From assembly GCA_018266295.1 (NCBI GenBank), contig JAFEAQ010000011.1, positions 310,001 to 374,000 of the forward strand: a stretch of DNA of 64,000 bases, given 5' to 3'. The stretch comes from Bdellovibrionales bacterium. Lineage in GTDB: Bacteria > Bdellovibrionota > Bdellovibrionia > Bdellovibrionales > Bdellovibrionaceae. The notes beneath the pieces are model-generated. The model worked only from the letters and a program-made list of their open reading frames with translations, was not told the DNA's origin and searched no databases. The translations under genes were made by a program, and so were the position numbers. Below, one piece after another: positions 1 to 64,000 of the stretch (position 1 is its first letter; each line of letters opens with the position of its first letter).

Positions 1-548
1 AAAAGAGCGACGGCAAAGATTGGACGAATTATCTTTTCGAGCTGATCCAACAACAAGCGCCGGAGCTGATCCAAGGCGCTGACGATGTCACTCTCTTTTG
101 CCCGCGCTACTTTAGCCTCACCACCAATGAAAGAGTCAACTTCTGGGGCCTTTTAGTTTCTGGCATCGTGAAGTACGAAAGCAGCTTTGATCCCACAAGC
201 CGTATGCGCGAAACCACGATGGGCACGGATCCAGTCACGGGCAAACCGGTGTATAGCGAAGGTTTGATGCAGCTTTCTTATCAAGATGGCCGCAACTACG
301 AATTCTGTGATCAGTTCGACTGGAACGCCGACAAACACCTTGATCCTGCGGATCCTCGCAAAACCATCTTAGACCCCTATAAAAACCTCCAGTGCGGAGT
401 GAAAATTCTAGCCCTCCAAGTCCGCAACAGAAACCGCATTACCCTCTCTAAAGGGGTTTATTGGGCCGTGATCCGCACCGACGGTAAAACCAACAAGATT
501 GCGCAAATCTCTGCGTTGACCAAAAAGATGCCTGGCTGTACAAACTAG
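1..548 (+). CDS. Lytic transglycosylase-like (SLT) protein, 5' truncated
   Basis: The reading frame is open from base 3 to the TAG at 546-548, so the gene begins outside the window. The visible part has the lysozyme-like SLT signature: a KYESSFDP segment whose Glu is the expected catalytic acid, followed by GLMQLSYQDG, the usual G-L-M-Q substrate-cleft motif. Enzymes of this fold cleave the MurNAc-GlcNAc bond of peptidoglycan in the periplasm. A second, diverged gene of the same kind lies at 2625-3410, and a CHAP-like gene lies between, so the locus looks like an envelope-remodelling group. queF follows after 22 bp. Signal peptide and full length cannot be judged because the start is missing. 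Confidence 0.75.
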   Translation, partial: KSDGKDWTNYLFELIQQQAPELIQGADDVTLFCPRYFSLTTNERVNFWGLLVSGIVKYESSFDPTSRMRETTMGTDPVTGKPVYSEGLMQLSYQDGRNYEFCDQFDWNADKHLDPADPRKTILDPYKNLQCGVKILALQVRNRNRITLSKGVYWAVIRTDGKTNKIAQISALTKKMPGCTN

Positions 549-570
549 ATACTTAAAACCAGGATTTGCT

Positions 571-1074
571 ATGACTAAAACGCGCCAAAAAGAACTGAAA
601 AACTTCTCCCTCGGATCAGACAAAACGGAGTACCCACAAACGTATTCTCCAGAGCTTTTGGAAGCCTTTGATAATAAGAATCCTGGTAAAGTTGCTTGGA
701 CGAGCTTCGTCTGCACGGAGTTCACAAGCCTCTGCCCTAAAACCGGCCAGCCTGATTTTGCGAAGATCTTCATCAACTACATCGCTGATGAAAAGATGGT
801 CGAATCTAAATCTTTGAAGCTGTATCTCTTTAGCTACCGTAATCATGGCGACTTCCACGAAGACTGCGTTCAGAAAATCTGCGACGACCTCGTGAAACTG
901 ATGAAGCCAAAGTACATCGAAGTCATCGGTGAGTTCACTCCACGTGGCGGTATTGCGATCTATCCTTTTGCGAGCTACGCGAATAAAGAGAAAACGTTCC
1001 GTTCCCTTTACGAGAACCGCCTTGCTGGGTACGCTCCTGGCAAATACAGCATGGAACTTTCAAAACTGTACTAA
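571..1074 (+). CDS. queF: NADPH-dependent 7-cyano-7-deazaguanine reductase (preQ1 synthase)
   Basis: This 167-aa cytosolic enzyme reduces the nitrile of preQ0 to the aminomethyl group of preQ1 in queuosine biosynthesis. It is the short, single T-fold form. The catalytic Cys55 and Asp62 sit in SLCPKTGQPDF at the same numbers as in the Bacillus enzyme, and the QueF signature ESKSLKLY is present. Its length matches the family. It lies 22 bp after a transglycosylase gene, with AGGA just before the ATG, so it may be cotranscribed. No other queuosine gene is in the window, and the short gap leaves no room for a preQ1 riboswitch. Confidence 0.95.
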   Translation: MTKTRQKELKNFSLGSDKTEYPQTYSPELLEAFDNKNPGKVAWTSFVCTEFTSLCPKTGQPDFAKIFINYIADEKMVESKSLKLYLFSYRNHGDFHEDCVQKICDDLVKLMKPKYIEVIGEFTPRGGIAIYPFASYANKEKTFRSLYENRLAGYAPGKYSMELSKLY

Positions 1075-1137
1075 GTTCAAGCCTTAGGCCCAGTAAACAG
1101 CCAATTCTAGCCTTAAGACTCCCTGCAGGACACCGAT

Positions 1138-2025
1138 GTGTACAACATGTCCTGCACCAAGATGTTATTCATTACGGCTAGCGCTCTGCTTTTCCTCTTC
1201 ATTGGAAAACCGGTCGCCTTTGCACAAGATATAGAACCCGATTTCTCTAACTTCGATGATCCGAACGCAAAACCCGTGAAGAAAGCTAAATCAGTCACTG
1301 AAGCAGAACCGCCATGTCTGACTTGTAATACCAGCCATCCAAAGCCGAAGAATCTCACCGACAACGAAGCCGTCGCTAAAGCAGGAATGAATCAAAATAA
1401 AAAAACAGCGGCAAAAAAATCTCAATCACAAAGAAAGCAAGTGGAATGTATCACTTGCAATGCTGAGAAAGAGCCTGAATACCCGAAGGGGAAAGTCGAT
1501 AGCTCTTGGAGCCAATTCCCTAAGATCGCCGCTTACAGCAACTCTCCGCAAGTCGCAAAGATGCTGGAGGTTGCTAAACGCAACAAATACTCGACTTCGC
1601 ATAAACGCTGTTATCGTTTCGTAAAAGGGGCCCTTTGTGGTCTCGATAAGAAAACCGTCCAAGGCACCTCTACTTCAAAATGTGCTCCGGGCTCTATGGT
1701 GTCTTCTTATCCTTCAGGCAGCCGCGTTTCTACAAGCAACTCAAGCGCCATTACGACTCTTGAAAGATACGGATTTACAAACTTGCTGACGCATCCTGAA
1801 ACCAAAGGCTTGATCAAAAATCCTGCGTCGGCTCCGAAGGGTGCGATCCTGATTTATAAAGGTGGTAGAAACGGCGGTCACATCGAGATCAAAACCGGTG
1901 TTGGCAGTGACCCGGATTACATTAGCGACTTTAGTGCACCGAATTCAATTCTCCGCAACGACTTGGCAGGCAGAGCCAGCAAAAATTATCAGCTCGTTGG
2001 CGTGATGGTAAAGGAAAACCTCTGA
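1138..2025 (+). CDS. Secreted CHAP/NlpC-like cysteine hydrolase, putative
   Basis: The product is 295 aa. GTG at 1138 is chosen because GCAGGA lies 7 bp upstream; an ATG at 1147 is the alternative. An N-terminal hydrophobic segment ending near AFAQ (about residue 30) is a signal peptide. A low-complexity, Lys-rich linker carries two C-x-x-C motifs, Cys60/63 (CLTCN) and Cys104/107 (CITCN). The C-terminal half has Cys148 in KRCYRFVKGALC and His248 in GGHIEIKT, spaced like the catalytic Cys and His of CHAP or NlpC/P60 peptidoglycan hydrolases. That assignment is inferred from motif order, not recognised with certainty. It overlaps the next gene by one base (TGATG). Confidence 0.6.
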   Translation: MYNMSCTKMLFITASALLFLFIGKPVAFAQDIEPDFSNFDDPNAKPVKKAKSVTEAEPPCLTCNTSHPKPKNLTDNEAVAKAGMNQNKKTAAKKSQSQRKQVECITCNAEKEPEYPKGKVDSSWSQFPKIAAYSNSPQVAKMLEVAKRNKYSTSHKRCYRFVKGALCGLDKKTVQGTSTSKCAPGSMVSSYPSGSRVSTSNSSAITTLERYGFTNLLTHPETKGLIKNPASAPKGAILIYKGGRNGGHIEIKTGVGSDPDYISDFSAPNSILRNDLAGRASKNYQLVGVMVKENL

Positions 2026-2453
2026 TGAAAAAACTCACTTTAGTTTTTGCATTTCTGATCTCTTCTTCTGCTTTCGCAGGATTTAAAACTGTCGCTGAAG
2101 CCGAGAAAAAATTAGCGACCTATACGGTTGCTGATATTAGAGGCGATGTGAACAGATTGGCTGAGGGCAAGCCGCTAAAGATCGATGAAATCTTCGATGA
2201 CTTGGACTCTACGGTAGAGCTCTTGAAGAAAGACACTCTCACTGAAGAGTTGGCTCTCCAAATGGAGCGCGCTTGTCTCCTGGCTTCTCTCCACGACCCA
2301 TCAAACCATGCCATCGAAATCATTCTGCCGGTGTTCATCAAGAACAAAGCCGTCTTCGAAAAAGCGGCCGAGAGCCTCCACCCGGTGGACCGCAAGAACG
2401 TGATGGAGCCCATGAGAGATGCTGCCGTCTCTTCTCTGGCAGGCGATAACTAA
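2025..2453 (+). CDS. Small secreted protein, unknown function
   Basis: This 142-aa protein has a clear Sec signal peptide: Lys-Lys-Leu, a hydrophobic core, then SSAFA before Gly19. The mature part is predicted helical and strongly charged, with no cysteine in an obvious motif and no recognised domain. Its ATG overlaps the stop of the CHAP-like gene by one base, which indicates translational coupling and a shared role. A strong terminator follows at 2484-2515. It could be an inhibitor, chaperone or partner of the upstream hydrolase, but nothing in the sequence decides this. Confidence 0.8.
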   Translation: MKKLTLVFAFLISSSAFAGFKTVAEAEKKLATYTVADIRGDVNRLAEGKPLKIDEIFDDLDSTVELLKKDTLTEELALQMERACLLASLHDPSNHAIEIILPVFIKNKAVFEKAAESLHPVDRKNVMEPMRDAAVSSLAGDN

Positions 2454-2483
2454 GCAGAAATTCAATCCATATTAAATCCACGA

Positions 2484-2515
2484 AGGGCTGTCTCATATTG
2501 AGACAGCCCTTTTTT
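2484..2515 (+). terminator. Rho-independent terminator after the CHAP-like operon
   Basis: AAGGGCTGTCTCA and TGAGACAGCCCTT form a 13-bp stem closed by a 3-nt loop and followed by a run of T. It ends the pair of genes at 1138-2453. Confidence 0.9.
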
Positions 2516-2624
2516 GCTAATCCGTGTACACCTCGTGCACACGCAGACCCGTTTCATTTTGATCTAAGCCCCATTCCGAGCGGCATCCCGTTTGCTTTGT
2601 AATACTTACATAGATAGGAACCCT

Positions 2625-3410
2625 ATGAAGAAGTGGTCTGCATTTGTCATTTCATTGATTCTCGTTAGTCAGTCTTGGGCTGAGCTCCAAGGCAATGGCT
2701 ATCGTGTAGAATCAAACCTCGGAAGCGAGTGTATCGACTGCCAAAATGGCGACTCTCCTATGGATGCGCTTATGCGCTTTACCCAGAATATGAGCGTTAT
2801 TACTGACGGCGTTCTCGATATTGAGATCATCTCTGATAAATTCAACTACGCAGAAAAGTGCGATAATTTCGCGGCAAAAGAAAATGGCGAGCTCAATAAA
2901 TGGGGCACCGTTATTACCCGTGAAATCGAAAAGGAGCGCTGCGCTCCCCTCTTAAACCAAGGCCCTCGTGATATTAAGAACTATTGCCCGAATTTCAAAA
3001 ACATGGATCCGCTTGATAAAAAGGCTCTGTATGTTTTGATTATGGCGGCGATGACTCACTATGAAAGTTCTTGTAACTTCCGCGAGAAAGCTCCGGGTCC
3101 GAACGGAACGGCTGCAGGTCTCTTGCAATTGCATAAAGGCAAAGAGCAAAAATACTCTTCTGGCTGCCGTCAAAACGATTCCTTGAATGCCGAGCGCAGT
3201 CTTGCTTGCGGCGTTGCCATGGTTTGCGATCAAACGGCCGGTCGTGGAGAGAATCTCTTTAGCTCGGCATCTTATTGGGAAGTTCTCCGTCCCCGTGGTC
3301 GTTCGCAAAAAGCGAAAAAGATCATGGCGGCTATTCGTAAGTTCGGTCCTTGTGACCCGGCTTCAGCAAACGCAAAGCGTAACAACAATACAAGAGTCGC
3401 ACAAAAGTAG
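2625..3410 (+). CDS. Secreted lytic transglycosylase-like protein
   Basis: The product is 261 aa. ATG 2625 is chosen over an upstream in-frame TTG because TAGGAA precedes it and the signal peptide (MKKWSAFVIS... QSWA) begins there. The C-terminal half holds HYESSCNF, with catalytic Glu147 expected, and GTAAGLLQLH, the SLT cleft motif. The domain is Cys-rich (for example Cys150, 181, 195, 201), suggesting disulfides in the periplasm. The mature N-terminus carries a C-x-x-C motif (Cys36/39, ECIDCQ) resembling those in the gene at 1138. It probably cleaves peptidoglycan, like the truncated gene at the start of the window. It sits alone after a terminator. Confidence 0.75.
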   Translation: MKKWSAFVISLILVSQSWAELQGNGYRVESNLGSECIDCQNGDSPMDALMRFTQNMSVITDGVLDIEIISDKFNYAEKCDNFAAKENGELNKWGTVITREIEKERCAPLLNQGPRDIKNYCPNFKNMDPLDKKALYVLIMAAMTHYESSCNFREKAPGPNGTAAGLLQLHKGKEQKYSSGCRQNDSLNAERSLACGVAMVCDQTAGRGENLFSSASYWEVLRPRGRSQKAKKIMAAIRKFGPCDPASANAKRNNNTRVAQK

Positions 3411-3474
3411 CTTAAGCCCTTTTATTTTCATTCAGGGTTTGTTTAATTCTCGGATAGGCTCTAAGCTTAATTCT

Positions 3475-3765
3475 ATGAAAAGCTTTGCAGAATTTTGGCC
3501 ATTTTATCTTCAAGAGCATTCAAACCCAACCAATCGTAAGCTGCATTTTATCGGCACCTCGTTGGTTCACTTAATCCTTATCTATGCCGTCGTCACTCAG
3601 CAGTGGAATCTCCTCTGGATCGTACCGGTGATGGGTTATGGCTTCGCCTGGGTCGGTCATTTCATTATCGAAAAAAACCGCCCTGCGACCTTCAAGCATC
3701 CGCTCTGGAGCTTGATGGGAGATTTTAAAATGTTCTACCTCATGCTTTTCGGGAAATTGAAATAG
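3475..3765 (+). CDS. Mpo1-like (DUF962) membrane protein
   Basis: This 96-aa protein matches the short Mpo1/DUF962 family. Known members include yeast Mpo1, an iron-dependent dioxygenase that alpha-oxidises 2-hydroxy fatty acids. Family features visible are the N-terminal HSNPTNRKLHFIGTSL with paired His, two hydrophobic helices, and GHFIIEKNRPATFKHP with further His and the conserved NRPAT. The open frame extends upstream through the previous gene, but ATG 3475 gives a family-typical N-terminus. No Shine-Dalgarno lies close to this ATG; TTGTTT-N17-TAAGCT ends 7 bp before it. It precedes moxR by 2 bp and may be cotranscribed. Confidence 0.85.
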   Translation: MKSFAEFWPFYLQEHSNPTNRKLHFIGTSLVHLILIYAVVTQQWNLLWIVPVMGYGFAWVGHFIIEKNRPATFKHPLWSLMGDFKMFYLMLFGKLK

Positions 3766-3767
3766 TC

Positions 3768-4676
3768 ATGCAAGATAAAATTCATCACGTTATCAATGAG
3801 GCCTCGCAAATTCTGCTGGATAAAAATGCCGAGATTGAAAAATCCGTGATCTGCATTCTGGCTCAAGGGCATTTGCTGATTGAAGACGTTCCTGGGGTTG
3901 GCAAAACCACGCTGGTTCAGTTGCTGTCGCGCCTGATGGGCCTGCAGAGTTCTCGCGTGCAATTCACTAACGACCTTTTGCCGGCCGATGTGCTGGGCAA
4001 TATGGTTTACGATAACGATAAAAAAGATTTTAGTTTTCACAAAGGCCCTGTATTTGCGCAGCTGGTATTAGCGGATGAACTCAACCGCGCCAATCCCCGC
4101 ACGCAGAGTGCTTTACTGCAAGCGATGGAAGAAAGCGAAGTCACTCTGGACGGAGAGCACTATCCCCTGCCGGAGCCCTTCTGCTTGATTGCGACGCAAA
4201 ATCCGCGCTCGCAGATCGGGACCTCGCCTTTGCCGGAGAGCCAGCTCGATCGTTTTTTAATGAGCCTTGAACTTTCACACGCCAATCCCCAAGCCGAGAT
4301 GAAAATCATCCAAGGCATGGATGCGCGTGAAAAACTAAAGTCCGTGAAAGCGGTTTTAAGCGCTCAGGATGTCATCGGCATCCAAAAAGCTGTGAGCGAA
4401 GTGCATGTGTCTGAGAAAGTCGCTGCTTATATCAGTGCTTTGCTACAGAAGAGCCGTCAAAAAGGCCACGTGCCGTTGTCTATTCGCGCCGGGATGGCGC
4501 TTGCGAAGGCCGGCCGTGCTTGCGCGTTCTTGGATAAACGCGATCATGTATTGCCGGATGATATTCAAAAAATCGCCATCGAGGTTCTTGCTCATCGCTT
4601 AGGAAGCATCGAAGGCGTCGCCAAAGGACGGGGGCTTGCCCATGAACTACTTCGCGAAGTTGCGGTCCTCGCCTAG
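3768..4676 (+). CDS. MoxR-family AAA+ ATPase
   Basis: This 302-aa cytosolic ATPase is the first gene of a moxR-DUF58-tgpA cluster. Walker A is GVGKTT (residues 43-48) and Walker B ends LVLADELNRA with Asp103-Glu104. The following ATQNPRSQIGTSPLPESQLDRF segment is the MoxR signature around sensor 1 and the arginine finger. MoxR proteins are thought to act as chaperone-like remodelling ATPases on the neighbouring DUF58/VWA proteins. Its 3' end overlaps the DUF58 gene by 35 bp, indicating tight coupling. Confidence 0.93.
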   Translation: MQDKIHHVINEASQILLDKNAEIEKSVICILAQGHLLIEDVPGVGKTTLVQLLSRLMGLQSSRVQFTNDLLPADVLGNMVYDNDKKDFSFHKGPVFAQLVLADELNRANPRTQSALLQAMEESEVTLDGEHYPLPEPFCLIATQNPRSQIGTSPLPESQLDRFLMSLELSHANPQAEMKIIQGMDAREKLKSVKAVLSAQDVIGIQKAVSEVHVSEKVAAYISALLQKSRQKGHVPLSIRAGMALAKAGRACAFLDKRDHVLPDDIQKIAIEVLAHRLGSIEGVAKGRGLAHELLREVAVLA

Positions 4677-5541
4677 ATTCAGGGAAAAACACGAAAAGAC
4701 CTACATCATGCCGACTCTGTACGGAGTCGCCTTTGGTTTCGTTTGCCTGTTGCTCTTTGGAATTGGTTTTGCCAGTACCAACAATGCGGTTTATTTCTTG
4801 TGCTTCTTCATGGTGGCGCTTGGTAGCCAGAGCCTTATTCTTACCAATCGCACCACTGACAAAGTGCAAATCGCGCAGAGCTCAGCTGAAGACTTTTTTG
4901 CCGATGAAACCGGCCGCCTTCGTTTAGCACTTCACAATCCGACGCAGGAGGATCTGCAGAATCTGCAATTTTCGCTGTCGAAAGAATCTGTTCTTGAGCT
5001 CGAGCGCCTTCGGGCTGGAGAACGCCGTGATGTCGGCGTGCCACTTTTTATGAAAGAGCCCGGAATTTATAAACTTCCGCGCTTAAGCATCTCGTCGGAC
5101 TTTCCTTATCACTTTTCGCGCAGCTGGAAGAAGCACCAACTCGAGATTTCGGTTTGTGTCTTCCCGGCTCGCCGCGGTTCCCTGCAATTTCCGGCTGCGG
5201 CCTATACCTCGCGCAATGCAGAGAGTTTGAATCTGGATGATTTCAAAGGTCATCGCGAATACCAAGAAAGCGACTCGCCTCGGAGCATTGACTGGAAGGT
5301 CACCGCGCGCGTTCAAGAACTCATGGTGAAAGAATACGATCCGCACACATCGCGAAAACTCACTCTACGCTGGGAAGACTGTGCGCAGACTTCAGATGCT
5401 GATAAAAAATCACAGTTGAGCCTTTGGCTTGATCTCGCGGAAAAAAATAACTTTGAATATGCCTTGGAACTTCCGACTCGTTATATTGGCTATTCACGCG
5501 GACCTCAGCACCGCAGTGAATGCCTGAGGGCGCTCTTATGA
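4642..5541 (+). CDS. DUF58 membrane protein
   Basis: The product is 299 aa. ATG 4642 is preferred over TTG 4636 because a purine-rich GGACGGGGG lies before it. Two hydrophobic helices (about residues 25-42 and 46-66) are followed by a soluble part carrying the DUF58 signature FKGHREYQ...SPRSIDWKVTAR (about 201-223). The family nearly always pairs with MoxR, and the C-terminal part resembles a degenerate VWA fold. Its stop overlaps the start of the transglutaminase gene as ATGA. The likely role is a membrane scaffold linking the ATPase to the transglutaminase; this is inferred from gene order. Confidence 0.9.
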   Translation: MNYFAKLRSSPRFREKHEKTYIMPTLYGVAFGFVCLLLFGIGFASTNNAVYFLCFFMVALGSQSLILTNRTTDKVQIAQSSAEDFFADETGRLRLALHNPTQEDLQNLQFSLSKESVLELERLRAGERRDVGVPLFMKEPGIYKLPRLSISSDFPYHFSRSWKKHQLEISVCVFPARRGSLQFPAAAYTSRNAESLNLDDFKGHREYQESDSPRSIDWKVTARVQELMVKEYDPHTSRKLTLRWEDCAQTSDADKKSQLSLWLDLAEKNNFEYALELPTRYIGYSRGPQHRSECLRALL

Positions 5542-7403
5542 ATTCATGGCGCCTGCTGATCGGACTTGGCATCGGTATCTTTATGGTGGGGCTCGAGGTT
5601 GAATCCTGGGTTCTTTCGGTCTGTTTGTTTTTTCTTGCCTGGAAAAGCTCGATCGAATTGTGGCATATGCAAAAGCCACCGCGCTGGTTTATCAATGCTC
5701 TTGTGATGGTCTTTCTGTCAATTCTTTGGTTTCGCTACAAGACCATCTTCGGCCAGGATGCATCTTCAAGTTTCCTGATTATTCTAACAAGCCTCAAACT
5801 TCTTGAAGAGCGGACACTGCGTGATCAGAAGTTTTTATTTCTCTTAGGCTTCGTGCTGATCTCGGCACTGTTCTTGTTCTCGATCGAAGCGCCGTCACTC
5901 GTTGGCGGTATCGCGTGCTTCTTCTTCTTGTGGAGCGCTCAAGGCCGCGAAATCAAATATTCATCGGTGTTTTTAAAATCCCTGCCGCTGGCTCTGTTTT
6001 TATTCTTGTTTTTCCCACGCGTGCAGAATCCTTTTGGCTTGCAAGGCCTCACGTCGACTCAGGGATCCACCGGCTTTTCGGATGATTTAAATCCAGGCAG
6101 CATTTCACGCATTCAAAATTCCAAAGAAGTTGCCTTCCGTGTGCAATTTATCGGCGACAAGAAATACCGCCCGCATGATCAGTACTGGCGCGGCCAGGTT
6201 CTGACTCTATCAGACGGTTTGCGCTGGATGAAGCCGACCGTCCCGACAATTGAGCGCGTTTTCGAAAGACTGCCAAGAGCCGACTATGAGGTCGCCCTGG
6301 AACCGCAGGGCAAGCGCTGGCTTTTTGTTTGGGAACCCACCAGCGGCATTCAAACCGCGCGCACGCCCTTTGTTTTAAAACGCGGTCAGTATTATGAAAG
6401 TGTTGCACCGATCTATGAGCGCCTAACCTATCAAGGCCGTATTGGCGATGATTCAGGTATAGCGAAAGCAGAAAAATCTGATTTGCAGGTCCCACAAGTA
6501 AGCGTCAGAATTCAAGAACTTGTAAAAGAGTTTATCGCAGGCTCTCCTCATCGCGAAGCCATCAGCGAAAAGATCCTCGCCTATTTCAAGGACCAAAAGT
6601 TCACTTACACCAAATCTCCAGGAACTGCGAGCTCTTCTCTGGATGCTTTTCTTTTTGAAGGCAAGAAAGGCTACTGCGAACACTATGCCGCGACTTTTGC
6701 AACCTTGCTGAGGCTTGCCGGCGTTCCTGCCCGTGTGGTGACCGGTTATCAAGGAGGCGAGTACAACACTTACGGCCGATTCTGGAAGTTCAGTCAATCC
6801 GATGCTCATGCATGGACTGAGTACTTGAACGAAGAAGGCAAATGGGTGCGCGTCGACCCAACAAGTGCTGTCGCTCCTGAGCGCCTCGAGCTTGGTGGTG
6901 TGATGTTTGAAGACCTCCCGGAAGAGTGGATCGGTCAAAACAAAGCCCAGGACTATTTAAAGACCCGCGAGGCCTGGTGGATTCAAGCCCGTGAGACGGT
7001 TTTACAAAGTATCGAGAGCCTCAATTATGAATTGGTTTTGTTCTTGATTGATTTCAATCTCGAAAAGCAAAAAGAAATCTTCGCGGAATACCGCTTCTGG
7101 GTTCTTGGTGCCGGCGTTTTGCTGATTGGCTTATTCCTTTTCCAATCCTTCTATCGCCGCGACCGCCGCACCTATGCCGAATGGTTGCTCGACGAGCTTG
7201 AGAAAAAAGCCGCACGCACGAACTTATATCGCGAATCTTCGGAAACTCTGAGGCAGTTTGTAAATCGCTGGGAGCAATCGCGGCCAGATCTGCACGAAAA
7301 CCTTGAAAAGTTACTCGCTGTTTATGAAACCAGTCAGTATGCCACCGGCACACCGAAACTTTCCGCCAAAGATGTGCGCCAGATTTTGAAAGGCCTCAAA
7401 TAA
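5538..7403 (+). CDS. TgpA-like transmembrane transglutaminase (DUF3488)
   Basis: This 621-aa protein has several N-terminal membrane helices (residues 5-160), a periplasmic transglutaminase core, one helix near 520-535 and a C-terminal cytosolic tail. The catalytic triad is readable: Cys380 in KKGYCEHYAA, His424 in SDAHAWTEY and Asp440 in WVRVDPT. ATG 5538 is chosen because GAGGG lies 7 bp upstream and it overlaps the DUF58 stop as ATGA. In Pseudomonas the homologue TgpA is an essential inner-membrane enzyme with a periplasmic catalytic domain. The substrate here is unknown. A bidirectional terminator follows. Confidence 0.92.
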   Translation: MNSWRLLIGLGIGIFMVGLEVESWVLSVCLFFLAWKSSIELWHMQKPPRWFINALVMVFLSILWFRYKTIFGQDASSSFLIILTSLKLLEERTLRDQKFLFLLGFVLISALFLFSIEAPSLVGGIACFFFLWSAQGREIKYSSVFLKSLPLALFLFLFFPRVQNPFGLQGLTSTQGSTGFSDDLNPGSISRIQNSKEVAFRVQFIGDKKYRPHDQYWRGQVLTLSDGLRWMKPTVPTIERVFERLPRADYEVALEPQGKRWLFVWEPTSGIQTARTPFVLKRGQYYESVAPIYERLTYQGRIGDDSGIAKAEKSDLQVPQVSVRIQELVKEFIAGSPHREAISEKILAYFKDQKFTYTKSPGTASSSLDAFLFEGKKGYCEHYAATFATLLRLAGVPARVVTGYQGGEYNTYGRFWKFSQSDAHAWTEYLNEEGKWVRVDPTSAVAPERLELGGVMFEDLPEEWIGQNKAQDYLKTREAWWIQARETVLQSIESLNYELVLFLIDFNLEKQKEIFAEYRFWVLGAGVLLIGLFLFQSFYRRDRRTYAEWLLDELEKKAARTNLYRESSETLRQFVNRWEQSRPDLHENLEKLLAVYETSQYATGTPKLSAKDVRQILKGLK

Positions 7404-7429
7404 AAAACCCGGATTTTCGCCGGGTTTTA
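7404..7429. terminator. Bidirectional terminator between tgpA and the ABC-F gene
   Basis: AAAACCCGG and CCGGGTTTT form a perfect stem over a short loop, with A on one side and T on the other, between two convergent genes. Confidence 0.85.
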
Positions 7430-7451
7430 GAGTTTCTATCAGAGCTTTAAA

Positions 7452-9077
7452 CTAGTGCTTCTTCTGAGACAAGTAATAATCCCAGGTCCCATCATAAGTC
7501 GTCAGATGGCTCTTATCGACTTCAAACACCCGTGTCGTAATCTCACGTAAGAAGTGTCTATCATGGCTTACGATCATGACGGTGCCCGGGAAGGTCTTAA
7601 TGGCTTCAAGTAAAACTTCGCGCGACACGATATCCAAGTGATTCGTCGGCTCATCCAGCACGAGGAAATTCACAGGCTTCGCAAGGATCGTGGCTAGAAC
7701 CACGCGGCTTTTTTCACCACCCGACAAGACCGAAATCTTTTTGTCCGCCTCTTCGCCGCTGAACTTGAACGCACCGAGAAGATTTCTCACGAAACCCACT
7801 GTTGAATTTGGAATGCGCGAGTGAACTTCCTCGATGATGGTCGCATTCGGATCCAAGACATCCAGAGAGTTCTGCGAGAAATAACCCATTGAAATCGACG
7901 CTCCTAAGTTACAAACGCCGCTTGTGAGGTCCGTTTGACCTGTGATGATTTTAAGCAACGTCGATTTACCAGCACCGTTCACACCGACAACCGCCACACG
8001 GTCCAAGCGTTTTACCAGCGCGCTGGCATTTTCAAAAACCAGCTTCTCTTTGCCGTCGTCGCGTTTGTAAATCTTTGTGAGATTTTCAAACTTCACAACT
8101 TCATCCCCGCCACGAGGCGGCTCGGCCCACTCGAACTTGATGGCTTTTTCCTCAGCCGGAATTTCGATACGGTCGATCTTTTCCAATTTTTTAACACGCG
8201 ACTGAACTTGTGCCGCATGCGAGGCCCGCGCTGCAAAGCGAGCGATGAACTCTTCTTCTTTCGCGAGCATGTCTTCTTGGCGTTTCGCGGCCGCAATCAA
8301 CTGCTCAAGGCGAATCGCCTTTTCTTTTTCATAGAAATCGTAATTGCCACCGTAAGTCGTGATAGTTTTATTGGCAACTTCGACAACTTTGCTGACAAGT
8401 CTATTCATGAAATCGCGATCATGCGAAGTCATCATCAACGCGCCTTTAAAATTCGTCAGCCACTCTTCAAGCCAAATGATGGATTCCATGTCCAAGTGAT
8501 TCGTCGGCTCATCCATCAGCAAGACATCTGGGTTCAAAGCCAGGATCTTTGCCAAAGCAATACGCATTTTCCAACCACCCGAGAAGCTCTCGGTCGGACG
8601 GTGATAGTCCTCAGGTCCAATCCCAAGGCCCGTCAGGATCTCAGCCGCTCGCGTATCGAGGTCATAACCTCCTAAACGCTCATACTCGGCCTGAACTTCG
8701 CCATAGTTTTCGAGTAATTTTGCCATGGCATCGTCATCAATCGGATTCACTGCTGAATCTTCGAGCTGACGCTCATACTCTTTGAGTTTAGCGCCCAACT
8801 CAGGGAGCTTCCCGGCAGCGGATTTAACCTCTTCCAAGGCGCTACGGCCGCGCATATCCTCGATGTTCTGAGAGAAATAACCAATCACGGTTCTATCGGA
8901 CTTAGAAACCATGCCCTCATAGCCCTCTTCGCCTGTAATCACGCGGAAAATCGTGGTTTTACCGGCTCCGTTAGGGCCTACGAGACCGATTTTCTCTCCG
9001 TCGTTGATCTGGAAAGAGGCATTTTTATAGAGGATCTTACTACCGTATTGTTTAGTGATATTTGAGAGATGGATCAT
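7452..9077 (-). CDS. ABC-F family ATPase (YbiT/EttA-like)
   Basis: This 541-aa soluble protein has two fused ABC ATPase domains and no membrane segment, which is typical of ribosome-associated ABC-F factors. Domain 1 has GPNGAGKT (34-41), the signature SFSGGW and DEPTNHLD. Domain 2 has GVNGAGKS, the signature LSGGEKSR and DEPTNHLD. The linker between them is long, helical and Lys/Glu-rich, as in ABC-F proteins. Start 9077 (MIHLSN) is chosen because the protein begins there in the family, although the frame stays open further upstream. Such factors act at the ribosomal E site in translation or antibiotic protection; which subfamily is uncertain, with YbiT closest by length. It is divergent from the helicase gene. 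Confidence 0.92.
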   Translation of the reverse strand: MIHLSNITKQYGSKILYKNASFQINDGEKIGLVGPNGAGKTTIFRVITGEEGYEGMVSKSDRTVIGYFSQNIEDMRGRSALEEVKSAAGKLPELGAKLKEYERQLEDSAVNPIDDDAMAKLLENYGEVQAEYERLGGYDLDTRAAEILTGLGIGPEDYHRPTESFSGGWKMRIALAKILALNPDVLLMDEPTNHLDMESIIWLEEWLTNFKGALMMTSHDRDFMNRLVSKVVEVANKTITTYGGNYDFYEKEKAIRLEQLIAAAKRQEDMLAKEEEFIARFAARASHAAQVQSRVKKLEKIDRIEIPAEEKAIKFEWAEPPRGGDEVVKFENLTKIYKRDDGKEKLVFENASALVKRLDRVAVVGVNGAGKSTLLKIITGQTDLTSGVCNLGASISMGYFSQNSLDVLDPNATIIEEVHSRIPNSTVGFVRNLLGAFKFSGEEADKKISVLSGGEKSRVVLATILAKPVNFLVLDEPTNHLDIVSREVLLEAIKTFPGTVMIVSHDRHFLREITTRVFEVDKSHLTTYDGTWDYYLSQKKH

Positions 9078-9204
9078 GGACCACAAGGTACGGGTTTTCC
9101 CGTCTATTTGCAAGACAGCCGCTGAATAAAATACAGCTTTCATTATTTTAAGGCGGAGAGCCTGAAAATAGTCTAAATTGCTGTTTTCTTTTCGAAAGGT
9201 CCCC

Positions 9205-11196
9205 ATGCAATCTGAGTCTTCACCCGATAATTCTACTTCTACTCCTGTTGAATCCACGCCAAATTCTTTTGAAGCTTTTGGTCTCAGCTCTGACCTGATG
9301 AAGGCTATGAATGAGATGGGGTTCACTTCGGCGACTCCTATCCAGGAAAAGGCGATCCCGATGCTTTTGGGCGAAGCTCAAGACATGATCGGTTTGGCTT
9401 CTACGGGCACTGGTAAAACAGCGGCTTTCGGTATTCCTTTGATTGAAAAAATCGACGCGAGCTTGAAATCGACTCAAGGCCTTGTCTTGAGCCCGACTCG
9501 TGAGTTGGCTCTCCAAGTTGCGGATCAATTGCAAAAATTGGGTAAGTATAAAGGCGTTCGCGTTGTGACTATTTACGGTGGCTCTAGCTATCGCACTCAG
9601 ATGGAGGGCGTGAAACGTGGCGCTCACATCGTGGTTGCAACTCCAGGTCGCCTTGTTGATTTCTTGGAACAAAAAGTTGTTCAACTCACCAACGTCCAAA
9701 CTCTTGTTTTGGATGAAGCCGATGAGATGATCAGCATGGGTTTCAAAGATGACCTCGAGTTCATCTTAAAACACACGCACAACGAAAACGCAGCGGCTTC
9801 CGGCCGTGCTGCCTGCAAGACTTGGCTCTTCTCTGCAACTATGAGCCGCGATATCCGCCGTGTTGCTGATGCTTACCTTGAAAATCCTGAAACGATTGAG
9901 ATCGCGAAATCCCAAGGGATGTCTGATCTCGTGAAGCAGCTTTACTACACAGTTAAGGACGAACACAAAAACGAGGTGATCAGTCGCTTGCTGCAAATGT
10001 ACGACGATTTCCACGGCATCATCTTCTGCCAAACTAAAATGGAAGTGATCGAGCTTGAAGCAAAACTTCAACAACGTGGTTATGCCGTCGCTTCTTTGCA
10101 CGGTGATAAACAACAACGTGAGCGTGAAATCACTCTTAAGAAATTCCGTTCTGGGGAAGCCAAAGTGTTGGTTGCGACTGACGTTGCAGCTCGTGGTTTG
10201 GACGTAAAAGATCTTACTCACGTTATCAATCACTCGTTGCCATGGGATGTGGAATCTTACGTTCACCGCATCGGTCGTACAGGCCGTAACGGTAAAGAAG
10301 GGATCGCGATCAGCTTGATCAACCCACGCCAAGTAAGCTCTCTCCGCCGTTTGCAAAACGTGACGAAGAAGACTTTGGAAAAGGGCAAGATCCCGACTGC
10401 AGACGAAGTAGCACTCACTCGCTTGCAGAAATTCATGGGTCAGTTGACGGGCGTGCCGACTGAAGGCCGCAAGTATCAATTGGCTTTGGAAATGTTTAAA
10501 GAATTAGTTCAGAAAGATGAAACGGGTTTGATGACTTTGGCTTCGCCGGAGTTATTGGCTCGTGTAATCACAGCTTTGCATCCTGAGATCTTGGCTGAAA
10601 AAGACTACGACCTCGACTTCATGAAAGGCGGCCTCGAACAACGTGGCGGCGGCCGTCGTGACGATCGCGGTGACCGTGGTGGCCGCACTTTGAGCGGTGG
10701 CTACCGTAACGATTCACGTGGTGGCGGCTATTCTCGCCGTGACCGCGATGACCGTGGTGGCGACGATCGTCCACGCACAAGCGGCTTCGGCCGTCGTGAC
10801 CGTGGCGGCGATCGCGAAGAGCGCAGCGAGCGCACTGAGCGCAGAGAAAGCTTCGCTCCACGTGCTGAGCGTGGCGAACGTTCTGAGTCTCGCGATCGTG
10901 GTGGCTACATCCCGCGTTCTGAGCGCAAAGATGGGTCTTCGTACATCCCTCGCGGCGACCGCAAAGAGCGCGGTGGTTCTGATGACTCTTACCCACGTCG
11001 TGACCGTGGCCCTCGTTTTGACGGCTTCGATTTCGGCGACGGTGGTTCTGAAGGCGGCCGCAAAGAAAAGAAATCTTTCGGTGATCGCAAAGAGCGTAGC
11101 GGCGGTAGCGACCGTCCAAAGCGCGCTGACCACCCAGGCGTAAAACGCCACAAGAGTGGTGGCTTCAAACGCCGCCCTGCCAGCGACAACGCTTAG
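9205..11196 (+). CDS. DEAD-box RNA helicase with RGG/RD-rich tail
   Basis: This 663-aa protein carries all helicase motifs: Q motif ATPIQEKAIP, motif I ASTGTGKT (65-72), PTRELA, ATPGR, DEAD (170-173), SAT (210-212), ARGLD and HRIGRTGR. About 190 residues from residue 475 onward are low complexity, with many RGG, RRD, DRG and SRG units, a form of RNA-binding tail seen in some RhlE/CsdA-type helicases. ATG 9205 follows GAAAGGT. It unwinds RNA in ribosome assembly or mRNA turnover. No RRM-like DbpA domain was recognised. A strong terminator follows. The 127-bp gap to the divergent ABC-F gene holds both promoters. Confidence 0.95.
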   Translation: MQSESSPDNSTSTPVESTPNSFEAFGLSSDLMKAMNEMGFTSATPIQEKAIPMLLGEAQDMIGLASTGTGKTAAFGIPLIEKIDASLKSTQGLVLSPTRELALQVADQLQKLGKYKGVRVVTIYGGSSYRTQMEGVKRGAHIVVATPGRLVDFLEQKVVQLTNVQTLVLDEADEMISMGFKDDLEFILKHTHNENAAASGRAACKTWLFSATMSRDIRRVADAYLENPETIEIAKSQGMSDLVKQLYYTVKDEHKNEVISRLLQMYDDFHGIIFCQTKMEVIELEAKLQQRGYAVASLHGDKQQREREITLKKFRSGEAKVLVATDVAARGLDVKDLTHVINHSLPWDVESYVHRIGRTGRNGKEGIAISLINPRQVSSLRRLQNVTKKTLEKGKIPTADEVALTRLQKFMGQLTGVPTEGRKYQLALEMFKELVQKDETGLMTLASPELLARVITALHPEILAEKDYDLDFMKGGLEQRGGGRRDDRGDRGGRTLSGGYRNDSRGGGYSRRDRDDRGGDDRPRTSGFGRRDRGGDREERSERTERRESFAPRAERGERSESRDRGGYIPRSERKDGSSYIPRGDRKERGGSDDSYPRRDRGPRFDGFDFGDGGSEGGRKEKKSFGDRKERSGGSDRPKRADHPGVKRHKSGGFKRRPASDNA

Positions 11197-11220
11197 TCAC
11201 GGATAAAAATGAAAACCACC

Positions 11221-11256
11221 AAAAGGCCTCGGGAATTCCCGGGGCCTTTTGTTTTT
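11221..11256 (+). terminator. Terminator of the DEAD-box helicase gene
   Basis: AAAAGGCC and GGCCTTTT enclose an inner CGGGAATTCCCG stem, followed by G and five T. Confidence 0.9.
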
Positions 11257-11570
11257 CCGGGGGCTCGCGGACGTGTGGCGTGACTTAATTGGCGGCGACT
11301 CCCGCCCGGCGTCCGTCCTTTCGGCATTTAGTACAAGCTTTCTTTCAAAGCCCCAATAAGAATCAAAGTACGACACTTCGGCAGATGAAGAGATTTATCT
11401 CATCCCTCTCCTAAAATATTTAAACCCGTCCCCTTATGCTTAGCCTGGCCGACCACGATGGTCGGACAACCCCGTTCTCATGGATGGATGGCCGACGTGC
11501 GATCCTCGACTGGGCGTGTACGCTAAGTACTAGCGTGTGAGAAAGGAAACTATCTCCCCTCTGATTATGG
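11257..11570. repeat. Non-coding flank of the transposase with REP-like hairpins
   Basis: This stretch of over 300 bp has no credible gene. It contains CCGACCA-cga-TGGTCGG at 11449-11465, a perfect 7-bp stem with a 3-nt loop, and ACGCTA-agtac-TAGCGT at 11520-11536. A GC-rich patch lies at 11268-11318. REP-associated transposases act on short GC-rich hairpins beside or far from their gene, so these are the natural candidates. A hairpin with the same CCACGATGG centre occurs at 43971-43987. Confidence 0.5.
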
Positions 11571-12164
11571 TCAACTTATAGGTTTACCATATTCAGAGCG
11601 TAAGCCTGACAATAGATATATCTCTTTATTCCGTGACATCTGCACATGTTTTTCTTTTGAGCTCTCAGTCTTTTTCTTTGAGTTACTTGCGTTCTTCTTT
11701 GGTCTTTGAAACCCTCGAGCTTCCATATCGTTAAGTTCATGGTAGTTAAGTACGTTTTTAAAATCTCTTCCCCAGGATAAAATCCTGGTAAAGGGGCGAA
11801 GGTCAAAAAGACCTTTTAAGTTCTTTCCTTTAAGCTTTGAGAGCAAGCTCACAAGAAGAGAAGTAAGCGTTCTAATAAATGCTAAATAGGCTTTCTTTGA
11901 TGGGAGTAGCATCACCATATGAATATGAGACCAGTTTAGAGAAAACTTATAAAGCTTAATGCCGTATTTGTTTGCTTGAGAGTTTATAAGAGATTCAATC
12001 TTTCGAGAATCAGGAACAAAACAATGACTGCCTGTGCTTTTTAGAATTAAGTGAGTTGGATTTTTAAATGAAAGTGGACGCGCGGTTTTTCTTTTGCCAG
12101 TTAAAAGGCTTCCACCAAATTCTTTTTTGTAGTTATGAATGAAATCAAACCCTGTCTGTCTCAT
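11571..12164 (-). mobile_element. REP-associated tyrosine transposase (RAYT, Y1/HUH family)
   Basis: The 197-aa product has the HUH-nuclease motif His80-Ile-His82 in LNWSHIHMVMLLP and the catalytic Tyr141 in NVLNYHELNDMEARG. This arrangement is found in single-copy REP-associated tyrosine transposases rather than classical IS200/IS605 enzymes. CAT 12162-12164 is preceded on its strand by GGAGTGAGAG. The gene is visibly more AT-rich than its neighbours, suggesting acquisition. No terminal inverted repeats or target duplication were found, as expected for this family. Its Lys-rich C-terminal extension (about residues 150-180) is longer than in many members. Confidence 0.8.
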
Positions 12165-12592
12165 CTCTCACTCCAATTAAACTTAACTATTCTTTTAAGG
12201 TGAGAAACTTATAACACGAGTTTTGAGAGTGAATTTCTAAGAGCAAACCTAACGCGAATCATATCACTCATTAAAGAGCGTAATCCCTTCGCCCCGAAGA
12301 GATTTCTTACTAAAATCAAAATCCAAACCCCCACGCAAAATCTCCCCGCACAAGCGAAGCCAAGCACGCGAAAACCACGTCAATACTATTTTATATAATT
12401 CGTATCCCGGACATTGGAAGAAAAGGCGTTTGGGGATGGTTGCTCTACCTCTGCTTGCGATAGAATCATCGGCGCGCGGAATATTGGAAGGCGGTGCTGT
12501 TCGAAAGAAGGCGCCTGCGAACTTCAGGGGAGTCGCAGACTTCGGCTGTAAATGGTTTTTCTTACCTAGGCCAGGCCAGACCAGGCTCGGTG
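12165..12592. other. Intergenic stretch without a credible gene
   Basis: About 430 bp. The first half is AT-rich like the transposase gene. The second half (from about 12420) is GC-rich and holds CTGCGA/TCGCAG (12515-12520 and 12533-12538) and a CCAGGCCAGACCAGG run near 12571. Short open frames here lack ribosome sites and overlap the end of the hydrolase gene, so none is called. Confidence 0.5.
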
Positions 12593-13291
12593 TCAGTGTT
12601 GAGTCACCGTCGTGCTCTCCTGGATTTCGGGAGTTTGCTGTTGCGATTGCATATGCGGCCGGCCCTCGCCTTCTCGGGATTTGAACATGGCTTGTGCGTA
12701 GACTAAGCCTTGACCGTAGGCTCCCAAATGATGAAGAGCTATGTCACGCACCTTTGCCGCTGTTTCTTTACGGGCCCAGTCGCGCTGCCACTCACACATG
12801 ACCTGCGACCACGTCAGCGGCGATGCGCCCGCTTGAATCATTCGATGACAACCCATGTGGTGAGTCTCCACTGTTTGCCCACCCGAGGCATCCGCAACAA
12901 AAGCCACGTCAAAGCCATCATCGAGCGCATGCAACACCGGAAATACCAAACAAATCTCCGTCCACAAGCCCGCCATAATAATTCGGTTTCGGCCCGTTGC
13001 CCGGATCGCATCAACGAACTTCTCGTCCTCCCACGCGTTCATCGAAGTTCGGTCGATCGGCTCCTGCGCCGGAAAGACCGCCTGCAACTCCGGAAAAACG
13101 GGGCCCGCAAAACCCTTTGCGCCAATTGTACTCACAACCGTGGGAACCTCGAAAGCCTTCGCCGCCTTCGCCAAGCCCACCACGTTATTGATCACCAACT
13201 GCCGGTCATGGGACTGCACCGCAAACAACATCTGCGGCTGATAATCAATCAAAGCCAAGCAACACTCCTCGGGAGCAAACAAGCTGTCCAT
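12593..13291 (-). CDS. Isochorismatase-like cysteine hydrolase (YcaC-type)
   Basis: This 232-aa cytosolic protein has the family's nucleophile and acid: Asp16 in LIDYQPQML and Cys114 in LWTEICLVFPVLHAL. The middle segment RTSMNAWED corresponds to the family position where a catalytic Lys often stands; here the nearest basic residue is Arg. The closest relatives by motif are YcaC-like hydrolases, whose substrates are unknown. The last 25 or so residues are Gln/Thr-rich and probably disordered. It is divergent from the metal-sensor gene, and their shared 146-bp gap contains nested inverted repeats. Confidence 0.88.
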   Translation of the reverse strand: MDSLFAPEECCLALIDYQPQMLFAVQSHDRQLVINNVVGLAKAAKAFEVPTVVSTIGAKGFAGPVFPELQAVFPAQEPIDRTSMNAWEDEKFVDAIRATGRNRIIMAGLWTEICLVFPVLHALDDGFDVAFVADASGGQTVETHHMGCHRMIQAGASPLTWSQVMCEWQRDWARKETAAKVRDIALHHLGAYGQGLVYAQAMFKSREGEGRPHMQSQQQTPEIQESTTVTQH

Positions 13292-13334
13292 AAATGATCC
13301 TTTCTGTTTTTAAAGTTATTGCGCGGCAGTTTTT

Positions 13335-13367
13335 AAATATTGGCAATGCCAAGGAATTCCAATATTT
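13335..13367. promoter_or_regulatory. Nested inverted repeats between hydrolase and dmeR genes
   Basis: AAATATTGG (13335-13343) and CCAATATTT (13359-13367) form a perfect 9-bp inverted repeat. A second, TTGGC-AAT-GCCAA (13340-13352), overlaps it. The position suits an operator for the hydrolase gene, which starts at 13291 on the other strand. Confidence 0.5.
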
Positions 13368-13388
13368 GGATTTTTTATTCTCAAAAGC

Positions 13389-13417
13389 TTGCAATATAGG
13401 GTACCCCCCTATATTAT
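13389..13417 (+). promoter_or_regulatory. Promoter with CsoR/RcnR-type operator in the spacer
   Basis: TTGCAA (13389-13394), a 17-bp spacer and TATTAT (13412-13417) form a good sigma-70 promoter. The spacer is almost entirely TATAGGGTACCCCCCTATA (13395-13413), an inverted repeat with the G/C tract typical of CsoR/RcnR/FrmR operators. The regulator gene starts 20 bp after the -10, so autorepression relieved by metal is expected. Confidence 0.8.
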
Positions 13418-13437
13418 ATGAAGCTGGAGACCTTGCT

Positions 13438-13710
13438 ATGGCACACACTCTCAAAGACAAAGATCGCCTGATTGGACGGGTCAACCGCCTTCAGGGTCAA
13501 CTAAAGTCCGTGACCAATGCCCTTGAGAATGAAGACGATTGCTATAAGGTCATGCTGACTCTGGCCTCCTGCCGTGGCGCTCTCAATGGATTGATGTCTG
13601 ACATTATGGAAGAACATATCCGCGAACATATCGGCACTGCGAAGAACAGCAAAGAAGCAGCTCAGGCCAGCGAAGAGGCCATTGAAATTCTCAGAAGTTT
13701 TTGGAAATAG
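13438..13710 (+). CDS. RcnR/CsoR-family metal-sensing repressor (DmeR-like)
   Basis: This 90-aa all-helical repressor has His3, Cys35, His60 and His64, exactly the Ni/Co ligand set and numbering of Escherichia coli RcnR and not the Cys-His-Cys set of copper-sensing CsoR. FrmR-type formaldehyde sensors lack the His64 equivalent, which argues for a metal sensor. CTGGAGA precedes the ATG. The promoter upstream contains a matching operator. It is followed 9 bp later by a His-rich CDF exporter, the arrangement known as dmeRF in rhizobia, where metal release of DmeR induces the exporter. Confidence 0.9.
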   Translation: MAHTLKDKDRLIGRVNRLQGQLKSVTNALENEDDCYKVMLTLASCRGALNGLMSDIMEEHIREHIGTAKNSKEAAQASEEAIEILRSFWK

Positions 13711-13719
13711 AGGTTCCTC

Positions 13720-14682
13720 ATGTCAGGTGGTCATTCTCACTCTCACAGTCATTCACATAATCACGGTCATTCCCATGGACATGCCCACAGTCATGCAGCT
13801 CCGAAGAGTTTCGATCGCGCTTTCGCCATCGGCATTGGGCTCAATTTACTTTTTGTCGTCGTGGAAGCCACTTACGGTTTTATCGCCGACTCCCTCGCAC
13901 TTGTTGCCGACGCCGGCCATAACCTGAGCGATGTGATTGGACTGGTACTCGCATGGGGCGCCGTCTGGCTTTCGCGCAAGAAGCCAAACAATCGTTACAC
14001 CTACGGCCTTCGCCGCTCGTCGATTTTGTCAGCCCTGCTCAATGCGGTTCTTCTCTTAGTCGCAGTCGGCGGCATCACCTGGGAAGGCATTCGTCGCTTC
14101 TGGCATCCCACTGAAATTCAAACCGGCATGGTGATGGCCGTTGCCGCCGTCGGCATTCTGATCAACGGCTTTACGGCGCTGCTGTTCATGTCGGGCCGTA
14201 AAGAAGATATCAACATCCGCGGCGCTTACTTGCACATGGCTGCCGATGCACTTGTTTCTGTCGGCGTTGTGATTGCAGGATTCATTATTCAAAAAACCGA
14301 TCTCGTGTGGATTGATCCTGCAATCAGTATCGCCATTGCCGTCATCATTACTTGGGGCACCTGGGGCCTGCTTAAAGAGTCCGTGAACATGGCGATGGAC
14401 GCGGTTCCTAACGGCATTCATCTTCCGGATGTGCGTCAGTACTTTACCCAACTCACAGGCGTGATTGAAGTGCATGACCTTCACGTTTGGTCGATGAGCA
14501 CTACAGAAAGCGCCCTCACCGTTCACCTGGTGATGGATAAAGAACATCATAACGATGCCTTCCTTGCGAAGATCACTAGAGAGCTGAAAGAGAACTTCAA
14601 GATCGATCACCCGACAATCCAAGTAGAGTCCGGCGATCTGGAAAACTTCAACTGCGCTCTGAAGCCGGATGAAGTTGTCTAG
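13720..14682 (+). CDS. CDF-family divalent metal exporter (DmeF/CzcD-like)
   Basis: This 320-aa inner-membrane protein starts with a cytosolic tail holding 11 His in alternating positions between residues 5 and 25. Six membrane helices follow, with the CDF metal-site motifs ADAGHNLSD in TM2 and HMAADALVSVG in TM5, then a cytosolic C-terminal domain containing VHDLHVWSMS. CDF proteins exchange Zn, Co, Ni or similar ions for protons, exporting them from the cytosol. The linked RcnR-type sensor favours Co/Ni; the HxxxD sites are also compatible with Zn. It is cotranscribed with the sensor. Confidence 0.93.
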   Translation: MSGGHSHSHSHSHNHGHSHGHAHSHAAPKSFDRAFAIGIGLNLLFVVVEATYGFIADSLALVADAGHNLSDVIGLVLAWGAVWLSRKKPNNRYTYGLRRSSILSALLNAVLLLVAVGGITWEGIRRFWHPTEIQTGMVMAVAAVGILINGFTALLFMSGRKEDINIRGAYLHMAADALVSVGVVIAGFIIQKTDLVWIDPAISIAIAVIITWGTWGLLKESVNMAMDAVPNGIHLPDVRQYFTQLTGVIEVHDLHVWSMSTTESALTVHLVMDKEHHNDAFLAKITRELKENFKIDHPTIQVESGDLENFNCALKPDEVV

Positions 14683-14782
14683 ATCGGCAAACTCTTAAAC
14701 GACCGAGTTTCAGGTTTCGTCGAACTTTTGCTCAGCAAGTTTTCCCTTCAGTCCTTTGGTCCAGTCTCCGAAAAGTTCAGGG

Positions 14783-15559
14783 ATGGACTTACTTGGACGT
14801 AGACTTAAATACTTTTATTTCGGCACTGGGTGGCTCGCCCTCGTGCTCCTCTTTCAAAACATGACTCACGTGGATTACAGCCAACGGGAGCTGCCTAAAA
14901 TCAACGAGCAAACGCGGATCAGCCAAGCTCAAGAGCTTTTAGGGCAGAAATACAAAACCAGCCCCGTTCAACGCATCGAGGGCAAATACAATCTGCAGTA
15001 TCATATCTATAGCAAGGTCCACAGTTCCCTGCCGCAAAAATACAAAGCCAAAGCTGACGAAATCACCGCCGCCATTATTGAAGAAAGCGAAAAACAAGGA
15101 CTCGATCCTGTGTTTACGCTGGCCGTGATTCAAACCGAAAGCGCCTTTAATCCGAATGCCAAAGGCAAACTCGGCGACTCCGGCCTGATGCAAATCCTGC
15201 CTGAAACTGCGAAGTGGATTGCCGAAACCTACGACATTCCATGGGAGGGAAAGAAAGCCCTCTTCGATCCGGTTTACAATATTAAAATCGGCACCACTTA
15301 CTTTGCTCACTTACGTTCAGAGTTTGACAGCGTCCCAAGAGACTACGTGCGCGCGTACAACTCGGGGCCGACAGCAATCCGCAAAGAACAGGCTCGCAAG
15401 ACCGCGGCACTCAAGAAAAATCAGAGCAAACAAATGAACGCGCATATCTTAAATAAGATCTACGCCCGCAAGGTGATGAAGAACTATGCTTTGCTTTATA
15501 AGTCCTTCGGTAAAACCATGGACCCAAAAACGAAGCGCGTGGCAGTGTCAAATAATTGA
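14783..15559 (+). CDS. Membrane-anchored lytic transglycosylase (SLT)
   Basis: This 258-aa protein has one N-terminal hydrophobic segment (FYFGTGWLALVLLF) and a periplasmic SLT domain. Catalytic Glu lies in AVIQTESAFNPNA, followed by GDSGLMQILPETA and the AYNSGP motif, the three landmarks of family 1 (Slt70/MltC-like) transglycosylases. It would cleave glycan strands to 1,6-anhydro ends. ATG 14783 is chosen because the anchor begins there. Its SD is poor (CAGGG directly against the ATG), and an upstream TTG at 14756 is possible. The C-terminal 40 residues are basic. No operon partner is evident. Confidence 0.9.
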   Translation: MDLLGRRLKYFYFGTGWLALVLLFQNMTHVDYSQRELPKINEQTRISQAQELLGQKYKTSPVQRIEGKYNLQYHIYSKVHSSLPQKYKAKADEITAAIIEESEKQGLDPVFTLAVIQTESAFNPNAKGKLGDSGLMQILPETAKWIAETYDIPWEGKKALFDPVYNIKIGTTYFAHLRSEFDSVPRDYVRAYNSGPTAIRKEQARKTAALKKNQSKQMNAHILNKIYARKVMKNYALLYKSFGKTMDPKTKRVAVSNN

Positions 15560-15668
15560 TCAAGCCTGTTTTTATCTCCCGAACCGGGTTGCTCCAACCC
15601 CCTCAAATCCCATTCGTTCGAGTTTAGGCCATTGAATTTGGCCTGAACCTTGTAATTGTCACGAAGGC

Positions 15669-16412
15669 ATGACGATTCAAAAAATCCTTTTAAGCATCCT
15701 TGTGATCGCCGCTTTCACCGCCCCTCTCCTGTCCGAGGGACGCGAGCAACCTTCTCAGGAAGAGCTGGAAATGCGTGAGAAAGTCATCCAAGATATCGTC
15801 GCTGAAAGTTATGGCCATCGAGAAAGCCCTTATGGGCCTTATAGCTACCGCCCGTCTCGCCGTGCGATCTACCGCTGTTACCGCGCGAGCACCGACCGTA
15901 TTCACGTTCAGCGCGCCAGAGAATCGGAACTCGAAAGCACTTTCAATTTTGGCAAATTACCGGCCGAAGAACAAAGTGCGATTTTTACCACGCGTAACAT
16001 GGCGATTGCCGGAATCTCCGCCGGCGGAATTCTCTATTTCATGCCAAACCAAAATATTTTTTTCTGGGAAACCGATGAGAGCAACCTGCCTGAGGGTTCC
16101 ATCCGCGATGGCATCTTGATGAACCCGGTCATTGGTGGAATTCTGAGCGGCGTCCTGAGAAGCGCGCAGAGAGATCTAAAAAACAATAATTATAAATTCA
16201 TGGGCTCTGCTAAACTGGGATCCATGGCCCTTGTGGTCTTGAATCCTGCGGAAGCCTTCGTACTAAACACCAATTCCGCCGCTGGCCATAGAGTTTTTAC
16301 GAGCGGCACTACAAAGATCACCACAGAATCTCCGCAAAGACCTTATGGACGTCCGTACGAATCTGAAAAGCCAACCAACTATATCGGTTTGCAATTTCAG
16401 ATTCGCTTTTAA
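15669..16412 (+). CDS. Secreted protein of unknown function
   Basis: This 247-aa protein has a signal peptide (MTIQKILLSILVIAAFTAPLLS) followed by a charged segment and a Tyr/Pro/Arg-rich stretch near residues 50-70. A Gly/Ala-rich hydrophobic region (GISAGGILYFMP) and a C-terminus ending NYIGLQFQIRF resemble the terminal aromatic strand of outer-membrane beta proteins. No family was recognised. It ends 5 bp from the convergent TetR gene, without a visible terminator between them. Confidence 0.75.
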   Translation: MTIQKILLSILVIAAFTAPLLSEGREQPSQEELEMREKVIQDIVAESYGHRESPYGPYSYRPSRRAIYRCYRASTDRIHVQRARESELESTFNFGKLPAEEQSAIFTTRNMAIAGISAGGILYFMPNQNIFFWETDESNLPEGSIRDGILMNPVIGGILSGVLRSAQRDLKNNNYKFMGSAKLGSMALVVLNPAEAFVLNTNSAAGHRVFTSGTTKITTESPQRPYGRPYESEKPTNYIGLQFQIRF

Positions 16413-16416
16413 GGTT

Positions 16417-17049
16417 CTAAGCGACGATCCCGCGGGTATAGACCTCTGCCAGAAAGTTCACAAACTGCCCGCGCTGCTCCGGCAAACGATAAGCGTCTTT
16501 CAAAATACTCATGCCACGTTCTTGCAACGAGAAGTATCCCCAAATCGACTCAATCAGAATGGTCAAGAACGAACGGATGTTCAAATCCGCGCGGATGAGC
16601 TTCTTATCTTGAATCTCTTGAAAGAACGCCGTCAGCGCATCACCGACTGGCTCAGTAATCGTCACAAACGCTTCTTGAACGCCGGGAATATTGCCGATGC
16701 TTTGCTTCTGCAAAACAATCGCAACTTCTGGCTCTTCAGCCCGCATGTCAACGATGCTGCCGATCAAATCGCGAAGCGCATTCTCCATTTGCTCAGGAGT
16801 GCTGATCTTGCCTTCGTGAGTAACCAATACACCTTTGATTCTTTCACTGATTCTTTCCGCGTAGCTTTGGAAAACCTCTAGATAGAGGCCCTCTTTGCCG
16901 CCAAAGTAATAACTGATGGCAGCGACATTGACCTCCGCTTTGTTGCAGAGGTCTCGGGTACTGACCGCATCAAATCCTTTTTCAGCAAACAGTTCCGCGG
17001 CTGCCCGTAAAAGCTTTTTTCTATTGTTGTCTACGACCGCAGTTGTCAT
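16417..17049 (-). CDS. TetR-family repressor, third gene of the efflux operon
   Basis: The product is 210 aa. The N-terminal HTH reads LFAEKGFDAVSTRDLCNKAEVNVAAISYYFGGKEGLY, a standard TetR DNA-binding domain. The C-terminal ligand domain resembles the CecR/DUF1956 group. It is encoded 9 bp downstream of the RND pump gene on the same strand, so it probably regulates its own operon. A second, unrelated TetR gene lies divergently at the other end of the operon, which is unusual. Confidence 0.9.
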   Translation of the reverse strand: MTTAVVDNNRKKLLRAAAELFAEKGFDAVSTRDLCNKAEVNVAAISYYFGGKEGLYLEVFQSYAERISERIKGVLVTHEGKISTPEQMENALRDLIGSIVDMRAEEPEVAIVLQKQSIGNIPGVQEAFVTITEPVGDALTAFFQEIQDKKLIRADLNIRSFLTILIESIWGYFSLQERGMSILKDAYRLPEQRGQFVNFLAEVYTRGIVA

Positions 17050-17058
17050 ACAAATCTC

Positions 17059-20000
17059 CTATTTCGCAAGTATCTGCTCATCCACTTTACGTTTTGAAAT
17101 AAAGCGGCTGCCGATTTTACGAATCCAATGTTTCAAACGATCAATATAAATAAATACCGAAGGAAGTACGATGAGCGTCAGCAACGTCGATGAAATCATA
17201 CCGCCGATGATCGCAACACCCATACCGGTACGCGCTTTCGAAGCCTCGCTCAAACCGATCGCGATTGGCAACGTACCTGCGATCAACGCGAAGGACGTCA
17301 TCAAGATCGGGCGAAGACGTGTCTTACCGGCTTCAATCAGAGCTTCATTGCGACTCATACCCTTTTCATTAATCATCTGCAAGGCATAGTCCACCAGCAA
17401 GATACCATTCTTACCGGCAACCCCGATAAGCATGAAAAGACCCAGGATCGCAAAGATACTGATAGTCTCTTTCATTATGAACAATCCCAAGAACGCACCG
17501 CTCAATGCCAGAGGCAACGCGATCATAATCGTGATTGGCGTAATGAAGGACTCGTACAAGCTTGCTAAGATCAAGTAAATGAACAAGACCGCAAAGCCCA
17601 ACGCCAGAACCGTTGAAGTCACAAGGTCTTGCATGTTCTCGGCTTCACCGGCAAAGCTGTAGCGAATGCTTGAAGGCAATTGCACTTCACCGCCCGGGCC
17701 GAGCATTTTATTAATATCATTTACAACCGTGCTCAATCCCACACCTGGTGCAAGACCTGCGGTGATTTGAATGTAACGACCACGGTCTTGACGCTCAATC
17801 GAAGCCGGGCCTGATTTCAAATCGCCGTTCGCCACGTCTTGCAGACGCACGAGCTTACGATTGATGTTTGGAATGTAAACTTGCGCGAAGGTCGCTTTCA
17901 AATCGCGTTGGTCTTCTTGCAAGCGAACACGCACATCGTACTCACGGCCTTTTTCACGGAACTTCGCCGGAGTGAAGCCCTCAACCTGCGCACGGAGCTC
18001 AGAACCCATCGTTTTGGTATTGATACCATAACGTTTGCCGGCGCCTGGTTTCAAGTGAACTTGCAACTCAGGTTTACCAGGACGGTAGTTCGAGTCCACG
18101 TCTTTCAAACGAGGATCTTTTTTCAATTTTTCGAAAATTTGTAAACCGTATTTCTCGAGATCCTGAGGATCGGCAGAGATAATATTCAGCATGATGGGCT
18201 GACCGGCCATACCACCTGTCGCATCGTATTTCTTAATGACCGGATTTGCAAATTTGAAGTCTTTCAATTCATCACGAAGCTTGTCACGGAAGACTTCCGT
18301 CGTCATGCCACGCTCTTTACCTTTTTTGAGGCGAACGTAGTAGCTGGCTTTATTGGCCTCACCGAAGACGGAACCGATCGTCATCGTCGTATAATCTACT
18401 TGTGGATTGCTATGGATGATCTTATCGATTTGCGTACCGACTTTATTCATCCCATCCAAGCTCGTGCCGGGCTCCATCTCGAGGGTGATACTGATCTCAC
18501 CGCTATCGTCATCTGGCACGAAGCTCGCTGGAACTTTCGTCACCGAATAAATACTGGCGAAGAACACCACGAGTGTTGCCAAGATCGTCAAGATCGGATG
18601 GCGCAAAGTCACACGCAGAAGCTTTTCGTACATTTTCTCAAGCCATGTTTGGAAACGATCAAAGCCCTTCATCACACGGCCAATGGTTTTATCATAGATC
18701 GATTCTTTGATTTTCTCGCCATGGTGACCGCCGTGGCCTTCGCCACCAAAGTAAGCTGCCATCATCGGAATGATCGTCAGCGCCACGAAGAGGCTGACCG
18801 CCATCGCAAAGGCCACGGACAAACCGAAAGATTTCAAGAACTGACCGATCGTCCCTGACATCATACCCACCGGTACGAATACGGACACCACCACGAGAGT
18901 GATTGCAAACACCGCCATCTGAATCTCTTCAGTGCCTTTTTCAGAGGCCGTGAATGCATCTTCACCTTTTTCCATACGGCGATAGATGTTTTCAATAACC
19001 ACGATCGCGTCATCGATCAAAAGACCGACCGCCAAAGTCAGAGCGAGCAATGTAATGATGTTGATCGAGAAACCCGCAAGTTTCATAACCATAAATGCAC
19101 TGATCAATGAGATCGGCAACGAGAGCGCTGTAATCAAAGTCGTGCGCGGCGAACCGAGGAAGAAGAAGACCGTGATCACCGTTAGAATAATACCGATGAT
19201 GATCGTTTCATAAACCTCAGACACGTTGTCTTGAATTTTGACGGAAGCATTCGTCACCGTTTTCAAATCCAGTTTCGGATTCATTTTCTTAAGCTCAGGC
19301 GCCATGCGTTCCATTTGTTTCAGAACGTCTTGGGCTACTTTCACGGTGTTAGAGCCGGATTGACGATAGACTTGCAAAAAGAGCGCTTTATCCCCGTTCA
19401 CAAAGGCACGGGATTTTTCGTCTTCAAGCGTATCTTTCACGATCCCTAAATCCGCCACGCGAGTCGAAACTTCGTTACCGTACAAATTGACGAGCGTATC
19501 AGAGATCTCAGGCACGGACTGGAACTCGCCCAAACCACGGAACACGAGTTCCTTTTCACCTTGAGTCACTTTACCGCTTGGAACGTTTTCACCAGAGGCT
19601 CCGATTTGGCCCGCCACTTGAGAAACCGAGATTTCACGGTTACGGAGTTTATTGCGATCTAACAGTACGTGAATCTCTCTTTTACGACCACCGAGAATAT
19701 CGATCGCGCCCACGTTATTCACCTGCTCAAGACGTGGCTTCACGAATTGATCGGCGATATCGAAGAGCTCGGCATCGTTCATACCCGGTCCCGCGAGCGA
19801 CAACATCAAAATCGGCGTATCCGACGGGTCGAACTTCTTAATCACAGAATCTTCGGCTTCGGTCGGCAGCTTCGCTTTAGCGATATTTACTTTATCGCGC
19901 ACTTGTTGTTCCGCGTACTTTGAATCGATATCACTGCGGAACTCAACGATGACTTGGCTGACGCCCTCGAGACTTTTTGAAGTCAGACGTTTAATACCGG

Positions 20001-20223
20001 AAATAGTACTCACTTCTTCTTCAATCGGACGGCTAATCAGTGTCTCAACCTCGGAAGGGCCGGCTCCGGCGTAAACCGTTTGAACGGTGACAACCGGTAC
20101 GCTGACATCCGGAAAGAGGTCGACGCTCATTGATTTAAAGCTTGCCCAGCCGACAACGACCATCGCGATAGTGACACAGGCAATGAAGATAGGTCTTTTA
20201 ATGGATGTACTAGCTAAGCTCAT
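17059..20223 (-). CDS. RND efflux pump, AcrB-like (HAE-type)
   Basis: This 1054-aa inner-membrane pump shows two repeats of one helix, a large periplasmic domain and five helices. The proton-relay residues are intact: paired Asp in GLLIDDAIVVIENI (TM4) and Lys in GVAGKNGILLVDYA (TM10). A His-rich loop, GGEGHGGHHGEK, follows TM6 on the cytosolic side. It starts 2 bp after the tolC-like gene and is followed by a TetR gene. No periplasmic adaptor gene is present in this operon, although HAE pumps normally need one. Substrates could be drugs, detergents or solvents. Confidence 0.93.
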   Translation of the reverse strand: MSLASTSIKRPIFIACVTIAMVVVGWASFKSMSVDLFPDVSVPVVTVQTVYAGAGPSEVETLISRPIEEEVSTISGIKRLTSKSLEGVSQVIVEFRSDIDSKYAEQQVRDKVNIAKAKLPTEAEDSVIKKFDPSDTPILMLSLAGPGMNDAELFDIADQFVKPRLEQVNNVGAIDILGGRKREIHVLLDRNKLRNREISVSQVAGQIGASGENVPSGKVTQGEKELVFRGLGEFQSVPEISDTLVNLYGNEVSTRVADLGIVKDTLEDEKSRAFVNGDKALFLQVYRQSGSNTVKVAQDVLKQMERMAPELKKMNPKLDLKTVTNASVKIQDNVSEVYETIIIGIILTVITVFFFLGSPRTTLITALSLPISLISAFMVMKLAGFSINIITLLALTLAVGLLIDDAIVVIENIYRRMEKGEDAFTASEKGTEEIQMAVFAITLVVVSVFVPVGMMSGTIGQFLKSFGLSVAFAMAVSLFVALTIIPMMAAYFGGEGHGGHHGEKIKESIYDKTIGRVMKGFDRFQTWLEKMYEKLLRVTLRHPILTILATLVVFFASIYSVTKVPASFVPDDDSGEISITLEMEPGTSLDGMNKVGTQIDKIIHSNPQVDYTTMTIGSVFGEANKASYYVRLKKGKERGMTTEVFRDKLRDELKDFKFANPVIKKYDATGGMAGQPIMLNIISADPQDLEKYGLQIFEKLKKDPRLKDVDSNYRPGKPELQVHLKPGAGKRYGINTKTMGSELRAQVEGFTPAKFREKGREYDVRVRLQEDQRDLKATFAQVYIPNINRKLVRLQDVANGDLKSGPASIERQDRGRYIQITAGLAPGVGLSTVVNDINKMLGPGGEVQLPSSIRYSFAGEAENMQDLVTSTVLALGFAVLFIYLILASLYESFITPITIMIALPLALSGAFLGLFIMKETISIFAILGLFMLIGVAGKNGILLVDYALQMINEKGMSRNEALIEAGKTRLRPILMTSFALIAGTLPIAIGLSEASKARTGMGVAIIGGMISSTLLTLIVLPSVFIYIDRLKHWIRKIGSRFISKRKVDEQILAK

Positions 20224-20225
20224 GA

Positions 20226-21671
20226 CTATTTTCCTCCTTCAGAGGATACGGGCGCTTGGTAAAGTTTCACTTGGGCCTGCAGGCCAAGAATGTTTGCTGC
20301 GGATTTCACACGGGTCAGAGACGCTGAAGTATAATCCTGTTCAAAGAGCAGAACTTGGTAAGTCGTTGTTCTGCCCTGACGCAAGCGAGTGCGTTCGTTT
20401 TCGAGTTTTGATTTCTGCACTTCCTCAATACGGCCGATGAGGCGCAAATTATCGCGGGCATCGTTCAAGTTGCGAGTCAGGCTCGCCCAGTCTTGCTCTT
20501 GAGCATAGCTGGCGTACTGGTAGCTGAGCTCAGCCGCTTTCTCGGCTTTCAAAGCTCCGGATTTCGCATCCGAAGTCGCACCGACATTCAAAGGCATTTT
20601 AAAATTGAATCCGACAAATGCCGTATCTCGCTGGGATTGTCCGGCGTTTTTCAAAGCTTCATTTAGCGCCGGATCACGGCCATTCAGAGAATAACTTCCA
20701 GAGAGATCTAAGGTCGGACGGTTTCGCTCTCGCACCAAAGTGGAAGAAGCACGGGCGGCATTCAACTGAGCCTCCGTCGCTTTCACATCCAAACGGTCAC
20801 CCGGGCGCTGAGCCGGTACCACGATGTTTTCAAGCGCCTTGTAATCTACCGGAGTTAAGTTTGTTGCTGGTGCATAAGTATCGGCATTACGCAGTCTATT
20901 GAAAGTGCGAAGAGCATCTTGAGCTTCGTTCTTGGCAACTTGCAACTCCAGGGTACGACTCTCTAACAGAGCTTGTGCCTGAATCACGTCGGCTTTTTCA
21001 CCGAGGTTCATTCTTTGCTTCCGTGAAACATAGTCATAGATATTCTGAGCCGCTTTCAAGGCTTGCTCTTGAATCTTCACGACGTCTTGCCATGCTGAGA
21101 GTCTCCAGTAAGCCGCCTCCGCATTCACTGCGATCGTGCTTGCTTGAGAACCGTTATTGAAGGCATCGGCGTAGTTTTGTTGGCGAAGAATCTCTTCGTT
21201 TGCCTGAGAGGTTCGTCCGAAACCGCCGCCCCAGACCGGCATCGTCAACTCCAGCTTAGGACTCGCGTCCCAATACTCTGTCATAACGCCCTGACCGAAG
21301 TTGGCGCCGACGAAGTCTGATTTGTTGGCTTCATAATAAACACGACCTTGCAAACCGAAGCTAAACTGCTGACTGACGCCCAAGCGATACAGCTGGCTTT
21401 CGAATCTGTCATAGACCATCACCGGCGGGCTCGAAGGCTTACCATCGTGACCTATACGACCTTCAGCAAAAAGCTGCGGCGTAAAGATCAGATCCGCTTC
21501 ACGGGATTTCAAATAAGAGGCTTCCGACTGAATGCTCGATCCTTTATAGGCATTGGATTGGCCTTTTACCTGATCGAGGTACTCATTGAGGGTCAGCGCC
21601 TGGGCGCCGCTACCCAACCCCACACTGAGCACGAGAGCTAATATTTTGGTGGTGGTTTGTTTGGTGGTCAT
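20226..21671 (-). CDS. TolC-family outer-membrane efflux protein
   Basis: This 481-aa secreted protein has a signal peptide ending GAQA and the duplicated alpha-helical hairpin layout of outer-membrane efflux channels. Long heptad-rich helices and short beta segments repeat in both halves. It is the first gene of an operon with the RND pump (2-bp gap). AGGAG lies ahead of the ATG. The promoter gap of 149 bp to the divergent TetR gene contains two matching operator-like sites. It would form the exit duct for the pump; the connecting adaptor must come from elsewhere. Confidence 0.9.
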   Translation of the reverse strand: MTTKQTTTKILALVLSVGLGSGAQALTLNEYLDQVKGQSNAYKGSSIQSEASYLKSREADLIFTPQLFAEGRIGHDGKPSSPPVMVYDRFESQLYRLGVSQQFSFGLQGRVYYEANKSDFVGANFGQGVMTEYWDASPKLELTMPVWGGGFGRTSQANEEILRQQNYADAFNNGSQASTIAVNAEAAYWRLSAWQDVVKIQEQALKAAQNIYDYVSRKQRMNLGEKADVIQAQALLESRTLELQVAKNEAQDALRTFNRLRNADTYAPATNLTPVDYKALENIVVPAQRPGDRLDVKATEAQLNAARASSTLVRERNRPTLDLSGSYSLNGRDPALNEALKNAGQSQRDTAFVGFNFKMPLNVGATSDAKSGALKAEKAAELSYQYASYAQEQDWASLTRNLNDARDNLRLIGRIEEVQKSKLENERTRLRQGRTTTYQVLLFEQDYTSASLTRVKSAANILGLQAQVKLYQAPVSSEGGK

Positions 21672-21687
21672 TTCTAAACTCCTGATT

Positions 21688-21776
21688 TAAGTAATCACTT
21701 ACATACATATATTTACGGCATTTTAAATTAGTACTCAAGCGATTACTTCGTTGTATTTTTTTAACAGCTATGTTAA
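21688..21776. promoter_or_regulatory. Operator-like inverted repeats between tolC and tetR
   Basis: AAGTAATCACTT (21689-21700) and AAGCGATTACTT (21737-21748; its reverse complement AAGTAATCGCTT) match at 11 of 12 positions and flank the likely promoters. A further inverted repeat, TTAACA-N4-TGTTAA, lies at 21761-21776. These are candidate TetR binding sites controlling both directions. Confidence 0.6.
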
Positions 21777-21820
21777 ATTCATCATATATAAGTACTTTCA
21801 ATAATTTAGAGGTTTTTAAT

Positions 21821-22477
21821 ATGAATGAAACATCTCAAATTAAAACAGACAAAAGTGCCTCAAAGGACCCGGCCAAAGGCAAGAAGAGGGACAGGTCTGC
21901 CTCAGAACGGTCCCTTTTGAAGGCCGCCGAAGAGGTCTTTTCAAAGCACGGCTTTAAGGGTGCAACGACCCGTATGATTGCAAAGAAGGCCGGCGTGAAT
22001 GAATCCCTGATTGGTCGGTACTTTGAAGGTAAAATGGGCCTCCTCGTGGCTATTATAGAGCGCTATGTCCTGGAAGAAGACGTTCATACAAAACTCACCT
22101 ACCCTCCTCAGGAAACTTTGGAGGCGGAGCTTTTGGGCTTTGCCAAATTTAAATACGAACTTGATTGTAAAAAGAATTTCGACTTTTTTAAAATTGTACT
22201 TTCGCAAGCGATCGTTGATGCGAAGTTTGCCAAACGTATCCGCGAGACTATTCCGATGTTCTTTCAGCCACAACTTGAAGAACGCCTCACGAACTTACAA
22301 AAAAACGGCAAGATACATAAAGAAGTCGACGTGAAAAACCTGATCAAGGGCCTTGATATCTTTATGTTCGGAAATATTATCTCCCAGCGACTACTCGCCG
22401 GAGTTTCAGATCTCGAGACTTATAAAACCCTCGAGGAATTCATCAAACGATACTGTCGCACCTGCGACAGAGCTTAA
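21821..22477 (+). CDS. TetR-family regulator divergent from the efflux operon
   Basis: This 218-aa regulator has a Lys/Ser-rich N-terminal tail of about 25 residues and then a TetR HTH (VFSKHGFKGATTRMIAKKAGVNESLIGRYFEGKMGLL). ATG 21821 is chosen because AGAGGT precedes it; the frame stays open further upstream without an SD. Its position suggests that it represses the tolC-RND operon and itself. Its stop shares TTAA with the stop of the convergent antiporter gene, so the two reading frames overlap by 4 bp. Confidence 0.9.
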   Translation: MNETSQIKTDKSASKDPAKGKKRDRSASERSLLKAAEEVFSKHGFKGATTRMIAKKAGVNESLIGRYFEGKMGLLVAIIERYVLEEDVHTKLTYPPQETLEAELLGFAKFKYELDCKKNFDFFKIVLSQAIVDAKFAKRIRETIPMFFQPQLEERLTNLQKNGKIHKEVDVKNLIKGLDIFMFGNIISQRLLAGVSDLETYKTLEEFIKRYCRTCDRA

Positions 22478-24306
22478 GATGGATTCGACGTTTCTGGAAT
22501 AGCCTCTGCTTTTCCGAGCGTTGATGGAGTTTCAATATAAGTCTTTTCTATGTCTTCACGCAAAACCCGTGCAAGCTGCTCGGCTCCTTGACGAGAAATA
22601 TCGATAAAAACTTTTTCATCGTGGCGGACTTTATATTGTTCTTCCACCATCAGCAAATCATGAGTACGGAAGCGGTCCACCAGCGCATTCGAGCGTTCAC
22701 GTGGGAAGCCCAGCTCCAAGAGCAATGCCTTTGTCAGGGCAAGACTGGATTCAAAGGTTTCACGCTGAATAAAGTGAACACCAAGATCTTTGAGATCAAA
22801 GACATGCTGACGGTTTCGAGCCCGGGCAAAGATTTTCAGGTTCGGAAATTCATCTCGGGCGACACGGGCGATGTTCAAAGCCGTCTCTGTATCATCCACC
22901 GCAATCACAAGAAATTTTGCTTTTTTAGCGCCGGCAGATTCTAGCAACTCGGCCCGTGAAGCATCCCCGAAATAAACTTTCTGACTAAAACGTCGGAGCA
23001 ACTCAATCTGTGTCGAATCGTGATCAATCGCCGTGAAGGGAATTTCTTGTGTACGTAAAATACGGCCGAAGATCTGACCGAAGCGGCCAAAGCCTGCGAT
23101 GATCACTTGGCTATTGTTATCTTCGATGTCATCATACTTCGGCATTGGCGCTTTCAGAGCACGCCATTCATCTAATTTATCGTGCACCAGAATAACGAAC
23201 GGGCTTAAGATCATCGACAATGTCACAATCAAAGTCAGATAATCGGAAGCTTCGTGCGATAAAACACGCGAACCCTCACCGACACCAAAGATAACGAAGG
23301 CGAACTCCCCGCCTTGCACCAGATACACCGCCAAATTGCGAGAGCCATCGGCATTAAGCCGCATCAGACGACCCACACCGTAGACCAGAATACCTTTCAC
23401 CACCATATAGAGCAGCACAAGGCCTGCGATCTTTGCCGGATCATCAATGAAGAGCTTCCAGTTCACGGCCATGCCTACTGAAATGAAAAACAGACCCATC
23501 AGAAGACCCTTGAAAGGCTCTAAGTCCGCTTCCAGCTCGTGACGAAACTCTGATTCAGAAAGAAGCACACCTGCGATAAACGCACCGAGAGCCATCGAGA
23601 GGCCCACTTCAAGCATGAGGAAGGCAACTCCCATCACAATGAGCAACGTGACACCTGTGAAAAGCTCGCGGCTTTTGGCATTGGCTACAAGTCGTAAGAA
23701 AGGCGTCATGACAAACCGGCTGACCAACACGAGCCCGACAACCACAAGCCCCGCTTCAAGCCAGTTGGCCTTCGGAACAGAGTCCGTCATCACACCCAGT
23801 GTAGGAATAATCGCTAACGCCGGGATCGCCGCCACGTCTTGCATCAGAAGAACCGCAAATGCTGAACGGCCGTATTGCGTGTTCAAAACTTTTCGCTCCG
23901 TCAATGTTTGCAGAGCAAAAGCTGTCGAAGAGAGTGCCAATGAAAAACCAATCACGAAACTTGCTGAATTTGTGAGATCCCATAGTTTACCGAGAAGAAA
24001 AAATGCCACCGTGCAAATGACGATCTGCAATCCACCAAATCCCAGCAAAGTCTTACGCAAACTCCAAAGACGTTTTGGCTGAAGCTCAAGACCAATCATA
24101 AAAAGCAGGAACACCACTCCGAATTCAGAGTAATGGCGAACATTCTCGGAGTTTGCGACCCATCCCAGGATTTGCGGGCCGATCAGGCTTCCTGCTGTCA
24201 GGTAACCAAGAACGGTTCCCAGTCCCAAACGAAGAAAGAGAGGCACGAGAATCACAGTGGCACCCAGGAAAACCAAGGCTTCTTGCAGAGGTGTATGCAG
24301 TGTCAT
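22474..24306 (-). CDS. CPA2 cation/proton antiporter with RCK domain (KefB/KefC-like)
   Basis: This 610-aa protein has about 12 membrane helices in residues 1-385, then a Rossmann-type TrkA-N/RCK domain with QVIIAGFGRFGQIFGRIL at about 405. It ends in a 50-residue Glu-rich tail. It is of Kef length and layout, so K+/H+ exchange gated by a cytosolic nucleotide or glutathione ligand is likely. No Kef ancillary oxidoreductase (KefF/KefG) gene is adjacent. Start 24306 gives MTLHTPLQEALVFLG; the frame extends 36 bp upstream but without an SD. Confidence 0.92.
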   Translation of the reverse strand: MTLHTPLQEALVFLGATVILVPLFLRLGLGTVLGYLTAGSLIGPQILGWVANSENVRHYSEFGVVFLLFMIGLELQPKRLWSLRKTLLGFGGLQIVICTVAFFLLGKLWDLTNSASFVIGFSLALSSTAFALQTLTERKVLNTQYGRSAFAVLLMQDVAAIPALAIIPTLGVMTDSVPKANWLEAGLVVVGLVLVSRFVMTPFLRLVANAKSRELFTGVTLLIVMGVAFLMLEVGLSMALGAFIAGVLLSESEFRHELEADLEPFKGLLMGLFFISVGMAVNWKLFIDDPAKIAGLVLLYMVVKGILVYGVGRLMRLNADGSRNLAVYLVQGGEFAFVIFGVGEGSRVLSHEASDYLTLIVTLSMILSPFVILVHDKLDEWRALKAPMPKYDDIEDNNSQVIIAGFGRFGQIFGRILRTQEIPFTAIDHDSTQIELLRRFSQKVYFGDASRAELLESAGAKKAKFLVIAVDDTETALNIARVARDEFPNLKIFARARNRQHVFDLKDLGVHFIQRETFESSLALTKALLLELGFPRERSNALVDRFRTHDLLMVEEQYKVRHDEKVFIDISRQGAEQLARVLREDIEKTYIETPSTLGKAEAIPETSNPS

Positions 24307-24352
24307 AGATCTCAAGGTTAAGGTGTTTACTCTCCAAGTCAATCGCAGATTG

Positions 24353-24380
24353 TTGGACTTTACGCAGCCTGGGTTATTAT
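24353..24380 (+). promoter_or_regulatory. Promoter of the DUF1304 gene, possibly giving a leaderless transcript
   Basis: TTGGAC (24353-24358), 16 bp, then TATTAT (24375-24380). The ATG lies 9 bp after the -10 and no Shine-Dalgarno exists between them. Confidence 0.55.
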
Positions 24381-24389
24381 CATCGTCTT

Positions 24390-24758
24390 ATGACAAATCT
24401 ACTTCCCCTGATTCCGGCTTTGATTCACATCTACATTTTCATTCTTGAGAGTTTTCTATGGGGAAGAAAGCGCACGAATAAGATTTTCGGAGTTCGACCT
24501 GAGGATGTGGCGGTGACAAAACCTCTGGCTTTTAACCAGGGCTTTTATAATCTTTTTTTAGCCCTCGCGATTTTTCTGGGGCTGCATCTTCATAGCGCCG
24601 AAATGACCCGGACCGCTGGAAGCACTCTTATTATTTATGCTCTGGCATCCATCTTCGCTGCGGGTTTGGTACTTCTTATTTCTAAGCCGAAACTCTGGCG
24701 AGGGGCCTTGTTGCAAATGATCCCGGCACTTGTCGCCGTTATTCCCTTCCTTGCTTAA
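24390..24758 (+). CDS. DUF1304 small membrane protein
   Basis: This 122-aa protein is predicted to have four membrane helices. It carries the DUF1304 hallmarks: an N-terminal HIYIFILESFLWG helix with Glu, the central NQGFYNLFLALAIFLGL and a C-terminal GALLQMIPALVA helix. The function of the family is unknown; members are often annotated as epimerase, without support. It is monocistronic between the antiporter and the cco operon. The ATG has no SD and follows a good -10 by 9 bp, so translation may be leaderless. Confidence 0.88.
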   Translation: MTNLLPLIPALIHIYIFILESFLWGRKRTNKIFGVRPEDVAVTKPLAFNQGFYNLFLALAIFLGLHLHSAEMTRTAGSTLIIYALASIFAAGLVLLISKPKLWRGALLQMIPALVAVIPFLA

Positions 24759-24850
24759 GATCCCAATAAGACTTGATAATCATAAGTTTGTTTAAACGCG
24801 CCTAGCCCTCAGTTCTGATTTTTCTCAAAATGGGCGGGCCCCAAAAAATA

Positions 24851-24878
24851 GGACAAAATGTCTCGAGTCATTATGTCC
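24851..24878. promoter_or_regulatory. 28-bp near-palindrome upstream of the cco operon
   Basis: The left half GGACAAAATGTCTC and right half GAGTCATTATGTCC are symmetric about CTCGAG, with 24 of 28 positions paired. It lies 69 bp before the ccoI start. It does not fit the FNR consensus. It could be the operator of an unidentified redox or metal regulator. Confidence 0.6.
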
Positions 24879-24930
24879 CCTTCTTAGGGTCGTTTCAGGC
24901 GAAACTCGTCCCGGCTCTATTTGCGGAGTA

Positions 24931-24957
24931 AATTGATCTTACTGTTATGGATCAATT
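24931..24957 (+). promoter_or_regulatory. Inverted repeat enclosing the ccoI start codon
   Basis: AATTGATC (24931-24938) and GATCAATT (24950-24957) form a perfect 8-bp stem whose 11-nt loop ends with the ATG at 24947. The nearest SD, GGAG at 24925-24928, is 18 bp from the ATG. Folding would bring the SD next to a looped start codon, or hide both. Confidence 0.45.
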
Positions 24958-27187
24958 ATCTTCATCTCCGGCATATGCTGGCCACGGACAATGTGTTTAC
25001 TGCAAGAGCCTCGTCTCTGACGGTTCACAATTCTGCTGCTCTGCTTGCGAGGCTTTGTACAAGCTTGAGACCGCTGAAGATAAAGGCATTAACTCTGGTC
25101 ATTTCGAAAAACTCCTGGAAAAGCACCAGGCCCTTTCCCAAATTCCTGCAAAGAGTCTTACATTTTACGCAGAAGGGCTTCACTGCTCTTCCTGCGTCCA
25201 TCTTTTAGAGCGCCTTCCAGAGTTTAGCGCTCACATCGCCGAAGCCCGCGTTCATTTCGGCGAATCCACCGTGCATGTCATTTTAAAACCGGGCTCTCCG
25301 GCGACCGCATGGGTGGAAGTCGCCGCGATGATCGAAGAGCTCGGCTATCGCCCCACAGCCTTGATTGCAAGTCAGGACGTGCGTGAGAAACAAAAACGAG
25401 AAAACCGCCTTGCTTTGCAACGGATTGGCGTCGCCGGGGCCTGCGCCGGAAACATGATGCTTTTTGTGGTGCCAGTGTACGGCGGCCTTGAAGGTTCCAT
25501 GGCCGTGCTCTTTAACTGGATGAGCTTTGTTCTTTTTTTGCCGATTCTGTTCTATTCAGCCCGTCCCTTTTATCAGGGCGCATGGAATTTTCTTAAATAC
25601 CGCGTGATCAACGTTGATTTACCCATCGTGATCGCGATGTTCTCAGGATTCTTCTTATCTACTTACAACTTGATTCGCGGCGAAGGACCGGTCTATTTCG
25701 ATTCAACCGCGAGCTTCTTGTTCTTAATTCTTGCCAGCAGATATCTGCTGAAGCGCGTGCAGCAGAAATACTTGCACCAAGATGCCCTGCTTGAAGGCAT
25801 CGAAGGCCGCCGCGATCTTCAGCCCGGAACTGAAATCACGATTCTTCAAGGAGAGAAAATCCCCGCCGACGGCATTTTACTGAGTCCGCAAGCCGAAGTG
25901 GATATGTCTCTGTTTAATGGTGAATCTCTTCCAGAACAATTCCGCGAAGGCATGACTTTGTTTGCGGGAAGCCGACTTCTAAGTCCTGAAGCCCGTCTGC
26001 GTGTTGAAAAAACCGCTCTCGAGACTCGCTGGGGCAAAATCCTTCAACAATTGCGCTCTGATTCTGTTCAAAAAAGCCGCTTCATCACTCTTTCAGACAA
26101 ACTCGCGCAAGGACTGATCGCCGGAGTCACGGGCCTTGCCATTTTATTTTTCATCTTTTATGCAAGAATTGATTTCAATCAAGCTCTCGAGCGTGCGTTA
26201 GCTCTGATCGTCATTGCCTGCCCTTGCGCTCTTGCGTTCGGTTCACCCCTTGCCTATGGGCTGTCATTACGGAAAGCACAGAAAGCCGGCATCCTTATCC
26301 GTCACGCCGATGTTTTTGAAAAACTTCAGGATGTTAGAAATATCTTTTTTGATAAAACCGGCACTCTCACTGAAGGGACTTTGACACTTTCATCGATTAA
26401 AGGCGATCTTTCAGAGGAAGATAAGAAAATCATCTTGGCACTTGAAGGTCAAAGCACTCATCCGGTCGCGTTTGCCCTTCGTCGTGCCTGGAAGAATCTT
26501 GCGGGCTTATCCTCTTCTCTGGAAGATCGCCGCGAACTTCTTGGTCAAGGAGTCTTTGGCCGCCTCGGGAACCGACGTTATTCCCTGACCCGCTCGCAAA
26601 ATTCTCATAATCAAGACTCACTGGTTGTGGAGTACAGCTGTGACGGACTGGTTAAAGCACATCTTTTCTTTTATGATCCTCTTCGCAGCGAAAGCAAAGA
26701 GATTCTAACAAAGCTACAAGACTTCGATTTGCATATTCTTTCGGGAGATAAAAACCAACGAGTCAGTAAGATCGCTCAAGAGTGTGGAATTCCCAATAAC
26801 CAATGCTATGCCGAAATGAGTCCCGAACAAAAACTGGATGTCATTCAATACTCTTTTCATAGCTGCATGATTGGTGACGGTGCCAACGATGCCCTTGCTT
26901 TAAAAGCCGCCGATGTCGGTATCGCTGTCAAAGGCAGCGTCGATTTGAGCCTGATGTCGGCCGATGTCTATTTTACCCGCGGTGGTTTGGCTCCTTTCTA
27001 CGAGCTTTTGCAAATCGCCCGCGATGCTCGTTTCACTGTCAGACGTAATCTCGCCATTTCTCTTATGTATAACACTTTCGGCGGAGCTCTCGCGCTCGGC
27101 GGATTCGTCAGCCCCATGGTGGCGGCGATTCTCATGCCGGTGAGCTCCGTTCTGATTCTTTTGTCATCCATCCGGGGGACCCGATGA
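24947..27187 (+). CDS. ccoI: Cu+-exporting P1B-ATPase for cbb3 assembly
   Basis: This 746-aa pump begins with a Cys-rich segment (CVYCKSLVSDGSQFCCSAC), then an HMA metal-binding domain with Cys80-x-x-Cys83 in GLHCSSC. Eight membrane helices follow, with the CPC site (425-427) in IACPCALAFGSPLAYG, then phosphorylation motif DKTGT from Asp469, THPVAFAL and GDGANDALAL. This layout and the following ccoS identify CcoI/FixI, which supplies copper to the CuB centre of cbb3 oxidase rather than general copper resistance. It leads a seven-gene operon and overlaps ccoS as ATGA. Confidence 0.95.
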   Translation: MDQLSSSPAYAGHGQCVYCKSLVSDGSQFCCSACEALYKLETAEDKGINSGHFEKLLEKHQALSQIPAKSLTFYAEGLHCSSCVHLLERLPEFSAHIAEARVHFGESTVHVILKPGSPATAWVEVAAMIEELGYRPTALIASQDVREKQKRENRLALQRIGVAGACAGNMMLFVVPVYGGLEGSMAVLFNWMSFVLFLPILFYSARPFYQGAWNFLKYRVINVDLPIVIAMFSGFFLSTYNLIRGEGPVYFDSTASFLFLILASRYLLKRVQQKYLHQDALLEGIEGRRDLQPGTEITILQGEKIPADGILLSPQAEVDMSLFNGESLPEQFREGMTLFAGSRLLSPEARLRVEKTALETRWGKILQQLRSDSVQKSRFITLSDKLAQGLIAGVTGLAILFFIFYARIDFNQALERALALIVIACPCALAFGSPLAYGLSLRKAQKAGILIRHADVFEKLQDVRNIFFDKTGTLTEGTLTLSSIKGDLSEEDKKIILALEGQSTHPVAFALRRAWKNLAGLSSSLEDRRELLGQGVFGRLGNRRYSLTRSQNSHNQDSLVVEYSCDGLVKAHLFFYDPLRSESKEILTKLQDFDLHILSGDKNQRVSKIAQECGIPNNQCYAEMSPEQKLDVIQYSFHSCMIGDGANDALALKAADVGIAVKGSVDLSLMSADVYFTRGGLAPFYELLQIARDARFTVRRNLAISLMYNTFGGALALGGFVSPMVAAILMPVSSVLILLSSIRGTR

Positions 27188-27360
27188 ATATTCTTGCACT
27201 GATGATCCCGATGGCACTGATCCTTGGCTTTGGCTTTGCGGCAGCCTTTTTCTGGGCCACCGCCCGAGGACAGTTTGATGACGTTGAAACTCCAGCACAC
27301 AGAATTTTATTAGATGATCCACAAGAAAGGACTGAACGTGAAAAACCCCGCAATTCATAA
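27184..27360 (+). CDS. ccoS: cbb3 oxidase maturation protein CcoS
   Basis: This 58-aa protein has one N-terminal membrane helix (LALMIPMALILGFGFAAAFF) followed by ARGQFDDVETPAHRIL, the CcoS signature. CcoS is needed for inserting cofactors into cbb3 oxidase. The start overlaps the ccoI stop as ATGA, and its 3' end overlaps the start of ccoNO by 23 bp in another frame. Its length and family motif leave little doubt. Confidence 0.95.
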   Translation: MNILALMIPMALILGFGFAAAFFWATARGQFDDVETPAHRILLDDPQERTEREKPRNS

Positions 27361-29485
27361 CGACACGATTCTGGAGAAAATCTTGTACGATGATGACATC
27401 GTTAAAAAGTTTCTCCTAGCAACAATGATTTGGGCCGGAGCCGCCTTTATTTTCGGCTTGATCGCAGCTCTACAATTGGCCTGGTGGCCGATGAATATGA
27501 ATTTGGAGTGGGTGACTTTTGGTCGTCTTCGTCCGCTTCACACCAATGCCGCGATCTTTGCTTTTGCCGGGAATGCGATCTTTGCCGGGATTTATCACTC
27601 GTCGCAAAGACTTCTGAAAACGCGCCTATTCTCAGATGCGCTAAGCCGCCTGCACTTCTGGGGCTGGCAATTGATCATTATTTCCGCCGCGATCACTTTG
27701 CCGCTGGGTTATTCCCAGTCCAAAGAATATGCAGAGCTTGAATGGCCCATCGATATCGCGATTGCCGTGATTTGGGTTGTGTTTGCTGTGAACTTCTTTG
27801 GGACCATCAGCAAGCGTCGCGAAAGACATCTGTATGTTGCGATTTGGTTCTATATCGCAACCATTATCACTGTCGCCACCCTGCACATCGTGAATTCGAT
27901 TGAAATCCCCGTGAGCTTCTTGCAAAGCTATCCGGTGTATGCGGGTATTCAGGATGCGCTTGTGCAATGGTGGTACGGTCACAATGCGGTGGCTTTCTTC
28001 CTCACAACTCCGTTCTTGGGACTCATGTATTACTACGTACCGAAGGCGGCCAATCGCCCGGTGTACTCTTATCAGCTTTCGATCATTCACTTCTGGTCGC
28101 TGGTATTTATCTATATCTGGGCCGGTCCTCACCACTTGCTTTACACTTCACTGCCTGAATGGGCGCAAACTCTGGGCATGGTTTTTAGTTTGATGCTCTG
28201 GGCCCCAAGCTGGGGTGGCATGATCAACGGCTTGCTCACCCTGCGCGGCGCTTGGCACTTGCTCAGAACCGATCCGATCATCAAGTTCTTTGTGACGGCT
28301 TTGACTTTCTACGGGATGGCGACTTTCGAAGGCCCGTTGCTCTCGATTAAATCCGTCAGTGCTTTGGGTCACTACACAGACTGGATTATCGGTCACGTTC
28401 ACGCCGGAGCCCTTGGCTGGAACGGAATGCTGACTTTCGGTATGATTTACTTCTTGGTGCCTCGTCTCTGGAGAACAAAACTTTACTCTGAGAAATTGGC
28501 AACCAATCACTTCTGGATCGCGACTCTCGGGATTTTGCTCTATTATATTTCAATGGTGACCGCAGGGATTACTGAAGGTCTCATGTGGCGCGCGCTGACT
28601 CCAGAAGGCAAACTGGTTTATCCGGACTTTATTGAAACGGTTGTGCGTATCGTACCACTTTATTGGGTGCGTGCTCTTGGTGGAGCTTTGTTCATCGTCG
28701 GTTTCTTCATGATGATTTACAATGTCTACAAAACGATCAAGTCCGCGCCGGCAGAACAGTCTGATAGCGAAGCCCACGTGCCAATGCGCCACGCGGTTTT
28801 TGCAAAGCCTGACACAAAAGAAGGTCACAGCAAACTTGAAGGCATGGCCACTGTGTTCTCAGTTTTAGCTTTTGTTGCCATTGCTGTCGGCAGTATCATT
28901 GAGATTTACCCAACTCTGTCATTGCATAAATACATCACGCCCACCAATATGATTGAGCCTTACACTCCGCTGGAGCTTGCTGGCCGTGATATTTATGTCA
29001 GCGAAGGTTGTTATGTCTGCCACTCGCAGCAGATCCGCCCGATCGCTGCTGAAGTTCTCCGTTACGGAAAAGCTTCGACGGTTGAAGAGTCTATGTACGA
29101 TCATCCATTCCAATGGGGATCAAAACGTATCGGTCCGGACATCGCTCGTGTGGGTAAGAAGTATCCAAATCTCTGGCACTTTCAACACATGATCGATCCC
29201 CGTGCGGTGACGCCGAAATCGATTATGCCGTCTTATAGCTGGATGGTGGAAAAGGACACGGACTTTATCATGCTTCGGAAGAAACTCTCAGTCATGAAAA
29301 TGCTGGGTGTGCCTTATGATGATGAAACTGTCGCCAACGCCGACATCAAAGCTCAGAAAGAAGCGATGATCATCGCTGAAGATCTGAAAGCCAATGGCGT
29401 GAATATTCCGAAACTCGAGAAAAAACAAATCGTTGCTCTCATTGCTTACTTGCAAGCACTGGGACAAAAAGGAAAACAGCCATGA
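27338..29485 (+). CDS. ccoNO: cbb3 cytochrome oxidase, fused subunits I/II (CcoN-CcoO)
   Basis: This 715-aa protein is the catalytic core. Residues 1-480 are CcoN, with heme and CuB ligands visible in RPLHTNAAIFAF, WWYGHNAVAFF, GPHHLLYTSLPEW and GHVHAGALGWNGM. After a short linker and one helix, residues from about 500 are CcoO, with heme c site Cys558-x-x-Cys561-His562 (CYVCHSQQ) and Met in KSIMPSY. Fusion of N and O is known from Bdellovibrio and Bacteroidetes. GTG 27338 is chosen because AAGAAAGGA precedes it; it overlaps ccoS. It reduces O2 at high affinity while pumping protons. Confidence 0.95.
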   Translation: MKNPAIHNDTILEKILYDDDIVKKFLLATMIWAGAAFIFGLIAALQLAWWPMNMNLEWVTFGRLRPLHTNAAIFAFAGNAIFAGIYHSSQRLLKTRLFSDALSRLHFWGWQLIIISAAITLPLGYSQSKEYAELEWPIDIAIAVIWVVFAVNFFGTISKRRERHLYVAIWFYIATIITVATLHIVNSIEIPVSFLQSYPVYAGIQDALVQWWYGHNAVAFFLTTPFLGLMYYYVPKAANRPVYSYQLSIIHFWSLVFIYIWAGPHHLLYTSLPEWAQTLGMVFSLMLWAPSWGGMINGLLTLRGAWHLLRTDPIIKFFVTALTFYGMATFEGPLLSIKSVSALGHYTDWIIGHVHAGALGWNGMLTFGMIYFLVPRLWRTKLYSEKLATNHFWIATLGILLYYISMVTAGITEGLMWRALTPEGKLVYPDFIETVVRIVPLYWVRALGGALFIVGFFMMIYNVYKTIKSAPAEQSDSEAHVPMRHAVFAKPDTKEGHSKLEGMATVFSVLAFVAIAVGSIIEIYPTLSLHKYITPTNMIEPYTPLELAGRDIYVSEGCYVCHSQQIRPIAAEVLRYGKASTVEESMYDHPFQWGSKRIGPDIARVGKKYPNLWHFQHMIDPRAVTPKSIMPSYSWMVEKDTDFIMLRKKLSVMKMLGVPYDDETVANADIKAQKEAMIIAEDLKANGVNIPKLEKKQIVALIAYLQALGQKGKQP

Positions 29486-29649
29486 AACAAGATGGATTAG
29501 CTTTTTTCACTGACACTCATTTAACAGCTCTCGGCTTGGTGATCTTTTTTGGTTTCTTCATCGGCGTCCTCATCTGGACGTCGCTGAAAGAGAACAAAGC
29601 GAATTACCAAAAGATGGAAAAAATCCCTTTGATTGACGGAGACAACTAA
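29482..29649 (+). CDS. ccoQ: CcoQ-like small cbb3 oxidase subunit
   Basis: This 55-aa single-helix protein (LTALGLVIFFGFFIGVLIW) has a charged C-terminal tail. It lies between ccoNO and ccoP and overlaps both, as ATGA upstream and TAATG downstream. CcoQ stabilises the oxidase complex. Sequence similarity in such short proteins is weak, so the call rests on size, topology and position. Confidence 0.85.
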   Translation: MKQDGLAFFTDTHLTALGLVIFFGFFIGVLIWTSLKENKANYQKMEKIPLIDGDN

Positions 29650-30224
29650 TGAGCGACGACATCAAAAACCAAATCAACGATCCTCTGACAGATCATGAAT
29701 ACGACGGGATTCAGGAGTACGACAATCCACTCCCAACCTGGTGGCTTTGGACTTTCTTTTTCACAATCATCTTTGCCTTCCTCTACTTCATTCACTATGA
29801 AGTAGGTGGTGGACCGACTTTAAAAGACGAACTCGCTGTCGCGATGAAGAATCTGGAATCGGCAGCGGCTCAGCATGCACCAGCTGTGACTGAAACTGAA
29901 GAGCTGCTTGCTGAAGAAATGAAAAATCCAAAATTGGCTGAGCTCGGCGCAGTGACTTTCACCAATAAATGCGCCGCCTGTCACGGCCCTCAACTGGGCG
30001 GACTCATCGGTCCTAATTTGACCGATAATTTCTGGCTCCATGGCAAAGGAACTCGCATGGACATCGCCGGCGTCATTCGCAAAGGCGTGCCTGAAAAAGG
30101 AATGCCGCCCTGGGAAAGCATGCTGTCAAAAGATGAAGTCTACGGCTTAACCGCGTATATTTTGTCGAAAAAGGGCAGCAACCCGCCAAATGCGAAAGCA
30201 CCTCAAGGTGATGAAATTAAATAG
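29649..30224 (+). CDS. ccoP: cbb3 oxidase subunit III, monoheme CcoP
   Basis: This 191-aa protein has the CcoP N-terminus (IQEYDNPLPTWWLWTFFFTIIFAFLYF) and one membrane helix. It contains only one cytochrome c domain, with Cys108-x-x-Cys111-His112 (CAACHG) and Met ligand in EKGMPPWESM. Canonical proteobacterial CcoP carries two c-type hemes in about 300 residues; here one is absent. It passes electrons from soluble or membrane cytochrome c to CcoO. It overlaps ccoQ by one base and precedes ccoG by 11 bp. Confidence 0.93.
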   Translation: MSDDIKNQINDPLTDHEYDGIQEYDNPLPTWWLWTFFFTIIFAFLYFIHYEVGGGPTLKDELAVAMKNLESAAAQHAPAVTETEELLAEEMKNPKLAELGAVTFTNKCAACHGPQLGGLIGPNLTDNFWLHGKGTRMDIAGVIRKGVPEKGMPPWESMLSKDEVYGLTAYILSKKGSNPPNAKAPQGDEIK

Positions 30225-30235
30225 ACGAGGATAAT

Positions 30236-31639
30236 ATGGCTTTAGATCCGGAGAGACTCACAAGTATCGATGAATTCGGCGACCGCACGTATATCATTCC
30301 TGCAGAAGTGCGGGGCTTTTTTCATAAGCATCGTCGCTGGACACAGTTTATCCTGCTTGCAATCTTTCTGGGTCTGCCTTGGACGCAAATCAACGGTGAG
30401 CAAAGTATTTTACTCAACATCCCCGCCCGCAAGTTTGCGATTTTCGGAATCACTTTCTGGGCCCACGATGCGCCGTTGATTTTCTTTGTCCTGGCAACAC
30501 TCACTCTGGGGCTGGCCTTTGTGACTTCGATCTGGGGCCGTGTGTGGTGCGGCTGGGCCTGCCCGCAGACGGTTTTTATTGATGCGATTTTCCGCCGCAT
30601 TGAACAGCTCGTCCAAGGAAATTACATTCAACGCCGCCAGCTTCGCCAAGCAGACATGAGTTTCAAAAAATTTATAAAGCTCACTCTGACCTGGATTCTT
30701 TTTACTGTGGTTTCATCTCTCATCGCACATAGCTTTGCGGCCTACTTCGTCGGATCCGAGGCCCTCATAAAAATGATCCAAGAAAGCCCGTCACAGCAAT
30801 GGGATACCTTCTTGTTCGTGAGTTTTATGACAGCCGCCGTGCTATTTGACTTTGGCTGGTTCCGTGAACAGTTCTGCATCATCATGTGTCCTTACGGGCG
30901 TTTTCAAAGCGTCCTGCTGGACCAAAAATCGCTCGCGATTGTCTATGACGAATCCCGTGGCGAACCACGCAAAGGAAAAGTTCCTCCAGGAGAAAAACAA
31001 GGCGATTGCGTGAGCTGCAATCGCTGTGTGCAAGTCTGCCCGACAGGAATTGATATTCGCAAAGGCCTGCAAATGGAGTGCATCGCCTGCACAGCGTGCG
31101 CGGATGCCTGCGATGAGATCATGACGAAAGTCAAAAAACCGACAGGACTCATTGGTTACAAAACACTTGATCGCAGCCCGGTGAGTTTGAAAAAACCACG
31201 CTCGATCATTTACATGGTCGCCATTCTTCTTTCTGTCTCGGGTTTGGCTTACAATGTGGCCACTCGTGAAAAAGCGCAGGTCTTTGTTCTGCGTGCAAAA
31301 GAAGCCCCTTATACACAAATCAAAAATGACACCGGCGAAGACCTGATCCTCAATCACTTCCGCTTGCAGATTCAGAATCAAAACTTCAAGAAGGCCATCT
31401 ATCTGCTGCGCCCGCCGACAGACTGGGCCGCTCAAGGCATTGAACTCACCGTGGCGCAAAATCCGCTCGATATTGAACCAGGCAAAATGACAGAGTGGCA
31501 CTTCTTTGTGCGCTTTAAACCAAGCCTCGTCGCAAAAACCGGTCAGCTCAAAACAAAGATCCTTCTGCATGATCAAAATGAAGTTGAAAAACCGTTTGAA
31601 GCCGAAAAAGAAATTATTCTTGTAGGACCCAAACAATGA
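30236..31639 (+). CDS. ccoG: cbb3 oxidase accessory protein CcoG (FixG)
   Basis: This 467-aa membrane protein has several helices, WCGWACPQTVF and MCPYGRFQSV Cys motifs, then two ferredoxin-type 4Fe-4S clusters starting at Cys258 (CVSCNRCVQVCP) and in CIACTACADACDE. A C-terminal periplasmic Ig-like FixG domain follows. CcoG is reported to reduce copper for delivery to the oxidase, together with CcoI. GAGG lies 5 bp before the ATG. It overlaps the next gene by 4 bp. No ccoH gene follows. Confidence 0.95.
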   Translation: MALDPERLTSIDEFGDRTYIIPAEVRGFFHKHRRWTQFILLAIFLGLPWTQINGEQSILLNIPARKFAIFGITFWAHDAPLIFFVLATLTLGLAFVTSIWGRVWCGWACPQTVFIDAIFRRIEQLVQGNYIQRRQLRQADMSFKKFIKLTLTWILFTVVSSLIAHSFAAYFVGSEALIKMIQESPSQQWDTFLFVSFMTAAVLFDFGWFREQFCIIMCPYGRFQSVLLDQKSLAIVYDESRGEPRKGKVPPGEKQGDCVSCNRCVQVCPTGIDIRKGLQMECIACTACADACDEIMTKVKKPTGLIGYKTLDRSPVSLKKPRSIIYMVAILLSVSGLAYNVATREKAQVFVLRAKEAPYTQIKNDTGEDLILNHFRLQIQNQNFKKAIYLLRPPTDWAAQGIELTVAQNPLDIEPGKMTEWHFFVRFKPSLVAKTGQLKTKILLHDQNEVEKPFEAEKEIILVGPKQ

Positions 31640-32268
31640 GCCAGCTTCTGTTGCCTTTGGCGATCCTCACCTCGAGTTTTCTCGGCAGCTGGCACTGCGC
31701 CGGGATGTGTGGGCCATTTGCGGCTCTGACGGGATCGCGCGGGCAACTCTGGCATTACCACCTCGGCCGTTTGCTGGTGTATGCAAGCCTCGGTGTGCTT
31801 GCCGGATTCTTCGGAGACTTCGTGATGAGCTCTGAGTTTGGCTGGGTCCGCATGATCGGCGCGGTTCTGCTGGGCTTCACGTTGATTGCCCTCGGTTTAC
31901 AGTACTTGTTTGCTTTTGATTGGGGAAAGCGCTCGCACTTTTTTGCGGCGACTTTTTTTCAAAACCTCTATCGGCGTCTTCGCGCCTGGAAATTCGGCCG
32001 CAGCAGTTTTGTCATTGGGCTTCTTGCCGGTCTGCTCCCATGCATGTGGCTTTACACCTACGTCATTGCCGCTTCCGCGAGCAAAAGCCCCTTTGCCGGG
32101 GGCCTTCTGATGGTTTTGTTCTGGCTGGGAGGACTCCCGGCTTTGAGCGCCGTTTCCTTGATGGTGCGCCCGTCTATGCTCAAATCAAATATACGCAAGC
32201 AGAGGATTGCCGGCGGCGTCCTCGTCGTGTCTGGGCTCTATGCTTTGGGCTCCCATTGGCTGTTTTAA
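31636..32268 (+). CDS. TauE/SafE-like (UreH_2) membrane protein in the cco operon
   Basis: This 210-aa protein has about six helices with two diagnostic half-motifs: SWHCAGMCGPF near the N-terminus and GLLPCMWLYTYV in the middle. The family is annotated as sulfite exporter TauE/SafE or urease accessory UreH-like. Homologues commonly end cco operons, where a role in metal or thiol handling during oxidase assembly is suspected. The paired Cys in the first helix would suit transient Cu binding; this is inference. It overlaps ccoG as ATGA and ends the operon. Confidence 0.85.
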   Translation: MSQLLLPLAILTSSFLGSWHCAGMCGPFAALTGSRGQLWHYHLGRLLVYASLGVLAGFFGDFVMSSEFGWVRMIGAVLLGFTLIALGLQYLFAFDWGKRSHFFAATFFQNLYRRLRAWKFGRSSFVIGLLAGLLPCMWLYTYVIAASASKSPFAGGLLMVLFWLGGLPALSAVSLMVRPSMLKSNIRKQRIAGGVLVVSGLYALGSHWLF

Positions 32269-32369
32269 GCTTTGACGCTCCTGCAATTTTAACAAATCCC
32301 CCTTGGCTCCCATAGCGTCGCTCCAGAAGCCATGTTAAAAAACAGGATCTTATCTAAAGAGGAGTTTTT

Positions 32370-33212
32370 ATGAAGGCGTGGGGCTTTGCGGGTCTGCTTT
32401 TAGCGGGATCTGTTTCATGGGCGGCGACAGACACAATTCCTGTGGTGCAAATTAAAAAAGTTGAACTCACGGAAAACTCTGAGTCTTTGTCTTACCCTGC
32501 CCGCGTAGAATCCCGTGTGAGCGGCGCCATCCTTGCCGAAGTTGAAGGCGTTGTCCGTGATGTGGTAACACTCGGGACACACGTTAAGAAAGGCCAAGTG
32601 CTTTTTAAAATTCAGCAGCTTGATCCGGTTTACCAGTATGCTCCGGCAAAGATCGTTGCTCCGGTGAGTGGCGTTGTCAGCCAAATCGAAGTGACTGTGG
32701 GCACGCAAGTGACTCGCGGTCAGCGCATCGCCACTGTTGTGGACCCTAGTCAGTTGCGCGTGACAGTTGAAATTCCAGGAAGCGATCTTGAAAAGATCAC
32801 TCACAATGCGCAAGTTTCTTTCACGACAAGCCTCATGGAAAAAGCGGAAGACCTGTCTTTCGAAGGTATCAGCCCGCTGGTGAACCCAACAACAGGCACG
32901 GCAACAGCGAACTTGCTTTTCAAGAACAAAAACCCGCGTCTTTCCGCAGGCAGCATCGGCAAAATCCAAGTCACTTTGAAAAACGGCTCTGCGATCCGCG
33001 TATCTGAGCAGGCTGTGGTGTATAAGGGCGCAGTCCCTTACGTGCGCATTGTTGATGACAAAAATATCGCAAAGTACAAGGCGGTGGAGCTCGGCACTCG
33101 CCAAGCCGGCCTTGTTGAAATCAAAAAGGGCCTGACTGCGAACGACAATCTGATCGAGCGTGCCAGCCAGTACGTTCAAGATAATAAAGCTGTTAAGATC
33201 GAAAAAGACTAA
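32370..33212 (+). CDS. RND periplasmic adaptor lacking the alpha-hairpin
   Basis: This 280-aa secreted protein (signal peptide ending VSWA) has the barrel-sandwich halves of membrane fusion proteins: AEVEGVVRDVVTLGTHVKKGQVLF and IVAPVSGVVSQIEVTVGTQV. Only about ten residues separate the halves, so the coiled-coil hairpin that normally docks onto TolC is missing. Beta-barrel and membrane-proximal domains follow. It is separated by 2 bp from the pump gene and belongs to a three-gene operon with a TolC-like channel. Confidence 0.88.
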   Translation: MKAWGFAGLLLAGSVSWAATDTIPVVQIKKVELTENSESLSYPARVESRVSGAILAEVEGVVRDVVTLGTHVKKGQVLFKIQQLDPVYQYAPAKIVAPVSGVVSQIEVTVGTQVTRGQRIATVVDPSQLRVTVEIPGSDLEKITHNAQVSFTTSLMEKAEDLSFEGISPLVNPTTGTATANLLFKNKNPRLSAGSIGKIQVTLKNGSAIRVSEQAVVYKGAVPYVRIVDDKNIAKYKAVELGTRQAGLVEIKKGLTANDNLIERASQYVQDNKAVKIEKD

Positions 33213-33214
33213 AA

Positions 33215-36200
33215 ATGAAATCTCTGTATGCAAGCCCGCTTCGTGTTTATCTTCTCTTAGGGGTTTTGAGCCTTATTGGTATTTTCTGCGGCTTGAGTCT
33301 GCCGATCTCGCTTTTCCCAAATAGCAGTAAGCCTGTGATTCAAGCGCAGATTCCTTACGGTGATATGACCGCGCGCCAGTTTCTGGATAGCTACGGCCGG
33401 AATCTTGAGTACAGCCTCGGAGCGCTCAACACCAAACTGGTAAAAACCGAAAAGATCGAAGCCAACTACAACAAGGGCCAAGTTTCTTACACGATCGACT
33501 TCCCTTGGGACACTCCTCCGAACGATGCGATTAAAGAAGTTCAGAACCTTGTCAACCAAGTGACGGCTTCGATGCCGGAAGAGGTTCGCCGTGGCACGAA
33601 TGTCTTCACATGGAGCGAAAACACCGGTTTCTTTGCTGCGAGCTTCTATAGCCCGAAGCGCGACCTCGATGATCTTTATAAGATCCTGGATCCGATCTTC
33701 AGTGCCGAACTTAAAAAAGTTCAGGATGCTTCCGAAGCCGTGATGTGGAATCCGGCGAATAAAGAAATTCAAATCGAGATCAATCCGGATGCTCTGACTG
33801 AATACCAATTACTGCCGGTGGATATTACCCGCGCCGTCATGGTGGCGATGGAAAGTTACCGTGGCGGTAACGTTGAGGTCGCAACCAAGCGTTTGCAGGT
33901 TATTTTGCGCAGTGCTGTGATGACGATTGACGATCTGTCGCGAGTTCTAATTACAACTCCACAAGGCCGTACGATTCACCTCACGCATGTGGCGAAAATC
34001 GACTACACGACGCCAGTCGATCAAACCCGCGTGATCCGGACCAGCGGAGCGCTCAGTGTGATTCTGTTTGCCTCGCCCAAGTCCGGCGGCAATATCAAAA
34101 AAATGTCTGAAGATATCATTCAGATTGTTGAATCTAAAAGACACCTCTTGCCTCCGGATATTGAGTACCGTGTCATCGTCGATCCTTCAGAGTTTATCCG
34201 CTCTTCCGTGAACAACGTCGTTCACGAGGTCGGCATTGCTGCGGGCCTTGCGGTGTTGGTTTTGTTCCTCTTCATCGGAAGCTTTAAGAATGTCGTGACG
34301 GCGGCGATTGAAATCCCGATGAGTATCGTTTTGGCCTTCATTCTGATGAAGCTCACCGATATGAACTTGAATTTGATTTCTTTGGGTGGTTTGGCTCTGT
34401 CTGCCGGGATGAACGTCGATGGCTCGGTCGTTGTGATGGAGAACATCTTCCGTCACTTCGAAAAAGCTAAGGCGAATATCAGCTATAAAGAGAAACTCGA
34501 TATCTTACTTGAAGCCGTGAATGAAGTGAAGCTTCCGATCATTGCTTCAACGATTGCTTCCATCGTGGTGTTTGCGCCGCTCATTTTCACCCGCGGCCTC
34601 AGTTCTGCGATCTTGGGCGACTTGGCTAAAGCCGTTGTGTTCTCGCACGGACTTTCGGCGATTGTGGCGTTGATTTTAGTTCCGACAGTGCGCCTACAGA
34701 TGATGAAGAGCGAAAGTCATTTTCATGTGACTTCGCCAATTGAAAAGTACTTCGTGAAGCTTGAAAACTTCTACGCCAGCACTTTGGATTTATTTTTGAA
34801 AAAATCCAACTGGCGAAAAGGCGTTTATGCCGGCCTCGTTGTTTTGTTACTTGTTTTGATCCAGTTCGTATTGCCGCGCCTGCCGAAGGAAATCATCGGC
34901 ACGCCGGACACTGACTGGGTGATCGTGGGCATGAACGTTCAGGGGAATACTCTCGTCCGTCAGATGGAAACACAGAGTGAAGAGACTGAAGCGAAACTCC
35001 TCAAATATCTAGAGGGCCAGGTGCTTTATACTTTCACGCAAGTCAATAGCCCGAATAATTGCAGCATCATGCTTCGCCTGAAAGACAAAAAAGATGTCGC
35101 GACGATCGTTAAAAACATCGAGAACGAGTTCCCGAACTCGCCGACTGTGAACTATTGGGTGAATCAATGGAATCCGTCCGAGCTTCCGCTCCCGGATCCT
35201 GAGAATCTGTTAATTTCTGTTCGTGGTGAAGACGCCGATAAAGTGGTGCTCGCAACGAAGGAAATCAACGACACTCTTCAAGAAAAGCAATACTACCGCA
35301 GTCTCTGGGCGAAGCCTGAAACCAATAATCCTGAAGGGATTTCCGTTCAGCCGCGCCTCGAACTCTGGCCTGAAATTGCCAAGGCCGGCTCACGCGTAAG
35401 CCCTTCGGACTTAGCGGACTACACCCGTGTCGCAACCGATGGCAGAACGATTGCTTACTTGACGATGGACAACCGCCTGACGGGGATCGTTTTAAAATAC
35501 CCGACGGGTTATGTGAAAAGTGTTGAGGATCTGAGTGCGCTGCCACTCAGTGTTGCCGGCAAATTAATTCCACTCAAAGCGCTGGCGAATATCAGCATTG
35601 AAAAAACACGCCCGTCTATTTTGCGGATCGATCAAGAAGAACAATACTTGATCCGTGGCCGTTTGAAAAAAGAAGAGAAATCAAAATCGAAAGACATCCT
35701 TAAAAAAGCTCAAGCCGACGTGGAAGAATGGCAAAAGAAGAGCGCTGTCGCGAAAGCGGTCTCTGTGAACTTTGAAAATCCAGAGAAAGAAGTCGACGAT
35801 GCGATTCACCAGCTGACTTGGGCGCTGGCGATCAGTACTGGATTGATTTTGTTGACGATGATCCTTCAGTTGGGTCACGTGGCGAACTCTGTTCTGGTAT
35901 TTATGTCGGTGCCACTCGGTCTGATCGGCGTGCTTTTGTCGCTCTTTATCTTTAGAAGTACGTTGTCACTGAACTCTTTACTGGGTGTGATCCTTCTCAA
36001 CGGGATCGCGGTGGCAAATAGTATTATCCTTGTCGATTTCCTGACCCGCCTTGTGGAAAAAGGCATGAAGCCTCATGAGGCCGCTCTTGAAGCGGCCCGC
36101 ACTCGTTTACGCCCGATTCTGATGACGTCTCTGACGACAACTCTGGGGATGTTGCCGATTGCTTTGGGATTTGGTGAAGGTGGCCGTATTCTTCAACCCC

Positions 36201-36313
36201 TCGGCATCGCGGTCAGCGGTGGCTTGGGTGTTTCGATGTTGTTAACCCTCTACGTAGTCCCTGCCCTGCAAGTGAGTTACTTGAATTGGACGGCGAAAAG
36301 GAATCAGAAATAA
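33215..36313 (+). CDS. RND-superfamily pump with altered proton-relay residues
   Basis: This 1032-aa pump has the RND duplicate architecture. In TM4 the usual Asp-Asp pair reads VDGSVVVMENI, keeping the first Asp and replacing the second by Gly. In TM10 the usual Lys position reads GIAVANSIILVDF, with Ala. The single Asp is seen in heavy-metal pumps such as CusA, but the metal-binding Met set was not identified. It could be a metal, lipid or drug exporter. It overlaps the tolC-like gene as TAATG. Confidence 0.9.
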   Translation: MKSLYASPLRVYLLLGVLSLIGIFCGLSLPISLFPNSSKPVIQAQIPYGDMTARQFLDSYGRNLEYSLGALNTKLVKTEKIEANYNKGQVSYTIDFPWDTPPNDAIKEVQNLVNQVTASMPEEVRRGTNVFTWSENTGFFAASFYSPKRDLDDLYKILDPIFSAELKKVQDASEAVMWNPANKEIQIEINPDALTEYQLLPVDITRAVMVAMESYRGGNVEVATKRLQVILRSAVMTIDDLSRVLITTPQGRTIHLTHVAKIDYTTPVDQTRVIRTSGALSVILFASPKSGGNIKKMSEDIIQIVESKRHLLPPDIEYRVIVDPSEFIRSSVNNVVHEVGIAAGLAVLVLFLFIGSFKNVVTAAIEIPMSIVLAFILMKLTDMNLNLISLGGLALSAGMNVDGSVVVMENIFRHFEKAKANISYKEKLDILLEAVNEVKLPIIASTIASIVVFAPLIFTRGLSSAILGDLAKAVVFSHGLSAIVALILVPTVRLQMMKSESHFHVTSPIEKYFVKLENFYASTLDLFLKKSNWRKGVYAGLVVLLLVLIQFVLPRLPKEIIGTPDTDWVIVGMNVQGNTLVRQMETQSEETEAKLLKYLEGQVLYTFTQVNSPNNCSIMLRLKDKKDVATIVKNIENEFPNSPTVNYWVNQWNPSELPLPDPENLLISVRGEDADKVVLATKEINDTLQEKQYYRSLWAKPETNNPEGISVQPRLELWPEIAKAGSRVSPSDLADYTRVATDGRTIAYLTMDNRLTGIVLKYPTGYVKSVEDLSALPLSVAGKLIPLKALANISIEKTRPSILRIDQEEQYLIRGRLKKEEKSKSKDILKKAQADVEEWQKKSAVAKAVSVNFENPEKEVDDAIHQLTWALAISTGLILLTMILQLGHVANSVLVFMSVPLGLIGVLLSLFIFRSTLSLNSLLGVILLNGIAVANSIILVDFLTRLVEKGMKPHEAALEAARTRLRPILMTSLTTTLGMLPIALGFGEGGRILQPLGIAVSGGLGVSMLLTLYVVPALQVSYLNWTAKRNQK

Positions 36314-37563
36314 TGAAACTTATCGCAGCTATCGGAATTTTGACACTGTCCACGCAAGCTTCAGCCCAAGTAAAGCTTGGCTTTGAAGAGGCCGTGAACA
36401 GTGCCGTCAAAAAAATCGAAGAAGTTCAAGCCAAGGAATCCGAGCTCCGCTCCGCGGAAAGTGCCCGCCTGCAATCGCAAATGCGTTTCTTACCGGATTT
36501 GAGTCTTTCGGGAACTTATTCGGAGATCGGCCCTGATCTCGACAATCATTATGTTTCACGCAGCTATGGGCTTCGCTCGAACTGGAATCTCTTCCGTTTT
36601 GGCGGCGATTATTTTTACTACCGCGCAGCCGATTCGGCGACCACAAGTCTTCGCTGGGATTTGCAGGCTACAAAGATCCGCATGGAAGAGACCATTGCCG
36701 GTAAAGCGTTGGATTATATCTCGGCTCACTTAGAAACCGAGATCCGCAAAAAGATCACCGAAGCTCAGAGAGTTTACTTTAACGTCGCTGAAAAACGTTA
36801 CAGCAAAGGGATCCTTTCCCGCCAGGAATTGGATCAGGTCACCATCGACTTGAAGAATGCCGAAGCCCGCGTAACGGATGCGGAACTTGCTGAAGTTCAA
36901 GCTAAAGAATCTCTTCAAGTATATATCCCAGGTGTCGAGATTGAAACAGCTTGGCCCTGGACCACCCAACTGAGGAAGCTGAAGAAGAAGACTTTAAGCT
37001 TCTCTGTGCAAAACCATCCAGAATGGCAGACTTTCCAGAATAAAACCGAGGCGGCCGACTATGCACGCAAGAGCAAATTTGCCGAGATCTTTCCTTCTTT
37101 GGATTTCACCCTGACTTACGGGAACGAGCGCAGTGCCGCGACCAATGATCTTTGGACACCTCAATGGGTGGGTGGCGTGACTTTAACAATTCCACTGTTC
37201 AGCCGTTTAGAAAACTACACTGCGTACCGCCAGTCGGCCGAGATCAAACTCCGCAGCGACCTGGACCTCGCGCGTTCACAAAGAGACCTCGAAGCGCAGT
37301 GGAAGGTGTCTGAAAACGATTTCCGCGTTCAGCTCGATTCGGCCTTGATTCGTGAACAGACCCTGAAGATTTCAAGCAACCTGTATCAGGACAACTTGAA
37401 GCGCTTCCAAGCCGGCCGCAGTACTGCCAATGACCTCTTGAACGACCAAGAACGTTATTACCAGTCGCAGCTGTTATCGATTCAAGGCTGGAAGGCGGCA
37501 CACTCTTCGTACATCCGCCTTTGCCATGCTCTCGGCAAACTTGCCAGCGAGTGCAGTTTATAG
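36313..37563 (+). CDS. TolC-family outer-membrane channel
   Basis: This 416-aa protein has a signal peptide (MKLIAAIGILTLSTQASA) and two long coiled-coil repeats. Near the end of the second repeat, RFQAGRSTANDLLNDQERYYQSQLL is the conserved OEP motif. It is the third gene of the adaptor-pump-channel operon, starting in the TAATG overlap. Two Cys in the last 15 residues are unusual. Its last codons overlap the 3' end of the convergent HNH gene by 6 bp. Confidence 0.9.
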   Translation: MKLIAAIGILTLSTQASAQVKLGFEEAVNSAVKKIEEVQAKESELRSAESARLQSQMRFLPDLSLSGTYSEIGPDLDNHYVSRSYGLRSNWNLFRFGGDYFYYRAADSATTSLRWDLQATKIRMEETIAGKALDYISAHLETEIRKKITEAQRVYFNVAEKRYSKGILSRQELDQVTIDLKNAEARVTDAELAEVQAKESLQVYIPGVEIETAWPWTTQLRKLKKKTLSFSVQNHPEWQTFQNKTEAADYARKSKFAEIFPSLDFTLTYGNERSAATNDLWTPQWVGGVTLTIPLFSRLENYTAYRQSAEIKLRSDLDLARSQRDLEAQWKVSENDFRVQLDSALIREQTLKISSNLYQDNLKRFQAGRSTANDLLNDQERYYQSQLLSIQGWKAAHSSYIRLCHALGKLASECSL

Positions 37564-38628
37564 ATTAGCAAAAGTTTTCACAGCCCTTCGCGCGTTGTGC
37601 GCCCGACATAGTAGCCGTAAATTCTGCAATTCATCGGTGCCACCAAGAGCCAGCGGCTTAATATGATCGATCTCTAAAGCATGTTTTGACCCGCAACGCT
37701 GGCCATTTTCCCGGTCGCGATACTCGCAACTCGCTTGTGCCCGCTGCCAAATTTGTTTTTTAACCCGAGCACCGATATATTTCCTGTACGGAGTCCGATT
37801 CACCTTCGGCGCCGATGGTAGTGGTGCAGCATGAGAAGGTGGGTCATTTAAAACTTTCGATGATCCTTTTTCAACTCCGGTGGCAATGTCAGCTTTAGAG
37901 TTTATTCTTGGTACAGCATTGGTGTTTTTAAGTTCTTTTGCATTCACTGTTTTTACAAGACCAAGCTTTTTCTTTTTAAACTGAACTGCTTTTTCAAGTA
38001 AGAAAACAAGGACCGAACCATTGCCAGAGTCTTTAAGCTCATGGGCATAGAGATTTCTAAACTCGGCTAAAAGTTTCTGATGCTCTTTAGATAATGTAGC
38101 TTCAAATTTTTGAAACTCTTCTCCCAATAAGCTAGACGCCTTAGCACCTTGAAACTTCTCAGCCAAAAGGGCTGGCTGATGGGACCTCCCCACGAGTTTT
38201 TTCTCAACATCTCGCGTGGATTTATCCGTAAGCTCTAAAATCATCTCAAGCTTCTGCTCTTTTGTGAGCGGATGCGAAGCCGCTTTTTCCGTGCGCAAAA
38301 AGCTCTGGATCTTAGATAGATTTGTCACATTCAACGCGCCAGTTTCAATTTTGCCTTCGATCTCGGGAAGCTCCGTTAGAAGTCTCGCAGAAGTAAGGCG
38401 GCGCTGGGTTTCGCCTTCAGAAAATTTGAGCTTATGGATGCAATACTTATGCATGGAGGCAAACCCCAAATCCACAAAGAGCCTACGAACCTCAACCTCA
38501 CGAAGATGCCGAAGAAGCAAGACCGAATTTTTACGATGCTCACAAGCTAAGAGATCCGTCTGCTCTAGTAAGTTTTTATCAGAAAGCTTTTTGATGTTCT
38601 CATCAATTTGGTAACTAACATGTTTCAT
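37558..38628 (-). CDS. HNH endonuclease-domain protein
   Basis: The product is 356 aa. The N-terminal half is helical and charged, of the kind that precedes HNH domains in DUF222-like proteins. The C-terminus has SCEYRDRENGQRCG, EIDHIKPLALGG and NLRLLCRAHN, giving the zinc-type Cys pair and the His-Asn-His catalytic set. CAT 38626-38628 follows AAAGGAG on its strand and is preferred over upstream in-frame codons. Proteins of this layout are often multicopy in Bdellovibrio-like genomes; DNA target and purpose are unknown. It could be a solitary homing-type or defence nuclease. Composition is more AT-rich than the RND operon beside it. Confidence 0.85.
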   Translation of the reverse strand: MKHVSYQIDENIKKLSDKNLLEQTDLLACEHRKNSVLLLRHLREVEVRRLFVDLGFASMHKYCIHKLKFSEGETQRRLTSARLLTELPEIEGKIETGALNVTNLSKIQSFLRTEKAASHPLTKEQKLEMILELTDKSTRDVEKKLVGRSHQPALLAEKFQGAKASSLLGEEFQKFEATLSKEHQKLLAEFRNLYAHELKDSGNGSVLVFLLEKAVQFKKKKLGLVKTVNAKELKNTNAVPRINSKADIATGVEKGSSKVLNDPPSHAAPLPSAPKVNRTPYRKYIGARVKKQIWQRAQASCEYRDRENGQRCGSKHALEIDHIKPLALGGTDELQNLRLLCRAHNARRAVKTFANL

Positions 38629-38992
38629 TCGCGAACTCCTTTGATCGAAAAGGAATGTATCATGAGTTTTTAAAAATGAATTCTTCGTTCTAAAATCCCA
38701 TCTCAGAGGCGATTTGAAGCCGCACGAAACCCGTGATCTCTTGGAAAAATTCAACGCTCAAAATGGCGTTAATATGCTTATAGGCCCCACAGAGAACACG
38801 CCCTACGAGATGAAAAACTCACGCAAAAAATTATTAAAACTACCGTCAAATGAAAAATCGGTAACGATGAAATTAACGCAGCACTACCTTCGGCGACGAA
38901 GGTGAAGTCATTTGATCACTCCAATGTTTAACAGGCTCAGTCCAAATCATTTTCTTTGTTGAACACTTACTGTTGAGTGTTACTATTTTTTT
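38629..38992. other. Intergenic stretch with hairpin and a promoter
   Basis: About 360 bp with no credible gene. ACCTTCG-gcga-CGAAGGT (38886-38903) is a perfect 7-bp hairpin. TTGAAC (38959-38964), 16 bp, TACTAT (38981-38986) forms a promoter overlapping AACACT/AGTGTT (38962-38967, 38976-38981), a possible operator. A 63-codon open frame from 38714 has no ribosome site and no recognisable features. Confidence 0.5.
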
Positions 38993-39277
38993 ATGAAATT
39001 GTTTTTTGGAATTATAGTTTTTTATATAGGCACTGTTTCAGTTGCGAGCACAAAATATCAATGTGTCGGCAGTGCCAAGTTGAAATCTAATCCTCAAGCG
39101 GTCAATGCAAAAGATTTACCTAAAAACCTTGAAGTTTCTTCAACGACAACTAAGTTGAACTTATCCATAGAGAAAATTTATTGTCCTCAATCAAAGAATG
39201 ACACCGTGAAAAAAATTGGTCAGAGATTTCAGAAGATGAATTTTCTAAAGAGTACTCTGAACAATAACCCTGCTTAA
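38993..39277 (+). CDS. Small secreted protein, possibly translated leaderless
   Basis: This 94-aa protein has a signal peptide (MKLFFGIIVFYIGTVSVAS) and a Lys-rich mature part with two Cys (YQCVGS and IYCPQS) that could form a disulfide. No family recognised. The ATG is preceded only by T residues, with no SD. A -10 hexamer ends 6 bp before it, so the transcript may begin at or next to the ATG. A clear terminator follows at 39301. Confidence 0.65.
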   Translation: MKLFFGIIVFYIGTVSVASTKYQCVGSAKLKSNPQAVNAKDLPKNLEVSSTTTKLNLSIEKIYCPQSKNDTVKKIGQRFQKMNFLKSTLNNNPA

Positions 39278-39300
39278 AAATGCAGAGTATGTATTGGGGA

Positions 39301-39330
39301 AGCACTGGGTTCTAAGCCAGTGCTTTTTAT
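39301..39330 (+). terminator. Terminator after the small secreted protein gene
   Basis: AGCACTGG and CCAGTGCT make a perfect 8-bp stem followed by TTTTT; it lies between convergent genes. Confidence 0.85.
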
Positions 39331-39360
39331 TTCAAACACTTTAGGGCTTAACAAATATAC

Positions 39361-39711
39361 CTAAACCAGATCGCGGCCATTGAACTTAATGATTTCGAAG
39401 CTGTCGACATCGACGTTGTCGAGGCAGCGGGCATTGATGGCGTAGGAAATTTCGCCACCTGGTTTTTTGCCCATGCCGAAAGGACCGATTCCGCAGTTGG
39501 TGCAGAAATAGTGGTGAATGACTTTTTTATTGAACAAGTATTCTTTGATAGAATCTTTGCCTTTTAAGAGTTTGAAATTATCTGGCCCAGCAAAAGCCAG
39601 CAGGTGGCCCTTCTTTTGACAGATGGAACAGTTGCATGAAATCAACTTATCAATTGTCATTTCTACTTCGAAGCTAACGTTGCCGCAGTGGCAGCCACCG
39701 GTGTATTTCAT
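39361..39711 (-). CDS. GFA-family zinc protein (CENP-V/Gfa-like)
   Basis: This 116-aa protein has the full GFA cysteine set: Cys7 and Cys9 (GGCHCGNV), Cys26, Cys28 and Cys31 (CNCSIC), then Cys70 and Cys73 (CTNCG). These bind two zinc ions in the beta fold first described for glutathione-dependent formaldehyde-activating enzyme. Most members have no proven reaction. AAGGAG precedes the ATG. It is monocistronic. Confidence 0.9.
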   Translation of the reverse strand: MKYTGGCHCGNVSFEVEMTIDKLISCNCSICQKKGHLLAFAGPDNFKLLKGKDSIKEYLFNKKVIHHYFCTNCGIGPFGMGKKPGGEISYAINARCLDNVDVDSFEIIKFNGRDLV

Positions 39712-39835
39712 AAATTCTCCTTCATGAATTTGATGCTATTATCTGGGATCATCGAGAGCAATAAATAAGAAGATTTGATTTCTGGATAATCTGTTTTCAC
39801 AAAACCTAAAGAACACTTTATCGCACAAATGTAGT

Positions 39836-39850
39836 GTCTCAATTTGAGAC
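39836..39850. promoter_or_regulatory. Perfect palindrome upstream of the cytochrome lipoprotein gene
   Basis: GTCTCAATTTGAGAC, 55 bp before the ATG at 39905. The same arms with a TAT centre occur in the terminator stem at 2490-2504. Confidence 0.4.
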
Positions 39851-39904
39851 CGCTAGGGACAACAGTGTGTCAACGGTAATATACTATTTGCGGGGGAAAG
39901 TTTT

Positions 39905-40690
39905 ATGGCTCATCATTCCGCAAAAATTCTCAGTATAATTGGTTTTTTATCTTTAGCTCTTGCTTATCAAGCTTGCGGAAGATTCAGCTCAGGTTTTGAT
40001 GCCTCGTACTCAGGAACGGACCTCGGTTCGACGGCAGGCCTCGCGGATGCCGATTTAAAATCTCAAACATTGAGTATTTTGGAGAAAAACTGCGCTTCTT
40101 GCCATGACAGTCGCAATGCTAGTGGCACAGCCCTCACCTATGTCAATGACTTGAATCTGTTGGCGGCTTCTTCCTATATTGTGAAAGGCAATCCCTCTGC
40201 TTCGACTTTGTATTTAGAAATCATTAATGGTCAGATGCCCCCAGGAAATCCGATGAGCTCAGCAAATGCTGCGATCATTCAAGAGTGGATCCTATCTTTG
40301 GCAACGACGCCGACACCAACTCCGGCCGTGTCACCGACACCTACGCCAGTCGCTTCTGCGACACCGATGGTTTCACCGACTCCAAAACCAACGACAACTC
40401 CGACTCCCACTCCTACTCCTACTGCAACAGCGACTCCGTCGATGGCAACTTTTACCTATATCTATAATAATATTCTGAAGCCGAAATGCGTGAACTGCCA
40501 TGGCAGTGCCGGTGGTTACTCTTTTGCGAATTATACTTCTACGTTAAAAGCCGTGGTCGCGAAAAATCCTGCCGCAAGCCCGCTATATACTGCTACAAAT
40601 AGTGGTAAAATGCCCACTAGTGGAAAGCTCAGTGCCCAAGAAATCAAAGCTATTTCTGATTGGATCACGGCGGGTGCATTGAATAACTAG
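39905..40690 (+). CDS. Putative lipoprotein with two cytochrome c-like domains
   Basis: This 261-aa exported protein probably has Cys24 (AYQACG) as a lipidation site, although the lipobox is imperfect. Two small heme domains carry Cys63-x-x-Cys66-His67 (CASCHD) and Cys185-x-x-Cys188-His189 (CVNCHG), with Met in MPPG and KMPTSG as likely sixth ligands. A Thr-Pro-rich linker (about residues 134-169) joins them and would be extended and flexible. This suggests an electron wire across the periplasm or at the surface. GGGGGAAAG precedes the ATG. Confidence 0.82.
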   Translation: MAHHSAKILSIIGFLSLALAYQACGRFSSGFDASYSGTDLGSTAGLADADLKSQTLSILEKNCASCHDSRNASGTALTYVNDLNLLAASSYIVKGNPSASTLYLEIINGQMPPGNPMSSANAAIIQEWILSLATTPTPTPAVSPTPTPVASATPMVSPTPKPTTTPTPTPTPTATATPSMATFTYIYNNILKPKCVNCHGSAGGYSFANYTSTLKAVVAKNPAASPLYTATNSGKMPTSGKLSAQEIKAISDWITAGALNN

Positions 40691-40691
40691 T

Positions 40692-43600
40692 TCAATAAAA
40701 ATACTGCGTGGGCTCTAGCGGCAACGGCGTACTGTCTAAGTGCGCCGTATTCCACACAGGTTTTACCATATCCACAAGCAAGCTCGTGGTATTTCCGTCC
40801 TTCTGCACCACTCCTCCCACCGTAATGAAGCAATGATTCAAAAATACTTCGCGATACTTTTCAAAATTCTTGCGCCACAGAATAATATCAATAAATCCAA
40901 ACTCATCTTCCATTGTACAGAAGCAAACGCCCTTAGCTGTGGGTGGCTTTTGCCGGACAAGAACCAAGCCTGTGACCGTGATCCTTCGGCCGTTCACGGA
41001 ATCACGCAATGTTTGAGAAGTGCCTTTAGCAATCCCCGGCATGTTCTTGCGGATTTCTGCCATCGGATGCCCATGCGTAGAAATCGAAAAGGCCTCGTAA
41101 TCGGTTTGAATTTTTTCAAAGCCGTCAAGTTTTTGAAACTCGATCTGCGTTGATGACATCGGAATGATCTCTAAATCATTAAAGAAGCTCAGCTGATTTT
41201 CTACTGGCTTTTGAAACATATTTTGATATTCAAGCACCGCCCACAGAGCTTCGCGCGTGTCCCACTGAAACTCTTCAAAGCGGCCGGCCATGGCCATTCT
41301 GTGCAGAACATCCTTTTTCAGTTTTGAACGACGGACAAAGTCGCCGAGACTGCGGAAGCGTTCCTGCTTGCGCTCTTGTATCAAAAACTCGACATCTTTC
41401 TTGGCAATACCGTTCGTCACTCGGAAGCCAAGCCGAATCGTATTGGGGCCCGCAATCACGCAGTCCCACTCCGAGTGCAACACCGACACCGGCAAAACTC
41501 TGACACCATGCCTGAGAGCATCATATATAATAGTATCGTTGCGATAAAAGCCCATCGGTTGGCTATTCACAAGCGAGCACGCAAACTCCGCCGGGTGATG
41601 GCATTTCAAATAGCAACTAGCATACGCCAGCAGCGCAAACGAGGCCGAATGACTCTCAGGAAAACCGTAATGACTGAAGCCCTGAATCTGATCAAAGATC
41701 TGATTGGCGAAGGCTTCGGTCATTCCGTTATCGAGGAGTCCTCGCTTAAGTCGGTCGGCCATAACACCAATAGGAGCACTACTACGCCAAGCATTGATAG
41801 ATTTACGAAGGACATCGGCTTCTCCTGGGGTAAAGTTCGCGAGATCAATCGCGAGTTTCATAATCTGTTCTTGGAACAGAGGGACTCCCAATGTCTTACC
41901 AAGAACACGTTTCACCACTTCATTTGGGTATTCAATTTTTTCAAGTCCCCGACGGCGCTTGAGATAGGGATGAATCATATTGCCGACAATGGGACCAGGG
42001 CGAACAATGGCCACTTCCACAACGAGATCATAAAAATTCCGTGGTTTTAATCGTCCCAGCATCTGCATCTGCGCGCGCGACTCGATCTGGAAAGTTCCGA
42101 CAGTATCGCGCTCACAAATCATGTCGTAGGTCGGCTTGTCATCCTGGGGAATTTCATAGAGCTTCTTCCCCGTCAGCTTCAAAGCTTTTTGAAGGCAGCT
42201 CAACATCCCTAGCGACAACACATCGACTTTAATCAAACCGAGGGTGTCTAAGTCATATTTATCCCATTGAATAATAGTGCGCCCATCCATACGAGCAGGT
42301 TCAACAGGCACAATATCCACAATTGGGTCTGCACTGAGTGTGAACCCTCCGCTATGAATGGAAATATGGCGTGGGAAATTAATAATCGCATCGGCAATTG
42401 TGTCGATTTTTTGACGTAACTTCTCGGGCTCTGGTATATCCTTAACGATTTCATCGAAGTCCCTTTCTACTTTCTTTGCTGAAAGCGTGCCTACAGGCAG
42501 TCCAAAAGCTTTACAAACCTCACGGAAAGCACTGCGATTCTGATAAGTAATCACAGCACTGACCATGGCCGCGCGATGACGGCCATATTTTTCGTAAATA
42601 TACTGAATCACTTCTTCACGGCGTTCGTGTTCAAAATCGATATCAATATCTGGCGGCTCTCCGCGCTCGACACTGATAAAGCGTTCAAACAAAAGGTCCA
42701 TTTGTATGGGATCGATCGCCGTAATCCCTAGCACGTAGCACACCACCGAGTTCGCTGCCGAGCCCCGGCCCTGGCAGAGAATATCTTTTTTCTTTGCAAA
42801 CTCGACGATGTCATAAATCGTTAAAAAATAATCTGCGAACTTCAGCTCCTGAATGAGATTAAGCTCATGCAGGAGCTGACGCTTTACCCGGTCGGACATT
42901 CCTTGCGGGTAGCGCTCGGGAGCATTTTTCCAGATCAGGTGTTCCAAGTAGGACTGCGCCTCAAACCCCACTGGAATCCATTCCGAAGGGTAGCGGTAAC
43001 GCAACTCCGACGGAGAAAAAGTACAGGCGTGTGCGATTTCCAGGGTCCTTAAGAGCGACCCCGGGAAATCCTTATAGAGCAATTCCATTTGCGCAGGCGT
43101 TTTGATGTATCTCTCAGCGTTCGGCTGAAGCTTAAAGCCGATCTCTTGCAACGTCTTTCCTTCGCGGATCGAAATCAAAACATCCTGAACCATCTTTCGC
43201 TTACTCTCGTGATACTCCACATCGTTTGAAGCCACGAGCGGCAGATCAAAATACCGTGAGTACTCCGTCAGTTCGGCGACACGCTTTTTATCATTGCCGT
43301 CCAAGTAAATGGTCAAAGGCAAAGACACTTGCGTGACACCGAAGACTTCTTTCAGATCGCCGATACGAGTCTCTTTAGAAACTCTTGGCAAGACAAAAAC
43401 CTCTGGCGACTTTTGCATTCCCAAAAATTCTAAAAAGGTCGCGAACTCCAAATGAGTCTTCCCTTTCTCACTGCCGCGCTTTGCTTTTGTGAGCAGTTGG
43501 CAGATTCTCCCGTAGGCCGCGCGGGTCTGAGCGAGCACCGTGATATTCGGGTGATCTACAAACACGCATTCAGTACCGACAAGATACTTAAAATCAGGAT

Positions 43601-43769
43601 GACTTTTAGCAATCTGGTAACCTCTTGGCATTCCATACACACCATCCATGTCTGTGATCGCGATTCCGCTTAATCCCTGCGAAATGGCGGTTTCAACGAG
43701 CTCCGCCGGGTGAGAAGCACCCGTTAAAAAACTAAAATTCGATTTTGCGCGTAACTCGACGTAACTCAT
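40692..43769 (-). CDS. dnaE2: Error-prone DNA polymerase III alpha subunit DnaE2
   Basis: This 1025-aa polymerase begins with a PHP domain (SNFSFLTGASHPAEL). The polymerase Asp triad lies in PDIDIDF at about residue 373, and an OB fold near 920-1000 (RITVTGLVLVRQ). DnaE2 is the translesion polymerase of the ImuA-ImuB-DnaE2 mutasome induced by DNA damage. Start 43769 gives the family N-terminus MSYVELRAKS, with ATAGG upstream; the frame is open further upstream through the hairpin-rich gap but that region is not conserved-looking. It is the last gene of the lexA-imuA-imuB-dnaE2 series, 326 bp after imuB. Confidence 0.95.
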   Translation of the reverse strand: MSYVELRAKSNFSFLTGASHPAELVETAISQGLSGIAITDMDGVYGMPRGYQIAKSHPDFKYLVGTECVFVDHPNITVLAQTRAAYGRICQLLTKAKRGSEKGKTHLEFATFLEFLGMQKSPEVFVLPRVSKETRIGDLKEVFGVTQVSLPLTIYLDGNDKKRVAELTEYSRYFDLPLVASNDVEYHESKRKMVQDVLISIREGKTLQEIGFKLQPNAERYIKTPAQMELLYKDFPGSLLRTLEIAHACTFSPSELRYRYPSEWIPVGFEAQSYLEHLIWKNAPERYPQGMSDRVKRQLLHELNLIQELKFADYFLTIYDIVEFAKKKDILCQGRGSAANSVVCYVLGITAIDPIQMDLLFERFISVERGEPPDIDIDFEHERREEVIQYIYEKYGRHRAAMVSAVITYQNRSAFREVCKAFGLPVGTLSAKKVERDFDEIVKDIPEPEKLRQKIDTIADAIINFPRHISIHSGGFTLSADPIVDIVPVEPARMDGRTIIQWDKYDLDTLGLIKVDVLSLGMLSCLQKALKLTGKKLYEIPQDDKPTYDMICERDTVGTFQIESRAQMQMLGRLKPRNFYDLVVEVAIVRPGPIVGNMIHPYLKRRRGLEKIEYPNEVVKRVLGKTLGVPLFQEQIMKLAIDLANFTPGEADVLRKSINAWRSSAPIGVMADRLKRGLLDNGMTEAFANQIFDQIQGFSHYGFPESHSASFALLAYASCYLKCHHPAEFACSLVNSQPMGFYRNDTIIYDALRHGVRVLPVSVLHSEWDCVIAGPNTIRLGFRVTNGIAKKDVEFLIQERKQERFRSLGDFVRRSKLKKDVLHRMAMAGRFEEFQWDTREALWAVLEYQNMFQKPVENQLSFFNDLEIIPMSSTQIEFQKLDGFEKIQTDYEAFSISTHGHPMAEIRKNMPGIAKGTSQTLRDSVNGRRITVTGLVLVRQKPPTAKGVCFCTMEDEFGFIDIILWRKNFEKYREVFLNHCFITVGGVVQKDGNTTSLLVDMVKPVWNTAHLDSTPLPLEPTQYFY

Positions 43770-44095
43770 GATGAACCTATGCTGATAAAACTTCGTTAAT
43801 TCTTGTTGCTGAATAAAAAACTCTTGCTGTCTTCGAACTATCCTGAGCGTCCTGTCAATCGAGGCTCCCGCCTCGAGCTCCGCTTCCTGCCGGCCGTCCA
43901 GGCCGTCAGGTTCCTGTACCTCAATACAAGTACAAACGCCGTAATTTACTTCCCCATTTACGTCGGAAGGTCGGCCACGATGGCCGAGCTTGAGCTTCGC
44001 TGCCCTTCGGGTCAGGGGTTCGGGGACAGAGTCCCTGATTGCAGGATGCAGGAAGAAGTGCGAAGCCACCTCCAATCCACACAATCATTGCAGGC
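43770..44095. repeat. Hairpin cluster between imuB and dnaE2
   Basis: This 326-bp gap has no gene but at least four stems. They are CGAGGC-tccc-GCCTCG (43860-43875), CCTGCCGGCC-gtcca-GGCCGTCAGG with one mismatch (43886-43910), TCGGCCA-cga-TGGCCGA (43971-43987), and TCAGGG/CCCTGA (44012-44038). The third shares its CCACGATGG core with a hairpin beside the RAYT gene, so a REP-like cluster is the first guess. An attenuator or small RNA controlling dnaE2 is the alternative. Confidence 0.6.
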
Positions 44096-45379
44096 TCAAT
44101 CAAACTCCCCCTGCAGAAAATCCCCCTGCGCCGTCCGGTATAACCAGAGCTGACGTCCCTTACTAGTCGTCAGCCGGTAGTACACGCGTTCAAGCGAATT
44201 CTCCCACCATTCTGAGAAAACAATCTCGCGGTTATCGAGGCTTTCAACCTCATCGACATTGTCATCCCAGCAGATGTGCTTCCCCCAAAAGTGCACCTGG
44301 CTTGGCGTCGGAAGCAGACGCAAGGGCCGTTCAGCCAGGCGGTCCACGGGAGGAGGGATCTTCGGCGGCTCGGCCTCCCTCTCCCATGTCTTCTCGGGTA
44401 TATAACTCTCCCGCATCCGCGCAAAGAAAACTGCTTTCTCTCCAATTCGCGTTGCAACCCGGGAAACAAATTGGAAGAAAGACTCTTCGTTCTCTTCTCG
44501 TCGCTGGTTGAAGAGATCCTTTTGGTTCATCGCGTACGGGATCTCTTCGGTGACCACCAACGAGAACTCCGTGATTCGATGCTTGATCGGTTTCGCCGCC
44601 ACTTGAGCATCGACCATTTCCTTTGCCACTTGCAGAATCACCTTCTGCGAAACATACGGCAATTGCAGGCAGATCGAGATTTTATAATCTTGCTCTGCAG
44701 GAGTCAGCGCGTGTTCTTGGCGAAGAATAATATCAAACTGCCGTGCCCGTTTGCCTTTACCTCGCAATCGCAACTGCATACGATCGAGCATCGTCTTCAT
44801 CTTGAAATAGATCGGCTCGAGATTGTCGACCGGACTTTCCAAGTCAAATTCATGACGCTCCGTAATCACTTCGCTCGGCTTAAACGCTTTCCATGGCACC
44901 GGGCTTTCACCCATCACTCGGTAATAAGCCATCAGGCCGACAGTACTGAATCTTGTACTGATCTCACGCACAGAGAACTTTAAGAAATCCTTCAGTGTGC
45001 GAACGCCGAGGCTTTTTAAAAGCTCCGTCATTTTTACGACTTTCTGAGTGAGTTCCATTTGTTCTCCGAGAGGATCGAAATAATATTTCAATGTATCAAT
45101 CGGTAACGCGAGCTTATCCCGTTGATCCAACACCGCAAACGACAAGGCCGTGGGCACGTCCTCGCCGACTCCGATCTTGGCCCGTATTCCCGCTTTCCGC
45201 AGAGTGACCAGGGTCCGTTTAATAAAAGTATTCACCGAGTAAAGCCCCAAGCATTTCGATATATCCATGAAGAGGAAGCGATCCCCTCGGGTCATCACCT
45301 GAGGAGTTGCGCGGTAAAAAATTTCTGCAAGGGCTTGCAGGTTTTGCGGCTGTTCGAATTCTAAGCATACGACTGTCAT
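44096..45379 (-). CDS. imuB: ImuB, inactive Y-family polymerase homologue
   Basis: This 427-aa protein has Y-family fold landmarks (FLFMDISKCLGLY, IGVGEDVPTALSFAVL) without the usual catalytic Asp-Glu set, as expected for ImuB. A beta-clamp binding motif, QKDLF, lies at residues 286-290. ImuB is thought to bring DnaE2 to the sliding clamp at lesions. It overlaps imuA as ATGA, with AGGAGGATGG upstream. Confidence 0.92.
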   Translation of the reverse strand: MTVVCLEFEQPQNLQALAEIFYRATPQVMTRGDRFLFMDISKCLGLYSVNTFIKRTLVTLRKAGIRAKIGVGEDVPTALSFAVLDQRDKLALPIDTLKYYFDPLGEQMELTQKVVKMTELLKSLGVRTLKDFLKFSVREISTRFSTVGLMAYYRVMGESPVPWKAFKPSEVITERHEFDLESPVDNLEPIYFKMKTMLDRMQLRLRGKGKRARQFDIILRQEHALTPAEQDYKISICLQLPYVSQKVILQVAKEMVDAQVAAKPIKHRITEFSLVVTEEIPYAMNQKDLFNQRREENEESFFQFVSRVATRIGEKAVFFARMRESYIPEKTWEREAEPPKIPPPVDRLAERPLRLLPTPSQVHFWGKHICWDDNVDEVESLDNREIVFSEWWENSLERVYYRLTTSKGRQLWLYRTAQGDFLQGEFD

Positions 45380-45918
45380 CCCATCCTCCTTTTTGTGGTT
45401 TCGATATTGAAACCAAGTTTTTTCTTCGAAACCTTTAATTGTAAATTCGGCACCCAGCTTTGATGGAGATCCTCAGACAAAAGAAAAAAGTGGGCCCCGT
45501 ATCTCTCAGAGAGAAGCTGATAGCGTCTTAAATCTTTTTCGTCAGTGGAACGGTCTACATCGAGATTAGTTACTAAGGCTTGAAAGCATCCTGATTGGAG
45601 AGCTTGATTGATACACCAAGCAAGTTGCTTTCCAGCTTCAATAAATAATACATTTTCTGTCTTCACCCCTTTTTGAAAAAGCGCATAGGGGTTGATCGTT
45701 AACTCCTTTTCGATCCAGGCCACTTTCATGTCTGGATGTTCTTTCAAAAACAAACTTACTAATTCTGTTTTGCCAAAACCGCTGATTTCAATAATCGAGC
45801 CCTTTGGGAAGCCCTCGCGAAACAGAGTAAAATCGCTTTTTTCTCTCTCAAGATGCTGGGCGGAGCCAATAAGCTGCCTTAGCTCCTCGAGAGAGGGCTT
45901 CACTAGAACTAAGCTCAT
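45376..45918 (-). CDS. imuA: ImuA (RecA-like mutasome accessory protein)
   Basis: This 180-aa protein resembles ImuA/SulA-like RecA-fold proteins by position and by the sequence around EISGFGKTELVSLF, a Walker A region that lacks the leading Gly, so ATP binding is doubtful. It is shorter than many ImuA proteins. It lies 19 bp after lexA and overlaps imuB by 4 bp, so lexA, imuA and imuB form one transcription unit. Confidence 0.85.
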   Translation of the reverse strand: MSLVLVKPSLEELRQLIGSAQHLEREKSDFTLFREGFPKGSIIEISGFGKTELVSLFLKEHPDMKVAWIEKELTINPYALFQKGVKTENVLFIEAGKQLAWCINQALQSGCFQALVTNLDVDRSTDEKDLRRYQLLSERYGAHFFLLSEDLHQSWVPNLQLKVSKKKLGFNIETTKRRMG

Positions 45919-45937
45919 ATGAGGGTTTACCTATTTG

Positions 45938-46531
45938 TTATTGAAAGCGCAGCAGTCCGCAGTAAATTCCTGCAATCTTCAGTTGCCGATCCTCTTCCAC
46001 GATAATGGGCTTGTATTGAGGATTGGCGGAATGTAATTCGACATGATCCCGCTTCTTATAGAAACGCTTGATCGTCGCTTCATCATCAACTTCAGCAACG
46101 ACGATCTCGCCGTTGGTGGCAGATTCTTGACTGCGAATCACAACGTAATCGCCGTCAAGAATGCCCTCACCGATCATCGAATCCCCAGAAACCTGCAGAG
46201 CAAAATACTCGCCAGCTCCTTTTAGCATGCTGAGAGGAACTTCGATGCGTTCGTTAAATTTACGGTTCTCGATAGGGCGGCCAGCGGCCACCTTACCGAG
46301 CAGAGGAACCAGGTTCCCCTCTTTGTGAACGGTCAGACTCTGAGAAAGATGACGCTCTTTGGTCAGGTAACCTTTCTTTGTCAAAGCTTCGACGTAGTGC
46401 TGTACCGAAGACTTTGTCGCATAGCCAAAATGCTTCGCGATGGTTTCGTAGGTCGGAGGGAAGCCGTTTTTTTCTTGATACTTCTCGATGTACTCGAGAA
46501 CTTTCTTTTGATTCGCAGTTAAGTTTTGCAT
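45938..46531 (-). CDS. lexA: LexA SOS repressor
   Basis: This 197-aa repressor has an N-terminal winged helix (PTYETIAKHFGYATKSSVQHYVEAL) and a self-cleaving domain with scissile Ala83-Gly84 (VAAG), Ser118 (GDSM) and Lys155 (TIKRF). All are in the register of Escherichia coli LexA. RecA filaments trigger cleavage after DNA damage. It leads the imuA-imuB operon and so regulates mutagenesis directly. AGGAG precedes the ATG. Its upstream region shared with the SRAP gene carries CCGTAC repeats. Confidence 0.97.
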   Translation of the reverse strand: MQNLTANQKKVLEYIEKYQEKNGFPPTYETIAKHFGYATKSSVQHYVEALTKKGYLTKERHLSQSLTVHKEGNLVPLLGKVAAGRPIENRKFNERIEVPLSMLKGAGEYFALQVSGDSMIGEGILDGDYVVIRSQESATNGEIVVAEVDDEATIKRFYKKRDHVELHSANPQYKPIIVEEDRQLKIAGIYCGLLRFQ

Positions 46532-46617
46532 CGCACTCTCCTTACTACTTTCTTCATCACACTTTGCATCTCTGACTCGCTCTTGCGGGCGTCTGCCTTT
46601 TAGGAGGCTCTTTCACA

Positions 46618-46688
46618 CTCGTACTTTTAACGCACTTTCGTGCCCGTACATTTCCCGTACTTTGAATATAACCGTACATTTCCCGTAC
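46618..46688. promoter_or_regulatory. CCGTAC repeat array between lexA and SRAP genes
   Basis: CCGTACATTTCCCGTAC occurs twice identically (46644-46660 and 46672-46688), 28 bp apart. Each copy contains two CGTAC units 11 bp apart, and a further CTCGTAC lies at 46618-46624. The spacing places units on the same face of the helix. It lies 87-157 bp upstream of lexA and 83-153 bp upstream of SRAP. It is a candidate LexA operator array. Confidence 0.65.
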
Positions 46689-46738
46689 CCGCAAGAGGGG
46701 TCTCGTGTTTTTTTTAACTTTTTTCGTAAACCTTTGAA

Positions 46739-46748
46739 ATCACGTGAT
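46739..46748. promoter_or_regulatory. ATCACGTGAT palindrome before the SRAP gene
   Basis: A perfect 10-bp palindrome 22 bp upstream of the SRAP start; a possible second operator. Confidence 0.35.
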
Positions 46749-46770
46749 AGATGCACTACGGTAGGACCTT

Positions 46771-47433
46771 ATGTGTGCACAATACATTGTGAAACTCCAG
46801 GCCCTAGATCTAGAAACCCTCTTCGGAATTTCCATTTCGAACGACATTCCCCCCTGGCTTGAGCGGATCACCCCGTACACCAGCGCCCCGGTTTTGACCC
46901 ACGATGGATTGCACATGATGAACTTCTCTCTGATCCCCTCCTGGGCGACGGAGAAGAAGCAGAAATTCGCCACTTATAATGCACGGATTGAAACAGTGAT
47001 TGAAAAACCGACGTGGCGAAAACCTTTTGAAGCCAACCGCTGCCTCGTTCCTATCAGCAAATTCGTCGAGCCGATCTATGAGCATGAATACGCCGGCAAT
47101 ATGGTGGCGTTTGAACGCAAAGATCACGAACCCCTTTTTGCTGCAGGAATTTATGATCACTGGATCGACAAAAAAACCGGCGAAGAGATCGCAAGCTTCG
47201 CCATTCTGACCTCACCGGCTCTCGAATTCGTTCATCGTATCGGTCATGACCGCAGCCCCATTTTTCTGCCGAAAGAATCTTTCACCGAGTGGACAAAGCC
47301 GGAGAAACAAAATCCGCAAAAACTTGTCCAGTACTTACGTGAGCATCGCCTGAACCCGCCGCTCATCGTGGAGAAAGATCGCCCGATGAAAGCCGGCTGG
47401 GAAAAACGCAAGCCTCAAGAAAGCAATGCATGA
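46771..47433 (+). CDS. SRAP family DNA-protein crosslink protein (YedK/HMCES)
   Basis: This 220-aa protein has Cys2 right after the initiator Met, Asn70 in YNARIET, Glu100 in VPISKFVEP and His159 in IGHDRSP. These match catalytic Cys2, Asn75, Glu105 and His160 of Escherichia coli YedK. SRAP proteins form a thiazolidine crosslink with abasic sites in single-stranded DNA and so shield them from error-prone repair. Its position divergent from lexA fits SOS control. It overlaps the thioesterase gene as ATGA. Confidence 0.93.
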   Translation: MCAQYIVKLQALDLETLFGISISNDIPPWLERITPYTSAPVLTHDGLHMMNFSLIPSWATEKKQKFATYNARIETVIEKPTWRKPFEANRCLVPISKFVEPIYEHEYAGNMVAFERKDHEPLFAAGIYDHWIDKKTGEEIASFAILTSPALEFVHRIGHDRSPIFLPKESFTEWTKPEKQNPQKLVQYLREHRLNPPLIVEKDRPMKAGWEKRKPQESNA

Positions 47434-48200
47434 GCCAAGAAATCAAAACTCTTTGGACGGAAAACTACAAAATCAACAGCCTTCTTGTAAATGCCATGGG
47501 ACGCCTTGGCCTCTATGGAGTTTTGAACCTCATGCAAGAAACCGCGTGGATGCACGCGGAGACTCTCGGTTTCGGCATGAAAGCGATGGAAGAGAAAAAT
47601 CTTTTCTGGGTTGTGACTCGGCAGACACTCAAAATGACGGAATGGCCTGCATTTGGAAAAACCGTGCAAGTACAAACTTGGTTGAGACCGCCAGAAGGCG
47701 CGTTCGTTGCACGTGAATTCCGCATTCTCGATGACAGCGGCAAAGAGATCGGCGCGTGCGTGACATCTTGGCTAGCACTGGATCGCCAAACGAAACGCAT
47801 CCTCCCCGCTCAAGATCTTTACCCATGGGCTCAGATCGCCCGTCAAGAAGCCACCGGGCTCGTCGCCGATAAAATCCCGGTGGAGGGAACTTACGAAACG
47901 CTTGCGAAATTTGGAGTGCGTAACTCCGATCTCGACACCAATCAACATGTCAACAATACGAAGTATGCGCAGTGGATTCTGGATTCCATCCCCTATGATC
48001 TCCACCGTTCACTCCGACTGAACTCGTATTCAGTGAATTTCCTAGCAGAGACTCATTTAGGGGACGAAGTCCAAGTCGATCGCAACTGTGAGCATGCGAA
48101 CGGCTTCACCGCAAATAAAGGAGAATCCTGGTATCGCGGCTTACGAGCAGCCGATGAGAGAGTTCTCTTCACCGCCAAACTCACTTGGGAAAAACGTTAA
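47430..48200 (+). CDS. Acyl-ACP thioesterase (FatA/FatB-like)
   Basis: This 256-aa cytosolic protein has two hot-dog halves, with DLDTNQHVNNTKYAQWILD in the second, the Asn-His segment of the acyl-ACP thioesterase active site. It releases free fatty acids from acyl carrier protein or another carrier. The start overlaps the SRAP stop, so the two share a transcript even though their functions differ. It is convergent with the next gene. Confidence 0.9.
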   Translation: MSQEIKTLWTENYKINSLLVNAMGRLGLYGVLNLMQETAWMHAETLGFGMKAMEEKNLFWVVTRQTLKMTEWPAFGKTVQVQTWLRPPEGAFVAREFRILDDSGKEIGACVTSWLALDRQTKRILPAQDLYPWAQIARQEATGLVADKIPVEGTYETLAKFGVRNSDLDTNQHVNNTKYAQWILDSIPYDLHRSLRLNSYSVNFLAETHLGDEVQVDRNCEHANGFTANKGESWYRGLRAADERVLFTAKLTWEKR

Positions 48201-48644
48201 CTAGTTGCGGTTGATGGCCTTGTTTAAGCGAGCCGCAAAGCCGCTGGTAAATTTCGTGATATTTTGTGTGGCTTGCTGAACACAATCAGCGCCTGGGTAT
48301 GCCGCCTTCACGGTCGAGCTTTGTGTTGCTCCGTCACCTGAGCTGACATTGATAGATGTCGATGAAGATTGAACGCTCTGTTGCTGAAGATCTTCTTTTA
48401 CAGCCTGCTCAACTGTGTCTTCTTGGGCGGGACTCATAGGCTGAGAGCTTTGGCAAAGACTAGAAACTTCCGGCAATGATTTACAACGGCGCTCAATGAG
48501 TTTTTTTGCGAGTTCCGTGCCTTTATATTTCTCTATAAGTTGAAGATCGAGCTTGGCTTTTGATGAATCACTCTGAGCCAAAGCCTGCGAAGCTCCCACA
48601 AAAATGAAGGTAAAACTGATTGCAGACATGATGATATTTTTCAT
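48201..48644 (-). CDS. Secreted protein of unknown function
   Basis: This 147-aa protein has a signal peptide (MKNIIMSAISFTFIFVGASQALA) and three or four Cys in the mature part (RRCKSL, SLCQSS, ADCVQQ). A Gln/Ser-rich central stretch around residues 90-115 is low complexity. No family recognised. GGGGGA lies before the ATG at 48642-48644; an upstream in-frame start is less likely. Confidence 0.72.
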   Translation of the reverse strand: MKNIIMSAISFTFIFVGASQALAQSDSSKAKLDLQLIEKYKGTELAKKLIERRCKSLPEVSSLCQSSQPMSPAQEDTVEQAVKEDLQQQSVQSSSTSINVSSGDGATQSSTVKAAYPGADCVQQATQNITKFTSGFAARLNKAINRN

Positions 48645-48766
48645 TGAATCCCCCCGCATGATAAGCGAACCTGACTAAGGTTGTTGCAAACACGAGACCA
48701 ACTAAAAAGCGATCTCCACAGACTTTGTTGTTAATTAACTGAACGCGTGTCGAGGATTTTCTAGTC

Positions 48767-49414
48767 GTGCTAAAACCGAAGCTTGAAAAAATCTTGCTGA
48801 TTATTATAGTGCTCACTTCAAGCTTCTTCATCTATCGGTACGTTAATAAGCCGCTCCCGAGAAAAATAAAAAAAGCAAATGGACCGTCTCAAGTTGTTGC
48901 TCCTCGCAAAGCTATCGTCAATGATGACTCAGAGACAAAAACACCTTCGCCACCTGGTCCCAAAATCACGAACACGCCAATGGTTTCGCCTCAAACTGAG
49001 CAGAGCGCTGAATTTAAAAAATACCGAGAGCTTTTAAATAACCCTGCGGCGGGGATGGAGCGCTTGCATTTGATTGAGCTTCTCAAAAAGCAAGAGACAC
49101 CTGAAAACATCGCGCTCTTTGCGATGAATGAAGTCCTAAACAGTGGACCTGACATCAAATTCTCTGCGCTTGAAAATCACGAACGCCGAAACATCGTCGC
49201 TATTGCCTATTCTATGTATCTTGATCAGTGCACGGATTTTAAAATATGTTACCAATACGGGGTCGTTGCAATGGCCCGACACCGGGATCCCGAAACTCGC
49301 AATGATCTCTATCAGCAGACGATCGAAAGATACCCCGAGCCCTGGCAGCAGGAGCTACTCGAGAAAGAATTGCGAAATTACGGCCTCAAAGTCACTCAGG
49401 GCGCTCCCAAGTAA
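48767..49414 (+). CDS. Membrane-anchored protein of unknown function
   Basis: This 215-aa protein starts at GTG 48767, with CGAGGA 10 bp upstream. One N-terminal helix (KILLIIIVLTSSFFIYRYV) is followed by a basic, Pro-rich linker to about residue 80. A helical domain follows with two Cys (DQCTDFKICYQYG) and an ERYPEPWQQELLEKEL segment reminiscent of TPR-like helical pairs. No family is recognised. It precedes the DUF155 gene by 57 bp. Confidence 0.72.
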   Translation: MLKPKLEKILLIIIVLTSSFFIYRYVNKPLPRKIKKANGPSQVVAPRKAIVNDDSETKTPSPPGPKITNTPMVSPQTEQSAEFKKYRELLNNPAAGMERLHLIELLKKQETPENIALFAMNEVLNSGPDIKFSALENHERRNIVAIAYSMYLDQCTDFKICYQYGVVAMARHRDPETRNDLYQQTIERYPEPWQQELLEKELRNYGLKVTQGAPK

Positions 49415-49471
49415 GCTTGCGTCTCAGTGGAAAATCCCTTACGATGAATTTTCCAGGAAGGACGTACAGCC

Positions 49472-50551
49472 ATGATGAACGGACGCATTCTTATCTACCG
49501 CGTATTTGATATCGGCCGCGATGTAAATCTCGAGGCTGCTCAAAAGATTTTTGAGACCACGACAATGGCTCAAAGATTCCGTCTGAATCGTTCTTCCAAA
49601 GCCATGATCATCAATAACGCTCCGTTGTCTCTGAATGTCGAGGTCTCGAAGTACGATGCTTTGGGACACCCCCTCGATCTTGAGATCTCGGCAAAGATTT
49701 GGCACTTCGGCGCACTTTCGATCACGATGTCTTTTGGAATACCCGAAAGCATGTCATGGAATCGACTGATCGAGCTCGGCAATTTCCTCGAAAATGATAA
49801 CAACCTCGATTTGCTCGCCAGACAAAAAGTGGAACAGATTCTTCTGACGATGAACCCCGAGCGCGTGCAAACCACAAACTGGGAAACTTACGAAGACTAC
49901 ATCTGTTACTTCTTCCGCAAATTGGATGGCTGCGAAAAAAATGCGATGGAAATCTTTAACCGCTATGACATCTTCCGCTTAATCCTGTCGGAGAATAACG
50001 AGAATCTGTCGGAGCAAACAAAGAAGACCATCTTAGACAGCACCTTCCAGTACAGCAACGATGACCTTGCGGTGATTGATTGGAACTCGGCTTTGATTAT
50101 CGAACCCTCAGGCTCGCTGGATATTGTGGATGTGATTGAGTTCTCACTCTGCCAGCTGCTTGAGATGCGCCACTACGACGATTTGCTCGATGAAAAGCTG
50201 ACCTACTTGTACAACGCCCTTGAAAAACAAAAATTCAACATCTTCCAAAGTTATTACAACAAGCTTTCGAAAGAAGCCGCAAAGTTTTACCTGGATATCG
50301 CGGACACCGTCGAGAGTGTTGAGAACAGCATGAAAGTCGTGGGGGATTTTTATCTTGCCAAGATCTTCCGTGCGGCTTCTCAGCGCTTCCGCTTTAAAGA
50401 CTGGCAGGACAGTGTCAATCAGAAGCTCGAGAACTTAGCGCAGATTTCAAAGATCTTCGTCTCGGAAGGCAATGAAAAGAAGAACCAGCTTCTCGAGATC
50501 ATCATTATCGTGCTGATCGCGATCGAAGTGGTTCCTCTGTTCTTTAAGTAA
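49472..50551 (+). CDS. RMD1/DUF155 family protein
   Basis: The 359-aa product matches the DUF155 (RMD1/YagE) family. Features are an N-terminal alpha/beta region, the sequence around SNDDLAVIDWNSALIIEPSGSLDIVDVIEFSLCQLLEMRHYD, a long amphipathic helix and a single C-terminal membrane helix (LEIIIIVLIAIEVVPLFF). In eukaryotes, relatives are mitochondrial. The bacterial function is unknown. Two adjacent ATG codons could start it; an AAGGA element precedes them. Confidence 0.85.
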   Translation: MMNGRILIYRVFDIGRDVNLEAAQKIFETTTMAQRFRLNRSSKAMIINNAPLSLNVEVSKYDALGHPLDLEISAKIWHFGALSITMSFGIPESMSWNRLIELGNFLENDNNLDLLARQKVEQILLTMNPERVQTTNWETYEDYICYFFRKLDGCEKNAMEIFNRYDIFRLILSENNENLSEQTKKTILDSTFQYSNDDLAVIDWNSALIIEPSGSLDIVDVIEFSLCQLLEMRHYDDLLDEKLTYLYNALEKQKFNIFQSYYNKLSKEAAKFYLDIADTVESVENSMKVVGDFYLAKIFRAASQRFRFKDWQDSVNQKLENLAQISKIFVSEGNEKKNQLLEIIIIVLIAIEVVPLFFK

Positions 50552-50553
50552 GT

Positions 50554-51441
50554 CTAACGAATCACTTCAAACTCAAGACCGGCGCTGACTTTGATGCCAG
50601 CGTCGTCGATCTGATCGCCGCTGATTGGAACGGACAAAGTCAGTGTTTGAGTATCAAACATGATTGTGCCAGTCATCGCAAAGCCCTTAAAAGCCGCGTG
50701 AGCATCTTTATTGCCGTCAGAGTCCCAAAGTTCTAATTCTTTACCACGGAAAGCATTTTTGCTCTTTGCGCCCGCGGTATTGATAAGTTTGACGTCACCA
50801 ATTTGCGTTCCCCAACCTGCCGGAACTTTGGCATAGAAACGTGCAATCGCCAGAATATCGTTGTCATGAAAATAAGCGATGCTGCCAATATAGTCTTTGC
50901 CGTTACGAGTTTTTGGCGCTGTCGGATCGTCGATCTGAGCCATGTAACGATTTCCATTCTGAGTATTCGGAACAGAGATCGTATAAAAATCTTCATCGAG
51001 GTAGGTCGCAGGGTTTTTGCCGTTGGCGACGTTGTACAAAGCCGACCGCGTGAAATCGCCACAGCAACCGTATTTGACGGCCTTAATGAGATAATCATTT
51101 TCGTAAGCCACTTCTTGAGCATCATTTGTTACGGTCCAAATCGGTGCTGCAAAAAAATCATTCTGCGAACGCGCTTCGATCACGCTTTGCCCCTGAACGC
51201 CGTCCATCCCCGTATTGTTTTTCAAATCCGTCGTCACTTTGATAAGAACTTTCTGCAAATATTCCGGCAAATAACCCGTCAGGTATTTCACTTCTTTTTT
51301 GTGCACCTCGAGGCCGCCGTTGCCATCTTCCTGAATTTGAATGCTGGATTCAGCTTTATCGCTAAACGCCCTCCCGGCCGCCCAAGCCGTAGCTGCAATC
51401 AAAAGTGCGCCACAAATAAGCCCCCATTTGCTCTTTCTCAT
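50554..51441 (-). CDS. Secreted protein of unknown function
   Basis: This 295-aa exported protein (signal peptide ending ATAWA) has a mature domain rich in Asp, Asn and Gly with KYGCCGDFTRSALYN, adjacent Cys that may form a disulfide or metal site. A C-terminal beta-rich part includes LELWDSDGNKDAHAAFKGFAMTGTI. No family was recognised. GGAGGAC precedes the ATG. It is convergent with the DUF155 gene and divergent from hflX. Confidence 0.75.
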   Translation of the reverse strand: MRKSKWGLICGALLIAATAWAAGRAFSDKAESSIQIQEDGNGGLEVHKKEVKYLTGYLPEYLQKVLIKVTTDLKNNTGMDGVQGQSVIEARSQNDFFAAPIWTVTNDAQEVAYENDYLIKAVKYGCCGDFTRSALYNVANGKNPATYLDEDFYTISVPNTQNGNRYMAQIDDPTAPKTRNGKDYIGSIAYFHDNDILAIARFYAKVPAGWGTQIGDVKLINTAGAKSKNAFRGKELELWDSDGNKDAHAAFKGFAMTGTIMFDTQTLTLSVPISGDQIDDAGIKVSAGLEFEVIR

Positions 51442-51585
51442 AGTCCTCCCTTGTTTTTAAGATAGAAGGCGTATAACAAAGACCGTCCACAGACTCAACA
51501 TCAGTCGAGGCCGGCGCAAAATCCTCTGGCAAAAAGCAGAGCTTAGTACCTGTCCCGTTCCGTTCATGCTAGGATGAAACTTCTT

Positions 51586-53001
51586 ATGATGGATTCCTTT
51601 ACAAATACAAAGCCACTCAAAGCCCTCTTGGTCGGCGTCCAATTGCCACGAGTCTCCGATGAAGAGATTCAAGGCTCTCTTGCGGAACTGTCCCGTCTTG
51701 TTACGACACTGGGTTACAATGTTATCGGACAAACCTCCCAGCGCCGAAGCTCCGAGCGTGGTGCCACCGTTCTCGGCGATGGCAAACTTAAAGAACTCGC
51801 GACGTGGACTGGCGGTACCGGCGTTGTCGGCCCGATGGTGGTAAAGAAGAAACATAAAGCCGCCTTGAAATTTGAAAAGAATCAAGAGGACGATGACGAC
51901 GACGAATCTTCCGAAGATTCTACAGCTGAAGAAGAAGATCTCGATAATAGTTTGGACGAAGCTCCGAAAGAACGTGCCGAAGTCGTGATCTTTGACTGCG
52001 ATCTTTCGCCGTCTCAGTTGCGCAATTTAGAAAGTGCCACGGGCGTGCAGGTTTTAGACCGCACCGGTGTGATCATTGAAATCTTCAGCCGTCATGCGCG
52101 CACTCGCGCGGCCCGCTTGCAAGTTGAAATCGCACGACTCACCTACGTGGCTCCTCGCCTGCGCGAAACCGGCGGTGGCGAAGACCGCGGCGGTGGTGGT
52201 GTCGGCGGCAAAGGCGCCGGCGAGTCCACGGTGGAACTGGATCGCCGCAAAATCCGCGATCGCATTAAGGAGCTTAAACAGGAACTTTCGTCGATCTCAC
52301 AAGAGCACGACACTCGCCGGGCCCGCCGCGGTCAGGAAATTTCTGTGGCGCTTGTCGGCTACACCAACGCCGGCAAGTCTTCATTGATGCGGGCCCTGAC
52401 CGGCAGCGAAGTGCTTGTCGCCGATAAACTTTTTGCAACACTTGATACAACGGTGCGTGTTCTTTATCCTGAATCCGTGCCGCGTATTTTAATCTCAGAC
52501 ACCGTCGGATTTATCAAAAAACTGCCGCATGATCTCGTAGCTTCATTCAAATCCACACTTGATGAAGCTCTGAACGCCTCTTTGCTGCTTTACACAGTGG
52601 ATTCCTCGGACCCGACCTTTCGCTCGCAGTTAGAAGTTACGAAAAACGTTCTTGGCGAGGTCGGTGCAAGCGAAATTCAAAGTTTACTCATTCTTAACAA
52701 AGTCGACCGTCTGTCAAAAGATGAACGAACAAAACTTGAACAAGAATTTCCCGACGCCCACTTCATGTCGGCAACAAATCCGAAAGATGTGGCCGAATTG
52801 CGCCTAAAGCTCATCAGCTATTTCGAAACTGACATGGTCGATGAAGATCTGCTGGTTCCCTATAATGTTCAGGGCGCCATCGGCGAAATCCGTGCAAAAA
52901 TGCGCGTCCTTGGTGAGTCTTATGACGGTCAAGGCGTGACTCTTAAAGTTCGCAGCCATCCTGAGATGCTTGCCAAGATCAAAACACGTTTCGGTCTGTA
53001 A
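51586..53001 (+). CDS. hflX: HflX ribosome-associated GTPase with acidic insert
   Basis: HflX splits stalled 70S ribosomes. Landmarks are the N-terminal HflX fold, IFDCDLSPSQLRNLE, QVLDRTGVIIEIFSRHARTRAARLQVE, a Gly-rich loop, G1 GYTNAGKSS (about 257-265), G3 DTVGF and G4 NKVD. Between GPMVVKKKHKAALKF and RAEVVIFD is an extra stretch of about 50 residues that is almost all Asp, Glu and Ser. ATG 51586 best fits AGGATGAAA upstream; 51574 and 51589 are alternatives. The stop codon lies inside an 11-bp hairpin. Confidence 0.93.
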   Translation: MMDSFTNTKPLKALLVGVQLPRVSDEEIQGSLAELSRLVTTLGYNVIGQTSQRRSSERGATVLGDGKLKELATWTGGTGVVGPMVVKKKHKAALKFEKNQEDDDDDESSEDSTAEEEDLDNSLDEAPKERAEVVIFDCDLSPSQLRNLESATGVQVLDRTGVIIEIFSRHARTRAARLQVEIARLTYVAPRLRETGGGEDRGGGGVGGKGAGESTVELDRRKIRDRIKELKQELSSISQEHDTRRARRGQEISVALVGYTNAGKSSLMRALTGSEVLVADKLFATLDTTVRVLYPESVPRILISDTVGFIKKLPHDLVASFKSTLDEALNASLLLYTVDSSDPTFRSQLEVTKNVLGEVGASEIQSLLILNKVDRLSKDERTKLEQEFPDAHFMSATNPKDVAELRLKLISYFETDMVDEDLLVPYNVQGAIGEIRAKMRVLGESYDGQGVTLKVRSHPEMLAKIKTRFGL

Positions 53002-53012
53002 GAAACGTGTTT
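52982..53012 (+). terminator. Hairpin overlapping the hflX stop codon
   Basis: AAACACGTTTC and GAAACGTGTTT form a perfect 11-bp stem whose loop contains the TAA. No T tract beyond TTT, so termination is probable but not certain. Confidence 0.55.
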
Positions 53013-53130
53013 CTGAAAGTTTACAAAAAGTAAAACACGACCTCGAAATGTTTGCCCGCGGAACGGTTTCCGTCTCTGCTAAGTAGATTAGGCCTGATGT
53101 GGAAACGACTCGTCCGCTTATGATAAAAGC

Positions 53131-54114
53131 ATGGGAAACATTCGCACACAGCTCACACTCACCGTTTTTTTTTCGACATCTCTTTGGCTCACGGGCGCCC
53201 ATGCACATCTCATTCCATTTTCATTTTGGAAAAAAACTGGCAACCCGGTCTATGTCGTCCTCACTTCGGGGACAAGTTGGACCGTGCCCGCCGACTGGAA
53301 TAGCAGCAACAACACGATTCACTGTATCGGTGGCGGCGGCGGTGGCGCCAATCGCAGCAGCGGCCGTGCCGCCGGTGGTGGTGGCGGAGCTTATGCAAAA
53401 ATCTCTAACGTCACACTGACTCCGGGAGCCAGCATTCCTTACTCCATCGGCGCCGGCGGGACCGGCGGCGTGTTTAGCGGCACCACAGCTGGTGGCGCTG
53501 GTGGTGATACTTCCTTCAACAGCGGCGCTTGTCTTGCCAAAGGTGGCAGCGGCGGCAACGGCACCACCGGTGGAGCCGGCGGCCTGAGTGCATCCTCCGT
53601 CGGCGATCAAACAAATGCCGGAGGAACTGGCAATAATGGCACGAGCGGGGATGGCGGCGGCGGCGGATCTGGCGGGCCTAACGGTGTTGGCAGCACCGGA
53701 GGTTCCGGCGGAAGCCAAACAGGTGGTGGCGGCGGAGGAGGAGGCGGTGGCCAAGTCGGCGGAAACGGCGATAGCGGCACCTACCCGAATGAACACGGCG
53801 GCACAGGTGGAACCAATTACGCGGGCGCTGGTGGCGGTAACGGCGGCAGCAGCGGCGGCAACGGAACTGCAGGAACTGTCGGCGGCGGCGGTGGTGGCGG
53901 CGGCTACATCGGCACCGGCGGTAAAGGCGGTGCTGGAAATGACTTAACGACTTCTCCTTCAGTTGCTGGGAGTGGCGGCGGCGGAGGAGGCGGGGCCGGT
54001 GGTGGTGGCGGCGGAGCCGGTGGAAATTATGGTGGCGGAGGCGGCGGCGGAGATAGCGGCTCTAACGGCGGCGCCGGTGCTAAAGGCGTCATCGTCATTG
54101 TTTATACTCCTTGA
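53131..54114 (+). CDS. Secreted glycine-rich protein (paralogue 1)
   Basis: This 327-aa exported protein has a signal peptide (about residues 1-25) followed by AHLIPFSFWKK, then VLTSGTSWTVPADWNSSNNTI. That segment matches the start of Gly_rich_2-type domains in phage tail fibres and surface proteins. Most of residues 65-310 is Gly, with runs such as GGGGGGGGGG separated by short polar insets, ending GVIVIVYTP. Such sequences can form packed polyglycine-II helices, as in phage adhesins. A paralogue lies at 62453-63415. TATGAT ends 6 bp before the ATG and no SD is visible. Confidence 0.8.
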   Translation: MGNIRTQLTLTVFFSTSLWLTGAHAHLIPFSFWKKTGNPVYVVLTSGTSWTVPADWNSSNNTIHCIGGGGGGANRSSGRAAGGGGGAYAKISNVTLTPGASIPYSIGAGGTGGVFSGTTAGGAGGDTSFNSGACLAKGGSGGNGTTGGAGGLSASSVGDQTNAGGTGNNGTSGDGGGGGSGGPNGVGSTGGSGGSQTGGGGGGGGGGQVGGNGDSGTYPNEHGGTGGTNYAGAGGGNGGSSGGNGTAGTVGGGGGGGGYIGTGGKGGAGNDLTTSPSVAGSGGGGGGGAGGGGGGAGGNYGGGGGGGDSGSNGGAGAKGVIVIVYTP

Positions 54115-54216
54115 GAAACACTCTCTTAGAGAAATTTGTTCACTTGCGGAACGAAGAGACCATGACTGTCCACTCGAAAATTGACAAGGGTTTGTCCGCG
54201 AGGCAGATCAACATTC

Positions 54217-55017
54217 ATGGCGCAAAAATCAGATGGATATCGTAAATTTCTCCTCGACGAACTTCGTCGTCGTGAACGCAATAACCCCGCTTACTCACTC
54301 AGAGCTTTTGCTCGCGACTTGAATGTTTCAGCTTCGCGTCTCAGCGAAGTTTTCAGCGGCAAGTGCGGCATTTCCCGCAAACGTGCTTTGGATTTTTCGA
54401 AAAAGCTGCGTTTAACTTCCGAGGACGAAGCGATCTTCATCGACATGGTCGACCTTGAACACACTCGCAGCCAGTTGTCGCGCAAATGGGCTGAGGAACG
54501 CCTGCGAGCAAAACTTCTCGATGCGAAAGCTCTTCGCGAAGAAGAGCTCTCGGCACTTTCTGAATGGTACTACCTCCCCCTGATTGAGTTGCTACAAACT
54601 AGCAATGTCGCCTCAACGCCTGAGTTTATTGCTACCCGCCTCGGCATCACCCCAGAGCAAGCGACAAAAGCGATTGAAACTCTGTTGGAAATGAATTTGG
54701 TTGCTTGGCGTGAAGGACGCCTCGTTCCGGCTCAACCGGATCGCTCGATCACTCCGACGATCCCAACACCGGCATTGCGAGAGCACAACAAACGCTATTT
54801 GCAAATGGCAGGAAACGCGATCGAAAGCAAACCTCTGCCAGAGCGCGATTTCTCAACGATGATCATGGCGATTGATAAATCCAAAATGGAATTGGCAAAA
54901 GAACGTATTCGTACTTTCCGCCGTGAACTCATGAAAGAGCTAGAAGCTCTGCCAAACAAAGACGCTGTTTACTGCCTGTCGATGGGGTTCTTTGAAGTTA
55001 CGGAGACCGCGAAATGA
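54217..55017 (+). CDS. TIGR02147/DUF4423 regulator
   Basis: This 266-aa protein has an N-terminal HTH (YSLRAFARDLNVSASRLSEVFSGKCGISRKRALDFSKKL) and then a helical domain with EEELSALSEWYYLPLIELL and LGITPEQATKAIETLLEMNLV, a second winged helix. These are hallmarks of TIGR02147 proteins, common in Fibrobacter and Bdellovibrio-like bacteria. ATG 54217 is preferred over TTG 54181. It overlaps the next, secreted GDGGGG protein by 4 bp, so the pair is likely a regulator-effector unit. Confidence 0.88.
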   Translation: MAQKSDGYRKFLLDELRRRERNNPAYSLRAFARDLNVSASRLSEVFSGKCGISRKRALDFSKKLRLTSEDEAIFIDMVDLEHTRSQLSRKWAEERLRAKLLDAKALREEELSALSEWYYLPLIELLQTSNVASTPEFIATRLGITPEQATKAIETLLEMNLVAWREGRLVPAQPDRSITPTIPTPALREHNKRYLQMAGNAIESKPLPERDFSTMIMAIDKSKMELAKERIRTFRRELMKELEALPNKDAVYCLSMGFFEVTETAK

Positions 55018-56060
55018 AATTCCTAGCCACACTCCTCGTTCTGCTCCTCGCAACCCACTCTTTTGCCGGCACCGAGCTTGGTGATGGTGGTGGCGGTGTT
55101 TTCAAAGATGGCCGCTACATGACTTATCACTCGGCCCGCATTCCGATTAAGACGGCACCTTCGACGATCGCGCAAATCCCCGGTATGAGCCTGCTTTTGC
55201 AGCGCATGACTTCAGCTCCAATTCTCGATGCGGCAAAGACTCAAATTCTTTCTGCGATCATTCCTTCTGGAAACCGTGAGTATCACGCCGTGCCTGCCGA
55301 GTCGCTCAACCCCGAGCTTCGTCAGAGCATCACCGAGCAGTACGCGCAGATCTTTCACTGCGACCCGAGCGAAGTTGTCCTGTTCGCTGTAACAGACCCG
55401 GTCAGCAAAACCACAGCTTTGTTTCCGGAATTTTTTAAGCTCACTGATACCGAGCAAGCGGCGATCCTATTCCACGAAACGATGTGGGTCCTCGGCAAAA
55501 GCTTTACCTATCAGGATGTTCTGGGTTTAGAGGGAGCTGCTCAGGCTTACTTTGAAAATCCTCAGAACGGTGATGCATTCTATAATTTCTTTTATAAGTT
55601 TTCGACGACGATTGATTCAGGTTTCAAAAACTTTTTGATTGCGACACTTCAATTCGACCGTCAAAATCCTGCCACATCCCTTGCAAAGGGCGATGGCAAA
55701 ATCTCTTTGCAGGAACTCTTCGGCGAAAAATGGCTGAACTGCATTTTGTTCGGCGACACGAAATGCAAAGACATCTTGCTGCCGGATCTTTTGCAGAAAT
55801 CACAGCAAGATCCAGCCTCGCTTTTCCGCCGCGCCCTGGTTGAGTTTGCAATCCGCTCAAAGAGTCAAATCATGGCCACTCGCCTGATTGGCTACGTCGG
55901 AAGCGACTCCTCTGCGCCCACAGTGAAGCTGATTTTGCAAAAAGGTTTCTATATTGACACCAATGACCTTGGGTTATCAATCCCCGGCGGACTCTTAGAA
56001 TTCCCAATTCTTGTGGGAAAAGACGGCCCGAAAATCGCCGCGGTTGAGTTTTTCTACTAA
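55014..56060 (+). CDS. Secreted GDGGGG protein paired with the TIGR02147 regulator
   Basis: This 348-aa exported protein has a signal peptide ending SFAG and a mature N-terminus of TELGDGGGGVFKDGRY (GDGGGG at 23-28). This motif recurs in Bdellovibrio secreted proteins. His154-Glu155 in AAILFHETMWVLGK resembles the first half of a zinc-metalloprotease HExxH helix, but the second His is replaced by Trp-Val-Leu. The rest is unrecognised. It is translationally coupled to the regulator. A role outside the cell, for example towards prey, is speculation. Confidence 0.75.
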   Translation: MKFLATLLVLLLATHSFAGTELGDGGGGVFKDGRYMTYHSARIPIKTAPSTIAQIPGMSLLLQRMTSAPILDAAKTQILSAIIPSGNREYHAVPAESLNPELRQSITEQYAQIFHCDPSEVVLFAVTDPVSKTTALFPEFFKLTDTEQAAILFHETMWVLGKSFTYQDVLGLEGAAQAYFENPQNGDAFYNFFYKFSTTIDSGFKNFLIATLQFDRQNPATSLAKGDGKISLQELFGEKWLNCILFGDTKCKDILLPDLLQKSQQDPASLFRRALVEFAIRSKSQIMATRLIGYVGSDSSAPTVKLILQKGFYIDTNDLGLSIPGGLLEFPILVGKDGPKIAAVEFFY

Positions 56061-56920
56061 GGCAGATACACGGCGATTTGTTTTAGCACGCGTTCAATGA
56101 AATCCTCTTGGGTGGCTTCAATTTTCTCTTTGGAGCTATCCGATGGAATGTCGATCGAAATCAGCTCTTTGATTCTTGCGACTTTCCCATAGCCATTTTC
56201 CAAAAAACCTAAATCCAAAAGCGCGCATTTCATGCGAATGCGTTTTGCATCCGTGTATTGAGCAATATCGACTTGCTGGCGCTTCCCGATACGGAAAGAC
56301 AGCAAAGCCCAGTGGTCGGTGTTCATAAAGCGCTGATAAGGGGAATCTGAGCCTACACGCGCGGCCACCGTAATCTCAGGCACTCCTTTTGACACGATCA
56401 ATTTTAGGACCTCTGAAGACAGCGCATAAAAACTGAGTTTCGGCACAAGCTCCATCTGTTCCCAAAACGGCGGATTACGAGGATCGCTGTTCGCAATCGA
56501 GACGACAATTTCTTTCTTGAAAAGATTTGTCAGATCCGAAGTCAGAATTCCCAAATGCACAGCCAGAGAATTTTTCCAGCTGTCTGTGATACGGAAGCGA
56601 GCCTCCGGATAAAAAACCGCACATAGTTCGTTGAAAGAAAATTTATAACGACATTGATTGCCGGGATCTTGAATCGTGATTTGCGCGGAATCTTCATGCC
56701 CGTCGCCGCTCACGATTTTTGCGAATGAAACTTTTTGAGGCGCAAAAATATCAATCGTGCGGGTCACTGCTGCCGGAGCCACATCTAGATTGTATTCGTG
56801 GCTGGTTCTTAGAAAATGAATCGGTGACTGCACTTTTGAACAAAATTCTTCTAAAATGACGGCGTCAAACTCATTTGAAAGCACCTGATCGATAGATTTG
56901 CCAAGTTCTTGCATTTGCAT
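56057..56920 (-). CDS. Protein of unknown function
   Basis: This 287-aa protein has no signal peptide or membrane helix. Sequence shows mixed alpha/beta content with an acidic C-terminus and no recognised motif. Its stop overlaps the stop of the convergent GDGGGG gene by 4 bp. The start region has two ATG codons (56920 and 56914) without a clear SD. A cytosolic PilZ-like or ligand-binding fold is possible but unsupported. Confidence 0.65.
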   Translation of the reverse strand: MQMQELGKSIDQVLSNEFDAVILEEFCSKVQSPIHFLRTSHEYNLDVAPAAVTRTIDIFAPQKVSFAKIVSGDGHEDSAQITIQDPGNQCRYKFSFNELCAVFYPEARFRITDSWKNSLAVHLGILTSDLTNLFKKEIVVSIANSDPRNPPFWEQMELVPKLSFYALSSEVLKLIVSKGVPEITVAARVGSDSPYQRFMNTDHWALLSFRIGKRQQVDIAQYTDAKRIRMKCALLDLGFLENGYGKVARIKELISIDIPSDSSKEKIEATQEDFIERVLKQIAVYLP

Positions 56921-56993
56921 GTTAAGACTTTTACATTGAATGACTCCGTTGTCTACCTAACCTCGGCACGCGGCAGTAGGACTTTAGCCTCCC

Positions 56994-57686
56994 ATGAAGA
57001 TACTTTTTCAAGACGAACATTTTTTTGCTATCGATAAACCCGCGGGCCATTTTGTTCATCCACCCGAGCGTTCACGCTACCCTGTTCCCAGAGAGAAAAT
57101 CAGCCTCTACACACTTCGCGAAATGATGAAAAAAGAAGTGTTTCCTGCTCATCGCCTCGATGCTCCTACCAGTGGAGTCGTGTTATTTGCTATGTCGCGG
57201 GAGGCCGCAAGCGAACTAGGCCGACTTTTCATGGAACGCCGGATTCAAAAAACTTATCACGCGGTGGCTCGTGGACACGTGGCTGAGGAGGGAGTTATCG
57301 AGATCCCACTGGAAATCGCGGGATTCGATCATTTGATGGAGTCTAAGACTGTCTTTAAGCGACTTAGGACCATTGAGCTCCCATTCCCGGTCGGGAAAAA
57401 ATATCCGACCGCACGTTACTCCCTCGTTGAGGTGAACCCGGTCACAGGCCGCTGGCATCAGATTCGCCGTCATTTTGATCGCGTTGCCCATCCCCTCTTG
57501 GGTGATATTGAACATGGTGACTCTCATCACAATCGCTTTTTTAGGGATGAGTTGAAAATCCAAGGTCTTTGCCTCAGAGCATCCTGCCTGCAATTCACAC
57601 ACCCATGGACCGGTAAAGAAATGAAAATTGAAGCTGAAGCTTGTGAAAAGTGGAATAAAATTTATTCCCTCTTTGAGCATTCCTAG
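56994..57686 (+). CDS. truC: tRNA pseudouridine synthase TruC-like
   Basis: This 230-aa RluA-family enzyme has catalytic Asp56 in HRLDAPTSGVVLFA, VNPVTGRWHQIRRHFDRVAHPLLGD and GDSHHNRFF. The last is typical of TruC, which makes pseudouridine 65 in tRNA. It is shorter than most RluA paralogues, as expected for TruC. It lies 14 bp before the rhomboid gene and may be cotranscribed. Confidence 0.9.
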   Translation: MKILFQDEHFFAIDKPAGHFVHPPERSRYPVPREKISLYTLREMMKKEVFPAHRLDAPTSGVVLFAMSREAASELGRLFMERRIQKTYHAVARGHVAEEGVIEIPLEIAGFDHLMESKTVFKRLRTIELPFPVGKKYPTARYSLVEVNPVTGRWHQIRRHFDRVAHPLLGDIEHGDSHHNRFFRDELKIQGLCLRASCLQFTHPWTGKEMKIEAEACEKWNKIYSLFEHS

Positions 57687-57699
57687 ACATACTGGATCC

Positions 57700-58314
57700 A
57701 TGCGATCAGTAAGACTTGTTCCCATCATCATTGTTCTAAATATTTTGGTCTTTCTCATGTGGTCTACCGGAGGCGATGAACGTCTGTGGTTCATGCACAA
57801 TAACTTCGCGGTCAGCTGGGAAGCTCTTCAACAAGGGCGATGGTGGGTGCTGGTCACCTCTGTTTTTTCTCATGAAATGTTTTTTCACTTGTTACTGAAC
57901 ATGTATGTGCTGAATGGCTTTGGCGATGCGATCGAATCTATCTTAGGAGCCAAAAGATTTTTCGTGTTCTACATGGCGGCGGGCATCTTTAGTTCTTTTG
58001 CCCACGCCGCGGTTTCGGCATTTCTTCTTGGCAAACCGGAACTTCCTGCGGTCGGTGCTTCCGGCGCCATTGCCGCCGTCTTGATTTTATTTTGCCTGCT
58101 TTACCCTAAAGAAAAGTTATTGCTATTTGGTATCATTCCACTGCCGGCAATGTGGGGCGCACTGGCTTTTGTCGGTTTAGATGTGTGGGGACTTATCAGC
58201 CAGGCTGAGGGCGGAGGCTTACCTATCGGTCACGGAGCGCATTTAGGTGGCGCTCTATTCGGACTGATTGCTTATTTCATTTTGCGTCCCCGCCTTGTTC
58301 GTGTTCAAAGATAA
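57700..58314 (+). CDS. Rhomboid-family intramembrane serine protease
   Basis: This 204-aa membrane protein has six helices with catalytic Ser121 in VGASGAIAAV and His181 in GHGAHLGGALFG. HEMFFHLLLNMYVL provides the conserved His/Asn helix. It cleaves membrane proteins within the lipid bilayer; the substrate is unknown. ATG 57700 is chosen because the first helix begins there; the SD (GGAT) is weak. Confidence 0.92.
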   Translation: MRSVRLVPIIIVLNILVFLMWSTGGDERLWFMHNNFAVSWEALQQGRWWVLVTSVFSHEMFFHLLLNMYVLNGFGDAIESILGAKRFFVFYMAAGIFSSFAHAAVSAFLLGKPELPAVGASGAIAAVLILFCLLYPKEKLLLFGIIPLPAMWGALAFVGLDVWGLISQAEGGGLPIGHGAHLGGALFGLIAYFILRPRLVRVQR

Positions 58315-58341
58315 ACACACTTATCAAGCCGCACAAAATAA

Positions 58342-58371
58342 ATGAGGGAAGAACTTTTGTCTTCCCTCATC
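58342..58371. terminator. Hairpin between rhomboid and the convergent gene
   Basis: ATGAGGGAAGA and TCTTCCCTCAT form a perfect 11-bp stem over a 7-nt loop. There is no T tract on either side. Confidence 0.6.
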
Positions 58372-58550
58372 CGCTACCGAACTATTAAGCGTTTTGGTTA
58401 TCAAAGAAACCGTTCGTGTTTTAAACTAGGGCTTTAAGTTATCCATTTTACGCTTTCACAGTAGCTTTCTTTCAAGAATGAGTATGCCCGTTTTGCGCAG
58501 CTCACTTCAAGCCTAAAAAGCATAAACAACGATCCTCTTTTCGCGATTTC

Positions 58551-59405
58551 TTAAGCCGCTTTATCACGTAGCAAACTCTCACACCGCTCGATGATCGTGG
58601 CCCGGATATTTTCTCTGTGCTTCACCAAATCCGGGTGCTGTGCGGTTTGTACGATCCGATACAGATTAATCGCCCGCTGTAATTCAATCAGGCGTTGCTT
58701 CTGCGGACCGCGTGAGAGTGGAAATTTCGGAATCGAAGCCGATGCGAACGCTGCCTTATGAACAGCGATCGTCCAATCGATCTCGGTTTGAGTTAAATAG
58801 ATGGTCGGATAAAAACCTTTTTCCTGAGCTTCATGATCCGCTTCACGAATTTGCGCATTCAACCAACGCAGCTCGCGCAAAATAGCGTTCAATTCAGAAT
58901 CGTATTTTTTGCCGAAGACTTTGTAGACGATTTTTTTCCAGGCATCACAGAAATCTTCGAATTCGATATTCTGATCTTTTTCAAAGTGCGGAGGATTCGT
59001 GATGTAGTTCAATGTTTTTGTGAACACATCTTCAGAAATAATCACACTGTTCGTTTTGTAGCCAACGCGCACGAGGTGATGAGCCCAACTTGCAATATCA
59101 ATCAATGATTTATTACTCACAAGCGCCGTTCTGAAAGTTAAATGAAAATCAGCGTAGACTTCGCTACCCATAGGCCGTTCAAGACAAGCATCAAAAAAGC
59201 TCTTCTTTCGCTCTGCTTTCGGCATTGCGAAAAAGTCGCGTAAGTGATTGGAAAATTTCTCGAAAGTGCCCGTCCAGAGCCTCTCGGTCTGACAGGTTTT
59301 ATAGAGGTGAAAGGCCTTCATGGCGCTCGGCTCCGCCTCATCAAGAAGACCGTTGATCCGTTCAACCAGCATACGTGGGAAAGCATTCCATAGCTCTGTG
59401 ATCAT
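58551..59405 (-). CDS. Soluble protein of unknown function
   Basis: This 284-aa protein is helix-rich and charged, with no signal peptide, membrane helix or recognised motif. Trp and Phe-rich helices near the N-terminus (ELWNAFPRMLVERINGLLD) and a final Arg-rich helix are the only notable features. It is monocistronic, with a weak GGAAG before the ATG. Confidence 0.68.
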   Translation of the reverse strand: MITELWNAFPRMLVERINGLLDEAEPSAMKAFHLYKTCQTERLWTGTFEKFSNHLRDFFAMPKAERKKSFFDACLERPMGSEVYADFHLTFRTALVSNKSLIDIASWAHHLVRVGYKTNSVIISEDVFTKTLNYITNPPHFEKDQNIEFEDFCDAWKKIVYKVFGKKYDSELNAILRELRWLNAQIREADHEAQEKGFYPTIYLTQTEIDWTIAVHKAAFASASIPKFPLSRGPQKQRLIELQRAINLYRIVQTAQHPDLVKHRENIRATIIERCESLLRDKAA

Positions 59406-59540
59406 GCTTCCATTTTACCTCGACCCGCGACAAAACTCGAACTTTGGTATTTTGTCGAAGGAGTGGACGCTTTTCTCAGAGTGAGAAACGAGGCGCTCCC
59501 ATTGAAATTTCAAAAGAAAAATCGATACAAAATCTGCCAA

Positions 59541-59568
59541 TTGACCGGAGTGTTTCGCTGGGTAATTA
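59541..59568 (+). promoter_or_regulatory. Promoter of the small secreted protein gene
   Basis: TTGACC (59541-59546), 16 bp, then TAATTA (59563-59568). It lies 33 bp upstream of the ATG, with GGGAGGA between. Confidence 0.6.
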
Positions 59569-59600
59569 TTCTGCAAAACACTGAACTGGGAGGATTTAAT

Positions 59601-59903
59601 ATGAAAACATTGATCGCTATGATCGCTGTTCTTTTCGCTGCTGGCACTGCTAGCGCTTTGGAATCACACTACGGTACAATTTCTTACCAAGGTGGCAAAT
59701 ACAACTGTTCTTACACTAACAACGGTGGCGCTAAGAACTTCAAATGGGTTTACTTCGCTGTTGAAAGACGCGCTGGTAAAGACCGTGATGTGTCTGCTCA
59801 ATACAAAGTAGACCAAGTTGTACAACCAGGTGAGACAATCACTGTTGCTTCTGACTTCGGCGGCAACTACGCTGGTTGGTACTGCAAGTTCCTCGCTCGC
59901 TAG
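59601..59903 (+). CDS. Small secreted protein, likely highly expressed
   Basis: This 100-aa protein has a signal peptide (MKTLIAMIAVLFAAGTASA) and a mature beta-rich domain of about 80 residues with two Cys (KYNCSYTNN and WYCKFLAR) that probably form a disulfide. The strong SD, uniform codon choice (GCT for Ala, GGT/GGC for Gly), near-consensus promoter and terminator suggest high expression. No family recognised. Two-Cys beta domains like this occur in small periplasmic binding or inhibitor proteins, but no function can be assigned. Confidence 0.85.
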   Translation: MKTLIAMIAVLFAAGTASALESHYGTISYQGGKYNCSYTNNGGAKNFKWVYFAVERRAGKDRDVSAQYKVDQVVQPGETITVASDFGGNYAGWYCKFLAR

Positions 59904-59931
59904 TTTTTAACTCGCGCAGACGAAAACTATA

Positions 59932-59960
59932 AAGCCGGAGCAGGTCTCCGGCTTTTTTAT
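59932..59960. terminator. Terminator between the small secreted protein and hemG-like genes
   Basis: AAAGCCGGAG and CTCCGGCTTT around CAGGT, followed by T6, form a strong stem-loop. Confidence 0.9.
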
Positions 59961-59972
59961 TTCTGAGAGCTA

Positions 59973-60545
59973 TTACGGAAAGCGTCCCATATCGAATTCT
60001 TTGCGGGCCTGAATCGAGCCAATAAATTCATCGCTAAAGCGAGCGACGTCATTCCATTTCGTGAACTCATAGTCTCTATGCGTGTCGGGTATGTCACCCG
60101 ATCTCATCGCAAACCACTTCATCACGGACTTTAAGAGCCAATTGTAGCGCGTAAATCGAACCGCTCCAGCAAAGACCTTACGGCGTTTCGGATACCACCC
60201 TGTCTTCTTAAAGAAGTTCTCTGAAATCATCAAAAGATCACGTTGTGACCTTTCGTCTTTTCTTAGGACCTCCATACAGACCGAGAAAAAGGCCGAGGGT
60301 TTGCGGTTTAAGTTTTCTGAGTGATCGATCACCCACTGGCGCAGTTTGCGCGGATAGCTGCGCATATAGATCGGAGCACCGACAATCACGCCATCATAGT
60401 TAGAAAACGCCACCGCCCGCAGATGACGAGCATTCATCATCTCGACCGTATGACCTTGGGAGTTCATACGATCACAGAGGTACTTGGCAATTTTGTGGGT
60501 TTGACCGTACTTGGATTCGTAGACGATGAGAATTCGGACCGCCAT
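59973..60545 (-). CDS. Flavodoxin-domain protein, HemG-like
   Basis: This 190-aa FMN protein begins VRILIVYESKYGQTHKIAKYL, the flavodoxin phosphate loop, and has GAPIYMRSYP and the HemG-type C-terminus KWFAMRSGDIPDTHRDYEFTKWNDVARFSDEF. HemG oxidises protoporphyrinogen IX with menaquinone in heme synthesis. No other heme gene is nearby. GTGAGGAGG precedes the ATG. It lies downstream of an MFS gene, 90 bp away. Confidence 0.88.
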   Translation of the reverse strand: MAVRILIVYESKYGQTHKIAKYLCDRMNSQGHTVEMMNARHLRAVAFSNYDGVIVGAPIYMRSYPRKLRQWVIDHSENLNRKPSAFFSVCMEVLRKDERSQRDLLMISENFFKKTGWYPKRRKVFAGAVRFTRYNWLLKSVMKWFAMRSGDIPDTHRDYEFTKWNDVARFSDEFIGSIQARKEFDMGRFP

Positions 60546-60635
60546 AAAGCCTCCTCACGGATCTTCGAGGACCTCTTGATTATAATCCAAGAGGCCCCGC
60601 AGAAAACCGGTGTTTTAGCAAAGACGGCCGACAAA

Positions 60636-61856
60636 TTAGTGTTTAACCGGAGCTTCAGAAACCTGACGATGGATAAAGTACATCATGATCAGTGCAACAA
60701 TCGCGATCACCACCATCACATAGCCAAGTGTATCGAAATGCTCAAGCACACCGTCTTTTCCTTCAACGACGATAAGGCCCGCAACCACCGACGCAAGGCC
60801 GCCGGCGATCTGTTGCAACGAAGAACTCACGGACATGAAGGCCCCGCGATTTGCCGGATCGGGAATCGCCGACATCAGCGCTTGTGAAGGAATCATGCGC
60901 GAGAAGATTGACACAAACATGATCACGTTCACAATGATCACCGTCATGATCGGCGTGATGCCAAGATTTGTGTAGATCACCACCATGATCATGCTGAGAA
61001 CGCTGCCAAAGACAAACGTATTAAACTTGCCAAAGGAATCACTCGCGCGTCCCACCAACGGACCGATAAAGATCGTCAAAATACCTGTCACGAGATAGAT
61101 CATCGGCAGCTGATCCATATGGATGCCAAGATTTTTCACCGTAAAAGTACTACCGAAGGGCATCAGCATGTAGCCACCAATGGAAAGCATCGCCGTCACC
61201 ATAAACGCAAAAAGATACTTCGGATAAGTCACCGTCGACACCAAGTGCTTCACGGCACTGCGATCTGATTGCAGCTTTAAATGCTCATCAATCGGTTTCA
61301 TGTACATCACGATGGCGACACCGACAATTGCACTCACTGCCACGATCATTAAGAACGGTGCGTGCCAGCCCCACAGGTTTGAAAAATACAAACCCGCCGG
61401 AATTCCCAGAATCTGACTAGCGGCGAAGGCTGTTTGCATCAAGCCCATCACCCGACCACGCATCTCGAGCGGAAATAAATCCGTGACGATTGCAAAAGAG
61501 ACCGAGCCAATCACCCCGCCAAAAAGCCCCGTGATCAATCGAGCCGCCACCAGGAACTCAAACGTCGGCGCAAGACCGCAGAAAAGAGTGCCTAAGATAA
61601 AGCCACCATAGAAAAATAACAGCAGCTTTTTTCTGTCATAGCGATCGGCGAAGCCCGCCGCCAGCAATCCTGAAATCCCCGCACTGAAGGCATAGACCGA
61701 CACCACCACGCCGAATTGTGACGGCGTGATCTTCAGCGCAGGCATCAGCATCGCCCCAAGCGGAGAGATGATCATGAAGTCCAGAATAATAGTAAATTGA
61801 AGGAAGGCCAGAAGTGCGACAACGAACTTCTGGTATCCCGTAAACTTATTTGTCAT
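60636..61856 (-). CDS. MFS transporter
   Basis: This 406-aa protein has 12 predicted membrane helices. The MFS loop motif FADRYDRKKLLLF follows helix 2 and RGRVMGLMQ appears between helices 4 and 5. Layout is of the drug/sugar efflux type (DHA1). Substrate is unknown. It is preceded 13 bp upstream by a 140-aa protein gene in the same direction. Confidence 0.92.
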   Translation of the reverse strand: MTNKFTGYQKFVVALLAFLQFTIILDFMIISPLGAMLMPALKITPSQFGVVVSVYAFSAGISGLLAAGFADRYDRKKLLLFFYGGFILGTLFCGLAPTFEFLVAARLITGLFGGVIGSVSFAIVTDLFPLEMRGRVMGLMQTAFAASQILGIPAGLYFSNLWGWHAPFLMIVAVSAIVGVAIVMYMKPIDEHLKLQSDRSAVKHLVSTVTYPKYLFAFMVTAMLSIGGYMLMPFGSTFTVKNLGIHMDQLPMIYLVTGILTIFIGPLVGRASDSFGKFNTFVFGSVLSMIMVVIYTNLGITPIMTVIIVNVIMFVSIFSRMIPSQALMSAIPDPANRGAFMSVSSSLQQIAGGLASVVAGLIVVEGKDGVLEHFDTLGYVMVVIAIVALIMMYFIHRQVSEAPVKH

Positions 61857-61869
61857 TTGAGATCCCCTG

Positions 61870-62292
61870 CTATTTCATTTTCTTGAGAAGACGGTCCCAG
61901 GCGGCGGCATCCTTGGGCTCGACCCAATTATTGCCGACCAGTTTAAGATCCGCATCATCCACATCAATATTAAGACGGTTTACGTAGTGAATGTCACAGA
62001 TAAAAAACTGTTTTTGATAGGGAAGCAGAAATCGTCCTTCGCGTTGATTGAGATCGCGAACGGCGTCTTCATACGACGAATACCAAACATTCCAGACCGA
62101 AGACCCGAGATGCCGCACGAGGATCGCATTGGCATCAAGATTTTCTTTGAGCTCGCGCCACGAAGCAAAGTTCGCGTGTTTGGCGATGATCTCAAGAGCG
62201 TCTTTGAGTGCAATCGGCTTCCCGGCTTTAGCCTTGGCCTTTTGGAGTAGTTTCGCTTTGTTTTTTAAATGCTGGATTTGTGAAATGGCCAC
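61870..62292 (-). CDS. Small protein of unknown function upstream of the MFS gene
   Basis: This 140-aa soluble protein starts at GTG with AAAGGAG upstream. It has a Lys/Ala-rich N-terminal helix and a DALEIIAKHANFASWRELK segment of a kind seen in small uncharacterised proteins of the glyoxalase-associated type. A beta-rich part with two Tyr-Cys features follows. No function is assigned. Cotranscription with the MFS gene is likely. Confidence 0.7.
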   Translation of the reverse strand: MAISQIQHLKNKAKLLQKAKAKAGKPIALKDALEIIAKHANFASWRELKENLDANAILVRHLGSSVWNVWYSSYEDAVRDLNQREGRFLLPYQKQFFICDIHYVNRLNIDVDDADLKLVGNNWVEPKDAAAWDRLLKKMK

Positions 62293-62452
62293 AAAATCTC
62301 CTTTGTCTTGTTACCTATAACCGCGTTGGTAACCAAAAGAGTTTATTTGTGTTGGCGTGTGAACGCCTGTCTTCGCGAGGTGAGCTTCTCTTTGGCGGTA
62401 GAGGCGTCCTCGTCAGCCTCATAATAGAATATAACCGCAAACTTTCAAAAAG

Positions 62453-63415
62453 TCAAAGTGGGCAGTAAGTAATGACAATCACTCCGTTTGCTCCGGCTCC
62501 GCCCGCTGGCGGACTCTTCGCGCAGAATCCATTTCCACCGCCGCCTCCACCGTAGTTTCCGGCGGCACCACCGGCGCCTGAGTTACCAACACCGGTTCCA
62601 CCACCACCGCCACCACTTCCTGCCACTGAAGGGGAGGTTGCTAAGTCATTGCCCGCACTGCCCGCTTGAGGATTCGGAGTTCCAGCATTGTCAGCACCGC
62701 CGGCACCACCGCCGCCGTTTGCGGGACTCGCCCCTCCACGCACGCCGGCTCCGGCGCCGAGATAGTTTTTGCCGCCTGTGGATCCGCTTCCGACAGCACC
62801 GCCGCCATTCCCACCGCCACCGCCTCCGCCCGCACCTGAACCAGGAGTGACACCGTTCGCGCCTGGACCGTTGGGCCCTCCGGCTCCGCCACCACCTCCT
62901 CCACCGGAAGTCGAAGATTTCGATCCGCCATTTCCGCCGGAATAAGTGACATCGCCGATGGAAGTCGCTGCACTGCCACCAGCACCACCGCCGCTCGTTG
63001 AACCTTTAAGTCCTGCCTTTGCGAGAAGTGTCGATGTGTCTACGAACCATGTGTCTGTTCCATCGGTGCTGGAGTTTCCTTTCGCGCCAATTTGATAAGT
63101 GACGGTGCCCGGGTATGTGACCTGCAAGTTGTTCTTACGTGCGTAGGCGCCGCCGCCACCGCCACCATTTGCATCATTTGAACACCAACTGCCGGCACCA
63201 CCACCACCGCCGCCACCGCCGATGGCTTCGATGGAGTTATCGTCTTTATTCCAGTCACTCGGGATCGCCCACGAGGTGCCTGAAGTTAATATGACTTTGG
63301 TGTAGGTGCATCCGGCTGTCTTTGATTTCCAAAAGGCGAACGGAATCAGACCTGCGAAGGATTTCCCTGAGAGAAAAACGACGGCCGCTGAAATAATGAG
63401 GTTTGTGATTTTCAT
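62453..63415 (-). CDS. Secreted glycine-rich protein (paralogue 2)
   Basis: This 320-aa exported protein has signal peptide residues 1-22 and then LIPFAFWKSK and VILTSGTSWAIPSDWNKDDNSI, parallel to LIPFSFWKK and VLTSGTSWTVPADWN in the protein at 53131. A Gly-rich body follows and the end is VIVITYCPL. Unlike paralogue 1 it has Cys at TAGCTYT, SWCSND, GFCAKS and YCPL, consistent with disulfides. ATG 63415 is chosen for the signal peptide. It may be an adhesin or fibre with polyglycine helices. Confidence 0.8.
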   Translation of the reverse strand: MKITNLIISAAVVFLSGKSFAGLIPFAFWKSKTAGCTYTKVILTSGTSWAIPSDWNKDDNSIEAIGGGGGGGGAGSWCSNDANGGGGGGAYARKNNLQVTYPGTVTYQIGAKGNSSTDGTDTWFVDTSTLLAKAGLKGSTSGGGAGGSAATSIGDVTYSGGNGGSKSSTSGGGGGGGAGGPNGPGANGVTPGSGAGGGGGGGNGGGAVGSGSTGGKNYLGAGAGVRGGASPANGGGGAGGADNAGTPNPQAGSAGNDLATSPSVAGSGGGGGGTGVGNSGAGGAAGNYGGGGGGNGFCAKSPPAGGAGANGVIVITYCPL

Positions 63416-63562
63416 GTGTCCATTTTCACCGTCCACACTTTTGCTTCCAGTGAATAACACAGATCAGGACGTGTTTCCGTTACGTTCCCTGTGCACTACT
63501 TAACCTAGGTAGGTACATAATCACCTTCGAAAAAGAGAGCAGCTCATTATACAATATATTGA

Positions 63563-63583
63563 ATAATCTTTACAGATTATACT
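63563..63583 (+). promoter_or_regulatory. Operator-like inverted repeat before the pirin gene
   Basis: ATAATCT (63563-63569) and AGATTAT (63574-63580) form a perfect 7-bp inverted repeat directly overlapping a TATACT -10-like hexamer (63578-63583). No good -35 was found. Confidence 0.45.
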
Positions 63584-63639
63584 GGCTAGTCAGGGTTCAC
63601 AAAAAACAGTATATTAGCTTTAACAGAAAGGACGGTTTT

Positions 63640-64000
63640 ATGAAGAAACTATTATTCTCTCGAAAAAATGAACAACGCCACTGGGTTGGCGATGGGTTCC
63701 CCGTCCGCTCAATCTTTACTTATAATGATTTGGCCAAAGAGATTTCGCCATTTCTGTTAATGGATTACGCGGGCCCGGCAACCTTCCCGCCGACGAATGA
63801 ACGTAAAGGCGTTGGTGAGCATCCTCACCGCGGCTTTGAAACCGTGACGATAGTCTATTCAGGCGAAGTGGAGCATCGCGATTCCGCTGGCGGTGGAGGT
63901 CTCATTGGTCCCGGTGACGTGCAATGGATGACGGCGGCTTCGGGCCTTGTACATGAAGAGTTCCATGGTCCCGAGTTCGCAAAACGCGGCGGCAACTTTG
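63640..64000 (+). CDS. Pirin family protein, 3' truncated
   Basis: The visible 120 residues include the bicupin metal site: His61 and His63 in GEHPHRGFETVT, then His105 and Glu107 in GLVHEEFHG, in the spacing of the human pirin Fe ligands. GAAAGGAC precedes the ATG. Pirins include quercetin dioxygenases and transcription cofactors; which applies is unknown. The gene continues beyond the window. An inverted repeat lies at its promoter. Confidence 0.9.
   Translation, partial: MKKLLFSRKNEQRHWVGDGFPVRSIFTYNDLAKEISPFLLMDYAGPATFPPTNERKGVGEHPHRGFETVTIVYSGEVEHRDSAGGGGLIGPGDVQWMTAASGLVHEEFHGPEFAKRGGNF

Follow-up and report, generated by a model that had tools for sequence, protein, structure and literature searches.

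A predicted direct-repeat operator of a second LexA at the lexA2-imuA-imuB-dnaE2 cassette of a Bdellovibrionales bacterium

The repeat array between lexA and the SRAP gene in the 64,000-nucleotide stretch of DNA analysed here (the window) is predicted to be the operator of LexA2, the protein of the adjacent lexA gene, through which LexA2 would repress its own lexA2-imuA-imuB-dnaE2 cassette as a local damage switch. We place the probability of this reading, which was reached by sequence comparison, at roughly 0.9. It is called a LexA operator because the sites are present at every close LexA2, are absent in congeners without LexA2, and carry a half-site that tracks residue 44 of the recognition helix. 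The preliminary description of this DNA had proposed a LexA operator at the array. Footprinting, the presence or absence of LexA2 and the helix covariation support that proposal and refine it to the operator of the cassette of a second LexA.

The array is located in a 239-bp intergenic region (46532-46770) from which lexA (- strand) and SRAP (+ strand) diverge. CCGTACATTTCCCGTAC is present in the window as two 100% identical copies, 28 bp apart from start to start (operators A and B, Table 1). The GTAC cores start at 46621, 46646, 46657, 46674, and 46685, with spacings of 25, 11, 17, and 11 bp; within each site the two cores thus lie 11 bp apart, in the manner of a direct repeat, and the half-site in the window is GTAC and not the alphaproteobacterial GTTC. 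Both the identical pair and the 11, 17, and 11 bp units had been noted previously, and the coordinates and gene profiles agree. The suggested binding on the same face holds for the two half-sites of one site (11 bp) and not for all units, since the 28-bp offset is about 2.7 turns. No repeat in the intergenic region is longer than 17 bp; in 2000 dinucleotide-preserving shuffles of the region the longest repeat averaged 7.8 bp with a maximum of 15 bp, and 17 bp was never reached. A degenerate third site reads TCGTACTTTTAACGCAC on the forward strand. When CCGTACN5CCGTAC was searched with up to 3 mismatches, 22 matches were found in the window versus 19.7 expected from shuffles, which indicates that only the exact copies carry signal. 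The array is bracketed by a perfect 10-bp inverted repeat, CTCTTGCGGG and CCCGCAAGAG (46580-46589 and 46688-46697, 98 nt apart).

Table 1 Position and basis of the features at the lexA2-SRAP locus, in window coordinates.
Feature	Position	Strand	Basis and remarks
LexA2 operator A (predicted), GTACGGGAAATGTACGG on lexA strand	46672-46688	-	Exact repeat; same spacer position in 7 orthologous promoters
LexA2 operator B (predicted), identical to A	46644-46660	-	Exact repeat; second site kept in orthologues
Degenerate third site, GTGCGTTAAAAGTACGA on lexA strand	46619-46635	-	11-bp spaced, one half-site altered; 3 mismatches to CCGTACN5CCGTAC
Putative lexA2 core promoter	46665-46694	-	By eye; TTGCGG 46689-46694, 18-bp spacer with operator A, TATATT 46665-46670
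lexA2, 197 aa	45938-46531	-	Pfam, TIGR00498; alignment with orthologues and solved LexA
imuA	45376-45918	-	NF033429 ImuA_translesion, E 7.5e-17, below curated cut-off
imuB-like, divergent Y-family polymerase relative	44096-45379	-	Weak NCBIfam Pol IV matches, IMS_C E 0.0022; conserved cassette position
dnaE2, error-prone DNA polymerase	40692-43778	-	NF004225 error-prone DNA polymerase, 1180 bits
SRAP (HMCES/YedK family), begins Met-Cys	46771-47433	+	PF02586 E 2.7e-36; divergent from lexA2

The LexA encoded in the window is a genuine LexA: it scores 186 bits with TIGR00498 (cut-off 111) and has the LexA_DNA_bind and Peptidase_S24 domains of Pfam. It carries Gln44-His45 in the recognition helix, an Ala83-Gly84 cleavage site, and a Ser118/Lys155 dyad, the latter two aligning with the cleavage site and dyad of E. 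coli LexA. The gene order lexA-imuA-imuB-dnaE2 was found in the window and in four further loci (L088, L090, L091, and L092); the imuA and imuB calls come from sub-threshold profile matches. The start codon of the window dnaE2 is uncertain, as the open frame extends further upstream. In L090, which comes from a metagenome-assembled genome, the dnaE2 matches fall into three overlapping pieces (8448-11218), suggesting frameshifts or assembly errors. The same gene order has been described for mutagenesis cassettes, and SRAP has been reported before in the company of LexA and imuA-imuB-dnaE2 (PMC3765255). An acyl-ACP thioesterase gene follows SRAP (region 47430-48200); the two overlap by four bases at the end of SRAP (ATGA, 47430-47433), and therefore both genes may share one transcript.

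Footprinting was performed over 141 genomes of the order. Besides the window genome, seven others encode close LexA2 orthologues, 64-71% identical to the window LexA, and two or more 11-bp-spaced direct repeats stand just upstream of lexA2 in all seven. The repeats are spelled GTACG-N6-GTACG in four genera, the window's included, and GTTCG-N6-GTTCG in a fifth genus, g19, in all four of its genomes that carry LexA2. The strict site GTWCGRNRWWTGTWCGR, searched across the 141 genomes, is found at lexA2 in 8/8 LexA2-bearing genomes, while the site pair is absent from G062 and G064, two g19 species without LexA2. Where strict-site matches were examined in genomes lacking LexA2, they fell within ORFs or beside unrelated genes. 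Since GTAC is its own reverse complement, a direct and an inverted repeat look alike in the window; the GTTCGA...GTTCGA versions of the orthologues display direct, not only inverted, symmetry, and the direct-repeat reading follows from them.

The placement of the sites is conserved as well. Operator A fills the spacer between the putative -35 and -10 elements of lexA2. Operator B lies just downstream of the -10 element and should overlap the point where lexA2 transcription begins. The orthologues carry TTGAAG-N16-TATATT, or a sequence close to it, at the equivalent place; the window has TTGCGG in place of TTGAAG. The common layout is TTGAAG, one site in the spacer, TATATT or a near variant, and then another site. 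The site-to-site distance is 27-28 bp in most orthologues; in G063 it is 38 bp, longer by roughly one helical turn. A formal promoter scan of the window returned nothing above the tool threshold, the putative lexA2 promoter included, and the promoter call thus rests on this conservation. A promoter for SRAP was also sought and could not be placed.

The spelling of the half-site changes together with the recognition helix of LexA2. The helix reads STVHHY in g19, the genus with GTTC sites, and S[ST]VQHY in the GTAC genomes; His44 therefore goes with GTTC in g19, and Gln44 goes with GTAC in the other orthologues. Position 44 aligns with E. coli Glu44, which is listed among the DNA-contacting residues (PMC3091678). 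In the tree, the His44/GTTC clade (support 100/100) is nested in the LexA2 clade (100/99), whose remaining members are Gln44/GTAC. This nesting indicates that the change went from GTAC to GTTC, most likely once, and on these sequences the joint shift of Gln44 to His and of GTAC to GTTC is most likely a single evolutionary event, a point that weighs against the LexA2 reading. Outside this group, GTTC boxes go with His at the position aligned with 44 in the LexA of Bacillus subtilis and of Caulobacter, and a GTAC box goes with Gln there in that of Nostoc. A universal code in which Gln44 reads TAC and His44 reads TTC was dropped because the distant LexA L131 (genome G320) has GTTC upstream, as GTTCGGTTTTTGTTCGG, yet Gln44-Glu45 in its helix; residue 44 is thus not the sole determinant. 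A rule based on residue 45 failed because L041 combines Asn45 with GTAC.

Within the 4.22-Mb genome, CCGTACN5CCGTAC occurs only 3 times, each time as the exact 17-mer with identical inner five bases. The third copy is at C22:176061-176077 (around 5062-5078 of L016), directly after the -35-like hexamer TTGACC and about 40 bp ahead of an orphan ORF of 62 aa. A search of the order's 140 other genomes found no relative of this ORF, and no Pfam match was found for it. The same copy also lies upstream of a 90-aa ORF and is preceded by genes that encode DUF4145 and Abi_alpha domains; the C22 ORF may be under SOS control and lie close to a defence locus. In relaxed searches of the LexA2 genomes, all further matches were inside ORF calls, the C22 copy excepted. 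The shorter pattern GTACN7GTAC has 18 sites in the window genome: the three 17-mers, 12 within ORF calls, and three intergenic sites beside non-SOS genes. It was rejected as a genome-wide SOS box, since the sites other than the 17-mers lie in ORFs or beside non-SOS genes and are mostly chance. The preliminary description had pointed to recA and other SOS genes as places to look for the motif. GTAC is absent from the recA promoter, and the genome-wide list of CCGTACN5CCGTAC holds no site at any other recognisable SOS gene, so that expectation failed. The result limits the regulon and has no bearing on LexA binding at lexA2: by its distribution in the sequence, the site is nearly private to the lexA2 cassette and is not a genome-wide SOS box.

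The genome encodes another LexA, LexA1 (L020, contig C4:753438-754079), and binding of the array by LexA1 in place of LexA2 has to be weighed. The LexA1 helix also carries Gln44 (SVQNY), and its promoter has 11-bp-spaced repeats, both of which would fit such binding. These repeats, CTTACACATCATTTACATATGTAA, are TTAC-type, and the promoter holds no GTAC. In addition, the g19 lexA2 sites turned to GTTC without a matching change in LexA1 or its boxes; the LexA1 promoters of g19 keep TTAC/CTAC/GTAA elements, which argues against LexA1 as the binder. Congeners with LexA1 and without LexA2 have no sites, and G068, G070, and G132, in which the search found only a LexA2-type LexA, do have them. Binding by LexA1 is therefore considered very unlikely.

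Direct repeats also serve other regulators, and the array could belong to an XRE-family or phage-type repressor, or have a part in replication or DNA structure that has nothing to do with LexA. This account is even harder to credit, as the identity of the site tracks both the recognition helix and the presence of LexA2, its core-promoter position is conserved, and 11-bp direct repeats precede most sampled lexA genes in the phylum. A chance or recent local duplication without function could yield two identical copies 28 bp apart by tandem duplication; with an exact third copy on another contig, and conserved pairs in seven orthologous promoters whose flanks have diverged, its probability is close to negligible.

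With LexA2 as the preferred binder, a mechanism can be proposed. A LexA2 dimer would bind each 11-bp-spaced direct repeat (GTACG N6 GTACG on the lexA strand). With one site in the -35/-10 spacer and the next at the transcription start, bound LexA2 would block RNA polymerase and so repress its own operon. Upon DNA damage, RecA filaments and self-cleavage of LexA2 at Ala83-Gly84 would free the promoter, and the error-prone polymerase cassette would be turned on, probably together with the divergent SRAP gene. Because the site is nearly private to the cassette, LexA2 would act as a local switch apart from LexA1.

The published Bdellovibrio LexA motif is TTACN3GTAA (PMC8565304). This palindrome is absent from 46532-46770 on direct reading, just as the preliminary description had said. 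The B. bacteriovorus motif comes from the same phylum as the window but is an inverted repeat with another half-site and is tied to a LexA1-type protein. In genus g4 it occurs as TTACACTGTAA ahead of LexA1, which indicates that TTACN3GTAA goes with the LexA1 lineage. In g4 lexA promoters (L046 and L051-L055), the TTAC of TTACACTGTAA also serves as the second half-site of the 11-bp direct repeat TTACATATTATTTAC; TTACN3GTAA may belong to a larger box of the direct-repeat kind. Judging by the title of a 2005 report by Campoy, the canonical SOS genes of Bdellovibrio are said not to be under LexA repression.

The periodicity was further measured in 51 non-identical lexA upstream regions across the phylum by self-match at lags of 6 to 40. 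Lag 11 alone stands out: its longest run averages 7.0, against 3.88 +/- 0.14 in shuffles and 3.6-4.8 for every other lag. A lag-11 run of at least 6 is found in 39/51 regions, a count over loci partly related to one another and so not one of independent events. The half-sites vary and include GTACG, GTTCG, TTACGCA, TACGG, CTATACA, and TTATGG.

Among known systems, the alphaproteobacterial LexA box is the direct repeat GTTCN7GTTC (PMC8565304). It shares with the window a 4-5 bp half-site in direct repeat and the 11-bp period, and the g19 orthologues match its spelling; the window differs by its GTAC half-site, by its phylum, and by a regulon that is apparently only the lexA2 cassette, against a broad SOS regulon. 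The preliminary description had set the direct-repeat layout apart from the inverted repeats of most LexA boxes. That difference stands, but the layout is not itself new, as it matches GTTCN7GTTC. The cyanobacterial box, RGTACNNNDGTWCB or AGTACWNWTGTACT, also has GTAC half-sites (PMC3091678), with a 4-bp gap (8-bp period) where the window has 7 bp. A further parallel is the Pseudomonas putida type of lexA2-imuA-imuB-dnaE2 cassette, in which the gene order is the same and a second LexA with its own motif likewise stands beside the main LexA. The P. putida LexA2 box is GTACN4GTGC, in contrast to GTACN7GTAC here, and SRAP is divergently placed here. Neither GTACN7GTAC nor direct-repeat LexA boxes in Bdellovibrionota were found in the searched literature, in which coverage of subscription papers was small. 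LexA-box diversity and 11-bp direct repeats are already known; the GTAC spelling of that switch is what is new.

These comparisons suggest, at the sequence level, that LexA boxes of the direct-repeat kind also exist outside Alphaproteobacteria. With moderate confidence, a broader picture is favoured in which 11-bp direct-repeat boxes would extend across Bdellovibrionota with half-sites drifting along with the helix residues. LexA2 cassettes would be orthogonal, nearly single-target SOS switches, and one genus would have moved from GTAC to GTTC with Gln44 to His, reaching the alphaproteobacterial spelling. The array provides a concrete predicted operator for LexA-controlled mutagenesis in Bdellovibrio relatives, and Gln44/GTAC versus His44/GTTC, in proteins about 64-70% identical, offers a natural pair in which the joint evolution of repressor and operator following gene duplication can be studied.
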